This document shows, piece by piece, positions 1 through 64,000 of a DNA stretch of 64,000 nt. Position 1 is the first letter of the stretch. Each line of letters starts with the position of its first letter. The translations under genes and the position numbers were made by a program. This stretch comes from Sulfurimonas sp. HSL3-2 (lineage in GTDB: Bacteria; Campylobacterota; Campylobacteria; Campylobacterales; Sulfurimonadaceae). The stretch is taken from assembly GCF_039645965.1 (NCBI RefSeq), contig NZ_CP147917.1:434001-498000 (forward strand). Direction: 5' to 3'. A model generated the notes under the pieces. The model made no database searches, was not told where the DNA came from, and saw nothing but the letters and a program-made list of their open reading frames with translations.

Positions 1-2
1 TT

Positions 3-89
3 AAGCCGAAAAGTAAGAAGGGATCAGGTTTTGCAACTAAGAAAAAAGAGACAAAACCTATGAAAAATAGCGATACTGAAAGTAAATAA
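3..89 (+). CDS. 3' end of an unidentified Lys-rich protein (5' truncated by window edge)
   Basis: An open frame enters from the left edge and stops at TAA 87-89, giving 28 residues rich in Lys, Ser and Thr (ending DTESK). Such basic, low-complexity tails are common on DEAD-box RNA helicases and some ribosome-associated proteins, but 28 residues cannot identify the family. The following 94 bases are an AT-rich gap with no clear signal except a loose inverted repeat (TTAAGATT at 110 and AATCTTAA at 152). Confidence 0.35.
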   Translation, partial: KPKSKKGSGFATKKKETKPMKNSDTESK

Positions 90-183
90 ACGAGAGATAT
101 CTAAGAAGCTTAAGATTATGTTTTATAATAATGCTAAAATTAAAATAAACAGAATCTTAATAGAGGGAAATATATAATTCCAA

Positions 184-1641
184 ATGAATAAATTTATAAC
201 TTTCTTATCCAAACTCAGCTTCTGGCGATATGTCGCGACGTTTACATTATTGGCAATAATCATCTCTGAACTTTTGATATTTCTTCAAAACTTTTTGCTG
301 ACAGGAAGTTGCTTTGATAAGAGCCATTTGATAGTCGGCTTTATTACGCCTGCTATAGTCGGTTTTATTGTATTTATCATATCCGCTTATTTGATCCGTT
401 ACTTAACAGACATCCAAAAACAGCTTCAAAATGTTCAAGAGGTTGCAAACATCGGTTTTTGGGAGTTTGATGTAAGAACAAACTCTCTGTATTGGAGTGA
501 TGAGGTCTATAAGATATTTGGACTGCACCCACAAGAGTTCGAAGCAACGTATGAGGGATTTTTAAAGTATGTCCATCCGGATGACAGAGACTATCTAACA
601 AAAGAGTATGCTGCTTCGATAGAAGAAAAACGCGATTACAATGTAACTCACAGGGTCGTTCAAAAAAGCGGGATCATCCGCTATGTAGAGGAAAAATGTA
701 AACATTACTATGATCTGCAAGGGAATGTTATAAAGTCTCTCGGTACTGTTTATGATGTCACAGACAGGGCACTTAGTTCGGATAAGATGCAGAAGCTTTT
801 TGATCTGCAGACAAATATCGTCATTCAGACCAATGGAAAAGTCTTAAAAAAAGCCAACCAGTCATTTTTAACTTTTTTTGATTTCTCTTCACTTGAAGAG
901 TTTTTAAAAGTATATAGCTGTATATGTGACAGGTTCGTTGAAAATGACAAGTTCTTTCATCTGGGAAAAGTACCGGAGGGTAAAATATGGACAGAAGTGC
1001 TTGCAACGACACCTGAAAAAGAGCGTGTGGTCTCGATGCTGGACAAAGAACTTGTCGCACATGCTTTTAGCGTTTCTGTAAACCACTTTGAAGATGATGA
1101 TTATATTGTCTCGTTTTCCGATATCAGCGAAACTATTTTAGAGCAGCTTTCTTTACAGAAAAAAGTTTTTCATGACACTCTTACCCATGCATATAACAGG
1201 TATTTTTTTGAAAATAATATAAAGATCATCAAAGAGGCTGTTTATAAAAATGATAAATATCTAGGGCTTATAATGTTTGATATCGATAAGTTTAAAGATG
1301 TAAACGATACTTATGGACATAATATAGGCGACATTGTTTTAAAACGTCTTGTACAAGTAGTCAAAGAGTCGATAAGAGAAAATGATATATTGATCAGATG
1401 GGGCGGTGAAGAGTTTATCGTCATTTTAGAGATCGAGTCGATTGACAAGTTAAAACAAGTGGCAGAACATATTAGAATGAAAGTTGAAAACTATAACTTT
1501 ATTGAAGTCAACCAAATTACATGTAGTTTCGGAATAACACTGCACAAACATAATGAAACAATGGATCAGACGATAGAACGTGCAGATAAAGCTTTATACA
1601 GTGCTAAAAACAGCGGTAGAAATAAAGTTTCCCAGGAATAA
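184..1641 (+). CDS. membrane-anchored PAS-GGDEF diguanylate cyclase
   Basis: Predicted to make cyclic di-GMP from two GTP at the inner membrane. The 485-residue protein has two N-terminal membrane segments (about 13-35 and 48-70). A PAS fold follows (about 85-195, with the typical IGFWEFD start and HPDD turn), then a weakly PAS-like stretch (about 200-315) and a C-terminal GGDEF domain (about 325-485). The active-site signature reads GGEEF near residue 407, and an RxxD inhibitory I-site (REND) lies five residues before it, so the enzyme should be active and product-inhibited. There is no EAL domain. It stands alone, with no partner gene to name the signal its PAS domain senses. The family call is firm; the ligand is unknown. 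Confidence 0.9.
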   Translation: MNKFITFLSKLSFWRYVATFTLLAIIISELLIFLQNFLLTGSCFDKSHLIVGFITPAIVGFIVFIISAYLIRYLTDIQKQLQNVQEVANIGFWEFDVRTNSLYWSDEVYKIFGLHPQEFEATYEGFLKYVHPDDRDYLTKEYAASIEEKRDYNVTHRVVQKSGIIRYVEEKCKHYYDLQGNVIKSLGTVYDVTDRALSSDKMQKLFDLQTNIVIQTNGKVLKKANQSFLTFFDFSSLEEFLKVYSCICDRFVENDKFFHLGKVPEGKIWTEVLATTPEKERVVSMLDKELVAHAFSVSVNHFEDDDYIVSFSDISETILEQLSLQKKVFHDTLTHAYNRYFFENNIKIIKEAVYKNDKYLGLIMFDIDKFKDVNDTYGHNIGDIVLKRLVQVVKESIRENDILIRWGGEEFIVILEIESIDKLKQVAEHIRMKVENYNFIEVNQITCSFGITLHKHNETMDQTIERADKALYSAKNSGRNKVSQE

Positions 1642-1714
1642 TACAGGAACATAAGATCTATCTATTTTCTTTTTTTTGTTATTGTTTTAGTCATTATAAT
1701 CACGAGGACAAAAT

Positions 1715-2488
1715 ATGAAAAAAGAGATGGTAGACACCAGAGTACCGCAGATTATTATATTGTACTGGATCATCAAAATAGCCTCGACTACATTGGGTGA
1801 GACCGGAGCGGACATGTTCTCTATGACATTTCAGTTCGGATACGCTTCTACTATCATCATCTTTATGACGATTTTTTTACTTTTCTTCGCCGTTAAACTT
1901 TCACTGAAAAGATATGAGCCTCTGACTTACTGGCTGACCTTTACAGCTACGGCTATCGTAGGAACCGCAATATCAGATTTTATAGACAGGAGCCTTGGTC
2001 TCGGGTACGCAGTCGGTTCTCTTATCTTACTCTCTTTACTAGGTATGGTTCTGTACTTTTGGCATAAAAAGGACAGTTCACTCTCTGTTGAAAAAGTTTT
2101 TACAACGTCATCGGAGGTTTACTACTGGATGGCTTTTTTGATCGCAAACACTTTAGGTACGGCAGCAGGAGACTTTTTAGCTGATGACTTGGGCATCGGT
2201 TTCGTGCAAAGTGCCACACTTATATCGCTGGTCTTGATCAGTTTAGTCGTGATGAACTACTATACAAAGGTTTCGAAAGTCTTTTTGTTCTGGCTGGCTT
2301 TCGTACTGACCAGACCTTTTGGAGCGACATTCGGGGATCTGCTTACAAAACCGATAGAACAGGGCGGGCTGGATCTAGGGACTATCGGTGCATCGTCGTT
2401 TTTTATGCTAGTCCTTATCTTCGCACTTTTTTTAGAGATAAATTACGAAAAGATAAATCACTATAGAAAAAGAATGTTTAACAAATAG
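1715..2488 (+). CDS. multi-pass membrane protein with DUF347-type repeats (COG4705-like)
   Basis: A 257-residue protein, mostly hydrophobic, with about eight membrane segments. An internal repeat is visible: short blocks of the form (T/N)TxGxxxxD, for example STTLGETGAD near the N-terminus, TAISDFID in the first third, NTLGTAAGDFL near residue 150 and RPFGATFGDLL near residue 205. This matches the repeat family of uncharacterised membrane-anchored proteins known as DUF347/COG4705. No catalytic motif or transport signature is recognisable and its substrate is unknown. It is probably transcribed alone or after the upstream cyclase (73-base gap). Confidence 0.75.
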   Translation: MKKEMVDTRVPQIIILYWIIKIASTTLGETGADMFSMTFQFGYASTIIIFMTIFLLFFAVKLSLKRYEPLTYWLTFTATAIVGTAISDFIDRSLGLGYAVGSLILLSLLGMVLYFWHKKDSSLSVEKVFTTSSEVYYWMAFLIANTLGTAAGDFLADDLGIGFVQSATLISLVLISLVVMNYYTKVSKVFLFWLAFVLTRPFGATFGDLLTKPIEQGGLDLGTIGASSFFMLVLIFALFLEINYEKINHYRKRMFNK

Positions 2489-2516
2489 TCTTCACGGTAT
2501 CAAGTTTATGATATTA

Positions 2517-2536
2517 TTAACTAAATTGTTAGTTAA
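2517..2536. promoter_or_regulatory. perfect 8-bp inverted repeat upstream of the 207-residue protein gene
   Basis: TTAACTAA-ATTG-TTAGTTAA is a perfect dyad in the 68-base gap ahead of the gene at 2557, ending 20 bases before its start. It has no following T run, so it is not a normal intrinsic terminator. It could be an operator. No regulator is assigned. Confidence 0.35.
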
Positions 2537-2556
2537 TAAAGCTAAAAGGGTTTTTT

Positions 2557-3180
2557 ATGGAGATAAAATACGTAGGTCCAAAACCTGTTATATCCTACAG
2601 CAGCGTTCATTTCGATACCAATAAAGAGGACAAATATGTTTACCTCAATATCGCGACACAGCTGATAGAAGCGCTGGACCATGACTACATAGAAAATAAG
2701 ACCTATATTCATACGCTCGATAGAACACTGTCAGATAGTGAGATGATACGTTTTTTGAAAAAACGGTGTCCAAACTTTGAAAAACTGGTCGATAAAACAA
2801 ATCATAACGTAGAAGAAGAGATAGAAGAGAATCTCAAAAGAGCACATGAAAACAAGATACTAAACGATGAAGAAAAAGAGGTCTTGGAAAAAAATATACG
2901 CCTTATGCGTGAGTATATGATACAGCGTTCAATAAATAAAAAAGTATACTACTGTGTTATGGATCTGCTGGCGGATATCGTTCAAAAAGACCATATAGAC
3001 AGGATCACTCTGCCTCTTAGACAAAACTATGCACACGTACTTCACTCTCTGCAAGGTACTTTAGAAAAAGAGAAAACGCCTATCGACACAGAGATCACGA
3101 TGTTTGAAAAAGACAATGAGCTCTTTGTCAGCCTGAAAGTAGTCAACATTCTAAAAAACAGTCCGTTTATAAGACATTAA
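2557..3180 (+). CDS. conserved-looking protein of unknown function
   Basis: A 207-residue soluble protein with no signal peptide or membrane segment. The middle (about 85-125) is rich in Glu, Lys and Leu and probably forms a long helix or coiled coil. I do not recognise a domain. The ribosome binding site (AAAAGG, 11 bases before ATG) and codon use resemble its neighbours, so I accept it as a real gene. The next gene follows after 30 bases, so the two may be cotranscribed. Confidence 0.7.
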   Translation: MEIKYVGPKPVISYSSVHFDTNKEDKYVYLNIATQLIEALDHDYIENKTYIHTLDRTLSDSEMIRFLKKRCPNFEKLVDKTNHNVEEEIEENLKRAHENKILNDEEKEVLEKNIRLMREYMIQRSINKKVYYCVMDLLADIVQKDHIDRITLPLRQNYAHVLHSLQGTLEKEKTPIDTEITMFEKDNELFVSLKVVNILKNSPFIRH

Positions 3181-3210
3181 AAACAACCATATTATTTCAA
3201 GGAAACTTCT

Positions 3211-3666
3211 ATGTTACTAACAGATCTTATCGCAACATTGCAGTTGTCTATCGGCCCAGTCATCCTTATCTCCGGAGTTGGGCTGATAATCCTTAGCCTA
3301 ACAAACCGTTTTGGACGTATAGTCGATAGAACACGCCAACTCTCTGTCGAGTACCGCAGTGCTTCAGGTGCAGATCTTCACCGTATATTATCTGAACTAA
3401 AAATACTTACGATAAGAGCAAGAGTGATAAGAGGCAGTAATGTTGCAGCAGTGCTTAGCGTCTTGCTTGTTTCGCTGATCATTATCAGTCTGTTTTGGGC
3501 TGCTCAATATCATGTCAATATCGGTTATCTTATCGTTACTCTTTTTATCTCCAGTATCACGAGTCTGGTCGTAGCACTTTCTTTGTTTATATATGACCTT
3601 GAACTCTCTTTAAAAGCCCTCTGGATCGAGCTTCCAGAATCAATAGGCAAACCGGAAACGAAGTAA
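3211..3666 (+). CDS. DUF2721 family membrane protein
   Basis: A 151-residue protein with a hydrophobic N-terminal segment (about 10-30), a basic connector containing NRFGRIVDRTR, and two further membrane segments (about 78-97 and 103-125). The connector motif and layout match the DUF2721 family of small inner-membrane proteins, whose function is not established. AAGGAAA precedes the start. The 135 bases downstream are AT-rich and lead to a small acidic ORF. Confidence 0.8.
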   Translation: MLLTDLIATLQLSIGPVILISGVGLIILSLTNRFGRIVDRTRQLSVEYRSASGADLHRILSELKILTIRARVIRGSNVAAVLSVLLVSLIIISLFWAAQYHVNIGYLIVTLFISSITSLVVALSLFIYDLELSLKALWIELPESIGKPETK

Positions 3667-3801
3667 AACCTTTACGAGTTTACAAGTTTTGTGATCGGTG
3701 TTTTGTTTAAATGATATTTTTTGCTTTTTTATTAGTAAAATATGGTTGATTATTTTAAACTATTTGCTAAAATTCCACTCAAAAAATAGAAGGAGCTATA
3801 T

Positions 3802-3909
3802 ATGGACGCATATGAGTATGATGATTCAGAATATACTGATTATGAAGAGGAAATAGAAGAAGAGTCATTTTATGATGAGTATGACTCAGAAACTGACGAA
3901 GACTATTAA
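3802..3909 (+). CDS. 35-residue highly acidic, Tyr-rich miniprotein
   Basis: ATG 3802 is preceded by a strong AGGAG site (3791-3795), and the frame ends at TAA 3907-3909. Of 35 residues 19 are Asp or Glu and 7 are Tyr, and there is no Lys, Arg or His. The sequence begins MDAYEYDD and ends TDEDY. There is no hydrophobic segment. Such anionic miniproteins can act as nucleic-acid mimics or bind cationic partners, but nothing here shows that. The good ribosome binding site and absence of an overlapping gene support translation. The next gene is convergent and ends 14 bases away. Confidence 0.5.
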   Translation: MDAYEYDDSEYTDYEEEIEEESFYDEYDSETDEDY

Positions 3910-3923
3910 AAGAGATCTCCGTT

Positions 3924-4652
3924 TCACTTTGGAAAAGGGAAAAGCATACGAACACGCTTTTGGTAGTCCTTGTAGGTATCACCCCAAACGTTGAGCATAT
4001 CTTTCTCTTCAAACCAAAGACCGATAAATATATAAATTGTAAATGTGACCGAGAGCATCAGGTGCGAATAGGACATGGTCGGTGTCAACCAGATACCGAC
4101 CAGTATCCCTAGTTGGACAGGATGTCTAACAAATCTATAAAACAGTTTTTCTTTAAAATCAACCGGTGGTTCTGGCTTATGGATCAGATTAAAATATACT
4201 TGCTGTAATCCGAACAGCTCAAAATGGTTGATCACAAAAGTGGAAAACAAAGAAAACAACCAGCCAAAAATATATCCTGCAGTTAGCAGGGCCTTCCCCG
4301 TTGCATTATCGACCTGCCATAAAAACCCCTCTAAAGGCTGCCAATACAAACATATCAGATCCAATGCCAATCCTGAAAAAAGGACATATGTACTGCGTTC
4401 TGCCGCCTGAGGGATCATTTTAGTTATGTACTTTTTAAATGATGCACGGGCCATCCCTGAATGCTGCAGAGCAAATATCATGACCAATGCAAGATTGATA
4501 GTTAAAGCTGTAGTAAACGGTACAGGGTATTGCGAGTTGATGGTAGCAGGCATAAACTCCCAGTCTCCGATATAAAAGATAAACCAGACCTGCGCGATCA
4601 GAGCGATGATATATGCAAATATTCCATAAATAAAAATAATCGATTTGCTCAT
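3924..4652 (-). CDS. mddA: MddA-like membrane methyltransferase (methanethiol S-methyltransferase type, NnrU/ICMT superfamily)
   Basis: A 242-residue integral membrane protein with five or six hydrophobic segments. Family-like blocks in order are ALQHSGMA near residue 62, the strongly characteristic PQAAERSTYVLFSG (about 82-95), INHFELFGLQQ (about 143), FVRHPVQLG (about 172) and FEEKDM (about 215). This series matches MddA methanethiol S-methyltransferases, which form dimethyl sulfide from methanethiol and S-adenosylmethionine; the RHP and EE motifs are those of the wider isoprenylcysteine-methyltransferase fold. The assignment is by motif memory only, and a related NnrU-type function is possible. 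It is monocistronic and faces the acidic miniprotein gene. Confidence 0.65.
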   Translation of the reverse strand: MSKSIIFIYGIFAYIIALIAQVWFIFYIGDWEFMPATINSQYPVPFTTALTINLALVMIFALQHSGMARASFKKYITKMIPQAAERSTYVLFSGLALDLICLYWQPLEGFLWQVDNATGKALLTAGYIFGWLFSLFSTFVINHFELFGLQQVYFNLIHKPEPPVDFKEKLFYRFVRHPVQLGILVGIWLTPTMSYSHLMLSVTFTIYIFIGLWFEEKDMLNVWGDTYKDYQKRVRMLFPFPK

Positions 4653-4759
4653 CTTAAGTTATGCCTTTTTATCTTATAATTGTTTTATCAGTATATCATA
4701 TATGCAAAGTATCAAGGATGATGAAGTTGAACACAAAAAAGTATAGAGATTTAAAGTAG

Positions 4760-5005
4760 ATGCCGTATTTCGTATATATCTTAGAATGCAGTGACAGCAC
4801 TTTATACACGGGCATAACGACAGATGTTCAAAAACGTCTGCATGAACATAATAACACCCAAAAAGGTGCCAAATATACAAAGATAAGAAGACCTGTGAAG
4901 CTCTTACATGTAGAGGAACTCGAGGACAGAAGCAGTGCTTCTAAACGCGAGTACGCCATCAAAAAACTAAAAAGAGAGGAGAAGTTGGCGCTTATAAATA
5001 CATAA
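4760..5005 (+). CDS. GIY-YIG superfamily small endonuclease-like protein (YhbQ/UPF0213 type)
   Basis: An 81-residue protein that is essentially a single GIY-YIG domain. It starts PYFVYILECSDSTLYTGIT, giving the paired VYI and YTG strands, followed by the RLHEHN helix and the conserved RPVKL and KREYAIKKLKR blocks. This length and order match the YhbQ/UPF0213 group, thought to be DNA nucleases of unclear role. The ribosome binding site is weak (TTAAAG), but the domain fills the ORF, so the start is probably right. Confidence 0.85.
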   Translation: MPYFVYILECSDSTLYTGITTDVQKRLHEHNNTQKGAKYTKIRRPVKLLHVEELEDRSSASKREYAIKKLKREEKLALINT

Positions 5006-5042
5006 ATACTTTGAAGTATAGTGCGGTATTATATAGACTCTA

Positions 5043-5267
5043 TTAAATCTTTTCAGGCAAGTCCTCATATTTCAACACTTCAATAGTCGCATCAATGATG
5101 CGCTTAAGTTCATAAGCGTTTTTGAGTCCCTCTTTATCTTTAGTAATATCTAGGGAACCGGATATAGCTATTTTATGAGGTTTATTTTCTACTATCAGAT
5201 CATTACCGATAGTCCTAACCTCTTGTTCATCCAAGTATGCCATAAAACCTTTTGTAGTTTTTTTCAT
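5043..5267 (-). CDS. small protein of unknown function after the lysozyme effector/immunity pair
   Basis: A 74-residue soluble protein with no recognised domain, starting MKKTTKGFMAYLDEQEV. It lies 28 bases downstream of the SH3b candidate immunity gene on the same strand and is probably the last gene of the left cargo operon. It has no signal peptide, so it is unlikely to be a periplasmic immunity factor. Position is the only hint of a link to the T6SS. Confidence 0.55.
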   Translation of the reverse strand: MKKTTKGFMAYLDEQEVRTIGNDLIVENKPHKIAISGSLDITKDKEGLKNAYELKRIIDATIEVLKYEDLPEKI

Positions 5268-5295
5268 GAGTGGCCTTTAGATACAACAGACATAT

Positions 5296-5982
5296 CTATT
5301 GCTCATCTACTGCAGTTTTTGGTATCCAAGCCTTTATGTCTTTTTTACCGTGGTACACAATGTAGAACCAATCATCTTTCTCTTCTAATACTTCTACCTT
5401 ATCACCTTCTAGTAAGTACATTTTTGTTTTTGAATTCTTGTTTGGAGCTTTATAGAGGTGTTGCTTTTTTACAATACTTCTTGATACAGACATGTGAGAA
5501 ATATCTTCTTTAGGTTCTATTACAGCAGATTTATCAATGCTCCATTGCTTAGGGAAAAGTGTTTTATCAAATACAATTCGTTTATTTTCTTTTGACTTAC
5601 TAATCATTCCTTCTAAAAACCAGTTTTTCTGTTCTTTATCATATCGGTAAGCATATATATCTCCATTATCTGTTCCAAAAAAACCGATGAAAAAGTATGC
5701 TGGTTCTTGTGTAACTTTAACTTCCGTACATTCACCACATTGATCTTCCAAAGAAGTTGTAATACTTTTTGAACCACTCATTTTAATTGAAACATTACAT
5801 CCATCGACCGTAATGGAGTCTAAAATACCATCCCTATTAAAATCAGCATTATATTTAATAGTCTCATCATTTTTATCTACTCCATTAAGATAAGGTGTAT
5901 GAAAAAAAATATTTCGTATATCTTTTGCAAACAATGTTGTAGTAATAAAACTTAATATGATGTAGTAATATAGTATTTTCAT
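5296..5982 (-). CDS. secreted SH3b protein, candidate immunity protein for the adjacent lysozyme effector
   Basis: A 228-residue protein with a cleavable-looking signal peptide (about 1-19, ending LFAK), so it should be periplasmic. Residues about 47-57 (DFNRDGILDSI) resemble a Ca-binding FG-GAP/VCBS loop. The C-terminal 60 residues form a bacterial SH3 domain with the usual LYKAPNKNS start and a DDWFYIVY core. Its start overlaps the stop of the upstream effector by four bases (ATGA), so the two are translationally coupled. T6SS peptidoglycan hydrolases are normally paired with a periplasmic inhibitor encoded next to them, and SH3b folds often bind cell-wall peptides, so immunity is the natural inference. 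It is not proven, and a wall-binding accessory role is possible. Confidence 0.7.
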   Translation of the reverse strand: MKILYYYIILSFITTTLFAKDIRNIFFHTPYLNGVDKNDETIKYNADFNRDGILDSITVDGCNVSIKMSGSKSITTSLEDQCGECTEVKVTQEPAYFFIGFFGTDNGDIYAYRYDKEQKNWFLEGMISKSKENKRIVFDKTLFPKQWSIDKSAVIEPKEDISHMSVSRSIVKKQHLYKAPNKNSKTKMYLLEGDKVEVLEEKDDWFYIVYHGKKDIKAWIPKTAVDEQ

Positions 5983-8474
5983 AATTCTGTTAACCTCTTT
6001 TCCGCGAATTTATAAACATTAATCTTACCTTCACTATTTTTATAGCTATTCAACTCGGGATGTTTCTGTATGTTATAGTAATTTGTTATAACCGAAGATG
6101 CACCAAGTAATTTTTTAGCTCTTGTATATCCTTCTTTTGCTTTGTTTGCATCTTTTGTACATCCAACAATATTTCCTTTGTAAGGTTGAACTAATGGATC
6201 ATGCCATAGTCCCCATGCAAAAGAAGCTTTTGCATTCGAATAAATCCAACTTGAAACAAATAGATAGTCAGTAGATAATGTTAGATTAAACTCTTTAAAG
6301 GCTTTTTTTACTATATCATATCTATCATTTATTCCATTAAAACCGCCATTGACCTTATATGTAATTGCCAAAAAGTCATTACTATCCGCTTCATCATTTA
6401 ATTTTGCTTTTGCACTCCAATACCATCCTGCACTTTTTGCTGCATGTGGATCATTTTCAAGTTTTTTACGATTTTCTTCAGTTGAATAGACATCTTCTCC
6501 TATATGATTTCCATATGCTTTGTAATTTTCTTCAAACGTTATTTGAATTAATCCTCTTCCATACCAAGGAGCGTATGAAGCACTGGAACCGCCATATTCA
6601 CTTGTAGCCTGTAAGTGAGCTGATTCATGAATGACTTGTGCTAAAAAGTGTGCTTTTCTCAAACATGTGTTGATCTTGAATGTCTCAAAAGCTTCATTTA
6701 AACCTTTAATATGCTTTTTACGATTATTTTCTGATATATTACTATCAATAGTATGGAGAATATCGGCTGTAATTTTACATGTACTTTTTCCAAACTCCGT
6801 CACCATCCCAATGGGATTTATATGATAAACCAGATGATCTTTTGGAAAACCATCTATGCTTTTGCAGTCTTTAAAAAATGCCAGTTTTTCTATTCTTGCC
6901 TGTTCGGCTTTGTAGTGTTTTTTTAGAGTTTCTGCATCTGTCAGTTTATCTTTTAGTTTTTCTACTATATCTATAAATACCTTAGCCATATTTACTTCTT
7001 CATCCCACTCACTGGAATGTTGTACTATGAACTTGGATACCGTCTCTTTTAGCACTTTATCTTTTGCTGCGTTAGAGAGCTCCAGAGGGTCAAGTTTATG
7101 GTCAGAGTTTTTATCTATAAGTTCGAAAAGCTCTTTATAAGAGTCGCTGAGTTTCAGATCTCTTTGCATCTCTTTTATAAACAGTTTCTCTATATCGTCG
7201 TATATGGAAACGAAGTCATTGCTTTTTACTTCTATGATCTCTGCCCACTCAAATGTTACCGGATGCTGCTCTTTACAGTCGCTGTATTTTACATACTGTT
7301 TTGCATCTTTATCGTAAAGCATATACTCTATATTTGAAGAGTCTTTCTCTTTTTTGAGATCTGCCATTTTAAATCTTTTAAGTAAAGTAGTCACCTCAAG
7401 CGGTGTAAAAATAACCTCTTTGTCTTTAAAAACACTGTCAATAACGGTTAAACCTTTTCCTTTTACATCTTCATTACCTATCTTAGTGACGAGTACTCTT
7501 GTATATTTACCCACCTTTTGTGATGCAGAAGGGTCTAACTCGATCGTGGTCTCTTTGGTTGTGGCTTTATTTTTATATATTGCAGAAGTATTACTGAAAC
7601 CTTCGCGTATATTCGCATCTTGGGAAAGTTTACATCTCTCTGTTTTAAGGTAAAGTTTTTTTTCTTTCGGTACTTCCACATTTGTAGGAGAGGGTTTGTT
7701 TTCAGGTTTGTCTTGAGGGTACTTCTCTTTAGCTTTTTCAACAAACGCTTTAAAATCGTCGCCCGTAAACACTTCCAGATGCAGAAGTTTTCTGTTCTCT
7801 CCTCCTGCAAGGTTGTACTCGCCTATCGGTGCTATTGTTTGAGAAGCTTTCACCGCTATGGGCGGTGATGGAACTACTGTTTTATCAAGTTCCAGTTTTG
7901 TGACGGTGCCCGTATAGATACTTCTCGTATCACTTAACTCTTTTCCGTTAATACTGAGTATTTTATATCTTGGATAACTCTCATGTCCCGGGTATTTTAT
8001 CTCTGTTTCATCCAAAAGCAGCATTGTCCCTTTTGAAAGTTTTTCGGTTTCTTTGTACTGAGCATCTCGTACTACTGCACCGTCTGTCGTAACCATATAG
8101 TTAAGTTTACCTATATGCATGTACAAAGAGAAAAATGTAAGTGCCTTTTCATCGCTTGGATATTGCATTTTATGTTTTACAAGCACAAAACCCGTAGAGT
8201 AAAAGCCTTTCTCTGTGTTTTTATCCTCTTCATTTTGAAGATAATCTTTGTTGACTCTATATGCAACAACTTCTCCGTCGGCTATGCATTGTACGCCCTT
8301 TTTGGCATCGGGTAGTGCTGCCCCTGTAAAGTGTATGCCTCCGTGCCACAAGCCGTCTTTTGTAAAAAGGTAGTTCCCGCTTACAATTCCATCTAGTGCC
8401 GTATCGTATTTTTCTGCTGTATCATAGTCGCTAAGAGGATAACTAAAATTGGGAATATAAACTTCACTGCTCAT
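5979..8474 (-). CDS. T6SS peptidoglycan-hydrolase effector: M23-like barrel, EF-hand, GH19 lysozyme domain
   Basis: An 831-residue protein without signal peptide, encoded 9 bases after vgrG, as expected for VgrG cargo. The N-terminal part (about 10-240) resembles an M23 peptidase barrel (GLWHGGIHFTG, then ADGEVVAYR and a LYMHIGKL strand). The usual HxxxD zinc motif reads H44-x3-H48, so this domain may be inactive. Residues about 453-464 form a canonical EF-hand loop (DKNSDHKLDPLE). The C-terminal region (about 570-740) matches GH19 chitinase-type endolysins, with HESAH near 614 carrying the presumed catalytic Glu and YGRGLIQITFEENYKAYG near 640. Predicted to cleave glycan strands of rival peptidoglycan after delivery. 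The next gene is the likely immunity partner. Confidence 0.8.
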   Translation of the reverse strand: MSSEVYIPNFSYPLSDYDTAEKYDTALDGIVSGNYLFTKDGLWHGGIHFTGAALPDAKKGVQCIADGEVVAYRVNKDYLQNEEDKNTEKGFYSTGFVLVKHKMQYPSDEKALTFFSLYMHIGKLNYMVTTDGAVVRDAQYKETEKLSKGTMLLLDETEIKYPGHESYPRYKILSINGKELSDTRSIYTGTVTKLELDKTVVPSPPIAVKASQTIAPIGEYNLAGGENRKLLHLEVFTGDDFKAFVEKAKEKYPQDKPENKPSPTNVEVPKEKKLYLKTERCKLSQDANIREGFSNTSAIYKNKATTKETTIELDPSASQKVGKYTRVLVTKIGNEDVKGKGLTVIDSVFKDKEVIFTPLEVTTLLKRFKMADLKKEKDSSNIEYMLYDKDAKQYVKYSDCKEQHPVTFEWAEIIEVKSNDFVSIYDDIEKLFIKEMQRDLKLSDSYKELFELIDKNSDHKLDPLELSNAAKDKVLKETVSKFIVQHSSEWDEEVNMAKVFIDIVEKLKDKLTDAETLKKHYKAEQARIEKLAFFKDCKSIDGFPKDHLVYHINPIGMVTEFGKSTCKITADILHTIDSNISENNRKKHIKGLNEAFETFKINTCLRKAHFLAQVIHESAHLQATSEYGGSSASYAPWYGRGLIQITFEENYKAYGNHIGEDVYSTEENRKKLENDPHAAKSAGWYWSAKAKLNDEADSNDFLAITYKVNGGFNGINDRYDIVKKAFKEFNLTLSTDYLFVSSWIYSNAKASFAWGLWHDPLVQPYKGNIVGCTKDANKAKEGYTRAKKLLGASSVITNYYNIQKHPELNSYKNSEGKINVYKFAEKRLTEL

Positions 8475-8483
8475 TCGTCGCCT

Positions 8484-10697
8484 TTAATCTGAAAATGAAA
8501 ATGCCTGAGCATCTTGTTTTACATCTATCTGTATTTTTGAAACTGCATCTCCTGCAACTCCGCCATTACCGCTGTTGTCTAGGTAGTTAGGAGTGTTGAA
8601 GTAGATTCCAGATGAGTCTATGGTAAGTACATTGCCGCCGCATTTAAGTGATATACCGTCAGTGGCATCTATAAGTGCGGTGTCTGCCACTTCGCTTTTT
8701 ACGCTTGAGGTGTCGATGTGCAGTGCGCCTTCTATGTCTACGCCCATATCTTTGCCTACCTGTACAAACAGGTTTTGCAGGTACTTGTCGGTTACATCAC
8801 CTTCCACATAGGTTAAAAGAACCTCTTTTATCTCGTTTATCAGCTCTTGCTCAATGAAACTTCTTTTGTCTTTGGCAACGATCGTTGTAAAGTCTTTTTG
8901 TGCTGTTTGTGCTTTATTTTCTTTGATGGTATGCACTTCTTCTTTTTCTACCGTTTTTATGTCGTTTGCTTTTACGGTTCGTTCAGAGTTGTTGCCTATG
9001 GTTTGAAAAAGGTCGTGTTTTACGTCGTCATGTTCGTTATGAACAGATGTTATTTTGTTGTTATGGATGTCGGCTTTAAGGTCGTTCTTCGCATAGAGTT
9101 CGTAGTTTCTTTGTGCCCTCATAGCAAAGCGTTCGGACTCTTTTGTATCGTCAAAGAGTAGTTCATTGTACCCAAGATGGTCTTTATACGCAGGATATGA
9201 TGTAGTCCTGATGAAGGATTTTGCTTTATCTGCCGGAAGCGGGTAGGGTTGTTTGTTCTCTCCGTTTGGAAGTGCCTTCAGTATGACTGGTTCGTCCGGA
9301 TTTCCGTTTTTAAATCCTACGAGTACTTCAGTATTTACCCTCGGAAGAAATAAAAAACCGTAGTTGTCTCCTGCATAAGGTTGCATGACTCTTAAGTAAG
9401 TAGAGGTGCCTTTGTTCTCTTCGAAGTGAAACAGTACCCGTATTCTTCCCTCTTCATCCACATCTATTTCGTTTGCATGTTCCGTGGTATCGGCATTCCC
9501 TTCACTTACTATGGCTGTAAGGGTTCCTGAGATTCTCGGTTTTACGATGCTTTTTTGCGGTTTATAGATGATATCTGAAGGTATCGCCTCAAAACTTGTA
9601 AAGAACTGTATCGATTTTTCTTCCGTATGATCTATGAACTCATCCAGGGCATTTGGGAATTTCCCGTAGTAATGTACCCGTATCGTTATGACCTTTTCCT
9701 GCGTAAGTGTCTTTTCGTTATGGAGTCTTACTAAAGCGGCATCACACATCTCTATCTCACTGCTTTGCCCTTGGATCAAAAAGCTGTCAGCATAACCTCG
9801 AAGAGCATCGTTGTCCGTATAGCGTTTTAGGTCCTTAAAAAGCGACTCTCCCAAAAGATTCAAGCTCTCTTTTTCATCGAAGTTTTTCAGGTCGTGTCTC
9901 AGCTGAGAAGTAAAAGTGTTGTCCTTCATGGAACTTTGCATGGAACTACCCGCCTCACTGTGCATATCAAGCGAAGGTTTGTCATAATCGTAAAAGTTGT
10001 TTACGGCATTTGAAGAACTAAAACGTTTTACTTTGTTAAACTCGGCTTCAAGAGGTTCGTCATGCACTCTTGCATGGTCGTTCAGTTCACAGAGTGTTAT
10101 AGTGTAAGGGTCGTTCATAGTATGCTCGATTATAAGCGAGTATCCCTCCTCTTCACAAAGCATGGTAATGAACTCCAGTGCACTTTGCTTATACCTTGTA
10201 GTGTATTCTCTTGCGGGGGCTTTTGCCGGATCTACTCTCATATCCAGTTTTACGTTGAGCAGCGGTGCGTATCTACCGATGATCTCGGAGATGATGTCCG
10301 GAGCTTTTTTATCTAAAAATATCTCATAGCCGCTGCCTAGGCCCATGTAAAACAACGGCGATACGACCTCTACGTCATACATATATTTGCTGCCTACTAC
10401 GGAGTTCTCTTTTGCTTGAAAGACCATTCCAAAGACAGACTTAGTCGCAAGCGGGTTTTTAACGTCTGTTATTTTAAGTTCGACGTTTGTATCGACGATC
10501 TCTTCGACTGCAATAGCTTGGTCAGAAACGAAACTGATGTGAAACGTATATGCTTCATTTATGCCGCTGTGCCCCTCAAAAGAGTAAACGCTGTAGCTGC
10601 CGTCGTTTGTACCTTCATTTGGCAGGTATTGTAAAAACTTCAGTCGTCCCTGTATATCTTGATGTATATCAGGGTTTAGGGTTACTTTTTCAAGCAT
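8484..10697 (-). CDS. vgrG: VgrG spike protein (TssI), 737 residues, unextended
   Basis: T6SS tip protein that caps the Hcp tube and carries effectors. It has the gp27-like hub (about 15-380, with blocks such as SALEFITMLCEEEGYSL), the gp5-type OB region (about 400-480, with EIDVEEGRIRVLFHF and RVNTEVLVGFKNGNPDEPVI) and a C-terminal beta-helical spike rich in short V/T/K repeats. It ends soon after SGNGGV, so it lacks the extra domain of the second VgrG at 35,998. A strong AAAGGAG site precedes the ATG and abuts a TTACATGTAA palindrome. It sits between two effector/immunity sets on one strand and presumably delivers the lysozyme downstream, the PAAR-like protein upstream, or both. Confidence 0.93.
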   Translation of the reverse strand: MLEKVTLNPDIHQDIQGRLKFLQYLPNEGTNDGSYSVYSFEGHSGINEAYTFHISFVSDQAIAVEEIVDTNVELKITDVKNPLATKSVFGMVFQAKENSVVGSKYMYDVEVVSPLFYMGLGSGYEIFLDKKAPDIISEIIGRYAPLLNVKLDMRVDPAKAPAREYTTRYKQSALEFITMLCEEEGYSLIIEHTMNDPYTITLCELNDHARVHDEPLEAEFNKVKRFSSSNAVNNFYDYDKPSLDMHSEAGSSMQSSMKDNTFTSQLRHDLKNFDEKESLNLLGESLFKDLKRYTDNDALRGYADSFLIQGQSSEIEMCDAALVRLHNEKTLTQEKVITIRVHYYGKFPNALDEFIDHTEEKSIQFFTSFEAIPSDIIYKPQKSIVKPRISGTLTAIVSEGNADTTEHANEIDVDEEGRIRVLFHFEENKGTSTYLRVMQPYAGDNYGFLFLPRVNTEVLVGFKNGNPDEPVILKALPNGENKQPYPLPADKAKSFIRTTSYPAYKDHLGYNELLFDDTKESERFAMRAQRNYELYAKNDLKADIHNNKITSVHNEHDDVKHDLFQTIGNNSERTVKANDIKTVEKEEVHTIKENKAQTAQKDFTTIVAKDKRSFIEQELINEIKEVLLTYVEGDVTDKYLQNLFVQVGKDMGVDIEGALHIDTSSVKSEVADTALIDATDGISLKCGGNVLTIDSSGIYFNTPNYLDNSGNGGVAGDAVSKIQIDVKQDAQAFSFSD

Positions 10698-10732
10698 TTT
10701 TTCTCCTTTACATGTAAGAGTTCAAAAGTCAT

Positions 10733-11356
10733 TTAGATGCCGCCTTTATACTTGAGTTTTTCTGGGATGATCTTCGATTTGAGCTGGAGTTCGTAGCCTT
10801 TTTTTATGTCGGCTTCACTGATGTGCCATTTGTTTTTTAAAAAAGTCACAATACTTTCTTTCGTGTAGGGTTTGTCTATCATAGCAAGGCAGTACTGTGC
10901 AGCGGTTACATCTTCTTTTAGTTGATTGTGGTACAAGCGTCCAAGGTTTGTTATAGCATTAAAATACCCTATGCGTATAGCTTCCTCATACCACTTTATA
11001 GCTTTTTTATACTCTTTTTGATTTTCATATAAGTACCCTAAGTTATTTGCGGCATCGCCGTTCGCACGGTTTAGTCTGAGCGCTGTCTTGTACCAAAATG
11101 CCGCAAGATTATAGTTTTTGATTCCTGTCTGATAAGTGTATCCCAGGTTAAAAGCTGCATCACTGTCCTCATCTGCCTTGTCATACCAATCTTTTGCTTT
11201 TGGGTAAGCATCCAGTCTTGCTTCGTAGGGTGGTTTTTTCAAGTCTGTTTTGAGTATCAGCACATCTGCAAAGCTGTTTACATGTAAGAGCAGTGTAGCA
11301 AGCAGTAAAAGTTTTAGAACAGACTTATAGTTTACATGTAAGCAGAAAAAACACAT
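10733..11356 (-). CDS. secreted TPR/Sel1-type paralogue A, candidate T6SS immunity protein
   Basis: A 207-residue protein with a hydrophobic signal segment (about 15-30), then four TPR/Sel1-like helical repeats of the pattern A(A/I)xNLGxLYxxQKEYKKAIKWYEEAI. It ends with the tail EKLKYKGGI, shared with the next two genes. It is the last of three tandem paralogues between the PAAR-like effector and vgrG. Tandem Sel1-type periplasmic immunity proteins are known for the P. aeruginosa phospholipase effector PldB (PA5086-PA5088), so immunity is a reasoned inference. The initiator could be ATG 11356 or a downstream codon, since the first ten residues read through a TTACATGTAA site and look like spacer. 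Confidence 0.7.
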   Translation of the reverse strand: MCFFCLHVNYKSVLKLLLLATLLLHVNSFADVLILKTDLKKPPYEARLDAYPKAKDWYDKADEDSDAAFNLGYTYQTGIKNYNLAAFWYKTALRLNRANGDAANNLGYLYENQKEYKKAIKWYEEAIRIGYFNAITNLGRLYHNQLKEDVTAAQYCLAMIDKPYTKESIVTFLKNKWHISEADIKKGYELQLKSKIIPEKLKYKGGI

Positions 11357-11357
11357 T

Positions 11358-11930
11358 TTAGATGCCGCCTTTGTACTTGAGTTTTTCCGGGATGATCGTA
11401 GACTTTAGCTGTGCTTCGTAGCCTTTTTTTATGGTAGCTTCGCTAAATTTCCAATGTGTTCTAAAAAGAGCAAAAACTTTCTTTTTTGTGTATTTCCTAT
11501 CGCTAAGAGGGAGCATATACTCAACTGCTTGTACGTATTTTTTTTGACTATAGTACAGAAGTGAAAGGTTTTTCATCGCATCAAGACTTTCTCTCTCTAT
11601 GGCTTTTTTGTACCATTTTATAGCTCTAATATATTCTTTTTTATCTTCATACAAATATGCTAAGTTATAAATTGCATCCGTATTCCTAGAATTTAAACTT
11701 ATAGCTTGTTTATACCAAAATTCTGCTAGTTTATAATCCTTAAGTTCTTTTTGGTAAAAAACTCCTAAGTTGTAAGCGGCACTATATTCTGTATCAGCAT
11801 TGTCGTACCACAATTTACCATCTACTTTTAAATTTAATCTTTCATCATACGGAGGCTTTTGAAAGCTTTCCGCAAAAAGAATGGTGTTTGTAAGTAGTAT
11901 TACTAACAGCAGTCTAAGTATATATTTCAT
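11358..11930 (-). CDS. secreted TPR/Sel1-type paralogue B, candidate T6SS immunity protein
   Basis: A 190-residue protein with a clear signal peptide (about 1-20, ending LFAES) and TPR-like repeats such as AAYNLGVFYQKELKDYKLAE and AIYNLAYLYEDKKEYIRAI. It carries the same N-terminal mature motif (KPPYDERLN) and the same C-terminal block (KKGYEAQLKS then EKLKYKGGI) as its neighbours. It is the shortest of the three, missing part of one repeat. The first and last segments are conserved among the paralogues and the centre differs, as expected for immunity genes tracking different toxin alleles. Confidence 0.72.
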   Translation of the reverse strand: MKYILRLLLVILLTNTILFAESFQKPPYDERLNLKVDGKLWYDNADTEYSAAYNLGVFYQKELKDYKLAEFWYKQAISLNSRNTDAIYNLAYLYEDKKEYIRAIKWYKKAIERESLDAMKNLSLLYYSQKKYVQAVEYMLPLSDRKYTKKKVFALFRTHWKFSEATIKKGYEAQLKSTIIPEKLKYKGGI

Positions 11931-11972
11931 TATTCACACTCTTCTTTTACATGTAAGCATAAAAAACACATT

Positions 11973-12650
11973 TTAGATGCCGCCTTTGTACTTGAGTTTT
12001 TCTGGAATGATCTTAGATTTTAGCTGTGCTTCGTAGCCTTTTTTTATGGTTTTGTCAGAGAGTTTCCAATTATTCTTAAGATAAGTTAAGACTTTGTCTT
12101 TTGGATATTTGTTGTCGATAAGAGCTATAAAATACTCTGCTGCCTTTACGTCGTCATTGAGTTTATAGTGGTATAAGCGTCCAAGATTTTTAATAGCTTC
12201 TAAACTTTCTTTTTTGATAGCTTTTATGTACCAAAGGTTTGCTAGTTTATACTTTTTTTTATGATCATATATTAATCCTAGATTATTTGCAGCATCTTTA
12301 TTATTAGTTCGTGAATATGCTTGTTTATACCATCTTATTGCATCATCGTATCTTTTTGTATCATCGCAGAGTACGCCTAGATTTATAAGAGCATCAATAT
12401 TATTAGGATCTAAGAATAAGGCTTTTTTATACCAAATTTCTGCTAGTTTATTATCATTTATTTTTGTATCGTAAAGAAGTCCAATATTAAATGCTGATGC
12501 ACTATCTATGTCAGCATGGTTATACCATTCTGTAGTGTTTGGATATTTATCAAGCCTATTATCATAAGGCGGTATTGTTAAGTTCTCCGCAAAGAGTACG
12601 GTACTTGTCAGTAGCAAAGCTAATAATAGATTAAAAAAATACTTCATCAT
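11973..12650 (-). CDS. secreted TPR/Sel1-type paralogue C, candidate cognate immunity protein of the PAAR-like effector
   Basis: A 225-residue protein with a signal peptide (about 1-22, ending LFAEN), the PPYDNRLDKYP mature start and about five TPR-like repeats. It ends with the shared EKLKYKGGI tail. It overlaps the stop of the large PAAR-like effector by four bases, so it is translated directly with it. Of the three paralogues it is the most likely true immunity partner; B and A may be duplicates acquired against related toxins. Acts, by inference, in the periplasm, against a toxin predicted to insert into membranes. Confidence 0.75.
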   Translation of the reverse strand: MMKYFFNLLLALLLTSTVLFAENLTIPPYDNRLDKYPNTTEWYNHADIDSASAFNIGLLYDTKINDNKLAEIWYKKALFLDPNNIDALINLGVLCDDTKRYDDAIRWYKQAYSRTNNKDAANNLGLIYDHKKKYKLANLWYIKAIKKESLEAIKNLGRLYHYKLNDDVKAAEYFIALIDNKYPKDKVLTYLKNNWKLSDKTIKKGYEAQLKSKIIPEKLKYKGGI

Positions 12651-15600
12651 TCACTCTCTTTTTGTTTTGCAAGAGATTTCTCTTTCTCTCTTCGTGCATA
12701 CACTATGTTGTCAAGCATACTTTTCTCTTTGCCCTCTAAAGGTGTTATCTTCAGCTTTTCTATCTTAAGTGTCAATGCCTGGTTTGCCGTGTATGTCTCT
12801 TTTGGCATGTACTCAGCTTTATCGTAAACACAGTGCAGTTGTATTTTATACTTCAGGGCTATATCTCTGTTGACTATCAAAAGTGATATATCTTTTTTAG
12901 AAAGCATCTCCGCCTCTAGACCGTTGATGTCGTTTGAGGTTACCACTTTGCCGTTACGTAAAAACTTTCTCTCTATGATATCGTAAGTGAAGTCTTTTGG
13001 CATAGGAGGCATTTTTCCAAGAGGGGTGTCGGGACTCTCGTAGATGGTCTTGTACTCAGTGTCTATCTTCAGCATTATCTGGATGTTGTTTTGCAGCATC
13101 TCTTTTGGTATCTTTATGGTTGTCTGAAGCTCTTGAGGCATTCCGTAGTAGTCTTTGCTTTCTGGGTCAAGTACATCTACCTTGTAGCCAAACGCCACGG
13201 CTTTAAGAGCTGAGAGTTCATACTGCAGAGCATTGTTAAATAGCTCTGCATACTTGTCTTGGTTGTCACCTATGAAGTTTTGCACATCTTCTAAAGTGTC
13301 AAATCCCTGTACAAGTTGTTTGTGCTGTGCGTTTACCGCCTCGGCAAAAAGAATGCTCTTGTATGGTTTACCGCTATAGTATCTGTAAATAGCATAGCCA
13401 AGAGGAGAAAACATCGGTGCGAGTATGCTGTCATCGTCAAACTTATGAAACAGCAGGCTTTTCATGATGTAACTCTCCAGCGGAGTGTCTACGAACATGT
13501 CTTTTAAGTAAAACTCCCATGCCAACTCTACTGCCAGTACGCCAAGTGCGGCTATCCAGCCTATAGCCGGTACGGTAGCAAGCATCCCAGGAGCGACCAT
13601 CAGGGCTATGATGGTCAAGTTTTTTGTGACGATGGCTACGCCTCCGTCAAAGTCATCCTCTTGCAGGTGGTTGATGTCATACACCGCACTTATGGCAATG
13701 GCAACCAGACCCACTTTTGCCATCAGCTTCCAAGAAGCTATTTTTACGAAGTTCTCTTCGCCTAAGAACTTCTGTACAGACTCAACGACAGCCTCTTTAC
13801 TCTTAGGTGCGACTTTACTAAAGCTGTCTATAGTGGTGTAGGTGTCGCCTATGAGCGGGAAGATGTCGTTATATTTGAGTTTTTTGTAGTTGATGACGCC
13901 AATGGCAACATTCACTCCAGCTACGAAGATGGAGAGGGTTTTTATGGAAGCTAGGAGGGTTTTGTATGCAGGAGTATTTTGTATTTTTGTAATTTGTACT
14001 CTTGCTTCAGAATCAATATCATCTCCATACTTCTCAGCCACATCCCCCGCTTTAGAAGCAAAACCCTCTATGGTCTTGAGTGACTCGTAGTAGTCTGCTA
14101 TGCTCTTTTCACTCTCCTTGGAGATGTCGAAGTTGCTTGAGAGCAGGTTGCTGAGGTCTAGCTTTGTCTCTTCCTCTTTCTTTTTAGAAACGTACTTTTT
14201 CAAAAATGCCTCTGCATTGCCTTGTCTTGCGGTAAACCCCTGTTTGTTTCTCTCGGTCTGTACCATCGAGTGGCCTATGTGCGAGTGCAGAGTCTTTGTA
14301 TAGTGCTCGCGTATAGGAAGGTTGAATATTTTAGATTTAAATGCATCGTCTGTGATGTCGTTTCTGAGTTTTATGACATGCTCGGCGAGGGAAAGCAGGT
14401 GCTTTTCTTCATTGTTAAACGGAGAGTTTATGTTTGCTTCCGCGTCCAGAAGACTTTTGTCCTCCATAAAGGTGTAAAGCAGTCCCATAACGGTGTTTAG
14501 GTACTCCTGTTCTTGAAGCTGTGAGTCAAACTTATCCATCTCGCCGTAGGCTTTAAAGACCTTTTTAAACTCATCTGCCGTTATGAGATCCTTGGCTTTT
14601 AAAAGCAGCTCTTTCGGATTTGTCGGAGAGCGAAAAAAGTTACTAAACTCTTTTGGCATATAAAGGTCGCTGAACGCTTTTTTTGGAGCTTGTATCTTAG
14701 AGTTGTCAAATGCAAACTCTTTATTTGTACCGTCTATGTTTTCAAACTGCTCTAAAAGTTTGTTTTCTCTTTTACATATCTTTGCATAAGAATGGCTCTG
14801 GTCATCTATGAGCTTTTTAGTATTTTTGATGTTTTCGTCACTGATGACAGGCATAGGACGGGAGTTTTTAAGAGTGTAAAAAAACTCTTTTGCACTTTCG
14901 TACACTTTGCTTTTTTTCGCTTTTTCTTTATGTGCTTTGGAGAAAAACAGTGAAAACACTAAAAGAGCGAGCATCTCCGCGGGGTTCTGTTGGTAGGGTT
15001 TATAACGGTCAGTTGCATCGCTCAAGACGAGATAACCGTAGTTTACATCGTTGTATTCTTTTGTTTTTTGGGCATATCTTCTGCGTACGTAGACATTCTC
15101 TTCATTCACACTTAAAAAATCTATAAGCCCCACATACTTACATGTAAGTCCTTTAGAAGAGACAACAAACGCATCCTCGTCATATGGATGGTTTTCATGG
15201 TGATGTCTGCTGCTGTGTACTCCGTCAAGTACATTTTTAAAAAAGGAGTGGTTTATAAAGCGTATCTCATTTAAGTAGTTTTGAGCTGTATCAAATGCCG
15301 GCGTGATGATCTCATCGAGTGAAGCTATGTTGTTTTCACCCTTTACTATTAAAGAAGCAAACTCTCCTTTGCACACCTCGTCTGCTAGGGTGCGGTAGAG
15401 TTTTTTGAGTTTTTTGATGTTGTCGTCATACTCTTTTTGTTCATCGCTGCTTACATAAAAGTAGTCTATCTGGCTGCTCACGGCATAAGTGTAAGCGTTT
15501 GTCTGTTTTAGCCCTCGTAAATGAGAATCGTTTTGGCTAAAAGTAGTTTTATAGCTCCATTCATAGATATTGAGCAGGTCTTCAGCTTGTCCGAGAGGAT

Positions 15601-16618
15601 CGGGAATGGTCATCACAGCATTTAGCGGATAGAGTTTAAACTCTGTGCTTTTGCCTTCTGCTTCTGCTTTTTTCACCTTCTCTTTATGCTCTTTAACGGG
15701 ATCGTACTCTTTTTGCAGTTTAAATGTCTTTTGACTGATCTGGTTGGAGTCTATGGCATTTGGGTCTTTTAAAAAGAAACTTTCATCTTTTTTATTGGCA
15801 TCGGTAGGATCGAACTTGATGCCTAAAAGTTTACCAAGCATAGTCTCACGTTTACTTTTGTCTTTACTGAGTTGTACATTAGAGTAAAAGATCTCGATCT
15901 CATCTCCATCGTAAAGAGGGATGTAGTCTCTAGCTACATTTTTTTCATCTTTGTATTTTATATCTTTAAAGGTTTCACCGTACAGAGAACCTCTGCTGAT
16001 GATCCTGTATTCGTTTATATTGCCATCTTTGAGTTTTATGTAAACAAATGCCAATGTAAAGGGAACTATCTTTTCTCTGATGAGTGGATTTGTATCCATA
16101 GTCCCGTAGAAAGTTTTTATGTCTGCAAAAGCTCTTGAAGGTCGAAGAGGTTTGTAGACCTTTTCTGCAAAAATATCTTGGGATTCTCTTAACAGGTAAA
16201 GGTTGTAACGCTCTTTTTCCTTTTTATTCTTTGCTTTTTCTTTTTCCTCTTTTGTGGCTTTTTCGCCTTCTACCTTATTGTCGGCACTTGATTTTACATT
16301 TGTAGCGGAGTTGCTGTTTGCACGTGATACTATCTGCAGTGCGGCACCTTGGTCCGTTTGGCATCCAGATACGTCAAGAGCATATGTCCCTCCGCTGCCC
16401 GTTACATTTGCTTCGGTCATGGCGCTGGATGTTGCGGCGACTTGTGTACAGGGAGTATATGGCACGGGACATCCGCTTATGGGAGCATTTAAGATGTCTG
16501 TACAAAAGTTTGGTTTTAGTCCCCCGATGGTACGGATGGCATCACTGGATGGATGATTTACCGTTCCTCCGTGAGCACATTGGATTACGCAGGATTCTGT
16601 CAAGACTTTACGTGCCAT
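12647..16618 (-). CDS. large PAAR-like T6SS effector with C-terminal hydrophobic segments (possible pore-former)
   Basis: A 1323-residue protein with no signal peptide. The first 100 residues form a Cys-containing PAAR-like tip module (CVIQCAHGG, then SGCPVPYTPC and VSGCQTDQGAA), of the DUF4280/DUF4150 kind that sharpens a VgrG spike. A charged Lys/Glu linker (about 115-135) leads to a long region I do not recognise. Strongly hydrophobic stretches follow at about 903-920, 975-992 and 1003-1045 (two helices), then a soluble C-terminal domain. PAAR domain, several late membrane helices and a neighbouring array of periplasmic immunity candidates resemble pore-forming T6SS effectors such as VasX, but I see no certain homology. 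No nuclease or lipase motif was seen. Confidence 0.7.
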   Translation of the reverse strand: MARKVLTESCVIQCAHGGTVNHPSSDAIRTIGGLKPNFCTDILNAPISGCPVPYTPCTQVAATSSAMTEANVTGSGGTYALDVSGCQTDQGAALQIVSRANSNSATNVKSSADNKVEGEKATKEEKEKAKNKKEKERYNLYLLRESQDIFAEKVYKPLRPSRAFADIKTFYGTMDTNPLIREKIVPFTLAFVYIKLKDGNINEYRIISRGSLYGETFKDIKYKDEKNVARDYIPLYDGDEIEIFYSNVQLSKDKSKRETMLGKLLGIKFDPTDANKKDESFFLKDPNAIDSNQISQKTFKLQKEYDPVKEHKEKVKKAEAEGKSTEFKLYPLNAVMTIPDPLGQAEDLLNIYEWSYKTTFSQNDSHLRGLKQTNAYTYAVSSQIDYFYVSSDEQKEYDDNIKKLKKLYRTLADEVCKGEFASLIVKGENNIASLDEIITPAFDTAQNYLNEIRFINHSFFKNVLDGVHSSRHHHENHPYDEDAFVVSSKGLTCKYVGLIDFLSVNEENVYVRRRYAQKTKEYNDVNYGYLVLSDATDRYKPYQQNPAEMLALLVFSLFFSKAHKEKAKKSKVYESAKEFFYTLKNSRPMPVISDENIKNTKKLIDDQSHSYAKICKRENKLLEQFENIDGTNKEFAFDNSKIQAPKKAFSDLYMPKEFSNFFRSPTNPKELLLKAKDLITADEFKKVFKAYGEMDKFDSQLQEQEYLNTVMGLLYTFMEDKSLLDAEANINSPFNNEEKHLLSLAEHVIKLRNDITDDAFKSKIFNLPIREHYTKTLHSHIGHSMVQTERNKQGFTARQGNAEAFLKKYVSKKKEEETKLDLSNLLSSNFDISKESEKSIADYYESLKTIEGFASKAGDVAEKYGDDIDSEARVQITKIQNTPAYKTLLASIKTLSIFVAGVNVAIGVINYKKLKYNDIFPLIGDTYTTIDSFSKVAPKSKEAVVESVQKFLGEENFVKIASWKLMAKVGLVAIAISAVYDINHLQEDDFDGGVAIVTKNLTIIALMVAPGMLATVPAIGWIAALGVLAVELAWEFYLKDMFVDTPLESYIMKSLLFHKFDDDSILAPMFSPLGYAIYRYYSGKPYKSILFAEAVNAQHKQLVQGFDTLEDVQNFIGDNQDKYAELFNNALQYELSALKAVAFGYKVDVLDPESKDYYGMPQELQTTIKIPKEMLQNNIQIMLKIDTEYKTIYESPDTPLGKMPPMPKDFTYDIIERKFLRNGKVVTSNDINGLEAEMLSKKDISLLIVNRDIALKYKIQLHCVYDKAEYMPKETYTANQALTLKIEKLKITPLEGKEKSMLDNIVYARREKEKSLAKQKESE

Positions 16619-16997
16619 ATTTTTTATCCTTCTTTATTTATTAGAACTTATATATATAGTTTGTGTTACGGCCATAAACTAAATATTTTTTTAAGTTTAT
16701 AAGTTTGTTCTATTTTTTTAATTATTTGTCCTAAAAATAGCTTTAATTTAGTTTTTTAGAAACAAAATTAAATATTCTGTGCTAAATCTTAATGAAAATA
16801 AGATAAATTTAAACTAAAATTGACTAGAGTTGTACAAATACTAATCGGTTTGTATTATTTTTACAACATTTAATCTTAATTATTCTACAAATATAAATAA
16901 ATTAAGTAAGTATATTAAGAGTTGATTTTTATTTCATTATTTTACATACAGACTGGTCTGTTGTATTTTTCGATATTTTTGGTGTATAAGGTGAAAA
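16619..16997. promoter_or_regulatory. 379-base divergent intergenic region between the left cargo operon and tssA
   Basis: The only sizeable AT-rich gap in the T6SS locus. It must hold the promoters of both the minus-strand cargo operon and the plus-strand core operon. I could not pick convincing -35/-10 or sigma-54 (TGGC-N8-TGC) elements. The one clear structure is ACAGAC-TG-GTCTGT at 16948-16961, a dyad 37 bases before the tssA start, in operator-like position. No small gene is visible. Confidence 0.5.
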
Positions 16998-18512
16998 GTG
17001 GAAAACATACTTATTGACATATCATACGAGAATCCTGCAGGTCAAGATTTGAAATATGACGATGCTTTTGTACAGATCGAACTTGAAGTAGATAAGTCCT
17101 ACAGTGTGAGTGCTGAGGAAGATACAGACTGGCAAAATGTTAAAAATAACTGTAATGATTTTCTAAAAATGAAATCAAAAGATTTGAAAATCGCCGTTTG
17201 GTGGCTTTTTGCCAACTGGCATTTAGACAAGTGGACGGGATTGTCTCAGTCGTTAGTCGTCTTTAACCAATTCTTAGAAAAATATAATGAAAGTCTTTTT
17301 CCTAAACCAGTTAAGGCTAGACAAAATACATTGGTATGGTTAGAATCGATTTTGACAAGAGAGATCGTAGAGAAAAAGCTTTTTCAAGATGAATTGACAA
17401 ACAGTGCTGAACTAAGCGAACTGTTTCAAAGTACTCAAAACACCTTTAAAGAGCTTATGCAATCCGATGATAACTACTTCAGCAAAATAATCCGCCATCT
17501 AAAAAGTCTGGAGCCGCAAACTGTCAAGAGTACTCCCGAACAACTTCCTCATAAAGAGAAAAAAGCAGATTTAAATAAAAAAGAGATACTAAAACAGGAA
17601 TCCACAAAAGAGGAAAAACCGATTCATGTCATTAAGAACAAAGATGAAGCTTTTAAAGTCTTTCAAAACTTTAAGAAATCGGCATCTATGTTAAGTGAAT
17701 ACTATAGAAAAGAAAACCCGTTCGATCTTAAAGCCATAAAAATATCCAGAATGCTCTCTTGGATAAATGTCGAAGATATTCCTGTACACAAAGAGGGCCT
17801 GACACAGATCAATCCTCCTTCGGAAACGACGCTTTTAAAGATCCGGGAGACTTTTGAAAGTGGAGAGAAGGAAGAAGTTTTTAAACTCCTGCAGGCTACC
17901 TTGGAAAGATCTCCTTATTGGCTGGACGGACATTATGAATCATACAAAATACTTGAAGAGGCCGGCAGACATTATGAAGCGCAAGAGATATTAAACAATC
18001 TGGTCGCTTTCATTGACTCGCATAAAGGGCTGGAAGATCTGAAGTTTAAAAATGACACTCCTTTCATATCACATGAATTACAGCATTTTTTACATACAAA
18101 GATAACAAACAACGAAGAACAGGCAAAAAAAGCTACTGCTGCGGATGCTATGGAAGACATATTTTCCAAGATCAAAAAAATCACTCAAAACCATCAAACA
18201 AAGGAGGCGATGCAATTACTTCAAAATGAATATAACGCAGCTTTAAATTATGAAGACAAATTTAGACTGCGCTTGGAACTTGTGAAGCTGAATATCATAA
18301 ATAAAAAAAACAAAATGACTTCAGCTCTTCTGTCCGGTCTTGAACAAGATGTACAGAAATACCATTTGGATGAATGGCACCCCGATTTGGCTTTAGAAGT
18401 ATATACACTGTTTTTAAAGCATTTTGACGGTCAACAAAACGAAGAAAAAATAAACAATGTCTATGAGCGTCTATGTAAGATAGATGTCTCACAGGCATTC
18501 AATTTAAAATAA
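16998..18512 (+). CDS. tssA: T6SS protein TssA (VasJ/ImpA family)
   Basis: Baseplate/sheath-assembly protein that primes tail polymerisation. The 504-residue protein begins with the ImpA_N domain (about 5-130, with YENPAGQDLKYDDAF) and contains the family's C-terminal block around residues 270-350 (SPYWLDGHYESYKILEEAGR), followed by a helical tail with the DEWHPDLALEVY motif. The start is GTG 16998, because an in-frame TGA lies at 16992-16994; AAGG at 16988 gives suitable spacing. First gene of the core operon. Confidence 0.9.
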   Translation: MENILIDISYENPAGQDLKYDDAFVQIELEVDKSYSVSAEEDTDWQNVKNNCNDFLKMKSKDLKIAVWWLFANWHLDKWTGLSQSLVVFNQFLEKYNESLFPKPVKARQNTLVWLESILTREIVEKKLFQDELTNSAELSELFQSTQNTFKELMQSDDNYFSKIIRHLKSLEPQTVKSTPEQLPHKEKKADLNKKEILKQESTKEEKPIHVIKNKDEAFKVFQNFKKSASMLSEYYRKENPFDLKAIKISRMLSWINVEDIPVHKEGLTQINPPSETTLLKIRETFESGEKEEVFKLLQATLERSPYWLDGHYESYKILEEAGRHYEAQEILNNLVAFIDSHKGLEDLKFKNDTPFISHELQHFLHTKITNNEEQAKKATAADAMEDIFSKIKKITQNHQTKEAMQLLQNEYNAALNYEDKFRLRLELVKLNIINKKNKMTSALLSGLEQDVQKYHLDEWHPDLALEVYTLFLKHFDGQQNEEKINNVYERLCKIDVSQAFNLK

Positions 18513-18521
18513 GGAGAAACA

Positions 18522-19004
18522 ATGAACAAACAGTCAGAGTCACCAAAAGAAAGGATTAACGTCACCTACAAACCCGCAACGGGAGACGCTACGGAAGAGA
18601 TTGAAATACCTTATAAACTTACTATTTTAGGTAACTACAATCCAAATGCAGAAAAGTTGCCGATTGAAGATAGAAAGGCTATTAAAATCGATAAAAACAA
18701 TTTTAACGATGTGCTAAAAGAGCAAAAACTTTCGGTTACGTTTGATGTTCCGAGCAAATTAACGGATGATGAAGATGCATCTTTAAATGTCAATTTGAAC
18801 ATAAACAGTATGAAGGATTTTTCACCGGAAAGCATTGTTGAAAATGTTGAAGAACTTAAAGTACTAATGGAACTAAGAAAGTCTTTAGTGGCATTAAAAG
18901 GTCCTTTAGGAAATGTCCCTGCATTTAGAAATGCTATTGAAAATGCTATCTCTGACAAAGAAGAAAGAGATAAGTTAATGAGTGAACTTAATTTAAAATC
19001 TTAG
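18522..19004 (+). CDS. tssB: T6SS contractile sheath small subunit TssB (VipA)
   Basis: A 160-residue protein matching TssB. It shows the N-terminal RINVTYKPATGDATEEIEIP strand region, the LTILGNYNP block and a C-terminal helix that interlocks with TssC. It begins 9 bases after tssA with a strong AAGGAG site and is followed by tssC after 14 bases. With TssC it forms the cytoplasmic sheath whose contraction pushes the Hcp tube out. Confidence 0.95.
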   Translation: MNKQSESPKERINVTYKPATGDATEEIEIPYKLTILGNYNPNAEKLPIEDRKAIKIDKNNFNDVLKEQKLSVTFDVPSKLTDDEDASLNVNLNINSMKDFSPESIVENVEELKVLMELRKSLVALKGPLGNVPAFRNAIENAISDKEERDKLMSELNLKS

Positions 19005-19018
19005 GAAAGGATAAATAG

Positions 19019-20494
19019 ATGTCTGTAGTAGAAGCAACAGCGGCAAGTAATGAAGCCGTTAACGGAAGTTTGTTAGACAATATTATTGCGCAAACAAGTA
19101 TAACACGAGAAGATGACACATATACTGTCGTAAAGTCCGGAGTGGGTGCACTTATAGAAGAGTTGATCAAGTCGAATAATCCAGATGAAAAGGTCAATAA
19201 AACGGTTATCGATAAGATGATCGCAGAGATTGATGCAAAGATCTCCGCTCAAATGGATGAGATCCTGCATCATGAAAAATTTCAAGAACTTGAATCTAAA
19301 TGGCGCGGTCTGTACTTTTTAGTTGAAAGAACAGACTTTAGAGAAAACATTTTGATGGAGATGATAAACGTCACAAAAGAGGATCTGATAGAAGACTTCG
19401 AAGATTGTTTAGACATTACGCAAACAGGACTGTACAAGCATGTCTATACATCTGGTTACGGTCAATTCGGTGGAGAACCTGTTGGAACGATCGTTGCCGA
19501 TTACGAGATCGCTCCGTCTAATGTAGATATGAAGTTTATGACCAAGATGGCTTCTATTTCAGCTATGGCACATGCACCTTTGATCACGGCTGCGGGACCT
19601 AAGTTCTTTGGACTTGATTCTTTTGAAGGCATGCCGAATCTAAAAGATCTGGAAGATGTGATGAACTCACCTCAATTTGCCGCATGGAAAGGTTTTAGAA
19701 AAAACGAAGATTCAAGATATGTCGGTATGACACTTCCGAGATTTCTACTAAGAGCACCTTATGATCCTGAGGATAATCCAATTTCGAAATTCGTTTACCA
19801 GGAAGATGTTTCGAAATCACATGAAAACTACCTTTGGGGAAGTACGGTATACACATTTGCAAGCAAACTGACTGATTCATTTGCAAACTTCAGATGGTGT
19901 ACGAATATTATCGGACCTATGAGTGGTGGAGAAGTAAGAGACCTGCCTGTACATACTTTTGAAAGCATGGGTGATGTTGAGATGAAAATCCCGACGGAAA
20001 TATTGGTATCTGATAGAAGAGAGTATGAACTGGCACAAGAAGGATTCATCCCTCTAGTAATGAGAAAAGGCAGCAATTCGGCTGCATTCTTTGCTGCAAA
20101 CTCTGCACAACAACCAAAAATATTTGCGGATACTCCCGAAGGTAACGAAGCAGAGCTTAATTACAAACTTGGCACTCAGCTTCCTTATCTGTTTGCTGTT
20201 ACAAGAATGGCACATTACATCAAAGTCCTTCAAAGAGAACACATCGGTTCTTGGAGAGAAAGAGAAGATCTTGAGAGAGAACTTAACAAATGGGCTAAGC
20301 AATATGTAGCAAATCAGGAAAATCCAAGTGCGGAAATAAGAAGTAAAAGACCGTTTAAAGCGATCAAAATCGATGTCGAAGATATCGAAAAAGATCCGGG
20401 CTGGTACAAAGTGAAGATCGCTCTAAGACCTCACTTTAAGTATATGGGTGCCAACTTCGAACTTTCTTTAGTCGGAAAGCTGGATAAAGATTAA
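19019..20494 (+). CDS. tssC: T6SS contractile sheath large subunit TssC (VipB)
   Basis: A 491-residue protein with the hallmark TssC blocks ESKWRGLYFLVERTDF near 90, GMTLPRFLLRAPYDP near 240, and ENYLWGSTVYTFAS near 270. The C-terminal CPG-like handshake region ends in LSLVGKLDKD. Length is typical. Partner of TssB in the sheath. The stop and the start of tssE share a base (TAATG), indicating translational coupling. Confidence 0.96.
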   Translation: MSVVEATAASNEAVNGSLLDNIIAQTSITREDDTYTVVKSGVGALIEELIKSNNPDEKVNKTVIDKMIAEIDAKISAQMDEILHHEKFQELESKWRGLYFLVERTDFRENILMEMINVTKEDLIEDFEDCLDITQTGLYKHVYTSGYGQFGGEPVGTIVADYEIAPSNVDMKFMTKMASISAMAHAPLITAAGPKFFGLDSFEGMPNLKDLEDVMNSPQFAAWKGFRKNEDSRYVGMTLPRFLLRAPYDPEDNPISKFVYQEDVSKSHENYLWGSTVYTFASKLTDSFANFRWCTNIIGPMSGGEVRDLPVHTFESMGDVEMKIPTEILVSDRREYELAQEGFIPLVMRKGSNSAAFFAANSAQQPKIFADTPEGNEAELNYKLGTQLPYLFAVTRMAHYIKVLQREHIGSWREREDLERELNKWAKQYVANQENPSAEIRSKRPFKAIKIDVEDIEKDPGWYKVKIALRPHFKYMGANFELSLVGKLDKD

Positions 20495-20910
20495 TGTATA
20501 AAGGGAGTTTATTCGAGCGTTTAACGCCTCAAGCACAGACTGTGAAATATGGTAGTGAAGAGGAAGCATTATACACTTCAATAGCATTGAATTTGTCTCG
20601 AATATTCTCCTCTAATGCAGGAAGTGCAGAGATCGCTTTGGATTATGGAAGACCGGATCTGGACAATATTAGTTTTAATTTAAATGAATCGATCAATGCG
20701 ATCGAGCACAACTCAAAACTAACTATTGATAAATATGAACCGAGACTTTCTAAAGTACATGTAAGCGTGAATAAAGAGCATTTACAAAAAAACGAGATGA
20801 GTATCTTTATTGAAGGTTCTGTAAAGATAAATAAAAAGATGAAAAAGATTAGTTTCAAAGCTGATCTTTTTAAAAGCGGCGGAGTGAAAGTACATACACA
20901 TGGAATTTAA
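20494..20910 (+). CDS. tssE: T6SS baseplate wedge protein TssE (gp25-like)
   Basis: A 138-residue protein that begins GSLFERLTPQ and carries SIALNLSRIF and the YGRPDLDN motif, the gp25/TssE signature. In many TssE proteins the helix before this motif reads NLxRLLNTRxG; here it is NLSRIFSSNAG, a modest departure. TssE links the baseplate to the first sheath ring. It overlaps tssF by 11 bases. Confidence 0.88.
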   Translation: MYKGSLFERLTPQAQTVKYGSEEEALYTSIALNLSRIFSSNAGSAEIALDYGRPDLDNISFNLNESINAIEHNSKLTIDKYEPRLSKVHVSVNKEHLQKNEMSIFIEGSVKINKKMKKISFKADLFKSGGVKVHTHGI

Positions 20911-22675
20911 TGACTACTACAGACAAGAGCTAAGCGCTCTAAGAGTTGAAGGGGCGGAGTTTTCAAAGAAAAATCCCGGATTATCGACTTTTTTATCAAA
21001 AGAAGGTCAAGACCCCGATGTAGAAAGACTCTTAGAGGGGTTCGCTTTTTTAACCGGTCGATTAAAACAACAGATACACAGAGAACTACCGGAAGTTTCT
21101 CATACACTTGTGCAACTATTATGGCCAAACTATGTACGTCCCATACCTTCATACACAATTGTGCAGTATGAACCTTTACGTGATGAAAATGAAACAGTCG
21201 TCGTTAAGAAAAACAGCAAGATACTGAGTAAAAGTGTCGCTGACGGTGTTCAATGCCGTTTTAAAACTTCATATGATACAGAAGTCATGGCGCTCGATAT
21301 AGATAAGATCAACTATTTTGTCCATGGAGAAAAAAGTTCCATCGAACTTGATCTTAAAATGACATCTTCAGGTTCTCTTGATGATCTTAATTTAAAAAAA
21401 CTCCGGTTCTTTTTAGGTGGTTCTAAATTCATCGCAAAAGATATGTATATGCTCTTAATGCGTTTTCTTGAGTCGATCGAACTAGAGATCATCGGTTCTG
21501 ATGAAGAAGATGTAAAGAAGATCACTTTAGACGCAAATTCAGTAAAAGCTGTCGGCTTTCATATGAATGAGAAATTAGCTTCATATCCTCTTAATATATT
21601 TGACGGATATGTTTTACTGCAGGAGTACTTTTGTTATCCTGATAAATTCTTATTTGTCGATCTTTTCAATTTGGAAAAAATAGCTACGATTGATAAAGAG
21701 TTCTTAAAAAAAGCTCGGACTTTTAGCATTCAATTTCACTTTTCTAAAAGATTGGAAAGTAATGAACTTCCGACAAAAGAGAGCTTTAATCTTTTTTGTA
21801 CACCTGCGATCAATCTGTTTGAAACGGAAGCAGTACCGATTAGAAAAAATGCGATGCAGGACGAATACTTAGTCGTGCCTGCAGATATCTCAAAAGAACA
21901 CAGTGAAGTTTACTCTATTGAAAATGTTCGAGGGTGGATTCAGTCAAAAAATCGTTATGACGATTATCAGCTTTTTGAATCATTTGAACATAATGATAAT
22001 GCACAATATTACTCTACAAGGGTAAAACTTTCTATTGACGGCGAAAGAACGAACACGTATTTACGTTTTGCATCAAACGGAGGAGCAGAAGAAAATATAG
22101 AAAACTCCAATAGTACGGTATCGGTACATATTATATGTACCAATAAAAACACACCTAATGAGGCGCTGTTATTGGGTGATGTCAATTTGCCAGATCCACT
22201 TTCATCTACGGAAAAATTGAAATTTAAAAATATAACTATTCCAACTTCTTCTTATCCGCCACCGATCGACGGTGACTTTTTATGGAAGATCATCTCGAAT
22301 ATGTCTCTTAACTATTTGTCGTTGGATAATATCCAGGCACTTAGAAAGATCATAGAAAGTTATGACTTCATCGGTGCAAATGACATAAAACGAAGAGAAA
22401 AAACATCGGTAATGCTGCAAGGTCTTAAATCTATCAAATATAGAACTATTGAGATGATCGATCAGGGACTTCCAATTCGAGGGATAGAAGCTTTATTACT
22501 GCTTGACCCTACTAAATTCGAATGTTTGGGAGATGCTTTTATATTTTGTTCGATCTTAAATGAGTTTTTAGCTCTGTACGGGAACATAAACTCTTTTCAT
22601 CAATTAACGGTAGATATGCTTGATGAGGATATCTTTACCTGGCAACCTAAAATGGGAACAAAGGCTCTGGGGTAG
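20900..22675 (+). CDS. tssF: T6SS baseplate protein TssF
   Basis: A 591-residue protein with the typical N-terminus NDYYRQELSALRVEGAEFSK, DPDVERLLEGFAFLTGRL near 40, and QLLWPNYVRPIPS near 72, which are diagnostic of TssF. Later segments include the NLPDPLSST block and the C-terminal LRKIIESYDF region. It forms the wedge with TssG, TssE and TssK. The stop TAG (22673-22675) is directly followed by the tssG start. Confidence 0.94.
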   Translation: MEFNDYYRQELSALRVEGAEFSKKNPGLSTFLSKEGQDPDVERLLEGFAFLTGRLKQQIHRELPEVSHTLVQLLWPNYVRPIPSYTIVQYEPLRDENETVVVKKNSKILSKSVADGVQCRFKTSYDTEVMALDIDKINYFVHGEKSSIELDLKMTSSGSLDDLNLKKLRFFLGGSKFIAKDMYMLLMRFLESIELEIIGSDEEDVKKITLDANSVKAVGFHMNEKLASYPLNIFDGYVLLQEYFCYPDKFLFVDLFNLEKIATIDKEFLKKARTFSIQFHFSKRLESNELPTKESFNLFCTPAINLFETEAVPIRKNAMQDEYLVVPADISKEHSEVYSIENVRGWIQSKNRYDDYQLFESFEHNDNAQYYSTRVKLSIDGERTNTYLRFASNGGAEENIENSNSTVSVHIICTNKNTPNEALLLGDVNLPDPLSSTEKLKFKNITIPTSSYPPPIDGDFLWKIISNMSLNYLSLDNIQALRKIIESYDFIGANDIKRREKTSVMLQGLKSIKYRTIEMIDQGLPIRGIEALLLLDPTKFECLGDAFIFCSILNEFLALYGNINSFHQLTVDMLDEDIFTWQPKMGTKALG

Positions 22676-23671
22676 ATGATGAATATTGACACTATAAATC
22701 AAAGTATCGAGTTAAATATTAAAAAATATAGCCTACCTCAGGCTATTAGAGTGATCTTACACTATTTAAAAGAGCTTTATCAGACATCAGATTATGAATT
22801 GCTTTACAAAAAAATACGTTTTGAAGGGAACTCTTCACTGGCATTTCAAAAAAGTGAACTTGACTCTATTGAGTTTTTTGAAAATGAAGCTGCAGGAAAA
22901 CGGGTCAGTGTAAAAATCAACTTTTTAAGTCTTTTTGGAAGTTCTTCTCCGCTTCCAAGTCACTACAACGAAACGGTTTTAAGAAGTTTTGAGGGTGATA
23001 GGATCTTATATGATTTTCTAAATCTCTTCAATCATAATTTGCAGAGATTTATTTATCCGGTGTGGGAAAAACACAGATATTACGTCAAATATAATAAAGA
23101 CTTAAAAGATGGTTTTTCCAAATATCTGCTTTCACTTTTGGGTCTATACGCCAACTTCGATGTTGAACATAATAAGTTGGATTTTCAAAAGATCATGCCT
23201 TATATTGGTGTACTCAGTATGCGCCAAAAATCTGCAGGAACACTTACTTCGATCTTACGCCATTACCTTGGGTTTGATGAGATCGAAATTTTGCAATGTA
23301 TAAAGATGCAATCGAAGATCCCTTCTTGGCAATACGCAAGACTTGGACAAACAAACAGCCAGCTCGGTGTGAATCTAAATATTGGTGAATTTGTCATAAA
23401 CAAAACATCAAAATTCAGAATTTTGCTTAACAACGTAAGGGTAGAAGATATGCTCAGGTACAGCATTCATGGAAATAAAATGGATGAGCTTAATGACCTT
23501 ATTTCTTTCGCTTTGAATGAACCTTTGGAATATGACGTATGTCTTGGGATCAATGAAGAAAATAAGGTGAGTTGTGTTTTGGATGAATCCGAGAAGAGAT
23601 ACATAGGAATTAATTGCTGGATAGGGGAACCGACCGGAAATGAACAGATTATTATTGCACAAAAAGGTTAG
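22676..23671 (+). CDS. tssG: T6SS baseplate protein TssG
   Basis: A 331-residue protein with the TssG pattern FFENEAAGKRVSVKINFLSLFGSSSPLP (about 68-95), LYDFLNLFNHNLQRFIYPVWEK (about 110-130) and a C-terminal RILLNNVRVEDM segment. It pairs with TssF in the baseplate wedge. Two adjacent ATGs (22676 and 22679) are possible starts. tssH begins three bases after its stop. Confidence 0.93.
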   Translation: MMNIDTINQSIELNIKKYSLPQAIRVILHYLKELYQTSDYELLYKKIRFEGNSSLAFQKSELDSIEFFENEAAGKRVSVKINFLSLFGSSSPLPSHYNETVLRSFEGDRILYDFLNLFNHNLQRFIYPVWEKHRYYVKYNKDLKDGFSKYLLSLLGLYANFDVEHNKLDFQKIMPYIGVLSMRQKSAGTLTSILRHYLGFDEIEILQCIKMQSKIPSWQYARLGQTNSQLGVNLNIGEFVINKTSKFRILLNNVRVEDMLRYSIHGNKMDELNDLISFALNEPLEYDVCLGINEENKVSCVLDESEKRYIGINCWIGEPTGNEQIIIAQKG

Positions 23672-23673
23672 AA

Positions 23674-26241
23674 ATGAAATTTGAATTACGTGAGTTGATA
23701 AACGCATTGGATACAAAAACAAAGATACATCTTCAAAATGCTGCATCGAGATGTGTTGAGAGATCGGGAAACGAAATTTTAATCGAAGATGTTTTATTTG
23801 TGATGTGTGAAGATGAAAAATCATTGTTTAACGCACTTATGACACATTATAGCATTGAACAAGAATCAATGGTAGAAGCTCTACAACACGGTGTAAAAGT
23901 CAATGCAACTGAGAGCAGCAGTCCTGTCTTTTCCAATCTGCTTATTCAATTGCTGGAAGACTCGTATCTCATTGCAAAAATGCAGTTGAACGTGAATGAA
24001 ATCTCAGACGCGGCAATTATCTTATCATTGTTTGATAATGGTATCAAATACTCCAATACACAGTATTTCAGACTTTTGCAAAATATACCTTTTGATGAAG
24101 TGAAAAGTTTGATAGAAGGCTTAAATGAAGAAGCCGTGGAAAATGGCGAGGCGCAAAGAAAAAGCGCTAATAAGAAAATAAAAACTTCTGCAGAGTTAGA
24201 TAAATATACTACAAACCTAACACAACTTGCAAAAGATGGAGAGATCGACCCTGTACTTTGCCGAGACGATGAGATCAAACAGGCAATAGATATTTTACTG
24301 CGAAGAAGAAAGAACAATCCGATTATGGTTGGAGAAGCCGGAGTCGGTAAAACGGCAGTAGTCGAAGGTCTGGCATTAAAAGTGGTCAACCATGAGGTAC
24401 CGACACAACTCTACAATGCACAGATATTATCTCTTGATCTAGGTGCATTGCAAGCAGGAGCAGGAGTAAAAGGAGAGTTTGAAAGAAGACTTCAAGCGGT
24501 CATTAATGAAATACAAAACTCGCCGGAGTTTATTATTTTATTTATCGATGAAGCCCATACGCTAATCGGTGCAGGAGGCAATGAGGGAAGCGGAGATGCT
24601 GCGAACCTTTTAAAACCTGCATTGGCACGGGGACAACTAAGAACGATAGCTGCGACAACATGGCTTGAATATAGAAAATATTTTGAAAAAGATCCGGCAC
24701 TGTCGAGAAGATTTCAAAAGATCGATCTTTTAGAACCGACTGTTGATGAAGCCGTCACCATTTTACGAGGTATTGCGAAAAAGTATGAAGAGGTACATGA
24801 AGTCTATATAGAAGATGAAGCATTGCAAGCCGCTGCTTCTCTTTCGGCAAGATACATAACAGGCAGACAGCTTCCCGACAAAGCGATAGATGTTTTAGAC
24901 ACCGCTTGTGCCAATGTAAAGATAAGCCAGACCAATGTGCCGTTTGTACTGCAAAAGCTTTACACTCAGATAGAAGAGTTAAAAAGAAAAGAAGAGTTTT
25001 TAATACGAGACAACAATAGAGGAATAAAAGATTATTCTGCACAACTGACATCCCTTGTAGATGAGATCACTCAGCTTGAAGAAGAGGCTGTGATCATTAA
25101 AGAGTCTTGGCAGGAACAAAAAAGTGCAATGGAAGAGCTACAGCAAGCGCTCAAAGAGAATGAACACGATAAAGTCCGTCCTTTACATGAAAAGATCGAT
25201 TTACTGCATGAACAAAATAGATATATTCATAAACATGTAACAAAAGAGCAGATCGCAGAAGTTATCTCATCTTGGACAGGCATACCTCTTGGCAATATGA
25301 TCAATAAGCAGATCCAAAAAGTTATTGATCTGGAAAATTCTATGAAAGAAAGAATCATCGGACAAGAAGAAGCTATTGAATATATCAATCAATTTTTACA
25401 GATTTCCATGGCAGGACTTAAAAAAGAGAATGCTCCTGCAGGAGTTTTTTTACTTGTAGGTCCGAGCGGTGTGGGTAAAACGGAAACCGCATTAAGTATA
25501 GCCGACCTTATCTTCGGCGGTGAAAGATTTATTACGACGATCAATATGACCGAGTTCCAAGAAAAACATACTGTCTCAAGACTGATCGGTTCACCGCCGG
25601 GCTACATAGGATACGGAGAAGGCGGACAGCTTACGGACCCTGTTAGAGTCAAGCCTTATTCGGTGGTACTTTTAGATGAAATAGAAAAAGCCCATCCTGA
25701 AATTTTGAACCTTTTTTACCAGATGTTCGACAAAGGTGTTTTAAACGACGGCGAGGGACGTACCATCGACTTTAAAAACACAATCATCGTGATGACATCA
25801 AATTTAGCGACTGCTGAAATAACTGAATTGTGTACAAATGATCAAGACATTACAATGGATGAGATAAAAGAACATATAACACCTATTCTTTCTGCTTATC
25901 TCCAACCTGCATTGCTTGGAAGGATGAACATAATCCCATATCTCAATCTTAAAGATGAAGCCTTAAAAGAGATAACAAAACTCAAGTTACAGTTTATCCG
26001 TAATCAATTAGCCAAAAAAGAGATCGAGTTTCATTACGATGATTCACTTTTAGAATTTGTCGCTGCTTTGTCAAATGCACGAGATACGGGAGCTAGAAAT
26101 ATAGAGCTGATCATAAATAACAAAATTATGCCAAAGCTTTCAAAGATCATGTTAAATGCAGCGGTTGAAAAACAGATTATCAGACAGTTACATATCAATG
26201 TGGATGAAAACCAAGAAATCATTGTAAGGAGTGAGTTATGA
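23674..26241 (+). CDS. tssH: T6SS sheath-recycling AAA+ ATPase ClpV (TssH)
   Basis: An 855-residue Hsp100 protein that disassembles contracted TssB/TssC sheath. It has a ClpN-type N-terminal domain (about 1-150), a first AAA+ module with Walker A GEAGVGKT at about 219-226 and Walker B LFIDEAH, a coiled middle domain (about 430-540), and a second AAA+ module with GPSGVGKT at about 596-603 and VVLLDEIEKAHPE. Both ATP sites look intact. The N-terminal residues fit the ClpV subgroup rather than ClpB, and the position in the operon settles it. Its stop overlaps the next small gene by four bases. Confidence 0.95.
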   Translation: MKFELRELINALDTKTKIHLQNAASRCVERSGNEILIEDVLFVMCEDEKSLFNALMTHYSIEQESMVEALQHGVKVNATESSSPVFSNLLIQLLEDSYLIAKMQLNVNEISDAAIILSLFDNGIKYSNTQYFRLLQNIPFDEVKSLIEGLNEEAVENGEAQRKSANKKIKTSAELDKYTTNLTQLAKDGEIDPVLCRDDEIKQAIDILLRRRKNNPIMVGEAGVGKTAVVEGLALKVVNHEVPTQLYNAQILSLDLGALQAGAGVKGEFERRLQAVINEIQNSPEFIILFIDEAHTLIGAGGNEGSGDAANLLKPALARGQLRTIAATTWLEYRKYFEKDPALSRRFQKIDLLEPTVDEAVTILRGIAKKYEEVHEVYIEDEALQAAASLSARYITGRQLPDKAIDVLDTACANVKISQTNVPFVLQKLYTQIEELKRKEEFLIRDNNRGIKDYSAQLTSLVDEITQLEEEAVIIKESWQEQKSAMEELQQALKENEHDKVRPLHEKIDLLHEQNRYIHKHVTKEQIAEVISSWTGIPLGNMINKQIQKVIDLENSMKERIIGQEEAIEYINQFLQISMAGLKKENAPAGVFLLVGPSGVGKTETALSIADLIFGGERFITTINMTEFQEKHTVSRLIGSPPGYIGYGEGGQLTDPVRVKPYSVVLLDEIEKAHPEILNLFYQMFDKGVLNDGEGRTIDFKNTIIVMTSNLATAEITELCTNDQDITMDEIKEHITPILSAYLQPALLGRMNIIPYLNLKDEALKEITKLKLQFIRNQLAKKEIEFHYDDSLLEFVAALSNARDTGARNIELIINNKIMPKLSKIMLNAAVEKQIIRQLHINVDENQEIIVRSEL

Positions 26242-26375
26242 AAAAAAAATCTCTGTTTATCATGCTAAGTATGATTTTAGTGAGTATGTCATTTACGGCT
26301 TGTAGTTCTTTTAAAGAAACTTATAAACCCCTATATCAAGTAAAACCGACTGTAGAAAAAGTGGAGGAGAAATAA
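26238..26375 (+). CDS. 45-residue small lipoprotein encoded between tssH and fha
   Basis: ATG 26238 overlaps the tssH stop (ATGA), and the frame ends at TAA 26373-26375, three bases before fha. The peptide starts MKKKSLFIML, has a hydrophobic signal and a near-consensus lipobox (SFTAC, Cys22), and leaves a 24-residue charged tail beginning SSFKETYKP. The GTGAGTT sequence before the ATG is a weak site, but the coupling on both sides argues strongly for a real gene. Outer-membrane lipoproteins such as TagQ act in P. aeruginosa threonine-phosphorylation control; position beside fha suggests a similar link, as inference only. It is too short to find by a 60-residue cut-off. Confidence 0.7.
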   Translation: MKKKSLFIMLSMILVSMSFTACSSFKETYKPLYQVKPTVEKVEEK

Positions 26376-26378
26376 ACC

Positions 26379-27599
26379 ATGAAATTAGTTTTAGACATTA
26401 TAAAAAGCGGTGAAGAGACTCCTTTAAAAAGAAGCTTTCATTTAAATAGAGAAGGGGGAATTGTAGGAAGATCGACAAACGCCGACTGGCAATTGAACGA
26501 TCAACAAAACTACATTTCAAATAGTCACGTATATATCGAATATCAAGATGAAGTTTACTACATTCGTGATGAAAGTACAAACGGAACATACCTCAAATTT
26601 CCATATAAAAAACTGCCAAAAGGTAACCGTATAAAAATCAGTTCTACAGATATCTATATTTTAGGTGAATATGAAATACAAGCAAGGTTTGTAGAAGATG
26701 ATTTTTCTACGGATATTATGGAACAGATAAATACTTCTGATTCGGAAGATACGCGTATTATCCCTGATGATGACTTTTTAGATGAGCCTTTTGACAGCCT
26801 GGAAACGCATGAAATCAATGTTATGGATATCGTTACAAGTGCGAAAAAAACTACTTATGAAAATACAGTTAGCAATGACGAAATAGACTCTGAAACAAAT
26901 GCAAGTGAATTAAACGAGCATCATATCAGCATTCCCGATGCATCACAGGAAACAAGTGAGGCTTCTTCCACGATTTCAAATACTTCTTTACAAAGAAGTA
27001 TAAATATTTTAGAACAGAAACTCGGTATAGAAATATGTTCACTCGATAAGAAAGAACGGGACATCCTAATAGAGGAGGTCGGAGATATTATTTTGAACAG
27101 TTTAAGCGGTTTGAAACACTCCCTTTATTTAAAAGAAAAGATCAAAGAAGATTTAAATGTCTTAAAAGCGGATGAGAGAGAAACACAAGTAAACCCCATT
27201 TTACTCGGTGAATCCGCTTCTACACTACTGCAAAACAAACAGCTAACAGGTATGTTGGGATTTTCAAGAGTTTCTGATGCCATTTTACAATCATTCGATG
27301 AACTTGATCAGCATAATATAGCACTTCATGCAAGCAGCAAAAATCTAATGAGCGTAGTGATAAGAAGATTTTCACCTAGTAATCTAGCCTACTACTTTGA
27401 AAGTCTCGGAGCTTTAAAATCTATATTCAAATCTAAGAGATCTATGATGTGGAGTGCATATGAAGATATGTTTAAAGAATTAGAACACGAACCGGAAAAA
27501 GGTGCTGAACTCATAAGCAAAGATTTTGCAAGAGAATATAAAAACACTGCATACAGCGTGACTTTAGCGACAGAAAAACGTGTTAAACAGGAGAAGTAG
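26379..27599 (+). CDS. fha: T6SS FHA-domain protein (Fha/TagH type)
   Basis: A 406-residue protein with an N-terminal forkhead-associated domain (about 20-95): GIVGRSTNADWQL, then ISNSHVYI and DESTNGTYL give the conserved Gly-Arg, Ser-x-x-His and Asn-Gly phosphothreonine-binding residues. An acidic linker (about 105-200) is followed by the T6SS-specific C-terminal region with helices and PSNLAYYFESLG (about 328). In other systems Fha is phosphorylated by PpkA and dephosphorylated by PppA to gate assembly; homologues of both follow at the end of this operon. AGGAG precedes the start. Confidence 0.92.
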   Translation: MKLVLDIIKSGEETPLKRSFHLNREGGIVGRSTNADWQLNDQQNYISNSHVYIEYQDEVYYIRDESTNGTYLKFPYKKLPKGNRIKISSTDIYILGEYEIQARFVEDDFSTDIMEQINTSDSEDTRIIPDDDFLDEPFDSLETHEINVMDIVTSAKKTTYENTVSNDEIDSETNASELNEHHISIPDASQETSEASSTISNTSLQRSINILEQKLGIEICSLDKKERDILIEEVGDIILNSLSGLKHSLYLKEKIKEDLNVLKADERETQVNPILLGESASTLLQNKQLTGMLGFSRVSDAILQSFDELDQHNIALHASSKNLMSVVIRRFSPSNLAYYFESLGALKSIFKSKRSMMWSAYEDMFKELEHEPEKGAELISKDFAREYKNTAYSVTLATEKRVKQEK

Positions 27600-28049
27600 A
27601 TGAAGAGAAAAATATATTTTACATCATTGTTAATAGTTATATTTATGAGTGGGTGTGTATCGAAAAATCCGACACATATAGATTTGGAGATCACCTCCGG
27701 TAAAGAGATAAATGTGGACGATGATAATGTCTCTTCACCTTTGATGCTGGTTTTTTATGAGCTTTCATCAGCAGATAAGTTCTCAAAATATAACTACTGG
27801 GATATTGTAGATAATTCAGGTAAAAAACTAAAGCAGGATATATTGTCTCAGACGAAATATCCAATCCTTCCTAATGAAAAACAGACATATCAAATAGTGT
27901 TTGATGAAAAGGCTAAGTACCTCGGCATAGTCGCCAAGTTTAGAGATATCAAAGATTCTAATTGGCGTTATATCATCAATTTGGAAAAAGATTCATCTAA
28001 TGAGGCTGAATTGAAAATAAAAAAATACTCTATTACGGAAGATGAATAA
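27600..28049 (+). CDS. tssJ: T6SS outer-membrane lipoprotein TssJ
   Basis: A 149-residue protein with a signal peptide and lipobox (FMSGC, Cys19). The mature part has the transthyretin-like TssJ pattern: SPLMLVFYELSSADKF after residue 43, a WDIVDNS turn, and YLGIVAKFRDIKDSNWR. It anchors the TssL/TssM membrane complex to the outer membrane. It starts directly after the fha stop and overlaps tssK by eight bases. Confidence 0.9.
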   Translation: MKRKIYFTSLLIVIFMSGCVSKNPTHIDLEITSGKEINVDDDNVSSPLMLVFYELSSADKFSKYNYWDIVDNSGKKLKQDILSQTKYPILPNEKQTYQIVFDEKAKYLGIVAKFRDIKDSNWRYIINLEKDSSNEAELKIKKYSITEDE

Positions 28050-29379
28050 GATGGAAAAAAGAATAGTATGGAAAGAGGGGCTTTTTATTCGTCCGCAGCA
28101 CTTTCAACAAAACGATAGATATTATGCTTATGAATTGATGACAAGAACTACTGAGCTTGGTAGTAATCAATGGGGGTTCTTCGAGCTTGATATAGATAAA
28201 CGACTCCTTGGTATGGGGAAAATAGTTCTAAATCATGCAAGCGGTATATTACCTGATGGGACGCTGTTTGATATAACGGCTAAAGATGAAGATTTGGCAC
28301 TTAATATTGATAGTGATGATTTTGGACAGAGTGTTTATTTAGCAATACCGATATTGATTCATAATAGTGATGATGTTCGTTTTGAAGATCAAGAAAATAT
28401 TTTAACCCGTTTTAGCGCAGAATCTATTTTAGATGTACCAAATACAAATGCCGGTGAAAGTTCTACAACTGATCTAGTCGTTGCCAGACATGATTTTAAA
28501 CTTTTGATAGAAGATGATGTCAACGACGGTTATATCGTTATCAAGATCACGAATATAGTATCGGTTAGTGCCGGAGGTACGGTAACGATAGATGAAAGTT
28601 ATATACCGACATTTTTACATCTTAATAAATCAAAAGATTTGATGTCTCGATTGAATGAATTGATCAGCATGCTGACATACAGAGTCGAAAGGTTGTCAGA
28701 AAAAATAAGTCATTCAGTACTACAGGCATCAGAACTGGGAAACTACTTGATGTTACAACTTTTAAATAAAACACTCAGTAGATTTCACTTCTTTCTAACG
28801 CAAGATAGGATTCACCCTCAAGATGTTTTTCTGGAACTTACGACATTAGCGGGTGAACTGGCTGTGTTTATGAAAAAAGATAAAAAATTATCTGAAAACT
28901 TCACATACAAACATGAAGATGTCGGAGGCAGTTTCAATAAGATCATTGCGGAGCTAAAAGGTATGCTCAGTATGGTACTGGAACAAAACTCTATCTCTCT
29001 ACCTATCGAAGAGAGAAAATACGGTATTCATGTAGCTCAGTTAAAAGATAAAAAAATGGTGAAAACATCACAATTTATATTTGCCGTCAGTGCAGATGCC
29101 TCTACAGAAAGCATTAAAGAAACATTGATGTCAAATCTTAAAATAGGCAGTATAGAAACTATTAGAGAGTTAGTGAATTACCATTTGGTCGGATTTAAAA
29201 TCAAACCGCTCTCGTCTCCTCCAAGAGAGATCCCTTATCGTGTAAATCATCTGTATTTTCAAATTGAGTTGACAAATGAAAATCGTGTCGAACTGGAAAG
29301 ATCCGGCGGTTTCGCTTTCCATCTGTCCGCAGAACTACCAAATGTTGTTTATGCATTATGGTCTATTAGAAGTGCGTAA
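28042..29379 (+). CDS. tssK: T6SS baseplate-to-membrane connector TssK
   Basis: A 445-residue protein beginning with VWKEGLFIRPQHFQQNDRY, the diagnostic TssK motif, and containing LPDGTLFDI near 70 and the C-terminal receptor-binding region with VNHLYFQIEL and FAFHLSAELP. It is homologous to phage receptor-binding proteins and docks the baseplate to TssL/TssM. A second ATG (28051, residue 4) is an alternative start. Confidence 0.95.
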   Translation: MNKMEKRIVWKEGLFIRPQHFQQNDRYYAYELMTRTTELGSNQWGFFELDIDKRLLGMGKIVLNHASGILPDGTLFDITAKDEDLALNIDSDDFGQSVYLAIPILIHNSDDVRFEDQENILTRFSAESILDVPNTNAGESSTTDLVVARHDFKLLIEDDVNDGYIVIKITNIVSVSAGGTVTIDESYIPTFLHLNKSKDLMSRLNELISMLTYRVERLSEKISHSVLQASELGNYLMLQLLNKTLSRFHFFLTQDRIHPQDVFLELTTLAGELAVFMKKDKKLSENFTYKHEDVGGSFNKIIAELKGMLSMVLEQNSISLPIEERKYGIHVAQLKDKKMVKTSQFIFAVSADASTESIKETLMSNLKIGSIETIRELVNYHLVGFKIKPLSSPPREIPYRVNHLYFQIELTNENRVELERSGGFAFHLSAELPNVVYALWSIRSA

Positions 29380-29391
29380 AGGAAGAAATTT

Positions 29392-30282
29392 ATGAGCAAT
29401 AAAACAATACTTATTCCAAGTTCACCAAATGAGAAGAACTTGACAAATTTTAATTCAAGCAGAGAAGAAGATTACAGTAGTTATAGAAATAATGCTTTGA
29501 ACTTTGTAAAAAATGTGAGTAGAACAGACATACCGTACTATGATGAAGATACCAATTATTTTTTGTTGGCATCATCGGGTATCTTTAAACAACTCGCTAT
29601 TGTTCAAAACAGTTATGAGGTAGGACCGATACACGAAGTCCGTCAATCTTTTATTGACAGTATGAACGAGTATACGGATATTCTTATGAAATACAAGATT
29701 GAAGAATCTCAGGCATTAGTATCAAGATATATCTTATGTACCTTTATCGACGAATTGATCAATACGACATATTTTGGTCAAGAAAACAACTGGTCTAGTA
29801 ACAGTTTATTAAGAATCTTTCATAATGAAAGCTATGGCGGGGAAAACTTTTTTAGACTACTAGATAAGTTTTTGAAGGCTCCCGCTAAATTTATCTATAT
29901 TTTAGAGCTGATGTATGTTTGTTTATCTTTAGGTTTTCAAGGGAAGTACCGTATCGATAATACAAATAAACATGAACTGAATATGATAAGGGAAAGTCTT
30001 TACAAACAGATCAAGATTATACAGGGAAGAGAACCGTTAAAGTTTTATACAAAACACAATCCCTCCACACTTAGGCATAGGCTTTTTTATCTCATTTCAT
30101 ATCCGACAATCGTTTTAAGCAGTGTGTTGCTTTTGATGATCGTATATATCGGTCTCTCTATCGGATTATCTGCTGAAGATACAAAATTCATCGGTTTAAT
30201 AAATAAAGAAAAAAATTCTAATTTTTTAACGGAAAAAACTTTTGATTTAGAAAAGTACAGAAAGGAATACAAAAATGATTAA
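29392..30282 (+). CDS. tssL: T6SS inner-membrane protein TssL (DotU family)
   Basis: A 296-residue tail-anchored protein. The cytoplasmic hook domain shows YILCTFIDELINTTYFGQENNW (about 103-124), then a RIFHNESYGGENFFRLLDKFL motif and LELMYVCLSLGFQGKYR, all DotU hallmarks. A single membrane helix lies at about 240-262. There is no C-terminal OmpA peptidoglycan-binding domain, so anchoring must come from elsewhere. It overlaps tssM by eight bases. Confidence 0.94.
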   Translation: MSNKTILIPSSPNEKNLTNFNSSREEDYSSYRNNALNFVKNVSRTDIPYYDEDTNYFLLASSGIFKQLAIVQNSYEVGPIHEVRQSFIDSMNEYTDILMKYKIEESQALVSRYILCTFIDELINTTYFGQENNWSSNSLLRIFHNESYGGENFFRLLDKFLKAPAKFIYILELMYVCLSLGFQGKYRIDNTNKHELNMIRESLYKQIKIIQGREPLKFYTKHNPSTLRHRLFYLISYPTIVLSSVLLLMIVYIGLSIGLSAEDTKFIGLINKEKNSNFLTEKTFDLEKYRKEYKND

Positions 30283-33200
30283 ATCCTTATTGAAAAGCGG
30301 TGTCTTTTGGACATTAGTAATAACAACCATTATTACATCGGTTATTATCTTTATTTTTCCTTTCTTTTTTGAATCTTACAAAGATTGGACATACAGACTG
30401 CTTATCGCATTTTCATTCTTTTTTGTAATGACGATTTTCGTTCTGCTTTATATTGTCTTTTTGCAAGAACAAACGCAAAAAAAATTGAAGGAATACAAAG
30501 AAAAACGAGAAGAAGAAAAGGCAAAAGAAGAGATTGTCAATGAAAAAATAAAAGATATTAAATTCAAGTTTAATGAAGCTCTTAAACTTTTGAAACAATC
30601 GACACTTTACAAAAACAAACGACGTGCAAGATATGAACTGCCATGGTATCTTTTAGTGGGGAAAGAACAGGAAGGAAAGACAACACTTCTTGAAGCTTCA
30701 GGATTGGACTTCCCTCTTAATATCAATTATGAGCATAGAAGCGTAAAAGAGGAGGGTTCTTCAAAAGGCTTTTTATGGTATTTCGCAGAACATGCCATAT
30801 TTATAGATATGCCGGGGCAATATATCAACCAGACAGTTGATGAATCTGATTCCACAGTTTGGGAAAAAGGGTTTTTAAAACTTTTTGCTAAAAAAAGACT
30901 GCGTCGTCCATTAAACGGTATTATCTTAAATATAAGTGTAAATACTTTTATAGAAAAAAGTGAAAAAGAACTTGAGCAATATGCAAAAGATCTAAGAGAT
31001 AGATTTGATGAACTTTCAGATGGTTTTGTATCGAGTATACCGATATATTTGATTATAACGAAATCTGATAATATGGTCGGATATAACGAATATTTTGCCT
31101 CTTTAAGTGAAGAAGAAAAAGAGGAAGTTTTAGGAATTACTTTCGATGATCCGGCAATGAATGTTGACACGACCGTAGTAAGACCGGAACTTGAGAAACT
31201 CTTAAAACGTATCAATAGTTCTATCATAGATAAACTTCACCACGAATGGGATGAAGATACCCGTACAAAAATATTTTTGTTCCCTGATGAATTTAGCAGT
31301 ATTTTTGAAAAAATAGGAATGTTTACTGATATCTGTTTTGCACAAACAAGATATAGAAAATCATTAATGCTCAGAGGTATATATTTTACCTCTGTTCCGG
31401 AAGATCAAGAAGGTAAAACATCGTATCTGTTATCTAAAAAAGATGATAATAAATTAAGTACCGGTCGAAGTTCTCGCGGACATTTCATTAAAAAGCTTTT
31501 ACAAGACGTTATTTTTCCTGAATCCGACCTTATCAAAATGGATGAAAACTTCAAAAAGGTCAACAAAAAAAGACAAACGATCGCCATAATCAGCGCAGTT
31601 GCTGCAGTGGTATTATTTGCTTTACTATGGATCAGTGATTTTGTGTCTCATAATAATGCATTACATGAACTGGAAGATAGAGTCACTCAAGTCGCAATGC
31701 AACAAAACAAAGTGAAAAGTTCAGACAGTTATGAAAAGATATTGCCTATTCTTAATGAGATGAACGATATAAAAACTTCATACGAACATGAGATGTCGGA
31801 TAGTTTCTATAGATTGAATTTTTACGATGTAAAACCACGAACCGTTCAACTATATAATCTCTACCAAAATACACTTTCAAATATTTTACTGCCAAGAGTC
31901 GCTAATAGTCTGAATGATCAGATTCTTTCAAACCTTTCCGACTATAAAAGAACTTGGAGCAATACAGAGATATATCTTATGCTGCATGATGAACAACATA
32001 GAAAAAAAGAGTATTTGACAACAGCTATGGGTGAGATCTGGGCTAAAACGTATCCGAATAAACCGGGTGTTCAAAAGGCATTGAATATGCATTTAAAGAA
32101 CTTATTAAACCTTGGTTTCAAGCCTTACTCTTTAAATCAGAGAACATTAAAAACAGCTCGTTCGGTATTGTATAACAAAGCAAATGTCGTCATCGTATAT
32201 GATGAATTAAGACAGATGGCGAATGAAAAAACGAATTTGCAGCCGTTTAGTTTTGAACAGGTCTTGGGTGCTAATGTAGATGTCTTCAAAGGCAACAGTT
32301 ATCAAATTCCAGGGCTTTATACAAAACAGGGATTTGAAAAGGTTATTGTCGCTAATGGACAAAGTTATATCAAAGAAATTCTACAAAATAACTGGGTTTT
32401 AGGAACAAGAACTGAGTTGACACAAAGTGAGCTTGATGATATTTATGCTCAAGTATTGAGTTTGTATTTTAAAGATTATAAAAGATATTGGATAGATGCG
32501 ATCAGCGATCTTAACGTCCCGCAATTACTTAGTGAAAGTGGTTTACGAAATCAGTTAGAAGTACTTTCTTTAGCAAACTCGCCTATAGTTTCTATACTGC
32601 AAGCGATAAAGACAAATACAAATATCTATACTCCTGAAGAACTATTTTTGAAAAAAGCTCAAGAGGGAGATCAATCACTTAGTAAAGTGGCTCAGGCAGC
32701 AGCTCAAAATAAAATAAAAACCAGTAAATTGGTAACGAACATTAAAACTGTACGTAGTTTCTTTAAGCAGTATCATGATCTTTTAAAAGATGATGGTACT
32801 CCTGCACCAAACCTTGAAAATGCTATGCTCGTTCTCAATAAAGTATTTCAGCAAATGAATGATCTTTTTGCATCAGTCAATCCTCAGGAAAAAGCTTTCA
32901 TGATAGTAAACGGTCGTGTTCAAGGAAAAGTCGAACCGATTGTGCAGAATTTTTCCGCTTTACCGCTTGATGTCAATCGCTGGTTTAGACAAACGTTAAA
33001 TCATAATTGGGATTATCTGATCTTACAAATGAAAGATTATATTCAGGCGAAGTATGAAGAAAATGTATGGGCATTCTACCAACAAAAGATACAAGATAGA
33101 TATCCGTTCCACAAGTCTTCCGAACATCAGCCGGTAAGACTTGAAGATTTGAGTTCATTTTTCAAAAGTGACGGTATCTTTGACAGCTTCTTTAAGACAT

Positions 33201-33754
33201 ATATTCAACCGTTTGTAGAGATCAATAAAATAACCTATCAGACATATAAAAGTAAAAATATAGATGGTCGCAGTATCGATTTTAATTTAGATCTGATGAA
33301 AAATGTCCTGCGTGCCTTTAGAATAAGAAATATTTTCTTTAGCGACAACGGTCAAAAGTTATCGACTACTTTTTATTTGACGCCAAGAAAACTAGACCAT
33401 TCTTTAGCGACTATGGAGTTGGATTATGCTGCAAATAAATTGATCTATGAACACGGAGCAGTAAGAGATACTCAGTACAACTGGCCTGTACAAACTACTT
33501 CTGATATACAGCAAGCTAGTTATAAACTATACGATATCAGCGGTAAAAAAGTGGTTGACATTACGGCTGAAGGAGACTGGGCATTATTTAAATTAATTGA
33601 CAAATTAAATGTTAAAACAGTCTCTAATAACGTGATTGAAATATATAACGGAAAAGATGATGATAATGCTTCGATTAGTTTAAAAGGCAATATCAGCAAT
33701 ATCACAGAAAAAGACAGACTGTTTGACAACTTTAAATTAAGTGAAAATATCTAA
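30275..33754 (+). CDS. tssM: T6SS inner-membrane protein TssM (IcmF family)
   Basis: A 1159-residue protein with two N-terminal membrane helices (about 9-30 and 42-65), a highly charged segment, and a cytoplasmic NTPase-like domain. Its Walker A motif is intact (GKEQEGKT, about 129-136) and is followed by a FIDMPGQY switch region. A third helix (about 434-455) leads into the large periplasmic IcmF domain ending in a beta-rich region that contacts TssJ. Length is typical. The stop shares a base with the next start (TAATG). Confidence 0.95.
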   Translation: MIKSLLKSGVFWTLVITTIITSVIIFIFPFFFESYKDWTYRLLIAFSFFFVMTIFVLLYIVFLQEQTQKKLKEYKEKREEEKAKEEIVNEKIKDIKFKFNEALKLLKQSTLYKNKRRARYELPWYLLVGKEQEGKTTLLEASGLDFPLNINYEHRSVKEEGSSKGFLWYFAEHAIFIDMPGQYINQTVDESDSTVWEKGFLKLFAKKRLRRPLNGIILNISVNTFIEKSEKELEQYAKDLRDRFDELSDGFVSSIPIYLIITKSDNMVGYNEYFASLSEEEKEEVLGITFDDPAMNVDTTVVRPELEKLLKRINSSIIDKLHHEWDEDTRTKIFLFPDEFSSIFEKIGMFTDICFAQTRYRKSLMLRGIYFTSVPEDQEGKTSYLLSKKDDNKLSTGRSSRGHFIKKLLQDVIFPESDLIKMDENFKKVNKKRQTIAIISAVAAVVLFALLWISDFVSHNNALHELEDRVTQVAMQQNKVKSSDSYEKILPILNEMNDIKTSYEHEMSDSFYRLNFYDVKPRTVQLYNLYQNTLSNILLPRVANSLNDQILSNLSDYKRTWSNTEIYLMLHDEQHRKKEYLTTAMGEIWAKTYPNKPGVQKALNMHLKNLLNLGFKPYSLNQRTLKTARSVLYNKANVVIVYDELRQMANEKTNLQPFSFEQVLGANVDVFKGNSYQIPGLYTKQGFEKVIVANGQSYIKEILQNNWVLGTRTELTQSELDDIYAQVLSLYFKDYKRYWIDAISDLNVPQLLSESGLRNQLEVLSLANSPIVSILQAIKTNTNIYTPEELFLKKAQEGDQSLSKVAQAAAQNKIKTSKLVTNIKTVRSFFKQYHDLLKDDGTPAPNLENAMLVLNKVFQQMNDLFASVNPQEKAFMIVNGRVQGKVEPIVQNFSALPLDVNRWFRQTLNHNWDYLILQMKDYIQAKYEENVWAFYQQKIQDRYPFHKSSEHQPVRLEDLSSFFKSDGIFDSFFKTYIQPFVEINKITYQTYKSKNIDGRSIDFNLDLMKNVLRAFRIRNIFFSDNGQKLSTTFYLTPRKLDHSLATMELDYAANKLIYEHGAVRDTQYNWPVQTTSDIQQASYKLYDISGKKVVDITAEGDWALFKLIDKLNVKTVSNNVIEIYNGKDDDNASISLKGNISNITEKDRLFDNFKLSENI

Positions 33755-34431
33755 TGAAAATACACAGCTTTTCTTTTACGCACCCGGGACATCAAAGGAG
33801 AGTCAACGAAGACTCTCTTTATGCTGATGACAACAAAGGTTTATGGATAGTGTGTGATGGTATGGGAGGACATGAAGAGGGGTTGTTTGCTAGTCATTTG
33901 GCGACGGATAGTTTTGAGGTCTTAGAGTTGAATTTAAATTTTGAAAAAAATGCGGAACGTATTATTCAAACAATACATTTGGTTAAACAACAGCTTGATA
34001 AGAAAGTGGCTATGTTAAATACGCAAGCCATAATAGGAACTACATTAATACTTTTATATATACAAGGAGACAGTGCACTTTGTATAAGTGCCGGCGATTC
34101 TAGATGCTATATTTTAAGAAATGACAGGCTTTCATTAGTCAACATGGATCATACTCGAGATCTGATAGATGAGGAAAATATACGAAGTGTATTGACAAAT
34201 GCTTTATATGCACCGGGTGATATCAGTATAGATGTCACCCGCTTTACAGTTAAACAAAACGATGTTTTTTTATTGTGCAGTGACGGTTTATATGCTTATG
34301 CAGATAATCAAAAAATAAAAAGATCGATGAATGACGAAATATTGGAGAGAGGCTTCAAGTCCCTTACCTCTTCAGTATTAGCAAGCAGTGCCAGTGATAA
34401 CCTCACCGGTATAATGGTCGGTGTGTCATGA
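33754..34431 (+). CDS. pppA: PP2C-type protein phosphatase (PppA-like T6SS regulator)
   Basis: A 225-residue soluble PP2C phosphatase. Metal-binding motifs are present: RRVNEDSLY, the VCDGMGGHEEG block, CSDGLYAY near 175 and the terminal ASDNLTGIMV. In known systems it removes the threonine phosphate from Fha and lowers T6SS activity. It is coupled to tssM upstream and to the kinase downstream. Confidence 0.92.
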   Translation: MKIHSFSFTHPGHQRRVNEDSLYADDNKGLWIVCDGMGGHEEGLFASHLATDSFEVLELNLNFEKNAERIIQTIHLVKQQLDKKVAMLNTQAIIGTTLILLYIQGDSALCISAGDSRCYILRNDRLSLVNMDHTRDLIDEENIRSVLTNALYAPGDISIDVTRFTVKQNDVFLLCSDGLYAYADNQKIKRSMNDEILERGFKSLTSSVLASSASDNLTGIMVGVS

Positions 34432-35273
34432 CAGAACAATTTACGCTACGTAGAATCTATGACGACCATTCCGGTATTTTTAACAAACGCTATATCATCA
34501 TAGAACAGCTGGCTATAGGTGGAATGAGCGTACTTTTTAAAGTTCAAGATATTTATAGCGAGTATTTTAACGATCCTAAAAAGTTAGTTATTAAAATCCC
34601 TCATGAAAACTTACTGGACAAACAGGATATTGCTGCTTTTATTTATTCTGAATATACCTATTTACGAGATATATCTCATCCAAATATTGTAAAAGTATAT
34701 GACTTTGGTATAGATCATGAGACAGAAATTCCTTATGTCGTCATGGAGTACTTAGAAGGCTCATTACTAAAAAAAATACCTTTGTACAATATGTTGCATA
34801 AAGAGAAAGTAGATCTATTTGATACGTTGTTTAGTACAGTTAATTACATTCATTCTCAGGGAATCATACACGCAGATATCACTCCTAAAAACATTATGCT
34901 TTCTTCAGACAAACAAGTTGTCTTATTTGATTTCGGCATATCTCAGTCAATCGAAAAAATTAAAGATTTCGGACTCAATTACAACCAAATAAAAGCCTAT
35001 AACCCAAAATATGCAGCTCCGGAAGTATTACAGGGAGAAACTCCTTCCATAGCATCGGATATGTTTTCACTTGGTGTGACGCTTTATGAAATATTTAGTT
35101 TAGAGCTGCCTTTTAAAGAAAGCAGTATGGAACTAGAAACGGCACCGTTGACCATGCATAACTGTTCTGAAAAAATCCCATTTTTTCTACGAAGATGGTT
35201 TATAGATGTTTTGAGAATAAATCCCATAAAAAGGAGGTATCGATTACCAGTATTATATAAGTTTCTGTTTTAG
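34428..35273 (+). CDS. ppkA: soluble Ser/Thr protein kinase (PpkA-like T6SS regulator)
   Basis: A 281-residue protein that is little more than a kinase domain. It shows a Gly-rich loop (LAIGGMSVLFKV), the ATP-binding Lys (LVIKIPHE), the catalytic loop HADITPKNIML near 147 and the DFGIS motif near 171, then APEVLQGE and SDMFSLGVTLYEIF. The HRD motif reads HAD, and the Lys of the usual DLKPxN is Thr, so it is a non-RD kinase with an altered catalytic loop. Unlike P. aeruginosa PpkA it has no membrane helix or sensor domain. Its overlap with the phosphatase gene (ATGA) supports a joint role in controlling Fha. Confidence 0.9.
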   Translation: MTEQFTLRRIYDDHSGIFNKRYIIIEQLAIGGMSVLFKVQDIYSEYFNDPKKLVIKIPHENLLDKQDIAAFIYSEYTYLRDISHPNIVKVYDFGIDHETEIPYVVMEYLEGSLLKKIPLYNMLHKEKVDLFDTLFSTVNYIHSQGIIHADITPKNIMLSSDKQVVLFDFGISQSIEKIKDFGLNYNQIKAYNPKYAAPEVLQGETPSIASDMFSLGVTLYEIFSLELPFKESSMELETAPLTMHNCSEKIPFFLRRWFIDVLRINPIKRRYRLPVLYKFLF

Positions 35274-35319
35274 GGCGAGGTTGTTAAAAATATGTTTATA
35301 TGCTCCAAAGAGCGACTAA

Positions 35320-35348
35320 TTGAACTGTTTTTGACTAAATTATATATA
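35320..35348 (+). promoter_or_regulatory. sigma-70-like promoter for hcp
   Basis: TTGAAC (35320-35325), 17 bases, then TATATA (35343-35348), in the 97-base gap before hcp. The spacing is ideal. A separate hcp promoter would explain how Hcp can be made in excess over the core genes. AGAGGAAA follows as ribosome binding site. Confidence 0.5.
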
Positions 35349-35370
35349 TTTAATTAAGAGGAAATCAAAA

Positions 35371-35895
35371 ATGAATAATCCAATCTTTATTTCAATTGAA
35401 GGAAGTACACAAGGTTTGATGACTGAGGGTGCTTTTACACCGGAATCAGTAGGTAATTCTTACCAAGAAGGCCATGAAAATGAAAGTCTTGTAAAAGAGT
35501 TTAGTCACACAATTAAAATCCCAAGAGACCCTCAGTCTGGACAACCATCCGGACAAAGAGTTCATGAACCGTTAGCTATTACAAAACTTATCGACAAGTC
35601 TTCACCGCTTTTATACAATGCTTTGACAAAGGGTGAAACTCTTAAAAAAGTAGAAATGAAGTGGTATAGAACTTCATATGAAGGTAAACCTGAACATTAC
35701 TTTACTATGCTATTAGAAGATGCTGTTATTGTTGGTATTACTTCAGAAATGGGTATGGAAGCTGGTAGTGCTACTTCTCAAGTTGCTCCAATGGAAAAAG
35801 TATCGTTTGCATACAGAAAGATCACTTGGAGACATGAAACTGCGTCAACTTCTGGAGAAGATGACTGGAGAATGGGTGTCAGTAAAATGGCATAA
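35371..35895 (+). CDS. hcp: T6SS tube protein Hcp (TssD)
   Basis: A 174-residue Hcp. It starts PIFISIEGSTQGLMTEGAFT and contains the LITKLIDKSSPLLYNAL-type block (ITKLIDKSSPLLYNAL, about 70-85), VEMKWYRTS and the EKVSFAYRKITWRHETA C-terminal region. Hexameric rings stack into the expelled tube and can carry small effectors. It has its own promoter-like sequence and a hairpin right after its stop. Confidence 0.95.
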   Translation: MNNPIFISIEGSTQGLMTEGAFTPESVGNSYQEGHENESLVKEFSHTIKIPRDPQSGQPSGQRVHEPLAITKLIDKSSPLLYNALTKGETLKKVEMKWYRTSYEGKPEHYFTMLLEDAVIVGITSEMGMEAGSATSQVAPMEKVSFAYRKITWRHETASTSGEDDWRMGVSKMA

Positions 35896-35897
35896 TT

Positions 35898-35922
35898 TTT
35901 TACAGGGGTCACCCCTGTAAAA
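35898..35922. terminator. perfect 11-bp hairpin after hcp
   Basis: TTTTACAGGGG-TCA-CCCCTGTAAAA begins three bases after the hcp stop codon. The stem is perfect and GC-rich at the tip, but no U tract follows it. It may act as a 3' stability or processing hairpin for hcp mRNA, or as a partial terminator. Confidence 0.55.
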
Positions 35923-35925
35923 CTG

Positions 35926-35978
35926 TAAAGTTTAGTATAAAAAATAGAAATTCTGGAAGTTTTTTATACTAAACTTTA
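35926..35978. promoter_or_regulatory. 19-bp perfect inverted repeat just upstream of vgrG
   Basis: Left arm 35926-35944 (TAAAGTTTAGTATAAAAAA) and right arm 35960-35978 are exact reverse complements, with a 15-base spacer. It lies 19 bases before the vgrG start and right after the hcp hairpin. It could be a long operator or an AU-rich stem-loop limiting read-through into vgrG. Confidence 0.6.
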
Positions 35979-35997
35979 TATAGAAAAGGTGGTTATC

Positions 35998-38871
35998 ATG
36001 TCAAGTACGGATTTGCTAAAAAACGGTATTAAGAAAGTTACCAAAGAGTTGACTAATAAGATCAATCAAAAGATCTCGACGACATTAGTTTTAAAACAAC
36101 TTCAAGGGGAGTCATTCAATGTATATAAATTAAACGGTACAAGTGAAGTCGGCAAGCCTTATGTATTTGACCTTTTTTTCGTTTCGTCACACCCTATATC
36201 GGTCGAAGATATCGTAGATACGGATGTTAAGGTAACGATCAAAGACGAAAACTCTCATCAACATAAAGAGATATACGCAAAGATATATAAAGCGGCAGAG
36301 AACTCTGTAGTCGCTTCTAAGTACATGTATGAACTGCAGGTTGTTTCACCGTTGTATTATTTACAGTTCAATAATCGATATGAAATTTATCACGATAAAA
36401 AGGCGAGTGATATTATCACCGAGGTGTTAAACCGTTACGGCTCTTTGCTCAATATAAAAATAGACAATAAAACCGATAATGCAAAAGCTCCGATGAGAGA
36501 GTACACTACCCAGTATGATCAAAGTGATCTTGACTTTATAACAATGCTTTGCGAAGAAGAGGGTTATAGCCTTCTTTATCATTACTCTTATGAAGATAAA
36601 GACTTTTTACATGATCCGTTCATCTTCACTCTTTGTGAGCTCAATGAGCATTGTAAAGTCGTTGAAAACTCTGCAGTCGCTAACTTTAACTTATCAAAAA
36701 AATTCGCTGCGTCACATATGGTCGAAAACTATTTTGATGAAGAGAAACCCTCTTTAGATATGATGACCGACTTTGGAAGTATGTTGGATACCGAGACATT
36801 AAAGGATAATGACACAACTAAACAGCTACGTGCCGAGTTGAAAAAATACAATCTCAGAGATAAGCTCAATACTCTCGATGAATCTCTGTTTAAAGATCTT
36901 AAACGCTACTCAAAAATAGATGCATATGCCTCTTTCGGCGAGTCGAGAATAGTAAGCGGAACTTCCGAAGAACTTTTCATTCATGATGGAGTGGCAATAG
37001 GACTGCATGATGAAAAAGCAGTTAAAAACTTCGATGTCATTGTTTTAAAATGCGAATATAAGATATTGTCTCCTAACGCATTGGAAGAGTACATAGAAGC
37101 AGAAGAGTTCCAAGAGGAACTTCAGTATGAAGTATATTTTACGGCAATACCAAAAGAGGTACTCTATAAACCTTTACAGAGTATTGGAAAACCGAGAGTT
37201 GATTCTGTTCAGACTGCCATCGTTTCTTCGGGAGTAAGCCAAACGTCCGAGCATGCTAACGAGATAGATGTAGATGAAAAAGGACGTATCCGCGTACTCT
37301 TTCATTTTGAGCCGAATAAAACGACATCTTGTTATGTCAGACTTGCCGGTTTTTACAACGGTGACGGTTACGGAGCACAATTTTTACCAAGGGTAAACTC
37401 CGAAGTCATCGTAAGTTTCATAAACGGAGATATCGACAAACCGGTTATCATAGGTTCGCTTTACAACGGTGAGAACAAACTGCCGTACAATCTGCCAAAA
37501 GATAAAACAAAATCCTACATAAGAACCTACTCTCTTCCTGCATATGATGATGAGATGGGCTACAATGAAATAAGTTTTGAAGATAAGCAAGGCGAGGAGC
37601 TGCTTTACTTTAGAGCACAAAAAAACCATGAACTTGACGTAAAAAACAACTATACAGTCGTTGTAGATCATGATGCCCAAACCATTGTCGGAAATGACGA
37701 ACAGCATACGACAAAAAACAACTTTACTCTCACTGTCGGTAACGACTCCACAAGACTGGTACAGGCAAATGACATAAAAGTGGTGGAAAAAGAGGAAATA
37801 CATACGATAAAAGAGGACAAAGAGCTTCATGTACTCAAAGACTTCAACACGGTCGTACAGCAAACCCACAAAACCATAGTGGAAAAAGATATGGTCACGA
37901 GAGTAAAAGGCATTTTACATCAGTATGTACATAAAGATGTCAAACAAAAGTTCCTGACTGACCTCTTCGTGCAAGTGGGCAAAGACTACAGACTTGATGT
38001 GACAAACGCCTTACATGTAAAGTCAAAAACTGAAAAACACACGACGGGTACGTATGAGATCGTAGCGAAAAACGGTATCTCTTTAAAATGCGGCGGTTCG
38101 GTTCTTACCGTAGATGCAAGCGGCATACACCTAAAAGCTTCCACGGTGGACACGGCTTCGGGTAATGGCGGAGTAAGTGCCGCAGAAGTAGCTAAAGTAA
38201 CTATAGAGAAACCTGTGTATAATAAAGTTCGCGTTACGGGTCTGAGCGTAGATGTCACAAAACAAAGCAGCATAGAAGACGTGCTTACTTTCACAGCAAC
38301 GGTAGAGGTGTATGAGAATGATGCCTGGGCACAAAAAACAGAGTTGACCGAAACACAAAAATCGCAGCTTATCTGGACATTTGTGAAAAACAATGACCAA
38401 GCCGACAAAGATATCTTGAGTGATAACCCGATGAATGATAAAATAACCGAAGACGGTCTCACTATGACGGTCAACATTCAAGAAGATAACATCTACAAGT
38501 TTGCTCATGTACACTGCTATGTGGCAGACTCTGAAAATGAAGGGTATGCAGTGAGCGAACTAAAACGCTATCTTGAAGTAGAAAATATAGCAGAGAGTTA
38601 TCTTCCTCCCGAAGAGGGACAATGTATTGCAAAACTCAATATTGATGAACCAAGACCAGATGAACTAGAACAGATCAGATGGACAGTAGAAGATAAAGCA
38701 GTATCTAAATATAATGGAAAAGAGACCATCACCCATAACCTTAAAGAAGAAAAAGTACATGAGATAAACTTTAGCGCATATATAGATGGTAAACCTGAAG
38801 ATGCGGCTCATGCTTGTTTAACTTATGATGAAAAAGAGAGTGATGAAGTTAAAATAAAAGAGAAAAAATGA
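35998..38871 (+). CDS. vgrG: extended VgrG spike protein (TssI) with C-terminal cargo-binding-like domain
   Basis: A 957-residue VgrG. Gp27-like hub (about 20-385), gp5/OB region with EIDVDEKGRIRVLFHFEPNK (about 422-441), and a beta-helical needle to about residue 745 ending SGNGGV. About 215 extra residues follow (VTGLSVDVTKQ onward), beta-rich with an Ig-like look and a charged KEKK tail. The VgrG at 8,484 lacks this extension, which probably recruits the Tle1-type effector encoded next. I take ATG 35998 as start because AAAGG lies eight bases before it; a GTG nine bases earlier is open but poorly placed. It overlaps the next gene by four bases. Confidence 0.93.
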   Translation: MSSTDLLKNGIKKVTKELTNKINQKISTTLVLKQLQGESFNVYKLNGTSEVGKPYVFDLFFVSSHPISVEDIVDTDVKVTIKDENSHQHKEIYAKIYKAAENSVVASKYMYELQVVSPLYYLQFNNRYEIYHDKKASDIITEVLNRYGSLLNIKIDNKTDNAKAPMREYTTQYDQSDLDFITMLCEEEGYSLLYHYSYEDKDFLHDPFIFTLCELNEHCKVVENSAVANFNLSKKFAASHMVENYFDEEKPSLDMMTDFGSMLDTETLKDNDTTKQLRAELKKYNLRDKLNTLDESLFKDLKRYSKIDAYASFGESRIVSGTSEELFIHDGVAIGLHDEKAVKNFDVIVLKCEYKILSPNALEEYIEAEEFQEELQYEVYFTAIPKEVLYKPLQSIGKPRVDSVQTAIVSSGVSQTSEHANEIDVDEKGRIRVLFHFEPNKTTSCYVRLAGFYNGDGYGAQFLPRVNSEVIVSFINGDIDKPVIIGSLYNGENKLPYNLPKDKTKSYIRTYSLPAYDDEMGYNEISFEDKQGEELLYFRAQKNHELDVKNNYTVVVDHDAQTIVGNDEQHTTKNNFTLTVGNDSTRLVQANDIKVVEKEEIHTIKEDKELHVLKDFNTVVQQTHKTIVEKDMVTRVKGILHQYVHKDVKQKFLTDLFVQVGKDYRLDVTNALHVKSKTEKHTTGTYEIVAKNGISLKCGGSVLTVDASGIHLKASTVDTASGNGGVSAAEVAKVTIEKPVYNKVRVTGLSVDVTKQSSIEDVLTFTATVEVYENDAWAQKTELTETQKSQLIWTFVKNNDQADKDILSDNPMNDKITEDGLTMTVNIQEDNIYKFAHVHCYVADSENEGYAVSELKRYLEVENIAESYLPPEEGQCIAKLNIDEPRPDELEQIRWTVEDKAVSKYNGKETITHNLKEEKVHEINFSAYIDGKPEDAAHACLTYDEKESDEVKIKEKK

Positions 38872-40211
38872 TGATACAAAAAATACTAATCAGTTTACTA
38901 TTTATAGGAAATGGTGTATTCGCCCAAGATAACATAGATATAGATGGATTTTTAAAAGAATTAAAGCCAGAGCCTACCGTAAACCTTTGTAAAGATAGTG
39001 TGAGAACAAATGAAGAATATATACAATGTCTTCAAGAAAAAACAGACAAAAATTCAACCATAGATAACGTAAACTTTTTAGCAGGTATATATGCAGTAAA
39101 CAAAGAGTATGACAAAGCTATAAAAACCTATAAAATAAATGTAGCAAAAGGAGATAAAAAAGCCACTTACTACCTAGCGGGAATCTACAACGAAGCACTA
39201 CAACAACACGATAAAGCGATTCCATATTTTGAGAAAATAAAAGATTATAAAGACAGTACCTGCCAAATTGGGGGTATAAAAGCGATAGTCAAATATGAGA
39301 GCTGGTTTAAGTTTTTAGATAAACGTAAAGCAAAAAAAAGAACATTAAAATTTTATGATGATGAGATAAAACAAGGAAATGTAAAAGCATACGGGTGTAA
39401 AGGACTTTACTATAATAGTTTAAAAGAGTATGAAGATGCAGAGAAAGCATTTTTAAAAGGCTTAGAGAAAGGAGATAAACAAAACCTCTTTTATCTTGGA
39501 AATTTTTACTATTACTACAAATACAACTTTGAAAAATCTATACACTACTATGAAGAGTCATATAAAGCAGGAAATATGCAAGCTGCTCATAACCTTGGGA
39601 ATATGTATGAGCGAAGTAAAGAGTATGACAAAGCGATACCTTGGTATATCCCCTCAGCTAAATCTGGGGATTTGAAATCTCTTTACAATTTAGCAAATAT
39701 ATATAGAGAAAATGGCAAGGAAGAGACTGCCTTAAAAATCTATAAAAAAGTAGGGGATTTAGGTTTAGAAGACGGATACCTTGCAGTTTGGACATACTAT
39801 ACAAAAACCACTAAACAATATAATAAAGCTATAGAATATTTAAAAGGATGCTATAACACAGGGCATAAAGAGTGTGCACGTTCAATTGGACGCATTTATG
39901 ATGAAGACCTTAAAGAGTATGACAAAGCAATCAAGTGGCATATTAGAGGGTATGAGATGGGAGATGCAGAGAGTGCATTTAATTTGGCTATGTTATATCA
40001 TGTAACACTTAAAGATTTTAAAAATGCAATCATCTGGTACAAAAAAGCTTCTGATATGGGATATGTAAAAGCTATGAATAATCTAGCAGTTCTTTACGAA
40101 GATGATCTAAAAGATAAAGTAAAAGCGATAGAGTGGTATAAAAAAGCAGCTGCTCAGGGACATAAAAAAGCAAAAAAACAACTAAAAAGGTTAGGAGAAC
40201 TCAATGAGTAA
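38868..40211 (+). CDS. secreted Sel1-repeat protein, candidate immunity protein upstream of the phospholipase effector
   Basis: A 447-residue protein with a signal peptide (about 1-20, ending VFAQ), then about eight Sel1/TPR repeats of the form AAHNLGNMYERSKEYDKAIPWY. It is a diverged relative of the lipoprotein encoded on the far side of the phospholipase gene. It overlaps both vgrG (four bases) and the effector gene (eight bases), so all three are coupled. Sel1-type periplasmic proteins neutralise T6SS phospholipases in other bacteria, hence the inference. An encoded upstream position is less usual than downstream. Confidence 0.75.
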   Translation: MMIQKILISLLFIGNGVFAQDNIDIDGFLKELKPEPTVNLCKDSVRTNEEYIQCLQEKTDKNSTIDNVNFLAGIYAVNKEYDKAIKTYKINVAKGDKKATYYLAGIYNEALQQHDKAIPYFEKIKDYKDSTCQIGGIKAIVKYESWFKFLDKRKAKKRTLKFYDDEIKQGNVKAYGCKGLYYNSLKEYEDAEKAFLKGLEKGDKQNLFYLGNFYYYYKYNFEKSIHYYEESYKAGNMQAAHNLGNMYERSKEYDKAIPWYIPSAKSGDLKSLYNLANIYRENGKEETALKIYKKVGDLGLEDGYLAVWTYYTKTTKQYNKAIEYLKGCYNTGHKECARSIGRIYDEDLKEYDKAIKWHIRGYEMGDAESAFNLAMLYHVTLKDFKNAIIWYKKASDMGYVKAMNNLAVLYEDDLKDKVKAIEWYKKAAAQGHKKAKKQLKRLGELNE

Positions 40212-42852
40212 ACGCTATGAAGGGGATGTTTATTATAATAATGATGAGATAGTTCACTTACAATCATTTGAAAATGTTGATGGTACGTTGTGTAAACAAG
40301 ATGATAGGACACGATTTGCATATATGATCGTTAGTGAAGATGAGGCTTTAAAAGCAGCCGGTTCACTCGATGATGATGTGAGTGTGCTTGATGCCGTAAA
40401 GGGTAGATATGCTCCGATCCTACTTGAAGCGGTAGAAAAGGAGAAAACGCAAGTCTCTAAAGCCCTTAGTTTAGCACCCAATGAAACTCTTATAAAGAAC
40501 AAACTTATCCATCTTGTTTCTATCCCTGCATATAATGTTACATGTACAGATGATATACTCTATGTTTTAAAGTACCATAAAGCTAGAAAAAACTTAAACA
40601 ATGCAGATAAAAAAGGCTCTGAGAAAAAAAATGTCTCGTATCTGAAAAAAAATCTACAAGATTGTAAAGCGATGGTCTCACTTGAGCTTACACAGTTAAA
40701 AAAAGAGAATCCAAGTAAAAAAGAGCAAAACCCGTATGTCTTAATATCTATGCCATATGTTTACAATGCCTCTTTGGATAAAAACTATCGTATAACAGAG
40801 TATAAGTGTGTAGATTATCAAGATCAGGTAACACTCTCTCTGATACCAAAAGTAAGAGTAGAATATGGTGTGTTTTTTGATGGTACAAATAACAATATGT
40901 ACAATATAAACTTTTACCAAGATTATAAAACTTACTTAAATAAACAAACAAAATATATAAAAGAGAATTTTTTACCTTATAAAAATAAATTAGATTCAAG
41001 AAATGAAAATGCTTATAAAACTTTCGCAGATTATATAGCAACCCACCCAGATCCGCAAAAAACTCCTCGTATTATGAATATGCTCCGAGATGAGATCATT
41101 ACCGATGTAAGATATTTTGAGGAAAGTTCTACAAAAAAACACAATTTTGGGAGCGATAAAGCCTCCAAACATAGTGATAAGGTATTTGACTTTTTATATG
41201 AGTTGCGAGACACCTTGACAAATAAAGATGAGAGTTTTGGTGAACGTTTGAGTGACTGGTGGAATAATAATTCAGATGTTAAGGGCACTTCAGCAGAGGT
41301 CAAAAACTTTGTGATCAATCAACTTCTCCCTAGTGGTACGAACGACAGTTATATTAATGGTTACACAAATGTAAAAAGATTGTATGAACATTATATAGGT
41401 GATGATAGGCTGATACTAAAAAAGGATAAAAAAGTTTATGAACACTCTTTGAGACGTTTTAAACTTTATGCTTCAGGGTCAGGAACGATTGATCCTGTAG
41501 ATAGAAAAAAATTTGATAATGATTCATTTATTGGTTTGGGCTTAGGTGGTGGTATAACAGGTGTACAAGCACATATCGTTTACACATGTGATAAGATAGT
41601 AGAACAACTAAGAGAAAAGAATATATCTCATATAGATGAACTTGTTTTAGATGTTTTTGGTTTCAGCCGAGGAGCGACAGAAGTAAGACACTTTATCTGT
41701 ACGATCATGAAAGGGTTTGAACTCTTAAAAAAAGATGGTTATGAAAAATATGCACTCAATTGTGATGTTGAGAAAAAAAATATCTTTAGCGGTTTATTTC
41801 CAGGAGATAACGGTGTATATATCAAAATAGCCAACAGACACTACTTCAATCCACTTTGCACAGATGTTGAAAGTATAACTGTTACAGTTGATGCAGGTGG
41901 TAGAAGTGCAGAGGTACCTATAAAAAATCCTTATTATAAAAAAGCAAATATCGCTATAAGTAGTATATCATTTCGACATGCAAATATAGGGGATACCGTA
42001 ACCCATTTTGGTTTAATGCAAAGCAATGACTCAAAAGATTTAAACATACATTTCAATAAAGATAAAATAGGTTCAGTTTTTCATCTTATGGCGATGGATG
42101 AATATCGTTACAACTTTGAAGCTCACTCTATTTTTGAAAACAGTTATGAGGGGATACTGCATTCCGAAGGTAACTTTAAAGAGTGGTTTGTCCCGGGAGC
42201 TCATGCTGATGTAGGCGGTGGTTATGAAAATTCTCCCGCAGATGAAACAGTCATGTTTCCAAAGGAAGTCAGATTCTCGGAAAAAACAATTTTAATGAGA
42301 CCAGCCCGATATTACGACTTTATCAAATGGAACAATAAATATGGTTGGATTGACAAAAAGCTTGTCACAAAAGAATCTGATTTTAAAAAGATATATACAT
42401 CAAACAATATTCATAAAACAGGATTTTTCTATGAAGAGGACTACTTACCTTCAAATTCATTAGAATTAATAACAGGGAAAAGAAAAAGAACTTTTTATAT
42501 GCATAGAACACACCTCTCATGGGAATATGAACTTGTAACATTGAAACTTTTTCACGATGCTGCAGTCGCTGAGGGAGTAGATGTGCCTTTTATTGATATT
42601 ATGGATAAGTATAAATTTAAAAATCAAAAACAAGATACAGATTATTTACAAAAGTTATATGACACACTGAAAACCGGAAGAGCATTAGAAGAAGAGCGAC
42701 ATATTGAACTAAAACAAAAATATCTGCACCACTCTTCAAATGAAGATTCTATAGCAAATCCTCCATCGACAGAGGGCTACAGCATAGTTTATGGACAAAG
42801 GGTTATTTATGGTTCAAAAGGTAAAAAGTTTCCTTATAAAGATTTTTCATAG
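40204..42852 (+). CDS. T6SS phospholipase effector (Tle1-like, DUF2235 alpha/beta hydrolase)
   Basis: An 882-residue cytoplasmic-type protein without signal peptide. Residues about 1-215 are an unassigned N-terminal region, possibly for VgrG docking. The DUF2235/Tle1 hydrolase follows: GVFFDGTNNN near 220, the nucleophile elbow GFSRGA with Ser near 488 (GxSxG), and WFVPGAHADVGGGYENS near 662, which carries the conserved His/Asp region. Between the first block and the Ser lies a long insertion (about 240-440). Predicted to hydrolyse membrane phospholipids of target cells. Encoded after an extended VgrG and flanked by Sel1 immunity candidates. The catalytic Asp and His were not pinned down. Confidence 0.85.
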   Translation: MSKRYEGDVYYNNDEIVHLQSFENVDGTLCKQDDRTRFAYMIVSEDEALKAAGSLDDDVSVLDAVKGRYAPILLEAVEKEKTQVSKALSLAPNETLIKNKLIHLVSIPAYNVTCTDDILYVLKYHKARKNLNNADKKGSEKKNVSYLKKNLQDCKAMVSLELTQLKKENPSKKEQNPYVLISMPYVYNASLDKNYRITEYKCVDYQDQVTLSLIPKVRVEYGVFFDGTNNNMYNINFYQDYKTYLNKQTKYIKENFLPYKNKLDSRNENAYKTFADYIATHPDPQKTPRIMNMLRDEIITDVRYFEESSTKKHNFGSDKASKHSDKVFDFLYELRDTLTNKDESFGERLSDWWNNNSDVKGTSAEVKNFVINQLLPSGTNDSYINGYTNVKRLYEHYIGDDRLILKKDKKVYEHSLRRFKLYASGSGTIDPVDRKKFDNDSFIGLGLGGGITGVQAHIVYTCDKIVEQLREKNISHIDELVLDVFGFSRGATEVRHFICTIMKGFELLKKDGYEKYALNCDVEKKNIFSGLFPGDNGVYIKIANRHYFNPLCTDVESITVTVDAGGRSAEVPIKNPYYKKANIAISSISFRHANIGDTVTHFGLMQSNDSKDLNIHFNKDKIGSVFHLMAMDEYRYNFEAHSIFENSYEGILHSEGNFKEWFVPGAHADVGGGYENSPADETVMFPKEVRFSEKTILMRPARYYDFIKWNNKYGWIDKKLVTKESDFKKIYTSNNIHKTGFFYEEDYLPSNSLELITGKRKRTFYMHRTHLSWEYELVTLKLFHDAAVAEGVDVPFIDIMDKYKFKNQKQDTDYLQKLYDTLKTGRALEEERHIELKQKYLHHSSNEDSIANPPSTEGYSIVYGQRVIYGSKGKKFPYKDFS

Positions 42853-42935
42853 ATGTATGAACTAGAACACATCATCCGTTACCTGCGAAATTTTGATATC
42901 AACGAAGAAACTGTAAAAAAGTGTTATGCGATGAT
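42853..42935 (+). repeat. 83-bp direct repeat, copy 1
   Basis: Matches 44052-44134 with one mismatch (C at 42903 is T in copy 2). It begins exactly at the ATG that follows the phospholipase stop codon and ends where the lipoprotein coding sequence starts. It fuses 26 foreign codons in frame ahead of the lipoprotein. Confidence 0.95.
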
Positions 42936-44040
42936 GAATAAAAGATCGATGTTTTTACTTGCTTTTCTTGTTCTGTCAGGGTGTGCTCACATTAAACCCG
43001 TAGAACTCAAAAAGAGCAGTTACGACATAGAAAAATGCAACAAGACAAGCTACACCCCTGCTGACCTTCAAAGCTATGAAACTCTCATAAAACAAGGAGA
43101 GCTTCAAGGCTATAATTGTGAAGGTATTTACTATGTTAGAGAAAAGAACTACGAAAAAGCCAAAGAGTATTTCCAAAAAGGAGCAGACAAAGGAAGTATA
43201 GAGTCTTACGCTCAGCTTGGAAGTCTTTACTCACACTTTTTACAACAACCCGAAAAATCGTTTTCTTACTATGAAACGGCAGCAAATGCAGGACACGTAA
43301 AAGCTGCACATAACCTCGGAGTGGAATACGACAGAAAACTTGACTACAAAAACGCCCTCAAGTGGTACCAAAAAGCAGCAGACAAAGGTAATGTTTACTC
43401 TCTTCTAGCCGTCGGGCAGATTTATAGAAAAGAGGGAAAATATGAAAAAGCCGTACAAACCTTTGAAAAGATTGGAGAGCTTGGAAATTCTAGAGGTTAC
43501 TTTAACTTAGGGGTGCTTTACTATAAAGAAAAAGAGTTCTATGATATAAATAAATCCAATACCTACTTTTTAAAATGTTACAAAATGGGTGACGGTGGCT
43601 GTGCTGCTGCTTTAGGTACATACTATGAAGAGGACAAAAAAGATTATAAAAAAGCTATAGAGTGGTATAAAAAAGGTTTTGAACTAGGAAGTAAAGACTC
43701 TGTTACAAGACTAGGGCTTTTATATGTTGACATATTAAAAGATTATAAAAAAGGAATTTACTGGTACACCCAAGGGTATGAAAAATTAAATAACCTAGAT
43801 TGTGCTTTTAGCATAGCTTTAACATACCAAGATTTAAAAGAGGATGATAACGCTGTCTCTTGGTTTTTAAAAGCACATAAAGGAGGGTATAAAGATGCAG
43901 CATACGGGCTTGGATATTTATACCAATATGATTTAAAAGATAAAGAAAAGGCTATTGAATGGTATAAAAAATCCTTAAACATAGGTTCACAATATGATGC
44001 AGCTGCCCAACGTAAATTAAAAGAATTAGGGGTTAAATAA
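42853..44040 (+). CDS. Sel1-repeat lipoprotein, candidate immunity protein for the phospholipase (chimeric 5' end)
   Basis: The open frame encodes 395 residues, but the first 26 (MYELEHIIRY onward) are copied from the gene at 44052. At residues 27-28 two Met codons (42931, 42934) start a normal lipoprotein signal, MNKRSMFLLAFLVLSGC, whose Cys would be lipidated. The rest holds about seven Sel1 repeats, for example AAHNLGVEYDRKLDYKNALKWYQKAADKGN. I think the functional start is 42931 or 42934, although no good ribosome binding site precedes it; translation may instead restart at 42853, which abuts the effector's TAG. Predicted periplasmic protection against the phospholipase. Confidence 0.75.
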   Translation: MYELEHIIRYLRNFDINEETVKKCYAMMNKRSMFLLAFLVLSGCAHIKPVELKKSSYDIEKCNKTSYTPADLQSYETLIKQGELQGYNCEGIYYVREKNYEKAKEYFQKGADKGSIESYAQLGSLYSHFLQQPEKSFSYYETAANAGHVKAAHNLGVEYDRKLDYKNALKWYQKAADKGNVYSLLAVGQIYRKEGKYEKAVQTFEKIGELGNSRGYFNLGVLYYKEKEFYDINKSNTYFLKCYKMGDGGCAAALGTYYEEDKKDYKKAIEWYKKGFELGSKDSVTRLGLLYVDILKDYKKGIYWYTQGYEKLNNLDCAFSIALTYQDLKEDDNAVSWFLKAHKGGYKDAAYGLGYLYQYDLKDKEKAIEWYKKSLNIGSQYDAAAQRKLKELGVK

Positions 44041-44051
44041 GGAGAGGTCTA

Positions 44052-44134
44052 ATGTATGAACTAGAACACATCATCCGTTACCTGCGAAATTTTGATATCA
44101 ATGAAGAAACTGTAAAAAAGTGTTATGCGATGAT
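44052..44134 (+). repeat. 83-bp direct repeat, copy 2
   Basis: Second copy of the 42853-42935 repeat, here forming the natural 5' end of the 102-residue gene. This copy has a strong AAGGAGAGG site immediately upstream, so it is probably the ancestral one. Confidence 0.95.
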
Positions 44135-44360
44135 ACCTGATCCTTACAGTAAAGTAGAATCGCAGGATAAGTTATATATCGAATGTAAAACACAGTATGA
44201 CATTAATACCATAGGTTCTTTTATTGAAAATATTACGAGCGGCATAGAAAAAGGCTATATAGTAGATGCCATCAAAAAGACGGCGTATCAGTTTAATTAT
44301 GTGAGGGAGATCCCCCGCATCGCTTTTTATGTCGTCGTTTTAAGTAAGCTTGTAAAATAA
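44052..44360 (+). CDS. 102-residue protein of unknown function at the end of the effector cluster
   Basis: A soluble small protein (MYELEHIIRYLRNFDINEE, then IPDPYSKVES and TSGIEKGYIV). No known domain is recognised. It has an excellent ribosome binding site and ends 9 bases before the convergent TetR gene. Its 5' end is duplicated ahead of the Sel1 lipoprotein. It may be a former neighbour of the phospholipase gene, for instance an adaptor or second immunity protein, or a toxin-module remnant. Confidence 0.6.
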   Translation: MYELEHIIRYLRNFDINEETVKKCYAMIPDPYSKVESQDKLYIECKTQYDINTIGSFIENITSGIEKGYIVDAIKKTAYQFNYVREIPRIAFYVVVLSKLVK

Positions 44361-44369
44361 CTTTAGTAG

Positions 44370-44960
44370 TTATAAAGATTTAATATACTGGTTGAGAACG
44401 TTAAAACTGATTTTTAGTGTATTTAAATCATTATTTGCTTTGGCACTACAGATACTTCCTTCGATCGCGGAAACTATAAACAGTGCTTGCTCTTTAGGTT
44501 TAAATTTAGTTTTTGTCTGTTTAAGATTTTGTGCTTTAAATAGAGCCATTTCCATGGCCTCTTGCCATCGGCTGTAAACGCTTTGCAGATATTGGAAAAA
44601 CTCTTCTTCTTTATCACTCATATCCTGGATGAAATTATTTAGCGGACATCCGTGTTTTACCGTTACAAAAGCATCATCACTCGCATATAGGTCATAGAGT
44701 GCATTGATCTGCTCGATCAATGTGTTTAAAGGTTGCTCACTGTCAGCTAACGGAGTCGTCCAGTGTGATTCTAATAAAAACTCTAAATAATACTGCATTG
44801 CGCTTAAGACTAACTCATTTTTATTTTTAAAATGATAGTACATAGCACCTTTTGTGAGGTTGGCACTTTGTAGTATATCCATGAGACCTGTCGCACAGTA
44901 GCCTCTTTTATAGAGCATATCAAAAGTAATATCGATAAGAGTTTGCTTCGTGTTTTTCAT
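44370..44960 (-). CDS. TetR family transcriptional regulator
   Basis: A 196-residue regulator with an N-terminal helix-turn-helix (LIDITFDMLYKRGYCATG, then NLTKGAMYYHFKNKNELV, about 8-52). The C-terminal ligand domain contains HGCPLNNFIQDMS near 104, a feature of the TetR_C group seen in AcrR-like or QacR-like repressors. It lies 73 bases downstream of the diiron-protein gene on the same strand and may regulate it. The ligand is unknown. Confidence 0.9.
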   Translation of the reverse strand: MKNTKQTLIDITFDMLYKRGYCATGLMDILQSANLTKGAMYYHFKNKNELVLSAMQYYLEFLLESHWTTPLADSEQPLNTLIEQINALYDLYASDDAFVTVKHGCPLNNFIQDMSDKEEEFFQYLQSVYSRWQEAMEMALFKAQNLKQTKTKFKPKEQALFIVSAIEGSICSAKANNDLNTLKISFNVLNQYIKSL

Positions 44961-45033
44961 TCTTTACCTAAAACAAGATTATTTTAAAATCTTATTTTAC
45001 CAAAAAGGAACATATATATTCCTTCTTGGATGT

Positions 45034-45810
45034 TTATGCAGACATTTTATTAGCTATTTTTAAAGATATATCCTGATATTTAGCATCGCAGATTCTTTCT
45101 AGTTCATCCCAAATCATAGCTCTTAGATTTAAAGAGTCCATTACAGCTTCTTCGATTTCTTTGTGCTCGTTTTCATCTGTATTCATACATAAGACCGTTG
45201 TAGCATCATCGCTATGGTCTTGATCTCTTTCCCCATGACGATTCCAAAACCCCATATCTATATCAGAACCGAAGCACGCTTCTATGCCTTGAACCAAATA
45301 TGGAAAATTATTCGGTATAGTCAATTCTCCGCCAAAACCGAGCCATGAACAACCGATGGCAAATGATTTATTAGCGACTGCATCGAAAATAGTATTGTTT
45401 AGAAGACGGATACTTGAGATAGTTTCTGTTTTCTCCAATCCTTGTTGAGAAACCCCTATAGAATCTAACATAGTCAGGTACAACACAGGATGACAATTTT
45501 TCAGTGTGTTATGTCCCATCTCTTCATAAAGGTTGTCCATAAGCATGAAACGACTTTTGATATCCGGTGCACTTCCCATTAATTTACAGATCGCTGCTGT
45601 AAAAGGCATCACAATTTTTCCAAACTGTTTGAGTACAAATAAAACGCCCTCTTGGGTATACGTGTTACTTGCAAATTTTTTTAAAAAAGGATGCTCAAAT
45701 ACGGCATGCCCTCCAACTTTTTTCTCTAAGTTTGACAAGAATTGATAGTTCCGTTGAAAGCGAATACTATTTAATTCTTCCTCATTGTACGGTGATAATA
45801 TATTTTCCAT
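45034..45810 (-). CDS. heme-oxygenase-like diiron protein (iron-containing redox enzyme family)
   Basis: A 258-residue helical protein. Ligand-type residues fall in the pattern of heme-oxygenase-like diiron oxidases/oxygenases: NLYEEMGHNTLKNCHP near 93-108 supplies Glu and His, and FWNRHGERDQDHSDDA near 190-205 supplies His and Asp. Members of this family carry out diverse oxidative chemistry and the substrate cannot be read from sequence. It is divergent from a GlxA/AraC-type regulator gene 111 bases away, and followed by a TetR gene, so it is probably inducible. Confidence 0.75.
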   Translation of the reverse strand: MENILSPYNEEELNSIRFQRNYQFLSNLEKKVGGHAVFEHPFLKKFASNTYTQEGVLFVLKQFGKIVMPFTAAICKLMGSAPDIKSRFMLMDNLYEEMGHNTLKNCHPVLYLTMLDSIGVSQQGLEKTETISSIRLLNNTIFDAVANKSFAIGCSWLGFGGELTIPNNFPYLVQGIEACFGSDIDMGFWNRHGERDQDHSDDATTVLCMNTDENEHKEIEEAVMDSLNLRAMIWDELERICDAKYQDISLKIANKMSA

Positions 45811-45921
45811 TTTCTTTGTCTCCTTGTTAAGAAATTCAAGGCAAATTATGTAGGAAATCCCTATAATCTACAAGAGGTATATCTGCCATAATCGATGCCA
45901 AAAATGACAAAAGGAGCTTAA

Positions 45922-46897
45922 ATGAAAAAAAAAACCTATAAATATAGCGATTGTCAACTATGATAAAGTCTTAATATCTTCTCTTCTCGGTATTGTAGAC
46001 ATATTTTCAATAGTTAATAATTTCTGTTTAGATGCTAGTTGTTTATATTATTTCAACATAGAAATATTACATACTGATGAAGCCATTAACAATTTTAACC
46101 TTTCAATAAACATTGACAGTAAACCGCTGCGGAATGATGCTGTTTACGATCTAATCATTATTCCACCCATAATCGATATAGAGTTTAATTTCGGAACGAA
46201 TGAACGACTGATAAGATGGTTAAATATTATGTATAGCAAACAAAGCATCATATCTTCTGTATGCGTCGGTGCTTATGTACTGGCACAATCGGGTTTGTTA
46301 GATAATAAATATGCGACAAGTCACTGGGTAGTAGAATCAATAATCAAACAAAACTTTCCTAAAGTAAAGTTAGATGTTAATAAGTTGATTGTTGAAGATG
46401 ACAATATAATAACTGCCGGAGGAGCGAGTGCATATATTTACCTGTGTCTATACATAGTAAGAAAGTTTATCTCTAGTAAAGCGGCATATACTTGTGCGAA
46501 CTATTTAGGGGTTGATGCAGGGAAAAAAAGTCAGCAGCACTATAAAGACCTTGCACAAATAGCGACTAATAATGATCACGACATCGAAAGACTCATTTCA
46601 TGGATTAAAAATAACTTTTCAAAAAGTATAACACTTAAGGATATGTCAAAAAGAATATCTGTCAGTGAACGGACGCTCATAAGAAAATTTAAAAAATCTA
46701 CAGGCGATCTGCCAAATAACTTTATCCAAAAACTTCGAGTTCAAAAGGCAAAAGAACTTTTAGTAAATAGTACGGATAGTTTTGAACATATTACTTATCT
46801 GGTCGGTTACACTAATCCTTCAACATTTAGACAAGTATTTAAAAAGACGACAAACTTAAATCCTATAGAGTATAAAAGATTGTTTCTTGCAAAATAA
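45922..46897 (+). pseudogene. GlxA-family AraC-type regulator, frameshifted at an A10 tract
   Basis: ATG 45922 has a good AGGAG site, but after A10 (45925-45934) the frame stops at 45961. Reading on in the +1 frame gives a complete regulator: a DJ-1/PfpI-like domain (PINIAIVNYDKVLISSLLG, VYDLIIIPP, SSVCVGAYVLAQSG with the conserved Cys) and a C-terminal AraC helix-turn-helix (ITLKDMSKRISVSERTLIRK and YTNPSTFRQVFKK). With nine As the protein would be 324 residues. As it stands only the part from ATG 46229 (222 residues) is open. This could be a pseudogene, a phase-variable allele, expression by slippage, or a sequencing error. Confidence 0.75.
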
Positions 46898-46923
46898 ACA
46901 GACTATTTTACAAAAGTCGGAGA

Positions 46924-47532
46924 TTACCCGTTCTTCTTAAAACCGCTTAGGTTCAAGGTGTGCTTTGTTGCCCGGGCAATGATGCTCTGTTCAGGACGAA
47001 GCAGGGCGTCAGACAAAGTCTTGACCGTAGAAAATATCTCCTCGAAGTCATGATCGGGATAACTGCTTTGCAATACGATCTTATCCATAGAAAGAGAGGA
47101 AAGGACCTCCGGGTCAAACTCACCAACATTGGCAGGACCGATGGCTACAAAAAAGTTTTCAAGACCCTCATGCGCATGTGTTGCATTGAGCACAAAGCCT
47201 TTATCACCGCGTGTGATAAGTTGAGCAAGCATTCTGTCGTTTAGATCACTCTCTTCAATGAAAAGAGGTTTATCAAGTGATGGCTGGTCTTGCAGCTCTT
47301 CACTCTCTTTGATACTAAAACCGACACAGTTTACGTCGACGGAGTCTTTAAGGCTAAGCGGTGCTGCGTAAAAGATGGCGCTATACTCTTGTGCATCGGC
47401 TTTTGCTTTTTCAAGCGCTGCAGCATCTTTTGGTTGTAAAAAAAACATCTGTATCATCGTGTCTTCGATGATCTCATCGATATCGTCTAAAAACTCTTCT
47501 GTCGTCTCTTTGACGTTTATGTCGATTGTCAT
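46924..47532 (-). CDS. acidic protein of unknown function (weak TatD-like C-terminus)
   Basis: A 202-residue soluble acidic protein. The second half (DKIVLQSSYPDHDFEEIF then RPEQSIIARATKHTLNLSGF) reminds me of the C-terminus of TatD-type metal-dependent hydrolases in related bacteria, but the metal-binding HxH motif is absent, so catalysis is unlikely. It could be a divergent paralogue. It lies 57 bases downstream of the aldo/keto reductase gene on the same strand. Confidence 0.6.
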   Translation of the reverse strand: MTIDINVKETTEEFLDDIDEIIEDTMIQMFFLQPKDAAALEKAKADAQEYSAIFYAAPLSLKDSVDVNCVGFSIKESEELQDQPSLDKPLFIEESDLNDRMLAQLITRGDKGFVLNATHAHEGLENFFVAIGPANVGEFDPEVLSSLSMDKIVLQSSYPDHDFEEIFSTVKTLSDALLRPEQSIIARATKHTLNLSGFKKNG

Positions 47533-47589
47533 GTGTTCTGGTTCCTGTCATATCAAGATATGTTTTTGAGATGCAATTCTTATTCGATA

Positions 47590-48435
47590 TTATGGGAAGA
47601 TGAGAGTGTCTATGGCCGATATCTCTTCAGGAGTCAAACAGATATCTAAGACTCCAAGGTCATCTTTCATATGCTCTAACGATGTAGTACCGTCAAGCGG
47701 AATGATCCCTTTTGCCATCAGATACGCATAAAATACCTGAGCAGGTTCCAATCGCCGTTTCATAGCCGCGCGAATAACTGTCTCACTGCCTACAAGGTGC
47801 GGATTTGCAGTTAAGCTCCAAAAACTCTGGTAGCGGATATCATGGTCGTCACAAAAAGCACGTATATCCGTGTCATAGTCAGCATCGGCATAGAAACGGT
47901 TCTGCAGGACTGCAGGTTTGATCTTCGCTTCATCATAAAGACGTTTGAGCATACTAAGTTCATAACAGTTGCTGATCCCCAGCTGTTTTGCACCGCCACT
48001 TATAACGATCTCTTCCATAGCTTGCCATGCTGTGATGAGGCGGGAAAAGGGAAACAGAGGAGAGTGCAGGAGATAGGAGTCGATGTAGTCGGTACGAAGG
48101 TTCGCAAGTGAGACCTCAAAAGAGTGTGCTATCTGCTCTTGCAGCGGTGCATCTTTATCGTAGGGAACACTGTTTGGGTCTTGCCCTTCAAGGGGCGTGA
48201 ACTTTGTCTGCAAAAAAATTGCTTCGCGCTTCAGACCTTCTGACGTAAGTGTTTGAAGAGCTTCGCCTACGCCTGCTTCATTGTAGTGTTTTGGCTGGCA
48301 GGCGGTGTCGATACCGCGAAAACCGCAGCGCAGTGCAGCTTCAACGAGAGTTGATGTCCGATCTTTTTTCCATGCCGTCCCATATATCAGCTTCGGCATG
48401 ACGACTCCGGCATTTGAGATGATCGTATCGGACAT
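47590..48435 (-). CDS. aldo/keto reductase
   Basis: A 281-residue NAD(P)H-dependent oxidoreductase of the AKR (beta/alpha)8 fold. The catalytic tetrad is visible: Asp in GIDTACQ, Tyr in KHYNEAGVGEAL, Lys in FLQTKFTP and His in SYLLHSPL. Length is typical of DkgA-like soluble AKRs. The substrate is probably a small aldehyde or keto compound, not predictable here. A TTACATGTAA palindrome lies 19 bases upstream of the start. Confidence 0.92.
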   Translation of the reverse strand: MSDTIISNAGVVMPKLIYGTAWKKDRTSTLVEAALRCGFRGIDTACQPKHYNEAGVGEALQTLTSEGLKREAIFLQTKFTPLEGQDPNSVPYDKDAPLQEQIAHSFEVSLANLRTDYIDSYLLHSPLFPFSRLITAWQAMEEIVISGGAKQLGISNCYELSMLKRLYDEAKIKPAVLQNRFYADADYDTDIRAFCDDHDIRYQSFWSLTANPHLVGSETVIRAAMKRRLEPAQVFYAYLMAKGIIPLDGTTSLEHMKDDLGVLDICLTPEEISAIDTLIFP

Positions 48436-48502
48436 AATGGCTCCCTTTGTATGTTACATGTAAAGATTTACATATCATGACATAAATGTTTCTTTTTAGA
48501 GC

Positions 48503-48736
48503 TTAGTGTTTTGCACTTGAACTACAGTCGCAACCGCCAAGCATCCCTATGACAAAGTGGTCATCGACTTCAGTGACGTCAAACTCATGCTTGCCGCAAA
48601 AACTCCCCTGCATGTGAGCCAACTGCTTGTCGGCCGCACCTTTTGCTTTTGATTTATCGTCAAAAATAGTGATCTGGTCAAGACCCTCGCGTTTTGCACA
48701 ACTGCATAGTTTTTCAATAATGACATAATGTTCCAT
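48503..48736 (-). CDS. 77-residue protein of unknown function with Cys-rich ends
   Basis: Starting at ATG 48736 (AAGGAAA site nearby) gives MEHYVIIEKLCSCAKREGLD and ends LGGCDCSSSAKH. CxC motifs near both termini and a single Cys at FCGKH could bind metal. The frame is open further upstream to 48802, but that extension has no ribosome binding site. No family is recognised. Confidence 0.65.
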   Translation of the reverse strand: MEHYVIIEKLCSCAKREGLDQITIFDDKSKAKGAADKQLAHMQGSFCGKHEFDVTEVDDHFVIGMLGGCDCSSSAKH

Positions 48737-48802
48737 AATCGTTTCCTTGTAATAATCTTGCATTACAATATGCATCCGGCATTCTCGATGAGGGTATAGC
48801 AA

Positions 48803-49110
48803 GAAGGTATGTGAAGGAATATTTATTAAATCTTCTTAATTGCTACAAAAAGTAATTATATTTTAATTTTAATTTTAATTTAATATTTTCATATCACATC
48901 ACTAGTTTTTTTTGTTATATTTAATGGATAGTTTATATAAAAATCAATCAAAAATAACATCCATATAAGTATTTTAAATAATACAAATATGATGTTTTCT
49001 ATCTACACAATCGTTATTCGCAAGTTTTCAGACAATGTAAAAGGTAAAGTAACAAAGTAGTGTGTGATGAGTTATGGCCTTTTACATGTAACACTATTCA
49101 TAAAGGTGAC
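48803..49110. other. 308-base AT-rich intergenic region
   Basis: No convincing gene. It contains a short tandem array of TTTTAA units (48861-48883) and a TTACATGTAA palindrome at 49082-49091, 20 bases before the next gene. It probably carries the promoter of the unknown cluster that follows. Confidence 0.4.
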
Positions 49111-49113
49111 ATG

Positions 49114-49338
49114 ATGGAAGAAAATAAGTTAAACAATCCACAGTGCGATTTTTCGTTGCAAACTTCAGCTTTGGTATGCATACCAAACAAAGACTTCATT
49201 CCTATACAACTTCAAACCATAAATACTGCAGACTCAAAAAACAATGTATCAAAAAGTGTAAATAATCCTTTACATGCGCCCCAAAGGAAGTGCCCTTGGG
49301 GTATAAGACAAAAAAACCGAATAAGAGAGGTGGCCTGA
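49114..49338 (+). CDS. 74-residue protein of unknown function, coupled to a membrane protein gene
   Basis: AAAGG at 49102 serves ATG 49114 (or the adjacent ATG 49111). The soluble product (MEENKLNNPQCDFSLQTSAL) has no recognised domain. Its stop overlaps the next start as TGATG, which argues for translation. A 34-residue ORF at 52079 may be a truncated relative. Confidence 0.5.
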   Translation: MEENKLNNPQCDFSLQTSALVCIPNKDFIPIQLQTINTADSKNNVSKSVNNPLHAPQRKCPWGIRQKNRIREVA

Positions 49339-50387
49339 TGGAGGCAAATCAAATAATAAACAATGATCATAACATCAATCTTAAAACTAGAAAAGTGAGA
49401 ATGAAGAAGCTTATTTTATCGGTAGGTGGAATAATTTTAATTATTTTAGCAATACATTTTAATTTTTACTTTGCACTAAAAGAAAAATTTCATGCAAAGG
49501 AATCCATTAATCCACAAGCAACAGCATATTTTGTACAAGCAACAACTATCTCTACGATATGGATAAAAGCATTTCATAAATATTTAGGTATTCCTTATGA
49601 TAGTGTGTTCTTTCGACCACTTATTTCGTTAAGAGATTATTTTTTTGCAAAAGGTGAAGAAGCAATTGAACCTGATAATGCTGAAGATGCAATGTGGTGG
49701 GTACAAAACTATATGGATTTCTACGGTTTTACAGTTAGCGAAGCAGAGAGTAGTCCATATAAAATAGAAAAACTTGACCTAAAAACAAGGCAACAAATTG
49801 CAAAAAAACTTTACAACTATATTATCAAGTTTGATAATGGTTCTATAAAAGGTGTCTACGCAAAAGAATATGGTGACAACTTTATCACCCTATCAAATTT
49901 CATCGGAGCATATCTTCGTGTAATACCAAATATATATGAAGGACAAACAAAACAGGAAAAAAGTGAAAATTTTTATTGTGATATTACGTTGACTAAAAAG
50001 TTGATACAAGTCGATTACATATATACAAAAGCATTAGAAGAATCTTCTTTGGATATAAATCAAAAGTATTATTATTTATACTATAGATATGATGCTTTAG
50101 AAAGTATTATTTTTGGAACGATGTATCGAAGTCATGGTTTTCCAATCATTTTATGTAAAACAACATTTATGCAGGATTATATCAATGTCTTTCGAGAACT
50201 TTCACATTGGGTGATAGATGATTCAATACCAAAAGACAGCGCAGATAAAGATCATACTAGACTGTTTAGGCATATCGCACTTTCTAATAATCCAAAGAAG
50301 GTATCAACATACACTTTAGTCGCAGTTGACAAATATTGTCCACAATATGATGTCAAAGATTTATTAAAATTTAAAGAAAGGAAATAA
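49338..50387 (+). CDS. membrane-anchored protein of unknown function, paralogue 1
   Basis: A 349-residue protein from ATG 49338, with one N-terminal membrane helix (about 22-42) and a large, probably periplasmic, helical domain. It shares a recognisable pattern with the protein at 50761: a FxxGE or YFFAKGEEA turn followed by PDNAEDAMWWVQNY (here) versus PKDDAEEALWYYRWF (there). No known domain is recognised. The frame is open from 49290, but the TGATG overlap with the upstream ORF and the GAGGTGG site favour 49338. Confidence 0.65.
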   Translation: MEANQIINNDHNINLKTRKVRMKKLILSVGGIILIILAIHFNFYFALKEKFHAKESINPQATAYFVQATTISTIWIKAFHKYLGIPYDSVFFRPLISLRDYFFAKGEEAIEPDNAEDAMWWVQNYMDFYGFTVSEAESSPYKIEKLDLKTRQQIAKKLYNYIIKFDNGSIKGVYAKEYGDNFITLSNFIGAYLRVIPNIYEGQTKQEKSENFYCDITLTKKLIQVDYIYTKALEESSLDINQKYYYLYYRYDALESIIFGTMYRSHGFPIILCKTTFMQDYINVFRELSHWVIDDSIPKDSADKDHTRLFRHIALSNNPKKVSTYTLVAVDKYCPQYDVKDLLKFKERK

Positions 50388-50390
50388 GCA

Positions 50391-50663
50391 ATGGCAGAAT
50401 ATAGTAGGACAACACAGGAAGATTTAGAGTTTGCATTAGGTAATATTTGTGATGTAATGAGTGCACTTGATATGGCTGAAAAAGTAAAAGGCAAGGGAGG
50501 CTTAAGTGTAACTTCATTTGTATGTGATGCGAGTGGAAATACACTATTTTCTTATGAAACTGTTATGAAGTATTACCAAGATGAATATGGTGCAGAGCAC
50601 ATGACTGCTGAGATTGCAGGTAAAATAGTAGGAAATTCTGGGGACAGGATACTAATTAAATAA
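50391..50663 (+). CDS. 90-residue protein of unknown function
   Basis: A small soluble protein (MAEYSRTTQEDLEFALGNIC) starting three bases after the upstream membrane protein gene, with AAGGAAA as ribosome binding site inside its end. No domain is recognised. Tight spacing indicates cotranslation with the membrane protein. Confidence 0.55.
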   Translation: MAEYSRTTQEDLEFALGNICDVMSALDMAEKVKGKGGLSVTSFVCDASGNTLFSYETVMKYYQDEYGAEHMTAEIAGKIVGNSGDRILIK

Positions 50664-50760
50664 TTCTTACATGTAAAAAGAATAAATAAAATAAGACAGG
50701 TGGCGTGATGAACGGTTTTTTTTGTACATTTGTAAATAACACATTATTCAAAGGAAGACT

Positions 50761-52098
50761 ATGCATTTAGTAGCAGGAATATTACTTTTAATCATTGTAA
50801 TTATCATATTAGGCTTATGGTATTTTGGAGTAATAACCATCATCATCACGATACTTCGAATATTACGTGCAATATTTACGACTTTACCAGGAACTCTTTA
50901 CGGTAAACGGATTAAAGAAAAGATATCGTTCAATCCTCTGCACATTTTCAATAAACGAAAGTGGATACAAGTAGTAGTGATTTTTACTTTGTTAAATATC
51001 AGCTTGTACGCATACAATCGAAGCTGGCTAATGGACGAACATGCAAAATATCTACAGGCAAAAGAGTATTTTACGGCAGGTGAGGTGCTTGCTTCACATT
51101 TAAACTTTTTAACAGCTATCTTACATCCCGGTTCACTTTCACTTAAGCCGTTGTTTACTTTAGAACATGGTATTTACCTTCTTGGTGCTTCACATCTTCC
51201 AAAAGATGATGCAGAGGAGGCGTTATGGTACTATCGTTGGTTTATTTATCCATATGCTAAGCAGGATTTGCTTCCTAAAGCAAATCGTTATTTATGGATT
51301 TTATTTCCACAAAATAATCATTCAAGTTTATTGGCTCGTATACTAATGAGAGATTTAACGATCAAGGATATCGCTCCAAAAAACTACAGAGCACCGCAAC
51401 AACGTTTTTTAGAAAATACTTTTGCCATCATTGAAAAACTTTCTACTTACCCCATAAGTGATCCGAATATGCAAAGAGAGTACCTTAAAGGATTTCCCGG
51501 ACTAGCATTTTACTATTCTCTCAATCAGATCTACCGCTATAACGGTCCTGCTCCTTCTGCGCGTAAAGCAATGCGTAAAGAAACTTGGTACACTCCTCAC
51601 AATGAGGCACAGATGAAATGGTACTTGGCTTTTGAAAAAGAGATGAATACTTCACAAATTCAGAAGCTTTACAGCAAACATTTAGCAAAAAATCAATCGC
51701 TTCTCTATGGCGCCATCCTCAATGTTACAGAAGACCTTATTTTAGCAAAAATCGGGCGTATGAATTTTACATGTAACGGGGATTATATGCAGACCTATGT
51801 AAGAGTTAGAAATCTTGTTGCCGGAGAAGATGGTAAGGAAAATGGTCTTTTTTTTAAATTTTCAAAAAATGAAGGTTATTGGATGTATGACGCTTTCATT
51901 CAAATGCCTATGTCTAAATTTTATAAAAATGTAGCGCGTGATTATTGTGGATATATAGTTTTTGGAAAAGATACTTTTTCAAATGTTTCAGAACAGTGGC
52001 AAACCAGTACCGGCAATACTGCAGCTGGAGACTATTTAGACAAATTAAACCAACAATTAAAATCTATAGGAGAGAAAAATGAGTCAAACAACCAATGA
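50761..52098 (+). CDS. membrane-anchored protein of unknown function, paralogue 2
   Basis: A 445-residue protein with a long N-terminal hydrophobic helix (about 4-32), a second helix (about 68-85) and a large helical domain. PKDDAEEALWYYRWF near 141 aligns with the PDNAEDAMWW block of the protein at 49338, showing common ancestry. AAGGAAG precedes the ATG by eight bases. A 20-codon ORF (50708-50770) overlaps its start and begins after the sequence GGTGGCGTGATG, similar to the 49338 start region; it may be a leader or a remnant. Confidence 0.65.
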   Translation: MHLVAGILLLIIVIIILGLWYFGVITIIITILRILRAIFTTLPGTLYGKRIKEKISFNPLHIFNKRKWIQVVVIFTLLNISLYAYNRSWLMDEHAKYLQAKEYFTAGEVLASHLNFLTAILHPGSLSLKPLFTLEHGIYLLGASHLPKDDAEEALWYYRWFIYPYAKQDLLPKANRYLWILFPQNNHSSLLARILMRDLTIKDIAPKNYRAPQQRFLENTFAIIEKLSTYPISDPNMQREYLKGFPGLAFYYSLNQIYRYNGPAPSARKAMRKETWYTPHNEAQMKWYLAFEKEMNTSQIQKLYSKHLAKNQSLLYGAILNVTEDLILAKIGRMNFTCNGDYMQTYVRVRNLVAGEDGKENGLFFKFSKNEGYWMYDAFIQMPMSKFYKNVARDYCGYIVFGKDTFSNVSEQWQTSTGNTAAGDYLDKLNQQLKSIGEKNESNNQ

Positions 52099-52183
52099 AC
52101 TAATAGATGAAAAACAACAAGAACTTAAAATTACACCCCAGTGCATGAATCTTCACTTTTGTATTTATGACAAAATGCAATAA
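52079..52183 (+). CDS. 34-residue ORF, possible truncated relative of the 49114 gene
   Basis: ATG 52079 overlaps the end of the membrane protein gene by 20 bases and ends at TAA 52181-52183. The peptide starts MSQTTNELIDEKQQE and contains TPQC near the middle, like the NPQC of the 49114 product. The transposase remnant begins about 70 bases later, so insertion or decay may have removed its 3' part. Weak evidence. Confidence 0.3.
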   Translation: MSQTTNELIDEKQQELKITPQCMNLHFCIYDKMQ

Positions 52184-52255
52184 AGAGAGAGGAGAAGTCG
52201 GTCGATAGTTATACTCTTATAAAAAGTAATATTTACTTTGTTTGGGAAAGTGTAC

Positions 52256-53021
52256 ATGCCGACAAGACTGAGAATAGATTTAGCTGGTTATCATCACATC
52301 ATAAACCGCGGAGTAAACCATTGTATTGTGTTTAACTCCGATACTGACAAAGAGATGTTTTTGCAGATCATCAACAAAAGTGCTACCTTGCATAATGTAA
52401 TATTGCACGATTACTGTTTGATGGACAATCATTATCATTTGCTTATAGAGACACAAAAAGAGAACTTATCGACTTTTATGAGACTGGTAAACGCCAACTA
52501 TGCTCAATACTTCAATAAAAAATACCAGCGCAGCGGTCATCTTTGGCAAGATAGATACAAATCAAAGTACATTACATCAGAAAACTATCTTTACTCCCTT
52601 ATCAGATACATAGAAAACAATGCGCTTGAAGCTTCTGGTTGATAAAGTAAGCAGTTACCCATATACTCTGTCATATCTTATTTTTAATGTAAAATCCTAC
52701 CATCCATGCTGTAACGATTCCATTTTAGTCAAACAGTTTGACTTAAAAACTCTGAATGAATTTTTAGGAGAGCCTATGAGTGAAAATGAGTTAGCCTATA
52801 TAAAAATAAAAGAGAAACAGAAGATATTGAAAGAAAAGGGTGCTTTACATGTAAAGCAAGAAAAGGCATTTGAAGAACATTTCTATGATGTCATCACAAA
52901 ACTAGATAGAAACCTAGCAATAGTCAATGCATACTTTGATGGACATACGCAAGCAAGTATAGCATCATATTTAAATGTATCAAAATCATTAATAAGTAAA
53001 ATTATAAAAATGGAGGGATAA
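52256..53021 (+). pseudogene. REP-associated tyrosine (Y1/HUH) transposase, frameshifted
   Basis: RAYT-type IS200-like transposase. The first part (52256-52642) has YHHIINRG, the HUH pair in LMDNHYHLLIET and the GHLWQDRYKS block with an upstream catalytic-type Tyr. It then stops at TGA 52640. The family pattern continues in another frame from about 52632 (LVDKVSSYPY onward) to 53021, where the C-terminus carries a helix-turn-helix (HTQASIASYLNVSKSLISK). A net one-base gain or two-base loss near 52631-52634 explains the break. ATG 52256 is preferred over an upstream TTG. Probably inactive. Confidence 0.82.
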
Positions 53022-53093
53022 AAATTGTGACACTTTTACTCATTCTTTTCATTATGATAAAGTTAGAATTATTGAAGAATAATTGTACGGCGC

Positions 53094-53483
53094 TTACTCT
53101 GTAAAGTTGGCAAAAGCACCTTCAACGCTCAAAACATTTTTGTAGTGGGCTTTTGTAAGATTTACTCTTTTTGTTTTGAGATCACATACCGCAATTCGAA
53201 AGTTAGAGCCCATGAATGGTTCTACGATACAGATGATCTTCTCTCCAATCTGGCGCGTTGCATGGACGTTACCTTGAAGAGATGGGAAGAAATATTGCGG
53301 GTAGCTAAGAGGCGTTATCTCAACAATATCTACACTCTCAGGTCTTTTGAGCGATTGCGTTACACTCATAGCATCTTCATAGCTCTCAAAGTGAACGCAC
53401 CAGTCATCAAATCTTTTATTAAAATGTTTTAAATCTTCATCCAGAAATCCACCGGCTGGAGATTGTAAAGCGAATATACTCAC
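53094..53483 (-). CDS. 129-residue protein of unknown function
   Basis: A soluble protein (MSIFALQSPAGGFLDEDLKH) without signal peptide or recognised domain; the middle repeats EITPLSYPQYFFPS and VHATRQIGEKIICIVEPF look like a small alpha/beta fold. It lies alone between the transposase remnant and the tRNA gene. Codon use is like its neighbours. Confidence 0.55.
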   Translation of the reverse strand: MSIFALQSPAGGFLDEDLKHFNKRFDDWCVHFESYEDAMSVTQSLKRPESVDIVEITPLSYPQYFFPSLQGNVHATRQIGEKIICIVEPFMGSNFRIAVCDLKTKRVNLTKAHYKNVLSVEGAFANFTE

Positions 53484-53630
53484 AATAGAAACCTTGAATA
53501 TTTGTACACAATTTTTAAAAAACGAATTGTAGCATAGACAAAGGATATCTTGTTTTCAATGAAAAATAAGACTTTGGATAAATAAAGTAAAAGTTTGAAA
53601 GGTTTTTGAAAAAGGGAATTAAGTTATGGA

Positions 53631-53708
53631 TGGTGTCAAGAGGGAGACTTGAACTCCCGACCTCCGGCTTATGAGACCAGCGCTCTAACCAGCTGAGCTA
53701 CCTTGACA
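53631..53708 (-). tRNA. tRNA-Met (anticodon CAT), CCA encoded
   Basis: On the minus strand a full cloverleaf is visible. The acceptor stem TGTCAAG pairs with CTTGACA, the D arm is AGCTCAGCTGGTTAGAGC, and the anticodon loop CTCATAA carries CAT. The T arm has GTTCAAGTC, and CCA follows in the genome. The stem lacks the three G-C pairs of an initiator tRNA, so it is elongator Met, or possibly the CAT-anticodon Ile2 tRNA. Confidence 0.93.
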
Positions 53709-53838
53709 CGTCTTTTAAGAGGCAGAATTATATATTACTAAACCTTTAAAATTCTTAAAACGCACGAAATTTCTTCAAATAATAATAATATCAAAAAAGT
53801 ATAGTCATCTGTAGTAAATATTGTTTAGTTTAATAGAC

Positions 53839-53877
53839 TCAACAAATGTTGACATTTTTACCTTTATCTTGTAAAAT
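53839..53877 (+). promoter_or_regulatory. groES promoter with an overlapping dyad
   Basis: TTGACA (53849-53854), 17-base spacer, TAAAAT (53872-53877): an almost ideal sigma-70 promoter 28 bases before groES. The dyad TCAACA-AA-TGTTGA (53839-53852) overlaps the -35 element, an operator-like position. No CIRCE element (TTAGCACTC-N9-GAGTGCTAA) is present. Confidence 0.65.
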
Positions 53878-53904
53878 CACAAAAAAATTATTTAGGAGAA
53901 TAGT

Positions 53905-54165
53905 ATGAATTTTCAACCACTAGGAAATCGTATTTTAGTTGAACGTATGGAAGAGGCTAGTACAACATCTACTGGTATTATAATCCCAGATAATGCGAAA
54001 GAAAAGCCGTCTCAAGGCAAGGTAGTCGCTGTAAGCGATGAGGTGAAAAATATTGCAAACGGCGATACTGTAGTATTTGGAAAATACAGCGGCAGCGAGT
54101 TGACGCTTGATGGCAGTAAATACATAGTTATAGATGTAGACGACGTTTTTGGAATCATAAAGTAG
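53905..54165 (+). CDS. groES: co-chaperonin GroES
   Basis: An 86-residue Hsp10 with [17 protein letters not shown] at the start, the mobile loop ([19 protein letters not shown]) and [17 protein letters not shown] at the end. Forms the heptameric lid of GroEL. AGGAG precedes the start. Confidence 0.97.
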
Positions 54166-54191
54166 ATTAAAAACAGAAGCGTTTTCTATTG

Positions 54192-54281
54192 GGCTTCCTG
54201 CTAAAGGAAACCTAGTGTTAACGCAGGTTAAGGGATTTTATTCCTTGACCGAAATAAACTCAATGAAGGGTTCCCTTCATT
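54192..54281 (+). promoter_or_regulatory. structured groES-groEL intergenic RNA (three potential stem-loops)
   Basis: The 144-base gap holds three inverted repeats: an imperfect one at 54192-54212, GGTTAAGG/CCTTGACC (54226-54250, one G-U pair) and AATGAAGGG-TT-CCCTTCATT (54262-54281, perfect). None has a U tract, so they suggest processing, stability or translational control rather than termination. Confidence 0.45.
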
Positions 54282-54309
54282 TTATGAAATAAAATTAAGG
54301 AATGAATTT

Positions 54310-55938
54310 ATGGCAAAAGATATAATTTTTTCAGATGAAGCACGTAATAAACTGGCAAAAGGTGTGGCACAGCTTTGTGACGCAGTAAAAGTGACGATGG
54401 GACCACGCGGTCGTAACGTTCTTATACAAAAAAGCTACGGAAGCCCGATTATCACTAAAGACGGTGTCTCTGTCGCTCGTGAGATCGAACTAAAAGACAG
54501 ACTTGAAAACATGGGTGCACAGCTTGTTAAAGAGGTCGCATCAAACACTGCCGATGAAGCGGGTGACGGTACTACGACTGCTACGGTTCTAGCAAATGCT
54601 ATCTTTAGCGAAGGTCTTAGAAACATCACGGCGGGAGCGAATCCTGTTGAAGTAAAACGCGGTATGGACAAAGCTTGTGAAGCGATACTTGCAAACCTAA
54701 AAGCTGCGTCTAAATCTGTAAAAGATAAAAAAGAGATAGCACAAGTTGCAACGATCTCGGCAAATTCTGATACTCAGATCGGTGATATGATAGCCGAAGC
54801 TATGGAAAAAGTAGGTCAAGACGGTGTTATCACTGTTGAAGAAGCTAAAGGTATCTCTGATGAGCTTGAAGTCGTTGAGGGTATGCAGTTTGACCGTGGT
54901 TACCTAAGTCCGTATTTCATCACAAACACTGAAAAGATGACGGCGGAGATAGAACAGCCATATATCTTGCTTACAGACCAGAAAGTCACATCTTTAAAAG
55001 ATCTTTTACCTGTTTTAGAGCAAGTACAAAAGACTTCTCGTCCGCTTCTTATCATTGCAGAAGACGTAGAGGGTGAAGCACTTTCGACTTTAGTTGTAAA
55101 CAAACTTCGCGGGGTGTTAAACATCACTGCGGTCAAAGCACCTGGTTTTGGTGATCGTCGTAAAGCGATGCTTCAAGATATCGCAGTGCTTACAAACGGT
55201 ACCGTTATCTCTGAAGAGACAGGTCATACGCTTCAAGGTGCTACTATCCAGCATCTTGGTCAAGCGGGACGTGTCGTGATAGACAAAGACAACTCTGTGA
55301 TCGTTAACGGTGCAGGAAGCGCAGACGCGGTAAAAGCAAGAGTTTCTGAGATAAAAACACAGATAGAGAGTACTTCAAGCGAGTATGACAAAGAGAAACT
55401 TCAAGAGCGTTTAGCAAAACTTAGCGGCGGTGTCGCTGTCATCAAAGTGGGTGCTGCTACAGAGACTGAGATGAAAGAGAAAAAAGACCGTGTAGATGAT
55501 GCACTTTCTGCGACTAAAGCAGCAGTAGAAGAGGGTATCGTCATCGGTGGTGGAGCGGCTCTTGTACGCGCAGCTGCAAAAGTGAACCTAGACCTTACAG
55601 GCGATCAAAAGATCGGATGTGAGATCATCTTACGTGCTGTAAAAGCTCCTGTAAAACAGATAGCGATCAATGCAGGATACGACGCAGGTGTCGTCGTAAA
55701 TGCTATAGAAAACGCAGAAAATGAAAACATAGGTTTCAACGCTGCGACAGGCGAGTATGTAGATATGTTCGAAGTGGGTATCATCGATCCTCTTAAAGTG
55801 GAGCGTGTCGCACTTACAAACGCTACATCTGTTTCGAGTCTTCTTCTGACTACGGAAGCGGCAATATTTGAGATCCCGGAAGAAAAACCTGCTGCTCCTG
55901 ATATGGGTGGAATGGGCGGAATGCCGGGGATGATGTAA
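54310..55938 (+). CDS. groEL: chaperonin GroEL
   Basis: A 542-residue Hsp60. Hallmarks: [25 protein letters not shown], the [14 protein letters not shown]-type block ([14 protein letters not shown] near 275), [13 protein letters not shown], and the [10 protein letters not shown] tail. It folds cytoplasmic proteins in an ATP-driven cage with GroES. AAGGAAT precedes the start. Confidence 0.98.
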
Positions 55939-55966
55939 TCATTTTCAACTACATTTAAAAACTTCT

Positions 55967-55996
55967 ATTTCCGTACCTCAGTAAGGTGCGGAAAAT
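55967..55996 (+). terminator. hairpin terminator after groEL
   Basis: ATTTCCGTACC-TCAGTAA-GGTGCGGAAAAT forms a stem of about ten pairs (one G-U) about 28 bases after the groEL stop, followed by a T-containing stretch. Likely transcription end of groESL, although the T tract is interrupted. Confidence 0.6.
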
Positions 55997-56093
55997 CTTC
56001 TATCTTGTTTTATCTGCCTTATCCCATTAATATTTGATTTGCTTTGATTCATTACAATGGTTTTATCATTAATCTATAAGGGATTTCAAAGAT

Positions 56094-56549
56094 ATGAAAA
56101 GAGAAATATTAATAATTACAGTTCTAATAACCAATATTGCATTCGGTGCTGCACTGCCTGTAAAAAACAGAGTCGACAGAGAGATAGACACAAATAAAAA
56201 TAGAATAAAGACTTTAGCAGGAGAGACTCGTAAATATCTTTACAATAAAGGTTTGGATGCAGCGATCGCCGATAAAAAAGTCTTAAAAGCACTGGGCGGT
56301 AACGAATACAGAAACTCATTGATGGCAGAAAACATCGTGAAAAATTTTGCGGAGATCAAAAATGAGGATATCATCGCATTCATAGGTAACTGTGCTTTGC
56401 ATGAAAGAGCTGTAGACTTCAGTTCACATGAGGATATCGTCGCTCTTTTACAAAAAAAGAACAGGTTTAAACTAGATCAAGATATTTTAGAAAAAGTGCA
56501 CAGGATCAGTTCTGAAAATAAGCATATAAACACTTTATACCGATCATAA
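56094..56549 (+). CDS. exported protein of unknown function
   Basis: A 151-residue protein with a hydrophobic signal-like N-terminus (about 5-20, ending FGAALP) and a mature helical part rich in Lys, Asn and Glu. No Cys lipobox or known domain. Probably periplasmic. It stands alone between groEL and the sensor kinase, 98 bases ahead of the latter. Confidence 0.6.
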   Translation: MKREILIITVLITNIAFGAALPVKNRVDREIDTNKNRIKTLAGETRKYLYNKGLDAAIADKKVLKALGGNEYRNSLMAENIVKNFAEIKNEDIIAFIGNCALHERAVDFSSHEDIVALLQKKNRFKLDQDILEKVHRISSENKHINTLYRS

Positions 56550-56647
56550 AAATCACATTGTGACTTTTTTTTACAACAGCTTTTTCTCCAAGGTCATATT
56601 TTTCATATTGTAAAAAAATCCATCGTTAATAGGATAGAATAGCATAT

Positions 56648-58495
56648 ATGAAAAAAATATTTTTACTGCTTTATCTATCGGTATCATTGTTTGCGGCTCA
56701 GAAGGTGGTCCTACAGCTCAATTGGAAAAATCAGTTTCAGTTTGCAGGATATTATGTCGCAAAAGAGTTAGGATATTATAAAGATGCGGGTATCGATGTC
56801 GAGATAAAAGAGTTTGATTTTAACACGGATATCTCCAATGTCGTCGAAGAGGGAAAAGCGGATTTTGCAGTCGGGCGCTCTTCTTTGATTATCGATAAAA
56901 TAAACGGTAAGGATGTCGTCGCCTTAGGGGCGATATACCAAGAATCTCCGATGATATTGCTGACAAGAGATGATACCGGCATCAACTCGATAAAAGATCT
57001 AAAAAATAAACGTATCATGTTAACAAAAGATGCCAGAGAGACAGCATCCATTATGGCGATGCTGTTTTCAAACGGCCTTTCTAAAGAGGACGTGTTGATA
57101 GAACCGCATAGTTTCAATCTAGACGACCTTATCAATAAAAAAACCGATGCGATGGCGTCGTATATATCCAATGAGCCTATACGAATGGAAGACAAAGGGA
57201 TAGGCTATAAGGTCTTCGATCCTAAAGAGTATGGATTTCATTTTTACAGCGACATCCTTTTTACATCATCAAAGTTTATAAAAAAGAATCCAAAATTAAC
57301 AAAAGACTTTTATGATGCAACGATGAAAGGCTGGCGGTACGCATTTGATAATATCTCACAAACGGCGGAGATCATAAACAATCGTTACAATACTCAGCAT
57401 AAGACATTACTGCAGTTGATAAAAGAGGGAGAGATACTAAAGCATCTTGCCTTTAAAAAAGATACTCCATTAGGTTATTTGGATAAAAAACAGCTAAATG
57501 ACATAGTCAAAGTCTATCAGGTGCTCGGGATAGCCACTAAAGATATCAATATCGATTCATTTATATATGAATATAATCATCCCATGGAGCTTGCATTTAA
57601 ACTCAAGTATAAAGATATATGGTTTCTTCTGATCATATTTATACTGTTGTTGGTAAGTTTGAACTTTATCTTGCTTTTTATAAGTCTTCGAAACAGATGG
57701 ATACATACACAAAGTCATCTAAATCAGACAATAGAACGTCAAAAAGAGAAGATCGACAGACAGAATAAGATCATTATCATTCAATCTAAAATAGCAGCTA
57801 TCGGCGAGATGTTAACTAATATCGCTCATCAGTGGAGACAGCCTTTGAATATTATCTCTTTGAACACGGCAAAAATAGAGACATCTTTGCTTTTAGGTCA
57901 CGAGATGAAAAAAGAGGAGATCCTTCAGATCAGTAATGATATCAACCTGCAAACACAATACCTCTCACATACGATAGATGATTTTCGTAATTACTTTAAT
58001 TCCAACATGGAAAGTTTTGAACCTTTTAACATACAAGATGCGATCAAAAAGGTGAATGAACTTACCAAAGAGGTCTTTAAAAGCAGCCGTATAGAGACCG
58101 TAGTGAGTGTCGATGATTGTGTTATCACACATAATGAGAACCTTCTGATCCAATCCCTGTTAAATATTTATAACAATGCCAAGGATGCTATAGTCGAGAG
58201 CAGAGTGCCTTATAAGTATTTTTTTATTGATGTAAAATGTGATGAACAGAAGATAGTGATAATATTAAAAGATTCGGCAGGCGGAATCGATCAGGAGATT
58301 ATAGAAAAGATATTTGAACCGTATTTTACGACAAAACATAAGTCAAAAGGAACGGGGCTGGGGCTTTACATTACCTATGCCATTATAACGCAGCATTTAA
58401 AAGGTACGATATCAGCACACAATGTCGAGTATAAGTATCAAGGACATGATCTTAAAGGCGCGGAATTTCATATAGTCATACCGGCTAAGTTCTAG
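56648..58495 (+). CDS. NMT1/THI5-type substrate-binding domain fused to a histidine kinase
   Basis: A 615-residue membrane sensor. After a signal peptide (about 1-17) comes a periplasmic binding domain of the NMT1/THI5/nitrate-taurine type (about 20-310; QLNWKNQFQFAGYYVAKELGYY start). A membrane helix (about 322-348) and a short coiled coil lead to the dimerisation region with the phospho-accepting His in NIAHQWRQPLN (about 395). The ATPase domain has an N box (IYNNAKDAI) and DSAGGID and GTGLGLYIT glycine boxes. It probably senses a small pyrimidine-, nitrogen- or sulfonate-like ligand and phosphorylates a response regulator not encoded nearby. No receiver domain is present. Confidence 0.9.
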   Translation: MKKIFLLLYLSVSLFAAQKVVLQLNWKNQFQFAGYYVAKELGYYKDAGIDVEIKEFDFNTDISNVVEEGKADFAVGRSSLIIDKINGKDVVALGAIYQESPMILLTRDDTGINSIKDLKNKRIMLTKDARETASIMAMLFSNGLSKEDVLIEPHSFNLDDLINKKTDAMASYISNEPIRMEDKGIGYKVFDPKEYGFHFYSDILFTSSKFIKKNPKLTKDFYDATMKGWRYAFDNISQTAEIINNRYNTQHKTLLQLIKEGEILKHLAFKKDTPLGYLDKKQLNDIVKVYQVLGIATKDINIDSFIYEYNHPMELAFKLKYKDIWFLLIIFILLLVSLNFILLFISLRNRWIHTQSHLNQTIERQKEKIDRQNKIIIIQSKIAAIGEMLTNIAHQWRQPLNIISLNTAKIETSLLLGHEMKKEEILQISNDINLQTQYLSHTIDDFRNYFNSNMESFEPFNIQDAIKKVNELTKEVFKSSRIETVVSVDDCVITHNENLLIQSLLNIYNNAKDAIVESRVPYKYFFIDVKCDEQKIVIILKDSAGGIDQEIIEKIFEPYFTTKHKSKGTGLGLYITYAIITQHLKGTISAHNVEYKYQGHDLKGAEFHIVIPAKF

Positions 58496-58500
58496 CCGGT

Positions 58501-59361
58501 TTACGCTTTTTTTCTTTTTGTTAAAAAGATAAGTATTGCAAGTGATGTGATGATAAACGATATACCTCCCATCAAGTACAGAGCGTTTATCATCTTGTCA
58601 TAGTTCTCAATAGCGATTTTAAATACAACCATCAGTGTTTCTATCGAGAGTGCTATTAAGATCGTGATAAGAAACTTTGTCAGTACTTTTATCTCTATTT
58701 TCGAGTCTTTCGAGTAACTTTTAAAGAACACTTCCTGTTCTAGTATCGTCTTTGCCAGATCAAAGATCGCAAGTCCTAGTGTCGTAGCGATAACAGGTTT
58801 AAATATCGCATCGATATTCAGACTTTCATGAAACATATTTTTTAGAAAGTCTATACCTCCGTATATGATCGCTGCTGTTGAGAGGATCATCATAAAAAAG
58901 CCGGCGATAAAATAGAAAGCTTTAACGATCTTACTAAAATAGATATGTTTGTCGATCAAGCTGAGTCTTTCAAGCAGTTTCTCTAAGACAAAGTCCATAA
59001 AGATGATCTTGTCACCCTCTTTTTTTGAGACCGTTATGCAAAGTGTCCCTGTCGTAGAACTTTGATAAGGCTCAGTAAAAGCAAAATTATTCTCTTTTAT
59101 ATTGAGCTTGTTTAGAAGATAAGCTCTGCTTTTGTTTTTTTCAGTCTCATCGTTGTATTTGCTGTAGATATTTGCCGATGTCTGCATCTTAGAGATAGCA
59201 TCGACGGTATAAACAACTTCCAAAGAGGGAAAAGTCGTAAAAAGCTTTTGATAAAAGTTTTCAGCTTCGTTGCTTAGTTTGTCTAAGTTCTCGATACTGC
59301 TTTGGATAATGCTCTCTATTTTATCTTTGTTCGTATTGTATATCTCTATATATTCTCTCAT
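58501..59361 (-). CDS. membrane protein with N-terminal PDC/Cache-like domain and four C-terminal helices
   Basis: A 286-residue protein from ATG 59361, which has an AAGAGG site; an ATG 33 bases upstream (59394) is less well placed. Residues about 1-140 resemble PDC sensor domains in related bacteria (FPSLEVVYTVDAISKMQTS, then EPYQSSTTGTLCITVS), but no membrane helix precedes them. Four membrane segments follow (about 146-175, 188-210, 228-252 and 258-284). The topology is inverted compared with normal Cache receptors, and the function is unknown. It is convergent with the sensor kinase gene, five bases apart. Confidence 0.65.
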   Translation of the reverse strand: MREYIEIYNTNKDKIESIIQSSIENLDKLSNEAENFYQKLFTTFPSLEVVYTVDAISKMQTSANIYSKYNDETEKNKSRAYLLNKLNIKENNFAFTEPYQSSTTGTLCITVSKKEGDKIIFMDFVLEKLLERLSLIDKHIYFSKIVKAFYFIAGFFMMILSTAAIIYGGIDFLKNMFHESLNIDAIFKPVIATTLGLAIFDLAKTILEQEVFFKSYSKDSKIEIKVLTKFLITILIALSIETLMVVFKIAIENYDKMINALYLMGGISFIITSLAILIFLTKRKKA

Positions 59362-59441
59362 AGTAGAACCTCTTAAATCTGATTTATTGGTCAAATTATA
59401 ATCTACTATGTGGAATATATGTACAGATAGTTGTTTATATT

Positions 59442-59990
59442 TTAAGCATTCTTGTCTATTAAAGAGAAACCTAGCTCCATCATCTTTTTATCGATGGTCT
59501 CGACTGCTTTATCGATCGTTTTGTAACTGATGTCGGGTAGTTTGTCTCCCCATATCTGTTCGGCTTCTTTAAAACCCTGCAATATCCCTTCGCGTCCGGC
59601 TTTGAGTAGTTTTTCATTGTCTCCTGCGCCACTGAGCACAAAGTTGGCTATCCTGTCTGCTGTCTTATTTATGCCGAAAAACCCGTCTTCACTTACCAGT
59701 TTTTTTGCTTCATCCTGTGAAAGAGATGCGATGTTCTTACCGTTATAGCCGATATCTTTTAGAAAGTTTTGGAAGTTTTCCTGATTGAGATCAAACTTGC
59801 TTTTATCGGTGTCTGCTATTTTAAACTGGACATCTATGGAAACGGCACTGTAACTCACAGCATTTTTTTGCAGTTTTGATTTGAGATCGTTAAAACTCTC
59901 TTTTATCTTATCCTGCTTTTTAACTTTTATCTCTTCATACTTTTTGTATAGTTCTGCTTGATTGATATTAGAGTTTATCTGCATCGTCAT
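59442..59990 (-). CDS. soluble protein of unknown function (weak DUF5610-like features)
   Basis: A 182-residue protein (MTMQINSNINQAELYKKYEE) with a coiled N-terminus and a C-terminal helical part, NFVLSGAGDNEKLLKAGREG then GFKEAEQIWGDKLPDISYKT, which recalls DUF5610-type proteins; that resemblance is weak. No signal peptide. It is followed by the PDC-like membrane protein gene on the same strand after about 80 bases. Confidence 0.6.
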   Translation of the reverse strand: MTMQINSNINQAELYKKYEEIKVKKQDKIKESFNDLKSKLQKNAVSYSAVSIDVQFKIADTDKSKFDLNQENFQNFLKDIGYNGKNIASLSQDEAKKLVSEDGFFGINKTADRIANFVLSGAGDNEKLLKAGREGILQGFKEAEQIWGDKLPDISYKTIDKAVETIDKKMMELGFSLIDKNA

Positions 59991-60120
59991 CCTTTGATTA
60001 TAGCTTACATGTAGAGTAAATCGGTAATAGAATCTTTTAGTAAAATTTATAGCTACTTTTATTTAGCTGTATCGAAGTACAAATGTAAGACAATCGCATT
60101 TTAATAAAAAAGGCTTATAT

Positions 60121-61188
60121 ATGGAATACTTGTCAATTTTTGTAAATTCACTTATCGATCTGAGCAATGCGATGGCTCCCTACATCCTCTTTGGACTTTT
60201 GTTTGCGGGGATCTTGCATGAGATGGTACCGCAGACTCTGGTCACAAAACATCTGGGACGCGAGAGTATCTCTTCGGTCATCAAAGCCACACTTTTCGGT
60301 GTACCGCTTCCTGTATGTTCATGCGGTGTCATCCCGCTGGCAGCAAGCATCAAAAAGAGCGGAGCGAGCAGGGGCGCGACACTGTCGTTTTTGATATCTA
60401 CTCCTATAACTGGAGTGGACTCCATACTTGCAACCTACGGAATGTTCGGATGGGCGTTTACACTTTACAGAGTTTTTACCTCTATGATCGTAGCAATGGC
60501 AGCGGGAATACTGACAAATATCTTTGATAAAGAGGAGGAAGTGGTCAAACCGAAGTTTTCGCTCTCTCCGATGCAGCAGCCTGCAGCACAAAGCTGCTGT
60601 TCAACGTCTACTTGCTGCAGCTCTTCAGAGGAAACTGCGAAGTTTTCCATGAAAAAGGCTCTTAAATACGGTTTTGTGACACTGCTTGGAGACATAGCAA
60701 AACCTTTGTTCTGGGGTCTTGTCATCGGTGCGCTGATAAGCTCGTTGGTGCCTCAGAACCTGAGTGATATTTTAGTAGAGTATTCATGGCTTTCATATCT
60801 GATAGTGATCGCTATTGCGGTACCGATGTACGTTTGTGCTACGGCTTCACTGCCCATAGCCGCTGCATTGATGCTTTCAGGGGTGAGTGCAGGAGCGGCA
60901 TTCGTGTTTTTAAGTGCAGGACCTGCGACAAATACGGTTACGATCGGCGTAGTGAAAAATATGCTTGGTAAACGCTCGCTCTATATCTATCTGGCAAGCA
61001 TCGTTTTTGGAAGTGTTATATTCGGTCTCGGACTGGATTATCTTTTTGCATCTTTGGATATAAATCCAAAGTCGATCTTACATGTAGAGGAGAGTGCAGG
61101 ATGGATAGCCGCTATTAGCAGTATCGCTTTGTGGACTTTCGTTTTATACTTTATAGTAAAGCCTTATCTTAAAAGAGCGAAAGCCTGA
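60121..61188 (+). CDS. SO_0444-type Cu/Zn efflux permease (COG0701 family)
   Basis: A 355-residue permease with about eight membrane helices in two halves. The signature PVCSCGVIPLAASIKKSGAS (about 63-82) and TPITGVDSI in half one, and GVSAGAAFVFLSAGPATNT in half two are those of the permease family that includes SO_0444. A central cytoplasmic loop holds a Cys-rich, presumed metal-binding cluster (QSCCSTSTCCSSSEE, about 157-171). Probably exports metal ions. Its last 25 bases overlap the 3' end of the convergent ackA gene. Confidence 0.85.
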   Translation: MEYLSIFVNSLIDLSNAMAPYILFGLLFAGILHEMVPQTLVTKHLGRESISSVIKATLFGVPLPVCSCGVIPLAASIKKSGASRGATLSFLISTPITGVDSILATYGMFGWAFTLYRVFTSMIVAMAAGILTNIFDKEEEVVKPKFSLSPMQQPAAQSCCSTSTCCSSSEETAKFSMKKALKYGFVTLLGDIAKPLFWGLVIGALISSLVPQNLSDILVEYSWLSYLIVIAIAVPMYVCATASLPIAAALMLSGVSAGAAFVFLSAGPATNTVTIGVVKNMLGKRSLYIYLASIVFGSVIFGLGLDYLFASLDINPKSILHVEESAGWIAAISSIALWTFVLYFIVKPYLKRAKA

Positions 61189-62249
61189 TGAGCGATTTCT
61201 AGTTCCTCATCTGTGGGGATCACATACAGAGCGATACGGCTTTTTTTCTCAGAGATCAAAGCCGTCTGTGCTTGAGTCACACGGTTTTTTTCTTCATCTA
61301 AAAATATTCCAAACGCATCATCTAGACCGTTAAGTATCAATTCTCTTACTTCGGAGCTGTTCTCGCCGATGCCTCCGCTAAAGACGATGGCATCGACGCG
61401 TCCCAGTATGGCGATGTATGCGCCTATGTATTTTTTCACTCTTCTGCTCATGATCTCTAAAGCCAGTTTTGCGTCATCATCGTCACGGCTTAGAATCTCT
61501 CTTACATCACTGCTTCCGCAGATCCCTTTGAGCCCGCTATTGTGGTTGAGCAGATCGTCTATCTCTTTTGGACTCAGCCCCTCTTTGAGTAAGTATAAGA
61601 TGATCGCAGGATCGAAATCCCCGCTTCTTGTTCCCATTACAAGACCTTCAAGCGGCGTGAAACCCATAGAGGTATCATAGGATTTCCCGTTTTTTATGGC
61701 TGTTGCACTTGCACCGTTACCAAGATGCAGAGTGATGATGTTTGTCTCCTTTAGAGTTTTATCCAGAAGTTTTGCACACTCTTTTAAAAGGTAGTTATGT
61801 GATGTACCGTGAAAACCGTAGCGGCGGATATTGTACTTTGTGTACATCTCTTGGGGAATGGCATACATGTAAGCCGAAGGCGGCATATCTTCGTGGAAGG
61901 CGGTGTCAAATACTGCTACTTGCAATGTATCCGGAGCAAGAGCTTTTGCCGTAAGGATACCGTCGAGATTTGCCGGATTGTGCAAAGGTGCGAGGTGAGA
62001 GAGTTCCTCTATCTCTTTGATGACATCGTCGTCTATGATGGTCGCTTGTTTAAAACTATGACCGCCGTGGACTACTCTGTGAGCGATAAAGTCGATCTTC
62101 TCCATAGCGTTGATGATCTTTTCAAGCTCTTTGTGCCTATTGCCTTTGAGCTCTTCGATGATCCCTTTTTGTAAGACCTCTTCAGAGTCCATATCAAATA
62201 TCTTGTACTTAATGGAAGAGCTTCCCGAGTTTAGGATGAGTGCTTTCAA
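61164..62249 (-). CDS. ackA: acetate kinase
   Basis: Interconverts acetyl phosphate + ADP and acetate + ATP. A 361-residue enzyme, somewhat shorter than the usual 400. Motifs: ALILNSGSSSIKYKIFD at the start, HRVVHGG, the RRYGFHGTSH box, THLGNG-type phosphate loop (LHLGNGAS), GTRSGDFDP, FSGGIGENS and the IPTDEELEIA end. I place the start at TTG 62249, since earlier codons are not AckA-like; this TTG overlaps the pta stop (TTGA), and AGGA lies 11 bases before it. Confidence 0.93.
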   Translation of the reverse strand: MKALILNSGSSSIKYKIFDMDSEEVLQKGIIEELKGNRHKELEKIINAMEKIDFIAHRVVHGGHSFKQATIIDDDVIKEIEELSHLAPLHNPANLDGILTAKALAPDTLQVAVFDTAFHEDMPPSAYMYAIPQEMYTKYNIRRYGFHGTSHNYLLKECAKLLDKTLKETNIITLHLGNGASATAIKNGKSYDTSMGFTPLEGLVMGTRSGDFDPAIILYLLKEGLSPKEIDDLLNHNSGLKGICGSSDVREILSRDDDDAKLALEIMSRRVKKYIGAYIAILGRVDAIVFSGGIGENSSEVRELILNGLDDAFGIFLDEEKNRVTQAQTALISEKKSRIALYVIPTDEELEIAHQAFALLR

Positions 62250-64000
62250 CTTGTCTGTCCTGCCTGAATAGCAGTAATTGCAACAGTATTGACGATATCC
62301 ACGACACTGCATCCGCGGCTGAGATCGTTTACCGGTTTGTTAAGTCCCTGAAGTACAGGTCCGATGGCTATGGCTCCCGTTGAACGTTGAACTGCTTTGT
62401 ATATGTTATTCCCTGTGTTTAGATCAGGAAAGATAAAAATATTGGCTTCTCCGGCTACTTTTGAGCCCGGAAGTTTTTTCTTAGCGACATCTTTGTCGAT
62501 GGCAGCATCATACTGGATCGGTCCTTCAACAAGGAGCGAAGGCTCCCGCTGTTTTACGATCTCAGTCGCCTGTCTTACCTTTTGGACATCTTCGCCGCTT
62601 CCCGAATCTCCCGTCGAGTATGAAAGCATAGCTATCCTTGGTTCGATGCCGAATCGCAGAGCCGTTTTAGCCGTTGAGATAGCGATCTGTGCAAGTTCCT
62701 CAGCCGTCGGGTTCTCATTTACCGCACAGTCCGCATATATAAGGACCTCTGTTTCAAGACAGATGAAAAAGAGGCTTGAGACTATGGTGACGTCGGGTGA
62801 TGTCTTGATGATCTGCAAAGCAGGGCGGATGGTCTCTGCCGTGGTATGTGAAGCACCGCTTACCATGGCATCGACATCACCGGAATGCACCATCATAGTA
62901 GCAAAATAGGTTTTGTTGTGCATAGTGTCTTTTGCCGCTTCTAAAGAGATTCCCTTCGCTTTTCTGAGTTGATAAAAACTGTGTGCATAGGCTTCTGCTT
63001 TTTCACTTTGGAGAGGGTCTATGATCTTCGCTTTGGAGATATCTATCCCAAGCTGCAGGGAGCGTTGTCTTACAACTATCTCATCGCCTAAAAGGATTAT
63101 GTCTGCAAGATCGTTTCTAAGGACGATCTCCGCAGCTCTTAGTATCCTGTCATCTTCGCTCTCAGGCAGTACGATCTTTTTTTTCTCTTTTTTTGCCATA
63201 TAGAAGATCTTATATTCAAACATCATCGGAGTCATCACATCCGAACTCTTCAGTTCGATCCTTGATTCGATACGGTTGATGTCGACGTTTTGGTTAAAGA
63301 GTCCCAAAGAGAGGGCGATCTTTCTCTCGTCGGATGCTTTTAGAGTGGCTTTAGTGGCATCGATGTTCTTTACGGTCGTGTATGTGTCCGTATCTACGCT
63401 GATGATCGGGATATGAAAACTTTTTATCCCCTCTATGAGTTTTAGCACATTTGTATGCAACTGCATGTTAAAGGGCATGATGATACCCGAGATCTTCGCA
63501 AAACTGCTGGACTCGGCTGCACAGATAAGCCCGACGATGATCTCCGATCTGTCGGCAGGGACAACGACAAGGTCACCGTCTTCTATGCGGTCTAAAAAGT
63601 TGTCCAGAGTAAGGGCTGCGACTTTTATCTGTTTTACGAGTCTTGATCTGTCATGAAAATCCAAGACTATCGGTTTTGCCTGCAGATTGTCTATGATATC
63701 TCCTATGGTAGGAGTATCCAGCTCTTTTATCTCTTGAAGGAAAAAGACGTTTTCATCTTGTATCTCTTTTTTAAGTTCACTGTATATGGACTCATCGATG
63801 CGGTTTATAAACGTTGCGAAGTGAAAGCATTTTTGGGAAGTTATAGAGTGTTTGTTTATGGCAGCCGATTCTACGATATCCGAGAGCTCCATATCTTTTG
63901 CATTTATGACATCGATATACGATGATGCGAAGTTCTGGGCTATTTTTATATTGATATCAAAATCAAAAGATTGTTTTAAAAAGGGTCTTTGAATCCCAAG
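62246..64000 (-). CDS. pta: phosphate acetyltransferase, two-domain type (5' end beyond window)
   Basis: Makes acetyl phosphate from acetyl-CoA. The reading frame continues without a stop through the right edge (first readable residues LGIQRPFLKQ), so the ATG at 63892 is internal. The visible 584 residues comprise part of the long N-terminal domain (DRTGG/BioD-like, with ...VVPADRSEIIVGLI and SGIIMPFN) and a complete C-terminal acetyltransferase domain (IVLPESEDDRILRAAEI, DAMVSGASHTTAETIRPALQ, FPDLNTGNNIYKAVQR and GPVLQGLNKPVNDLSRG). It is coupled to ackA by a TTGA overlap. The full enzyme should be about 690-720 residues. Confidence 0.95.
   Translation of the reverse strand, partial: LGIQRPFLKQSFDFDINIKIAQNFASSYIDVINAKDMELSDIVESAAINKHSITSQKCFHFATFINRIDESIYSELKKEIQDENVFFLQEIKELDTPTIGDIIDNLQAKPIVLDFHDRSRLVKQIKVAALTLDNFLDRIEDGDLVVVPADRSEIIVGLICAAESSSFAKISGIIMPFNMQLHTNVLKLIEGIKSFHIPIISVDTDTYTTVKNIDATKATLKASDERKIALSLGLFNQNVDINRIESRIELKSSDVMTPMMFEYKIFYMAKKEKKKIVLPESEDDRILRAAEIVLRNDLADIILLGDEIVVRQRSLQLGIDISKAKIIDPLQSEKAEAYAHSFYQLRKAKGISLEAAKDTMHNKTYFATMMVHSGDVDAMVSGASHTTAETIRPALQIIKTSPDVTIVSSLFFICLETEVLIYADCAVNENPTAEELAQIAISTAKTALRFGIEPRIAMLSYSTGDSGSGEDVQKVRQATEIVKQREPSLLVEGPIQYDAAIDKDVAKKKLPGSKVAGEANIFIFPDLNTGNNIYKAVQRSTGAIAIGPVLQGLNKPVNDLSRGCSVVDIVNTVAITAIQAGQTS

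Follow-up and report, generated by a model that had tools for sequence, protein, structure and literature searches.

A regulator gene of the GlxA type is out of frame in the genome sequence through a run of ten A directly behind its start codon. The best explanation, which we give about an even chance of being right, is a one-base expansion of an ordinary ATG-A9 start that would leave the gene off in the sequenced clone, reversibly in principle and perhaps with some leakage, and would not constitute an evolved switch. Speaking for such a slip are the single lesion, the presence of both regulator domains, the position of this tract as the sole A10 as against 32 A9 tracts, and an intact, conserved upstream block. 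The window referred to below is the whole stretch of DNA that was analyzed (64,000 nt).

The start codon (ATG, 45922-45924) is followed immediately, on the plus strand, by the A10 tract (45925-45934), and the sequence from 45910 to 45949 reads AAAGGAG CTTAA ATG A10 CCTATAAATATAGCG. The features of the reading frame are the following:

45910-45916, plus strand: ribosome-binding site AAAGGAG, 5 bases 5' of the ATG, as read from the sequence
45922-45963, plus strand: start codon and 13-codon frame as written, MKKKTYKYSDCQL, then TGA
45925-45934, plus strand: A10 tract, the sole A10/T10 of the genome; A9 or A12 restores the frame
45935-46897, plus strand: intact remainder of the GlxA/AraC-type regulator gene, 320 codons plus stop

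When the tract-length variants were translated, frame 0 as written gave 13 residues (MKKKTYKYSDCQL*), whereas A9 and A12 both gave the full-length product (324 and 325 residues, respectively) and A8 and A11 ran into a stop after 5 and 6 residues. The tract thus toggles the frame as in a contingency gene (on with A9 or A12; off with A8, A10 or A11), and it has the make-up of a transcriptional-slippage tract, i.e. an A-tract of about nine or more from which a small slip, here to A9 or A12, reaches the gain frame. Alternative start codons were rejected, as no ATG, GTG or TTG is found in the long frame upstream of 46229 and a TGA (45923-45925) shuts the frame upstream; ribosomal -1 slippage was likewise rejected, since it equals the reading of A11 with its stop after 6 residues. 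According to the first-pass annotation, removal of one A restores a 324-residue regulator, the lesion is confined to the homopolymer, and about 970 bases carry no other defect. This description of the locus was confirmed in every detail that could be checked: the A9 translation carries both Pfam domains above cut-off, the long frame (45935-46897) is open throughout without a second lesion in the approximately 970 bases, and the remainder of the gene, the ribosome site and the upstream block are all intact.

The two domains of the restored protein, each matched above its Pfam cut-off, are located as follows:

46136-46462, plus strand: DJ-1/PfpI sensor-like domain (PF01965, 44.9 bits)
46646-46879, plus strand: AraC-type helix-turn-helix domain, HTH_18 (PF12833, 69.1 bits)

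An N-terminal DJ-1/PfpI domain combined with a C-terminal AraC-type helix-turn-helix is the arrangement of the GlxA-type AraC regulators; a continuous frame from the start codon is missing, as the sequence as written yields 13 codons and A9 is needed. With the GlxA/FtrA-type regulators in general the gene shares both domains and a length of about 320 residues; in contrast to them, its reading frame is broken as written. FtrA was the best NCBIfam model for the regulator (170 bits), a score well under the FtrA cut-off of 425 bits.

The A10 tract is the longest A/T run of the window, in which runs of seven, eight, nine and ten bases number 64, 18, 1 and 1, and it is the only A10/T10 in the 2,240,048 bases of the genome. 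A simulated sequence of the same size (one sequence, generated with an order-3 Markov model of the window) contained about 340 runs of at least ten, compared with this one in the genome. Because ten-base A/T windows amount to 0-4 per genome in seven same-genus genomes, long A/T runs are strongly avoided in the lineage; the strong depletion of runs of nine or more in the genome, together with its lack of G8/C8 tracts, is partly common to the relatives. The tract is therefore exceptional, but its rarity leaves the reason for its presence unexplained. Nine-base A/T windows number 34 genome-wide, i.e. 32 A9/T9 tracts and the regulator A10. Based on their ORF context, all 32 A9 tracts lie between genes or within frames that run on uninterrupted, without any visible split of a long gene; of two inspected by hand, one (L110) is a mid-gene tract and the other (L118) belongs to a small in-frame protein. 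An in-frame ATG-A9 start is present in two other genes, namely a lipoprotein-like gene of 45 residues at 26238-26375 (plus strand), which offers a natural slippage control tract, and L118, coding for a 62-residue protein. As two other genes begin with ATG-A9 in frame, slippage by one base in an ordinary MKKK start would be enough to produce the regulator allele. G8/C8 tracts were found nowhere in the genome; polyG/C contingency loci were thus ruled out, and the genome is unlike one rich in contingency loci.

With regard to mismatch repair, the MutL model PF01119 had no match in the genome and was found in 11 of 14 control genomes, so that canonical MutSL repair looks incomplete. The one MutS of the genome (L129; G000:C1:739838-742915) is a protein of 1025 residues with domains I, III and V and a C-terminal HNH nuclease, which is the MutS7 layout (PMC3166940). 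Together with G+C content and genome size, the MutS7 type suggests a Sulfurimonas-like member of the Campylobacterota as the source. Measured against the weak repair expected around a contingency gene, the picture is divided: MutL was not found, yet a MutS7-type MutS is present. This MutS with its HNH nuclease may limit slippage, and to that extent it counts against the slip reading.

Orthologs of the regulator were searched in 100 relatives and then in 228 genomes of the family. Five were detected in the 228 genomes, the gene being present in 6 of 228 if this genome (G000) is included; it was not found in the other same-genus genomes. Identities to the regulator were 61% (G164), 53% (G104), 50% (G057) and 41% (G039), and the ortholog of G047 is a fragment at a contig end. 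No A-run was present at the start of the gene in G164, G104, G047 and G039, while the start in G057 is unclear; the A10 tract is therefore specific to this genome among the orthologs with readable starts, and a retained tract, as would support a contingency gene, was not observed. The additional lesions that the first-pass annotation had named as a refutation were not found. In a five-way alignment, of 100 columns invariant among the remaining four sequences, the regulator has changed at 13 (corresponding counts for the others: 10, 6, 9 and 21), and its branch length of 0.34 compares with 0.22 (G164), 0.35 (G104) and 0.38 (G057). By these comparisons the regulator appears to be without sign of long-standing relaxed constraint or obvious decay. 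Closer relatives were absent among viral contigs, a scan of genome contigs for them returned one distant match, and the regulators returned by a plasmid search were at most 32% identical across the greater part of the protein.

The gene divergent from the regulator and the conserved blocks upstream of the latter are:

45034-45810, minus strand: haem-oxygenase-like diiron oxidase gene (CADD/BesC-like), probable target of the regulator (PF14518, PDB CADD relatives, pair in G164)
45862-45876, plus strand: conserved TATAAT...CAAGAG block, putative promoter -10 region of the regulator gene (alignment)
45884-45909, plus strand: conserved block TGCCA-N6-ATGC-N6-TGACA with boxes 21 bp apart, putative AraC-type operator (ortholog alignment)

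The neighbor matched PF14518 with 53.2 bits (cut-off 28.9), as a haem-oxygenase-like iron redox enzyme does, and shares with the CADD/BesC diiron oxidases this domain and a detectable, distant similarity to the CADD and BesC structures. It differs from them in that its score with the CADD model TIGR04305 (55.8 bits) lies under the cut-off of 200, which places it outside the CADD family proper, and in that its G164 relative carries a fused SnoaL-like domain. The divergent arrangement of the regulator and a homolog of the neighbor (71% identity over 256 residues) is seen again in G164; in 100 other relatives, a set without G164, no homolog of the neighbor was found. In G104 and G047 an amidohydrolase gene and in G039 an HD-domain gene is divergent from the regulator. 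The divergent pairing in two genera supports the diiron oxidase gene as the probable target of the regulator. This target had been proposed in the first-pass annotation, and the recurrence of the pair in G164 (71% and 61% identity for the neighbor and the regulator) strengthens the proposal as far as the gene arrangement is concerned, while the regulation itself is what we infer from it.

The upstream regions of G000, G164, G104, G047 and G039 could be aligned with 25 invariant columns, although the divergent genes differ; the conserved order comprises a TATNAT-like element, an AAGAG or AGTG-like element, a TGNCA-like box, ATGC and a GACA box. The block at 45884-45909 stands just 5' of the ribosome site and is intact in G000. 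AraC-family sites are usually laid out as direct repeats about 21 bp apart, and because the repeats of this block have such a spacing, it is probably the regulator's own operator, as predicted from the sequence. The pattern TGCCA-N6-ATGC-N6-TGACA has its sole exact match in the window at 45884-45909, the pattern having been drawn from these same sequences; its core also matches L004, L005 and L133. The candidate operator recurs in the upstream regions L132, L133, L005 and L004, where the orthologs are divergent from three kinds of enzyme genes. A simple promoter scan did not call the 45862-45876 block and performed no better than shuffles.

According to the explanation we prefer, the ancestral start of the DJ-1/PfpI-AraC (GlxA-type) regulator would have been an in-frame ATG-A9 (MKKK...), which a presumably recent slip in replication extended by one A. 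Translation in the sequenced clone would then stop after 13 codons and the regulator would be essentially off. The A10, which belongs to the length class most prone to slipping in this genome, could slip back and the frame be regained, so the state would be reversible in principle; RNA-polymerase slippage at A10 might in addition supply some in-frame message (A9 or A12) as leakage. When produced, the regulator would control itself and the diiron oxidase gene. As to the ancestral length, A9 is what we infer, no same-genus genome having the gene.

An assembly error, or decay too recent for other lesions, would give the identical sequence. Long homopolymers are the weakest places of assemblies, and a consensus error, with A9 as the true sequence and the gene simply intact, is unlikely but is the alternative to be taken most seriously: the A10 is the longest A/T tract of the genome, and the gene is otherwise undamaged with its control region intact. 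Against it stand the A9 tracts, 0 of 32 of which visibly break a long gene, and an assembly of one contig (2,240,048 bases) with 99.98% estimated completeness; because of both, homopolymer errors are not widespread, and on the evidence of the 32 A9 tracts a widespread assembly error was ruled out. A real one-base slip, at an even chance, is in consequence favored over a consensus error, which we hold to be unlikely. Ordinary loss of the gene, of which the A10 would be the first stage in a regulator no longer needed and with more damage to come, is the least probable of all readings considered: it would accord with the sporadic occurrence of the gene (6 of 228 family genomes, its own genus otherwise without it), but not with about 970 bases that are otherwise free of lesions, nor with a control region that is both conserved and undamaged.

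A farther-reaching possibility is that the sole A10 of a purged genome is kept as a stochastic switch, by DNA and/or RNA-polymerase slippage, on a self-regulated GlxA-type activator controlling the haem-oxygenase-like diiron oxidase; we regard this as improbable. More improbable still is evolved phase variation, in which selection keeps the tract long and regulator and diiron oxidase are switched on and off in the population. The placement right behind the ATG, a tract of a length that occurs only once in a genome avoiding such runs, the apparent lack of MutL and the precedent of the A/T tracts of flgR in C. jejuni (PMC3930126) would fit such a device; however, the tract is in no ortholog with a readable start, the genome has no G8/C8 contingency tracts and is depleted in A/T runs of nine or more, MutS7 is present, and what the gene encodes is no surface structure but a cytoplasmic regulator acting on a probable metabolic gene. 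Marginally behind it in probability comes programmed transcriptional slippage, with A10 as the working allele and A9/A12 messages providing a steady low dose of regulator. Indeed, A10 is within the length range of demonstrated bacterial poly(A) slippage (PMC4256274, PMC5009743), A9 and A12 both yield full-length product, and Shigella mxiE provides an example of a regulator gene whose expression involves slippage (PMC5009743); but the tract is missing from all orthologs with readable starts, which speaks against a conserved use, and the 13-residue alternative product is without apparent function. Of the origin by phase variation or slippage put forward in the first-pass annotation, the one lesion confined to a homopolymer stands, whereas an evolved device is disfavored by an unconserved tract and the missing G8/C8 tracts.

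Inactivation by frameshift in a 5' poly(A) tract, to which the preferred one-base slip amounts, is already known from inlA, flgR and tssM. In inlA of Listeria monocytogenes, A7 is in frame, A6 truncates the product after 8 residues, and A6 changes to A7 at about 5.5e-7 (PMC2831843); the near-5' A-tract, the one-base change leading to a product of few residues and the intact remaining gene are common to both cases, while inlA differs by its A6/A7 alleles with measured reversion and strain polymorphism, as opposed to an A10 versus a deduced A9 in a regulator known from one sequence. In flgR of C. jejuni, with laboratory switching observed at its A/T tracts (PMC3930126), a transcription regulator gene has likewise lost its frame through a one-base change in an A/T homopolymer, but the tract lies inside the coding sequence, whereas here it directly follows the start codon and is known from one sequence only. 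For the A11 of tssM in Citrobacter rodentium, RNA polymerase slippage of about 20-25% was reported (PMC4256274), and a recoding review cites runs of 9 A or T for slippage and, as a further case of slippage, Shigella mxiE (PMC5009743). The tract described here resembles those of tssM and mxiE as a long poly(A)/poly(T) run where RNA polymerase slippage can restore the frame; in contrast to tssM with its measured slippage, it is known from DNA alone and is unconserved.

If the A10 is real, the locus would provide a clean natural case of one slip-prone tract controlling a transcription regulator in a genome with no MutL and a MutS7-type MutS. The divergent regulator/diiron-oxidase pair together with the candidate operator, perhaps the more useful outcome, offers a testable site and gene for an uncharacterized enzyme.

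Elsewhere in the window, two adjoining genes on the plus strand (42853-44040 and 44052-44360) share identical first 27 residues (MYELEHIIRYLRNFDINEETVKKCYAM), which in the former are followed by a lipoprotein-like Sel1-repeat protein. A Tle1-like phospholipase effector gene (40204-42852) is located just before them, and because of this position the pair resembles the outcome of a partial duplication within an effector/immunity locus.
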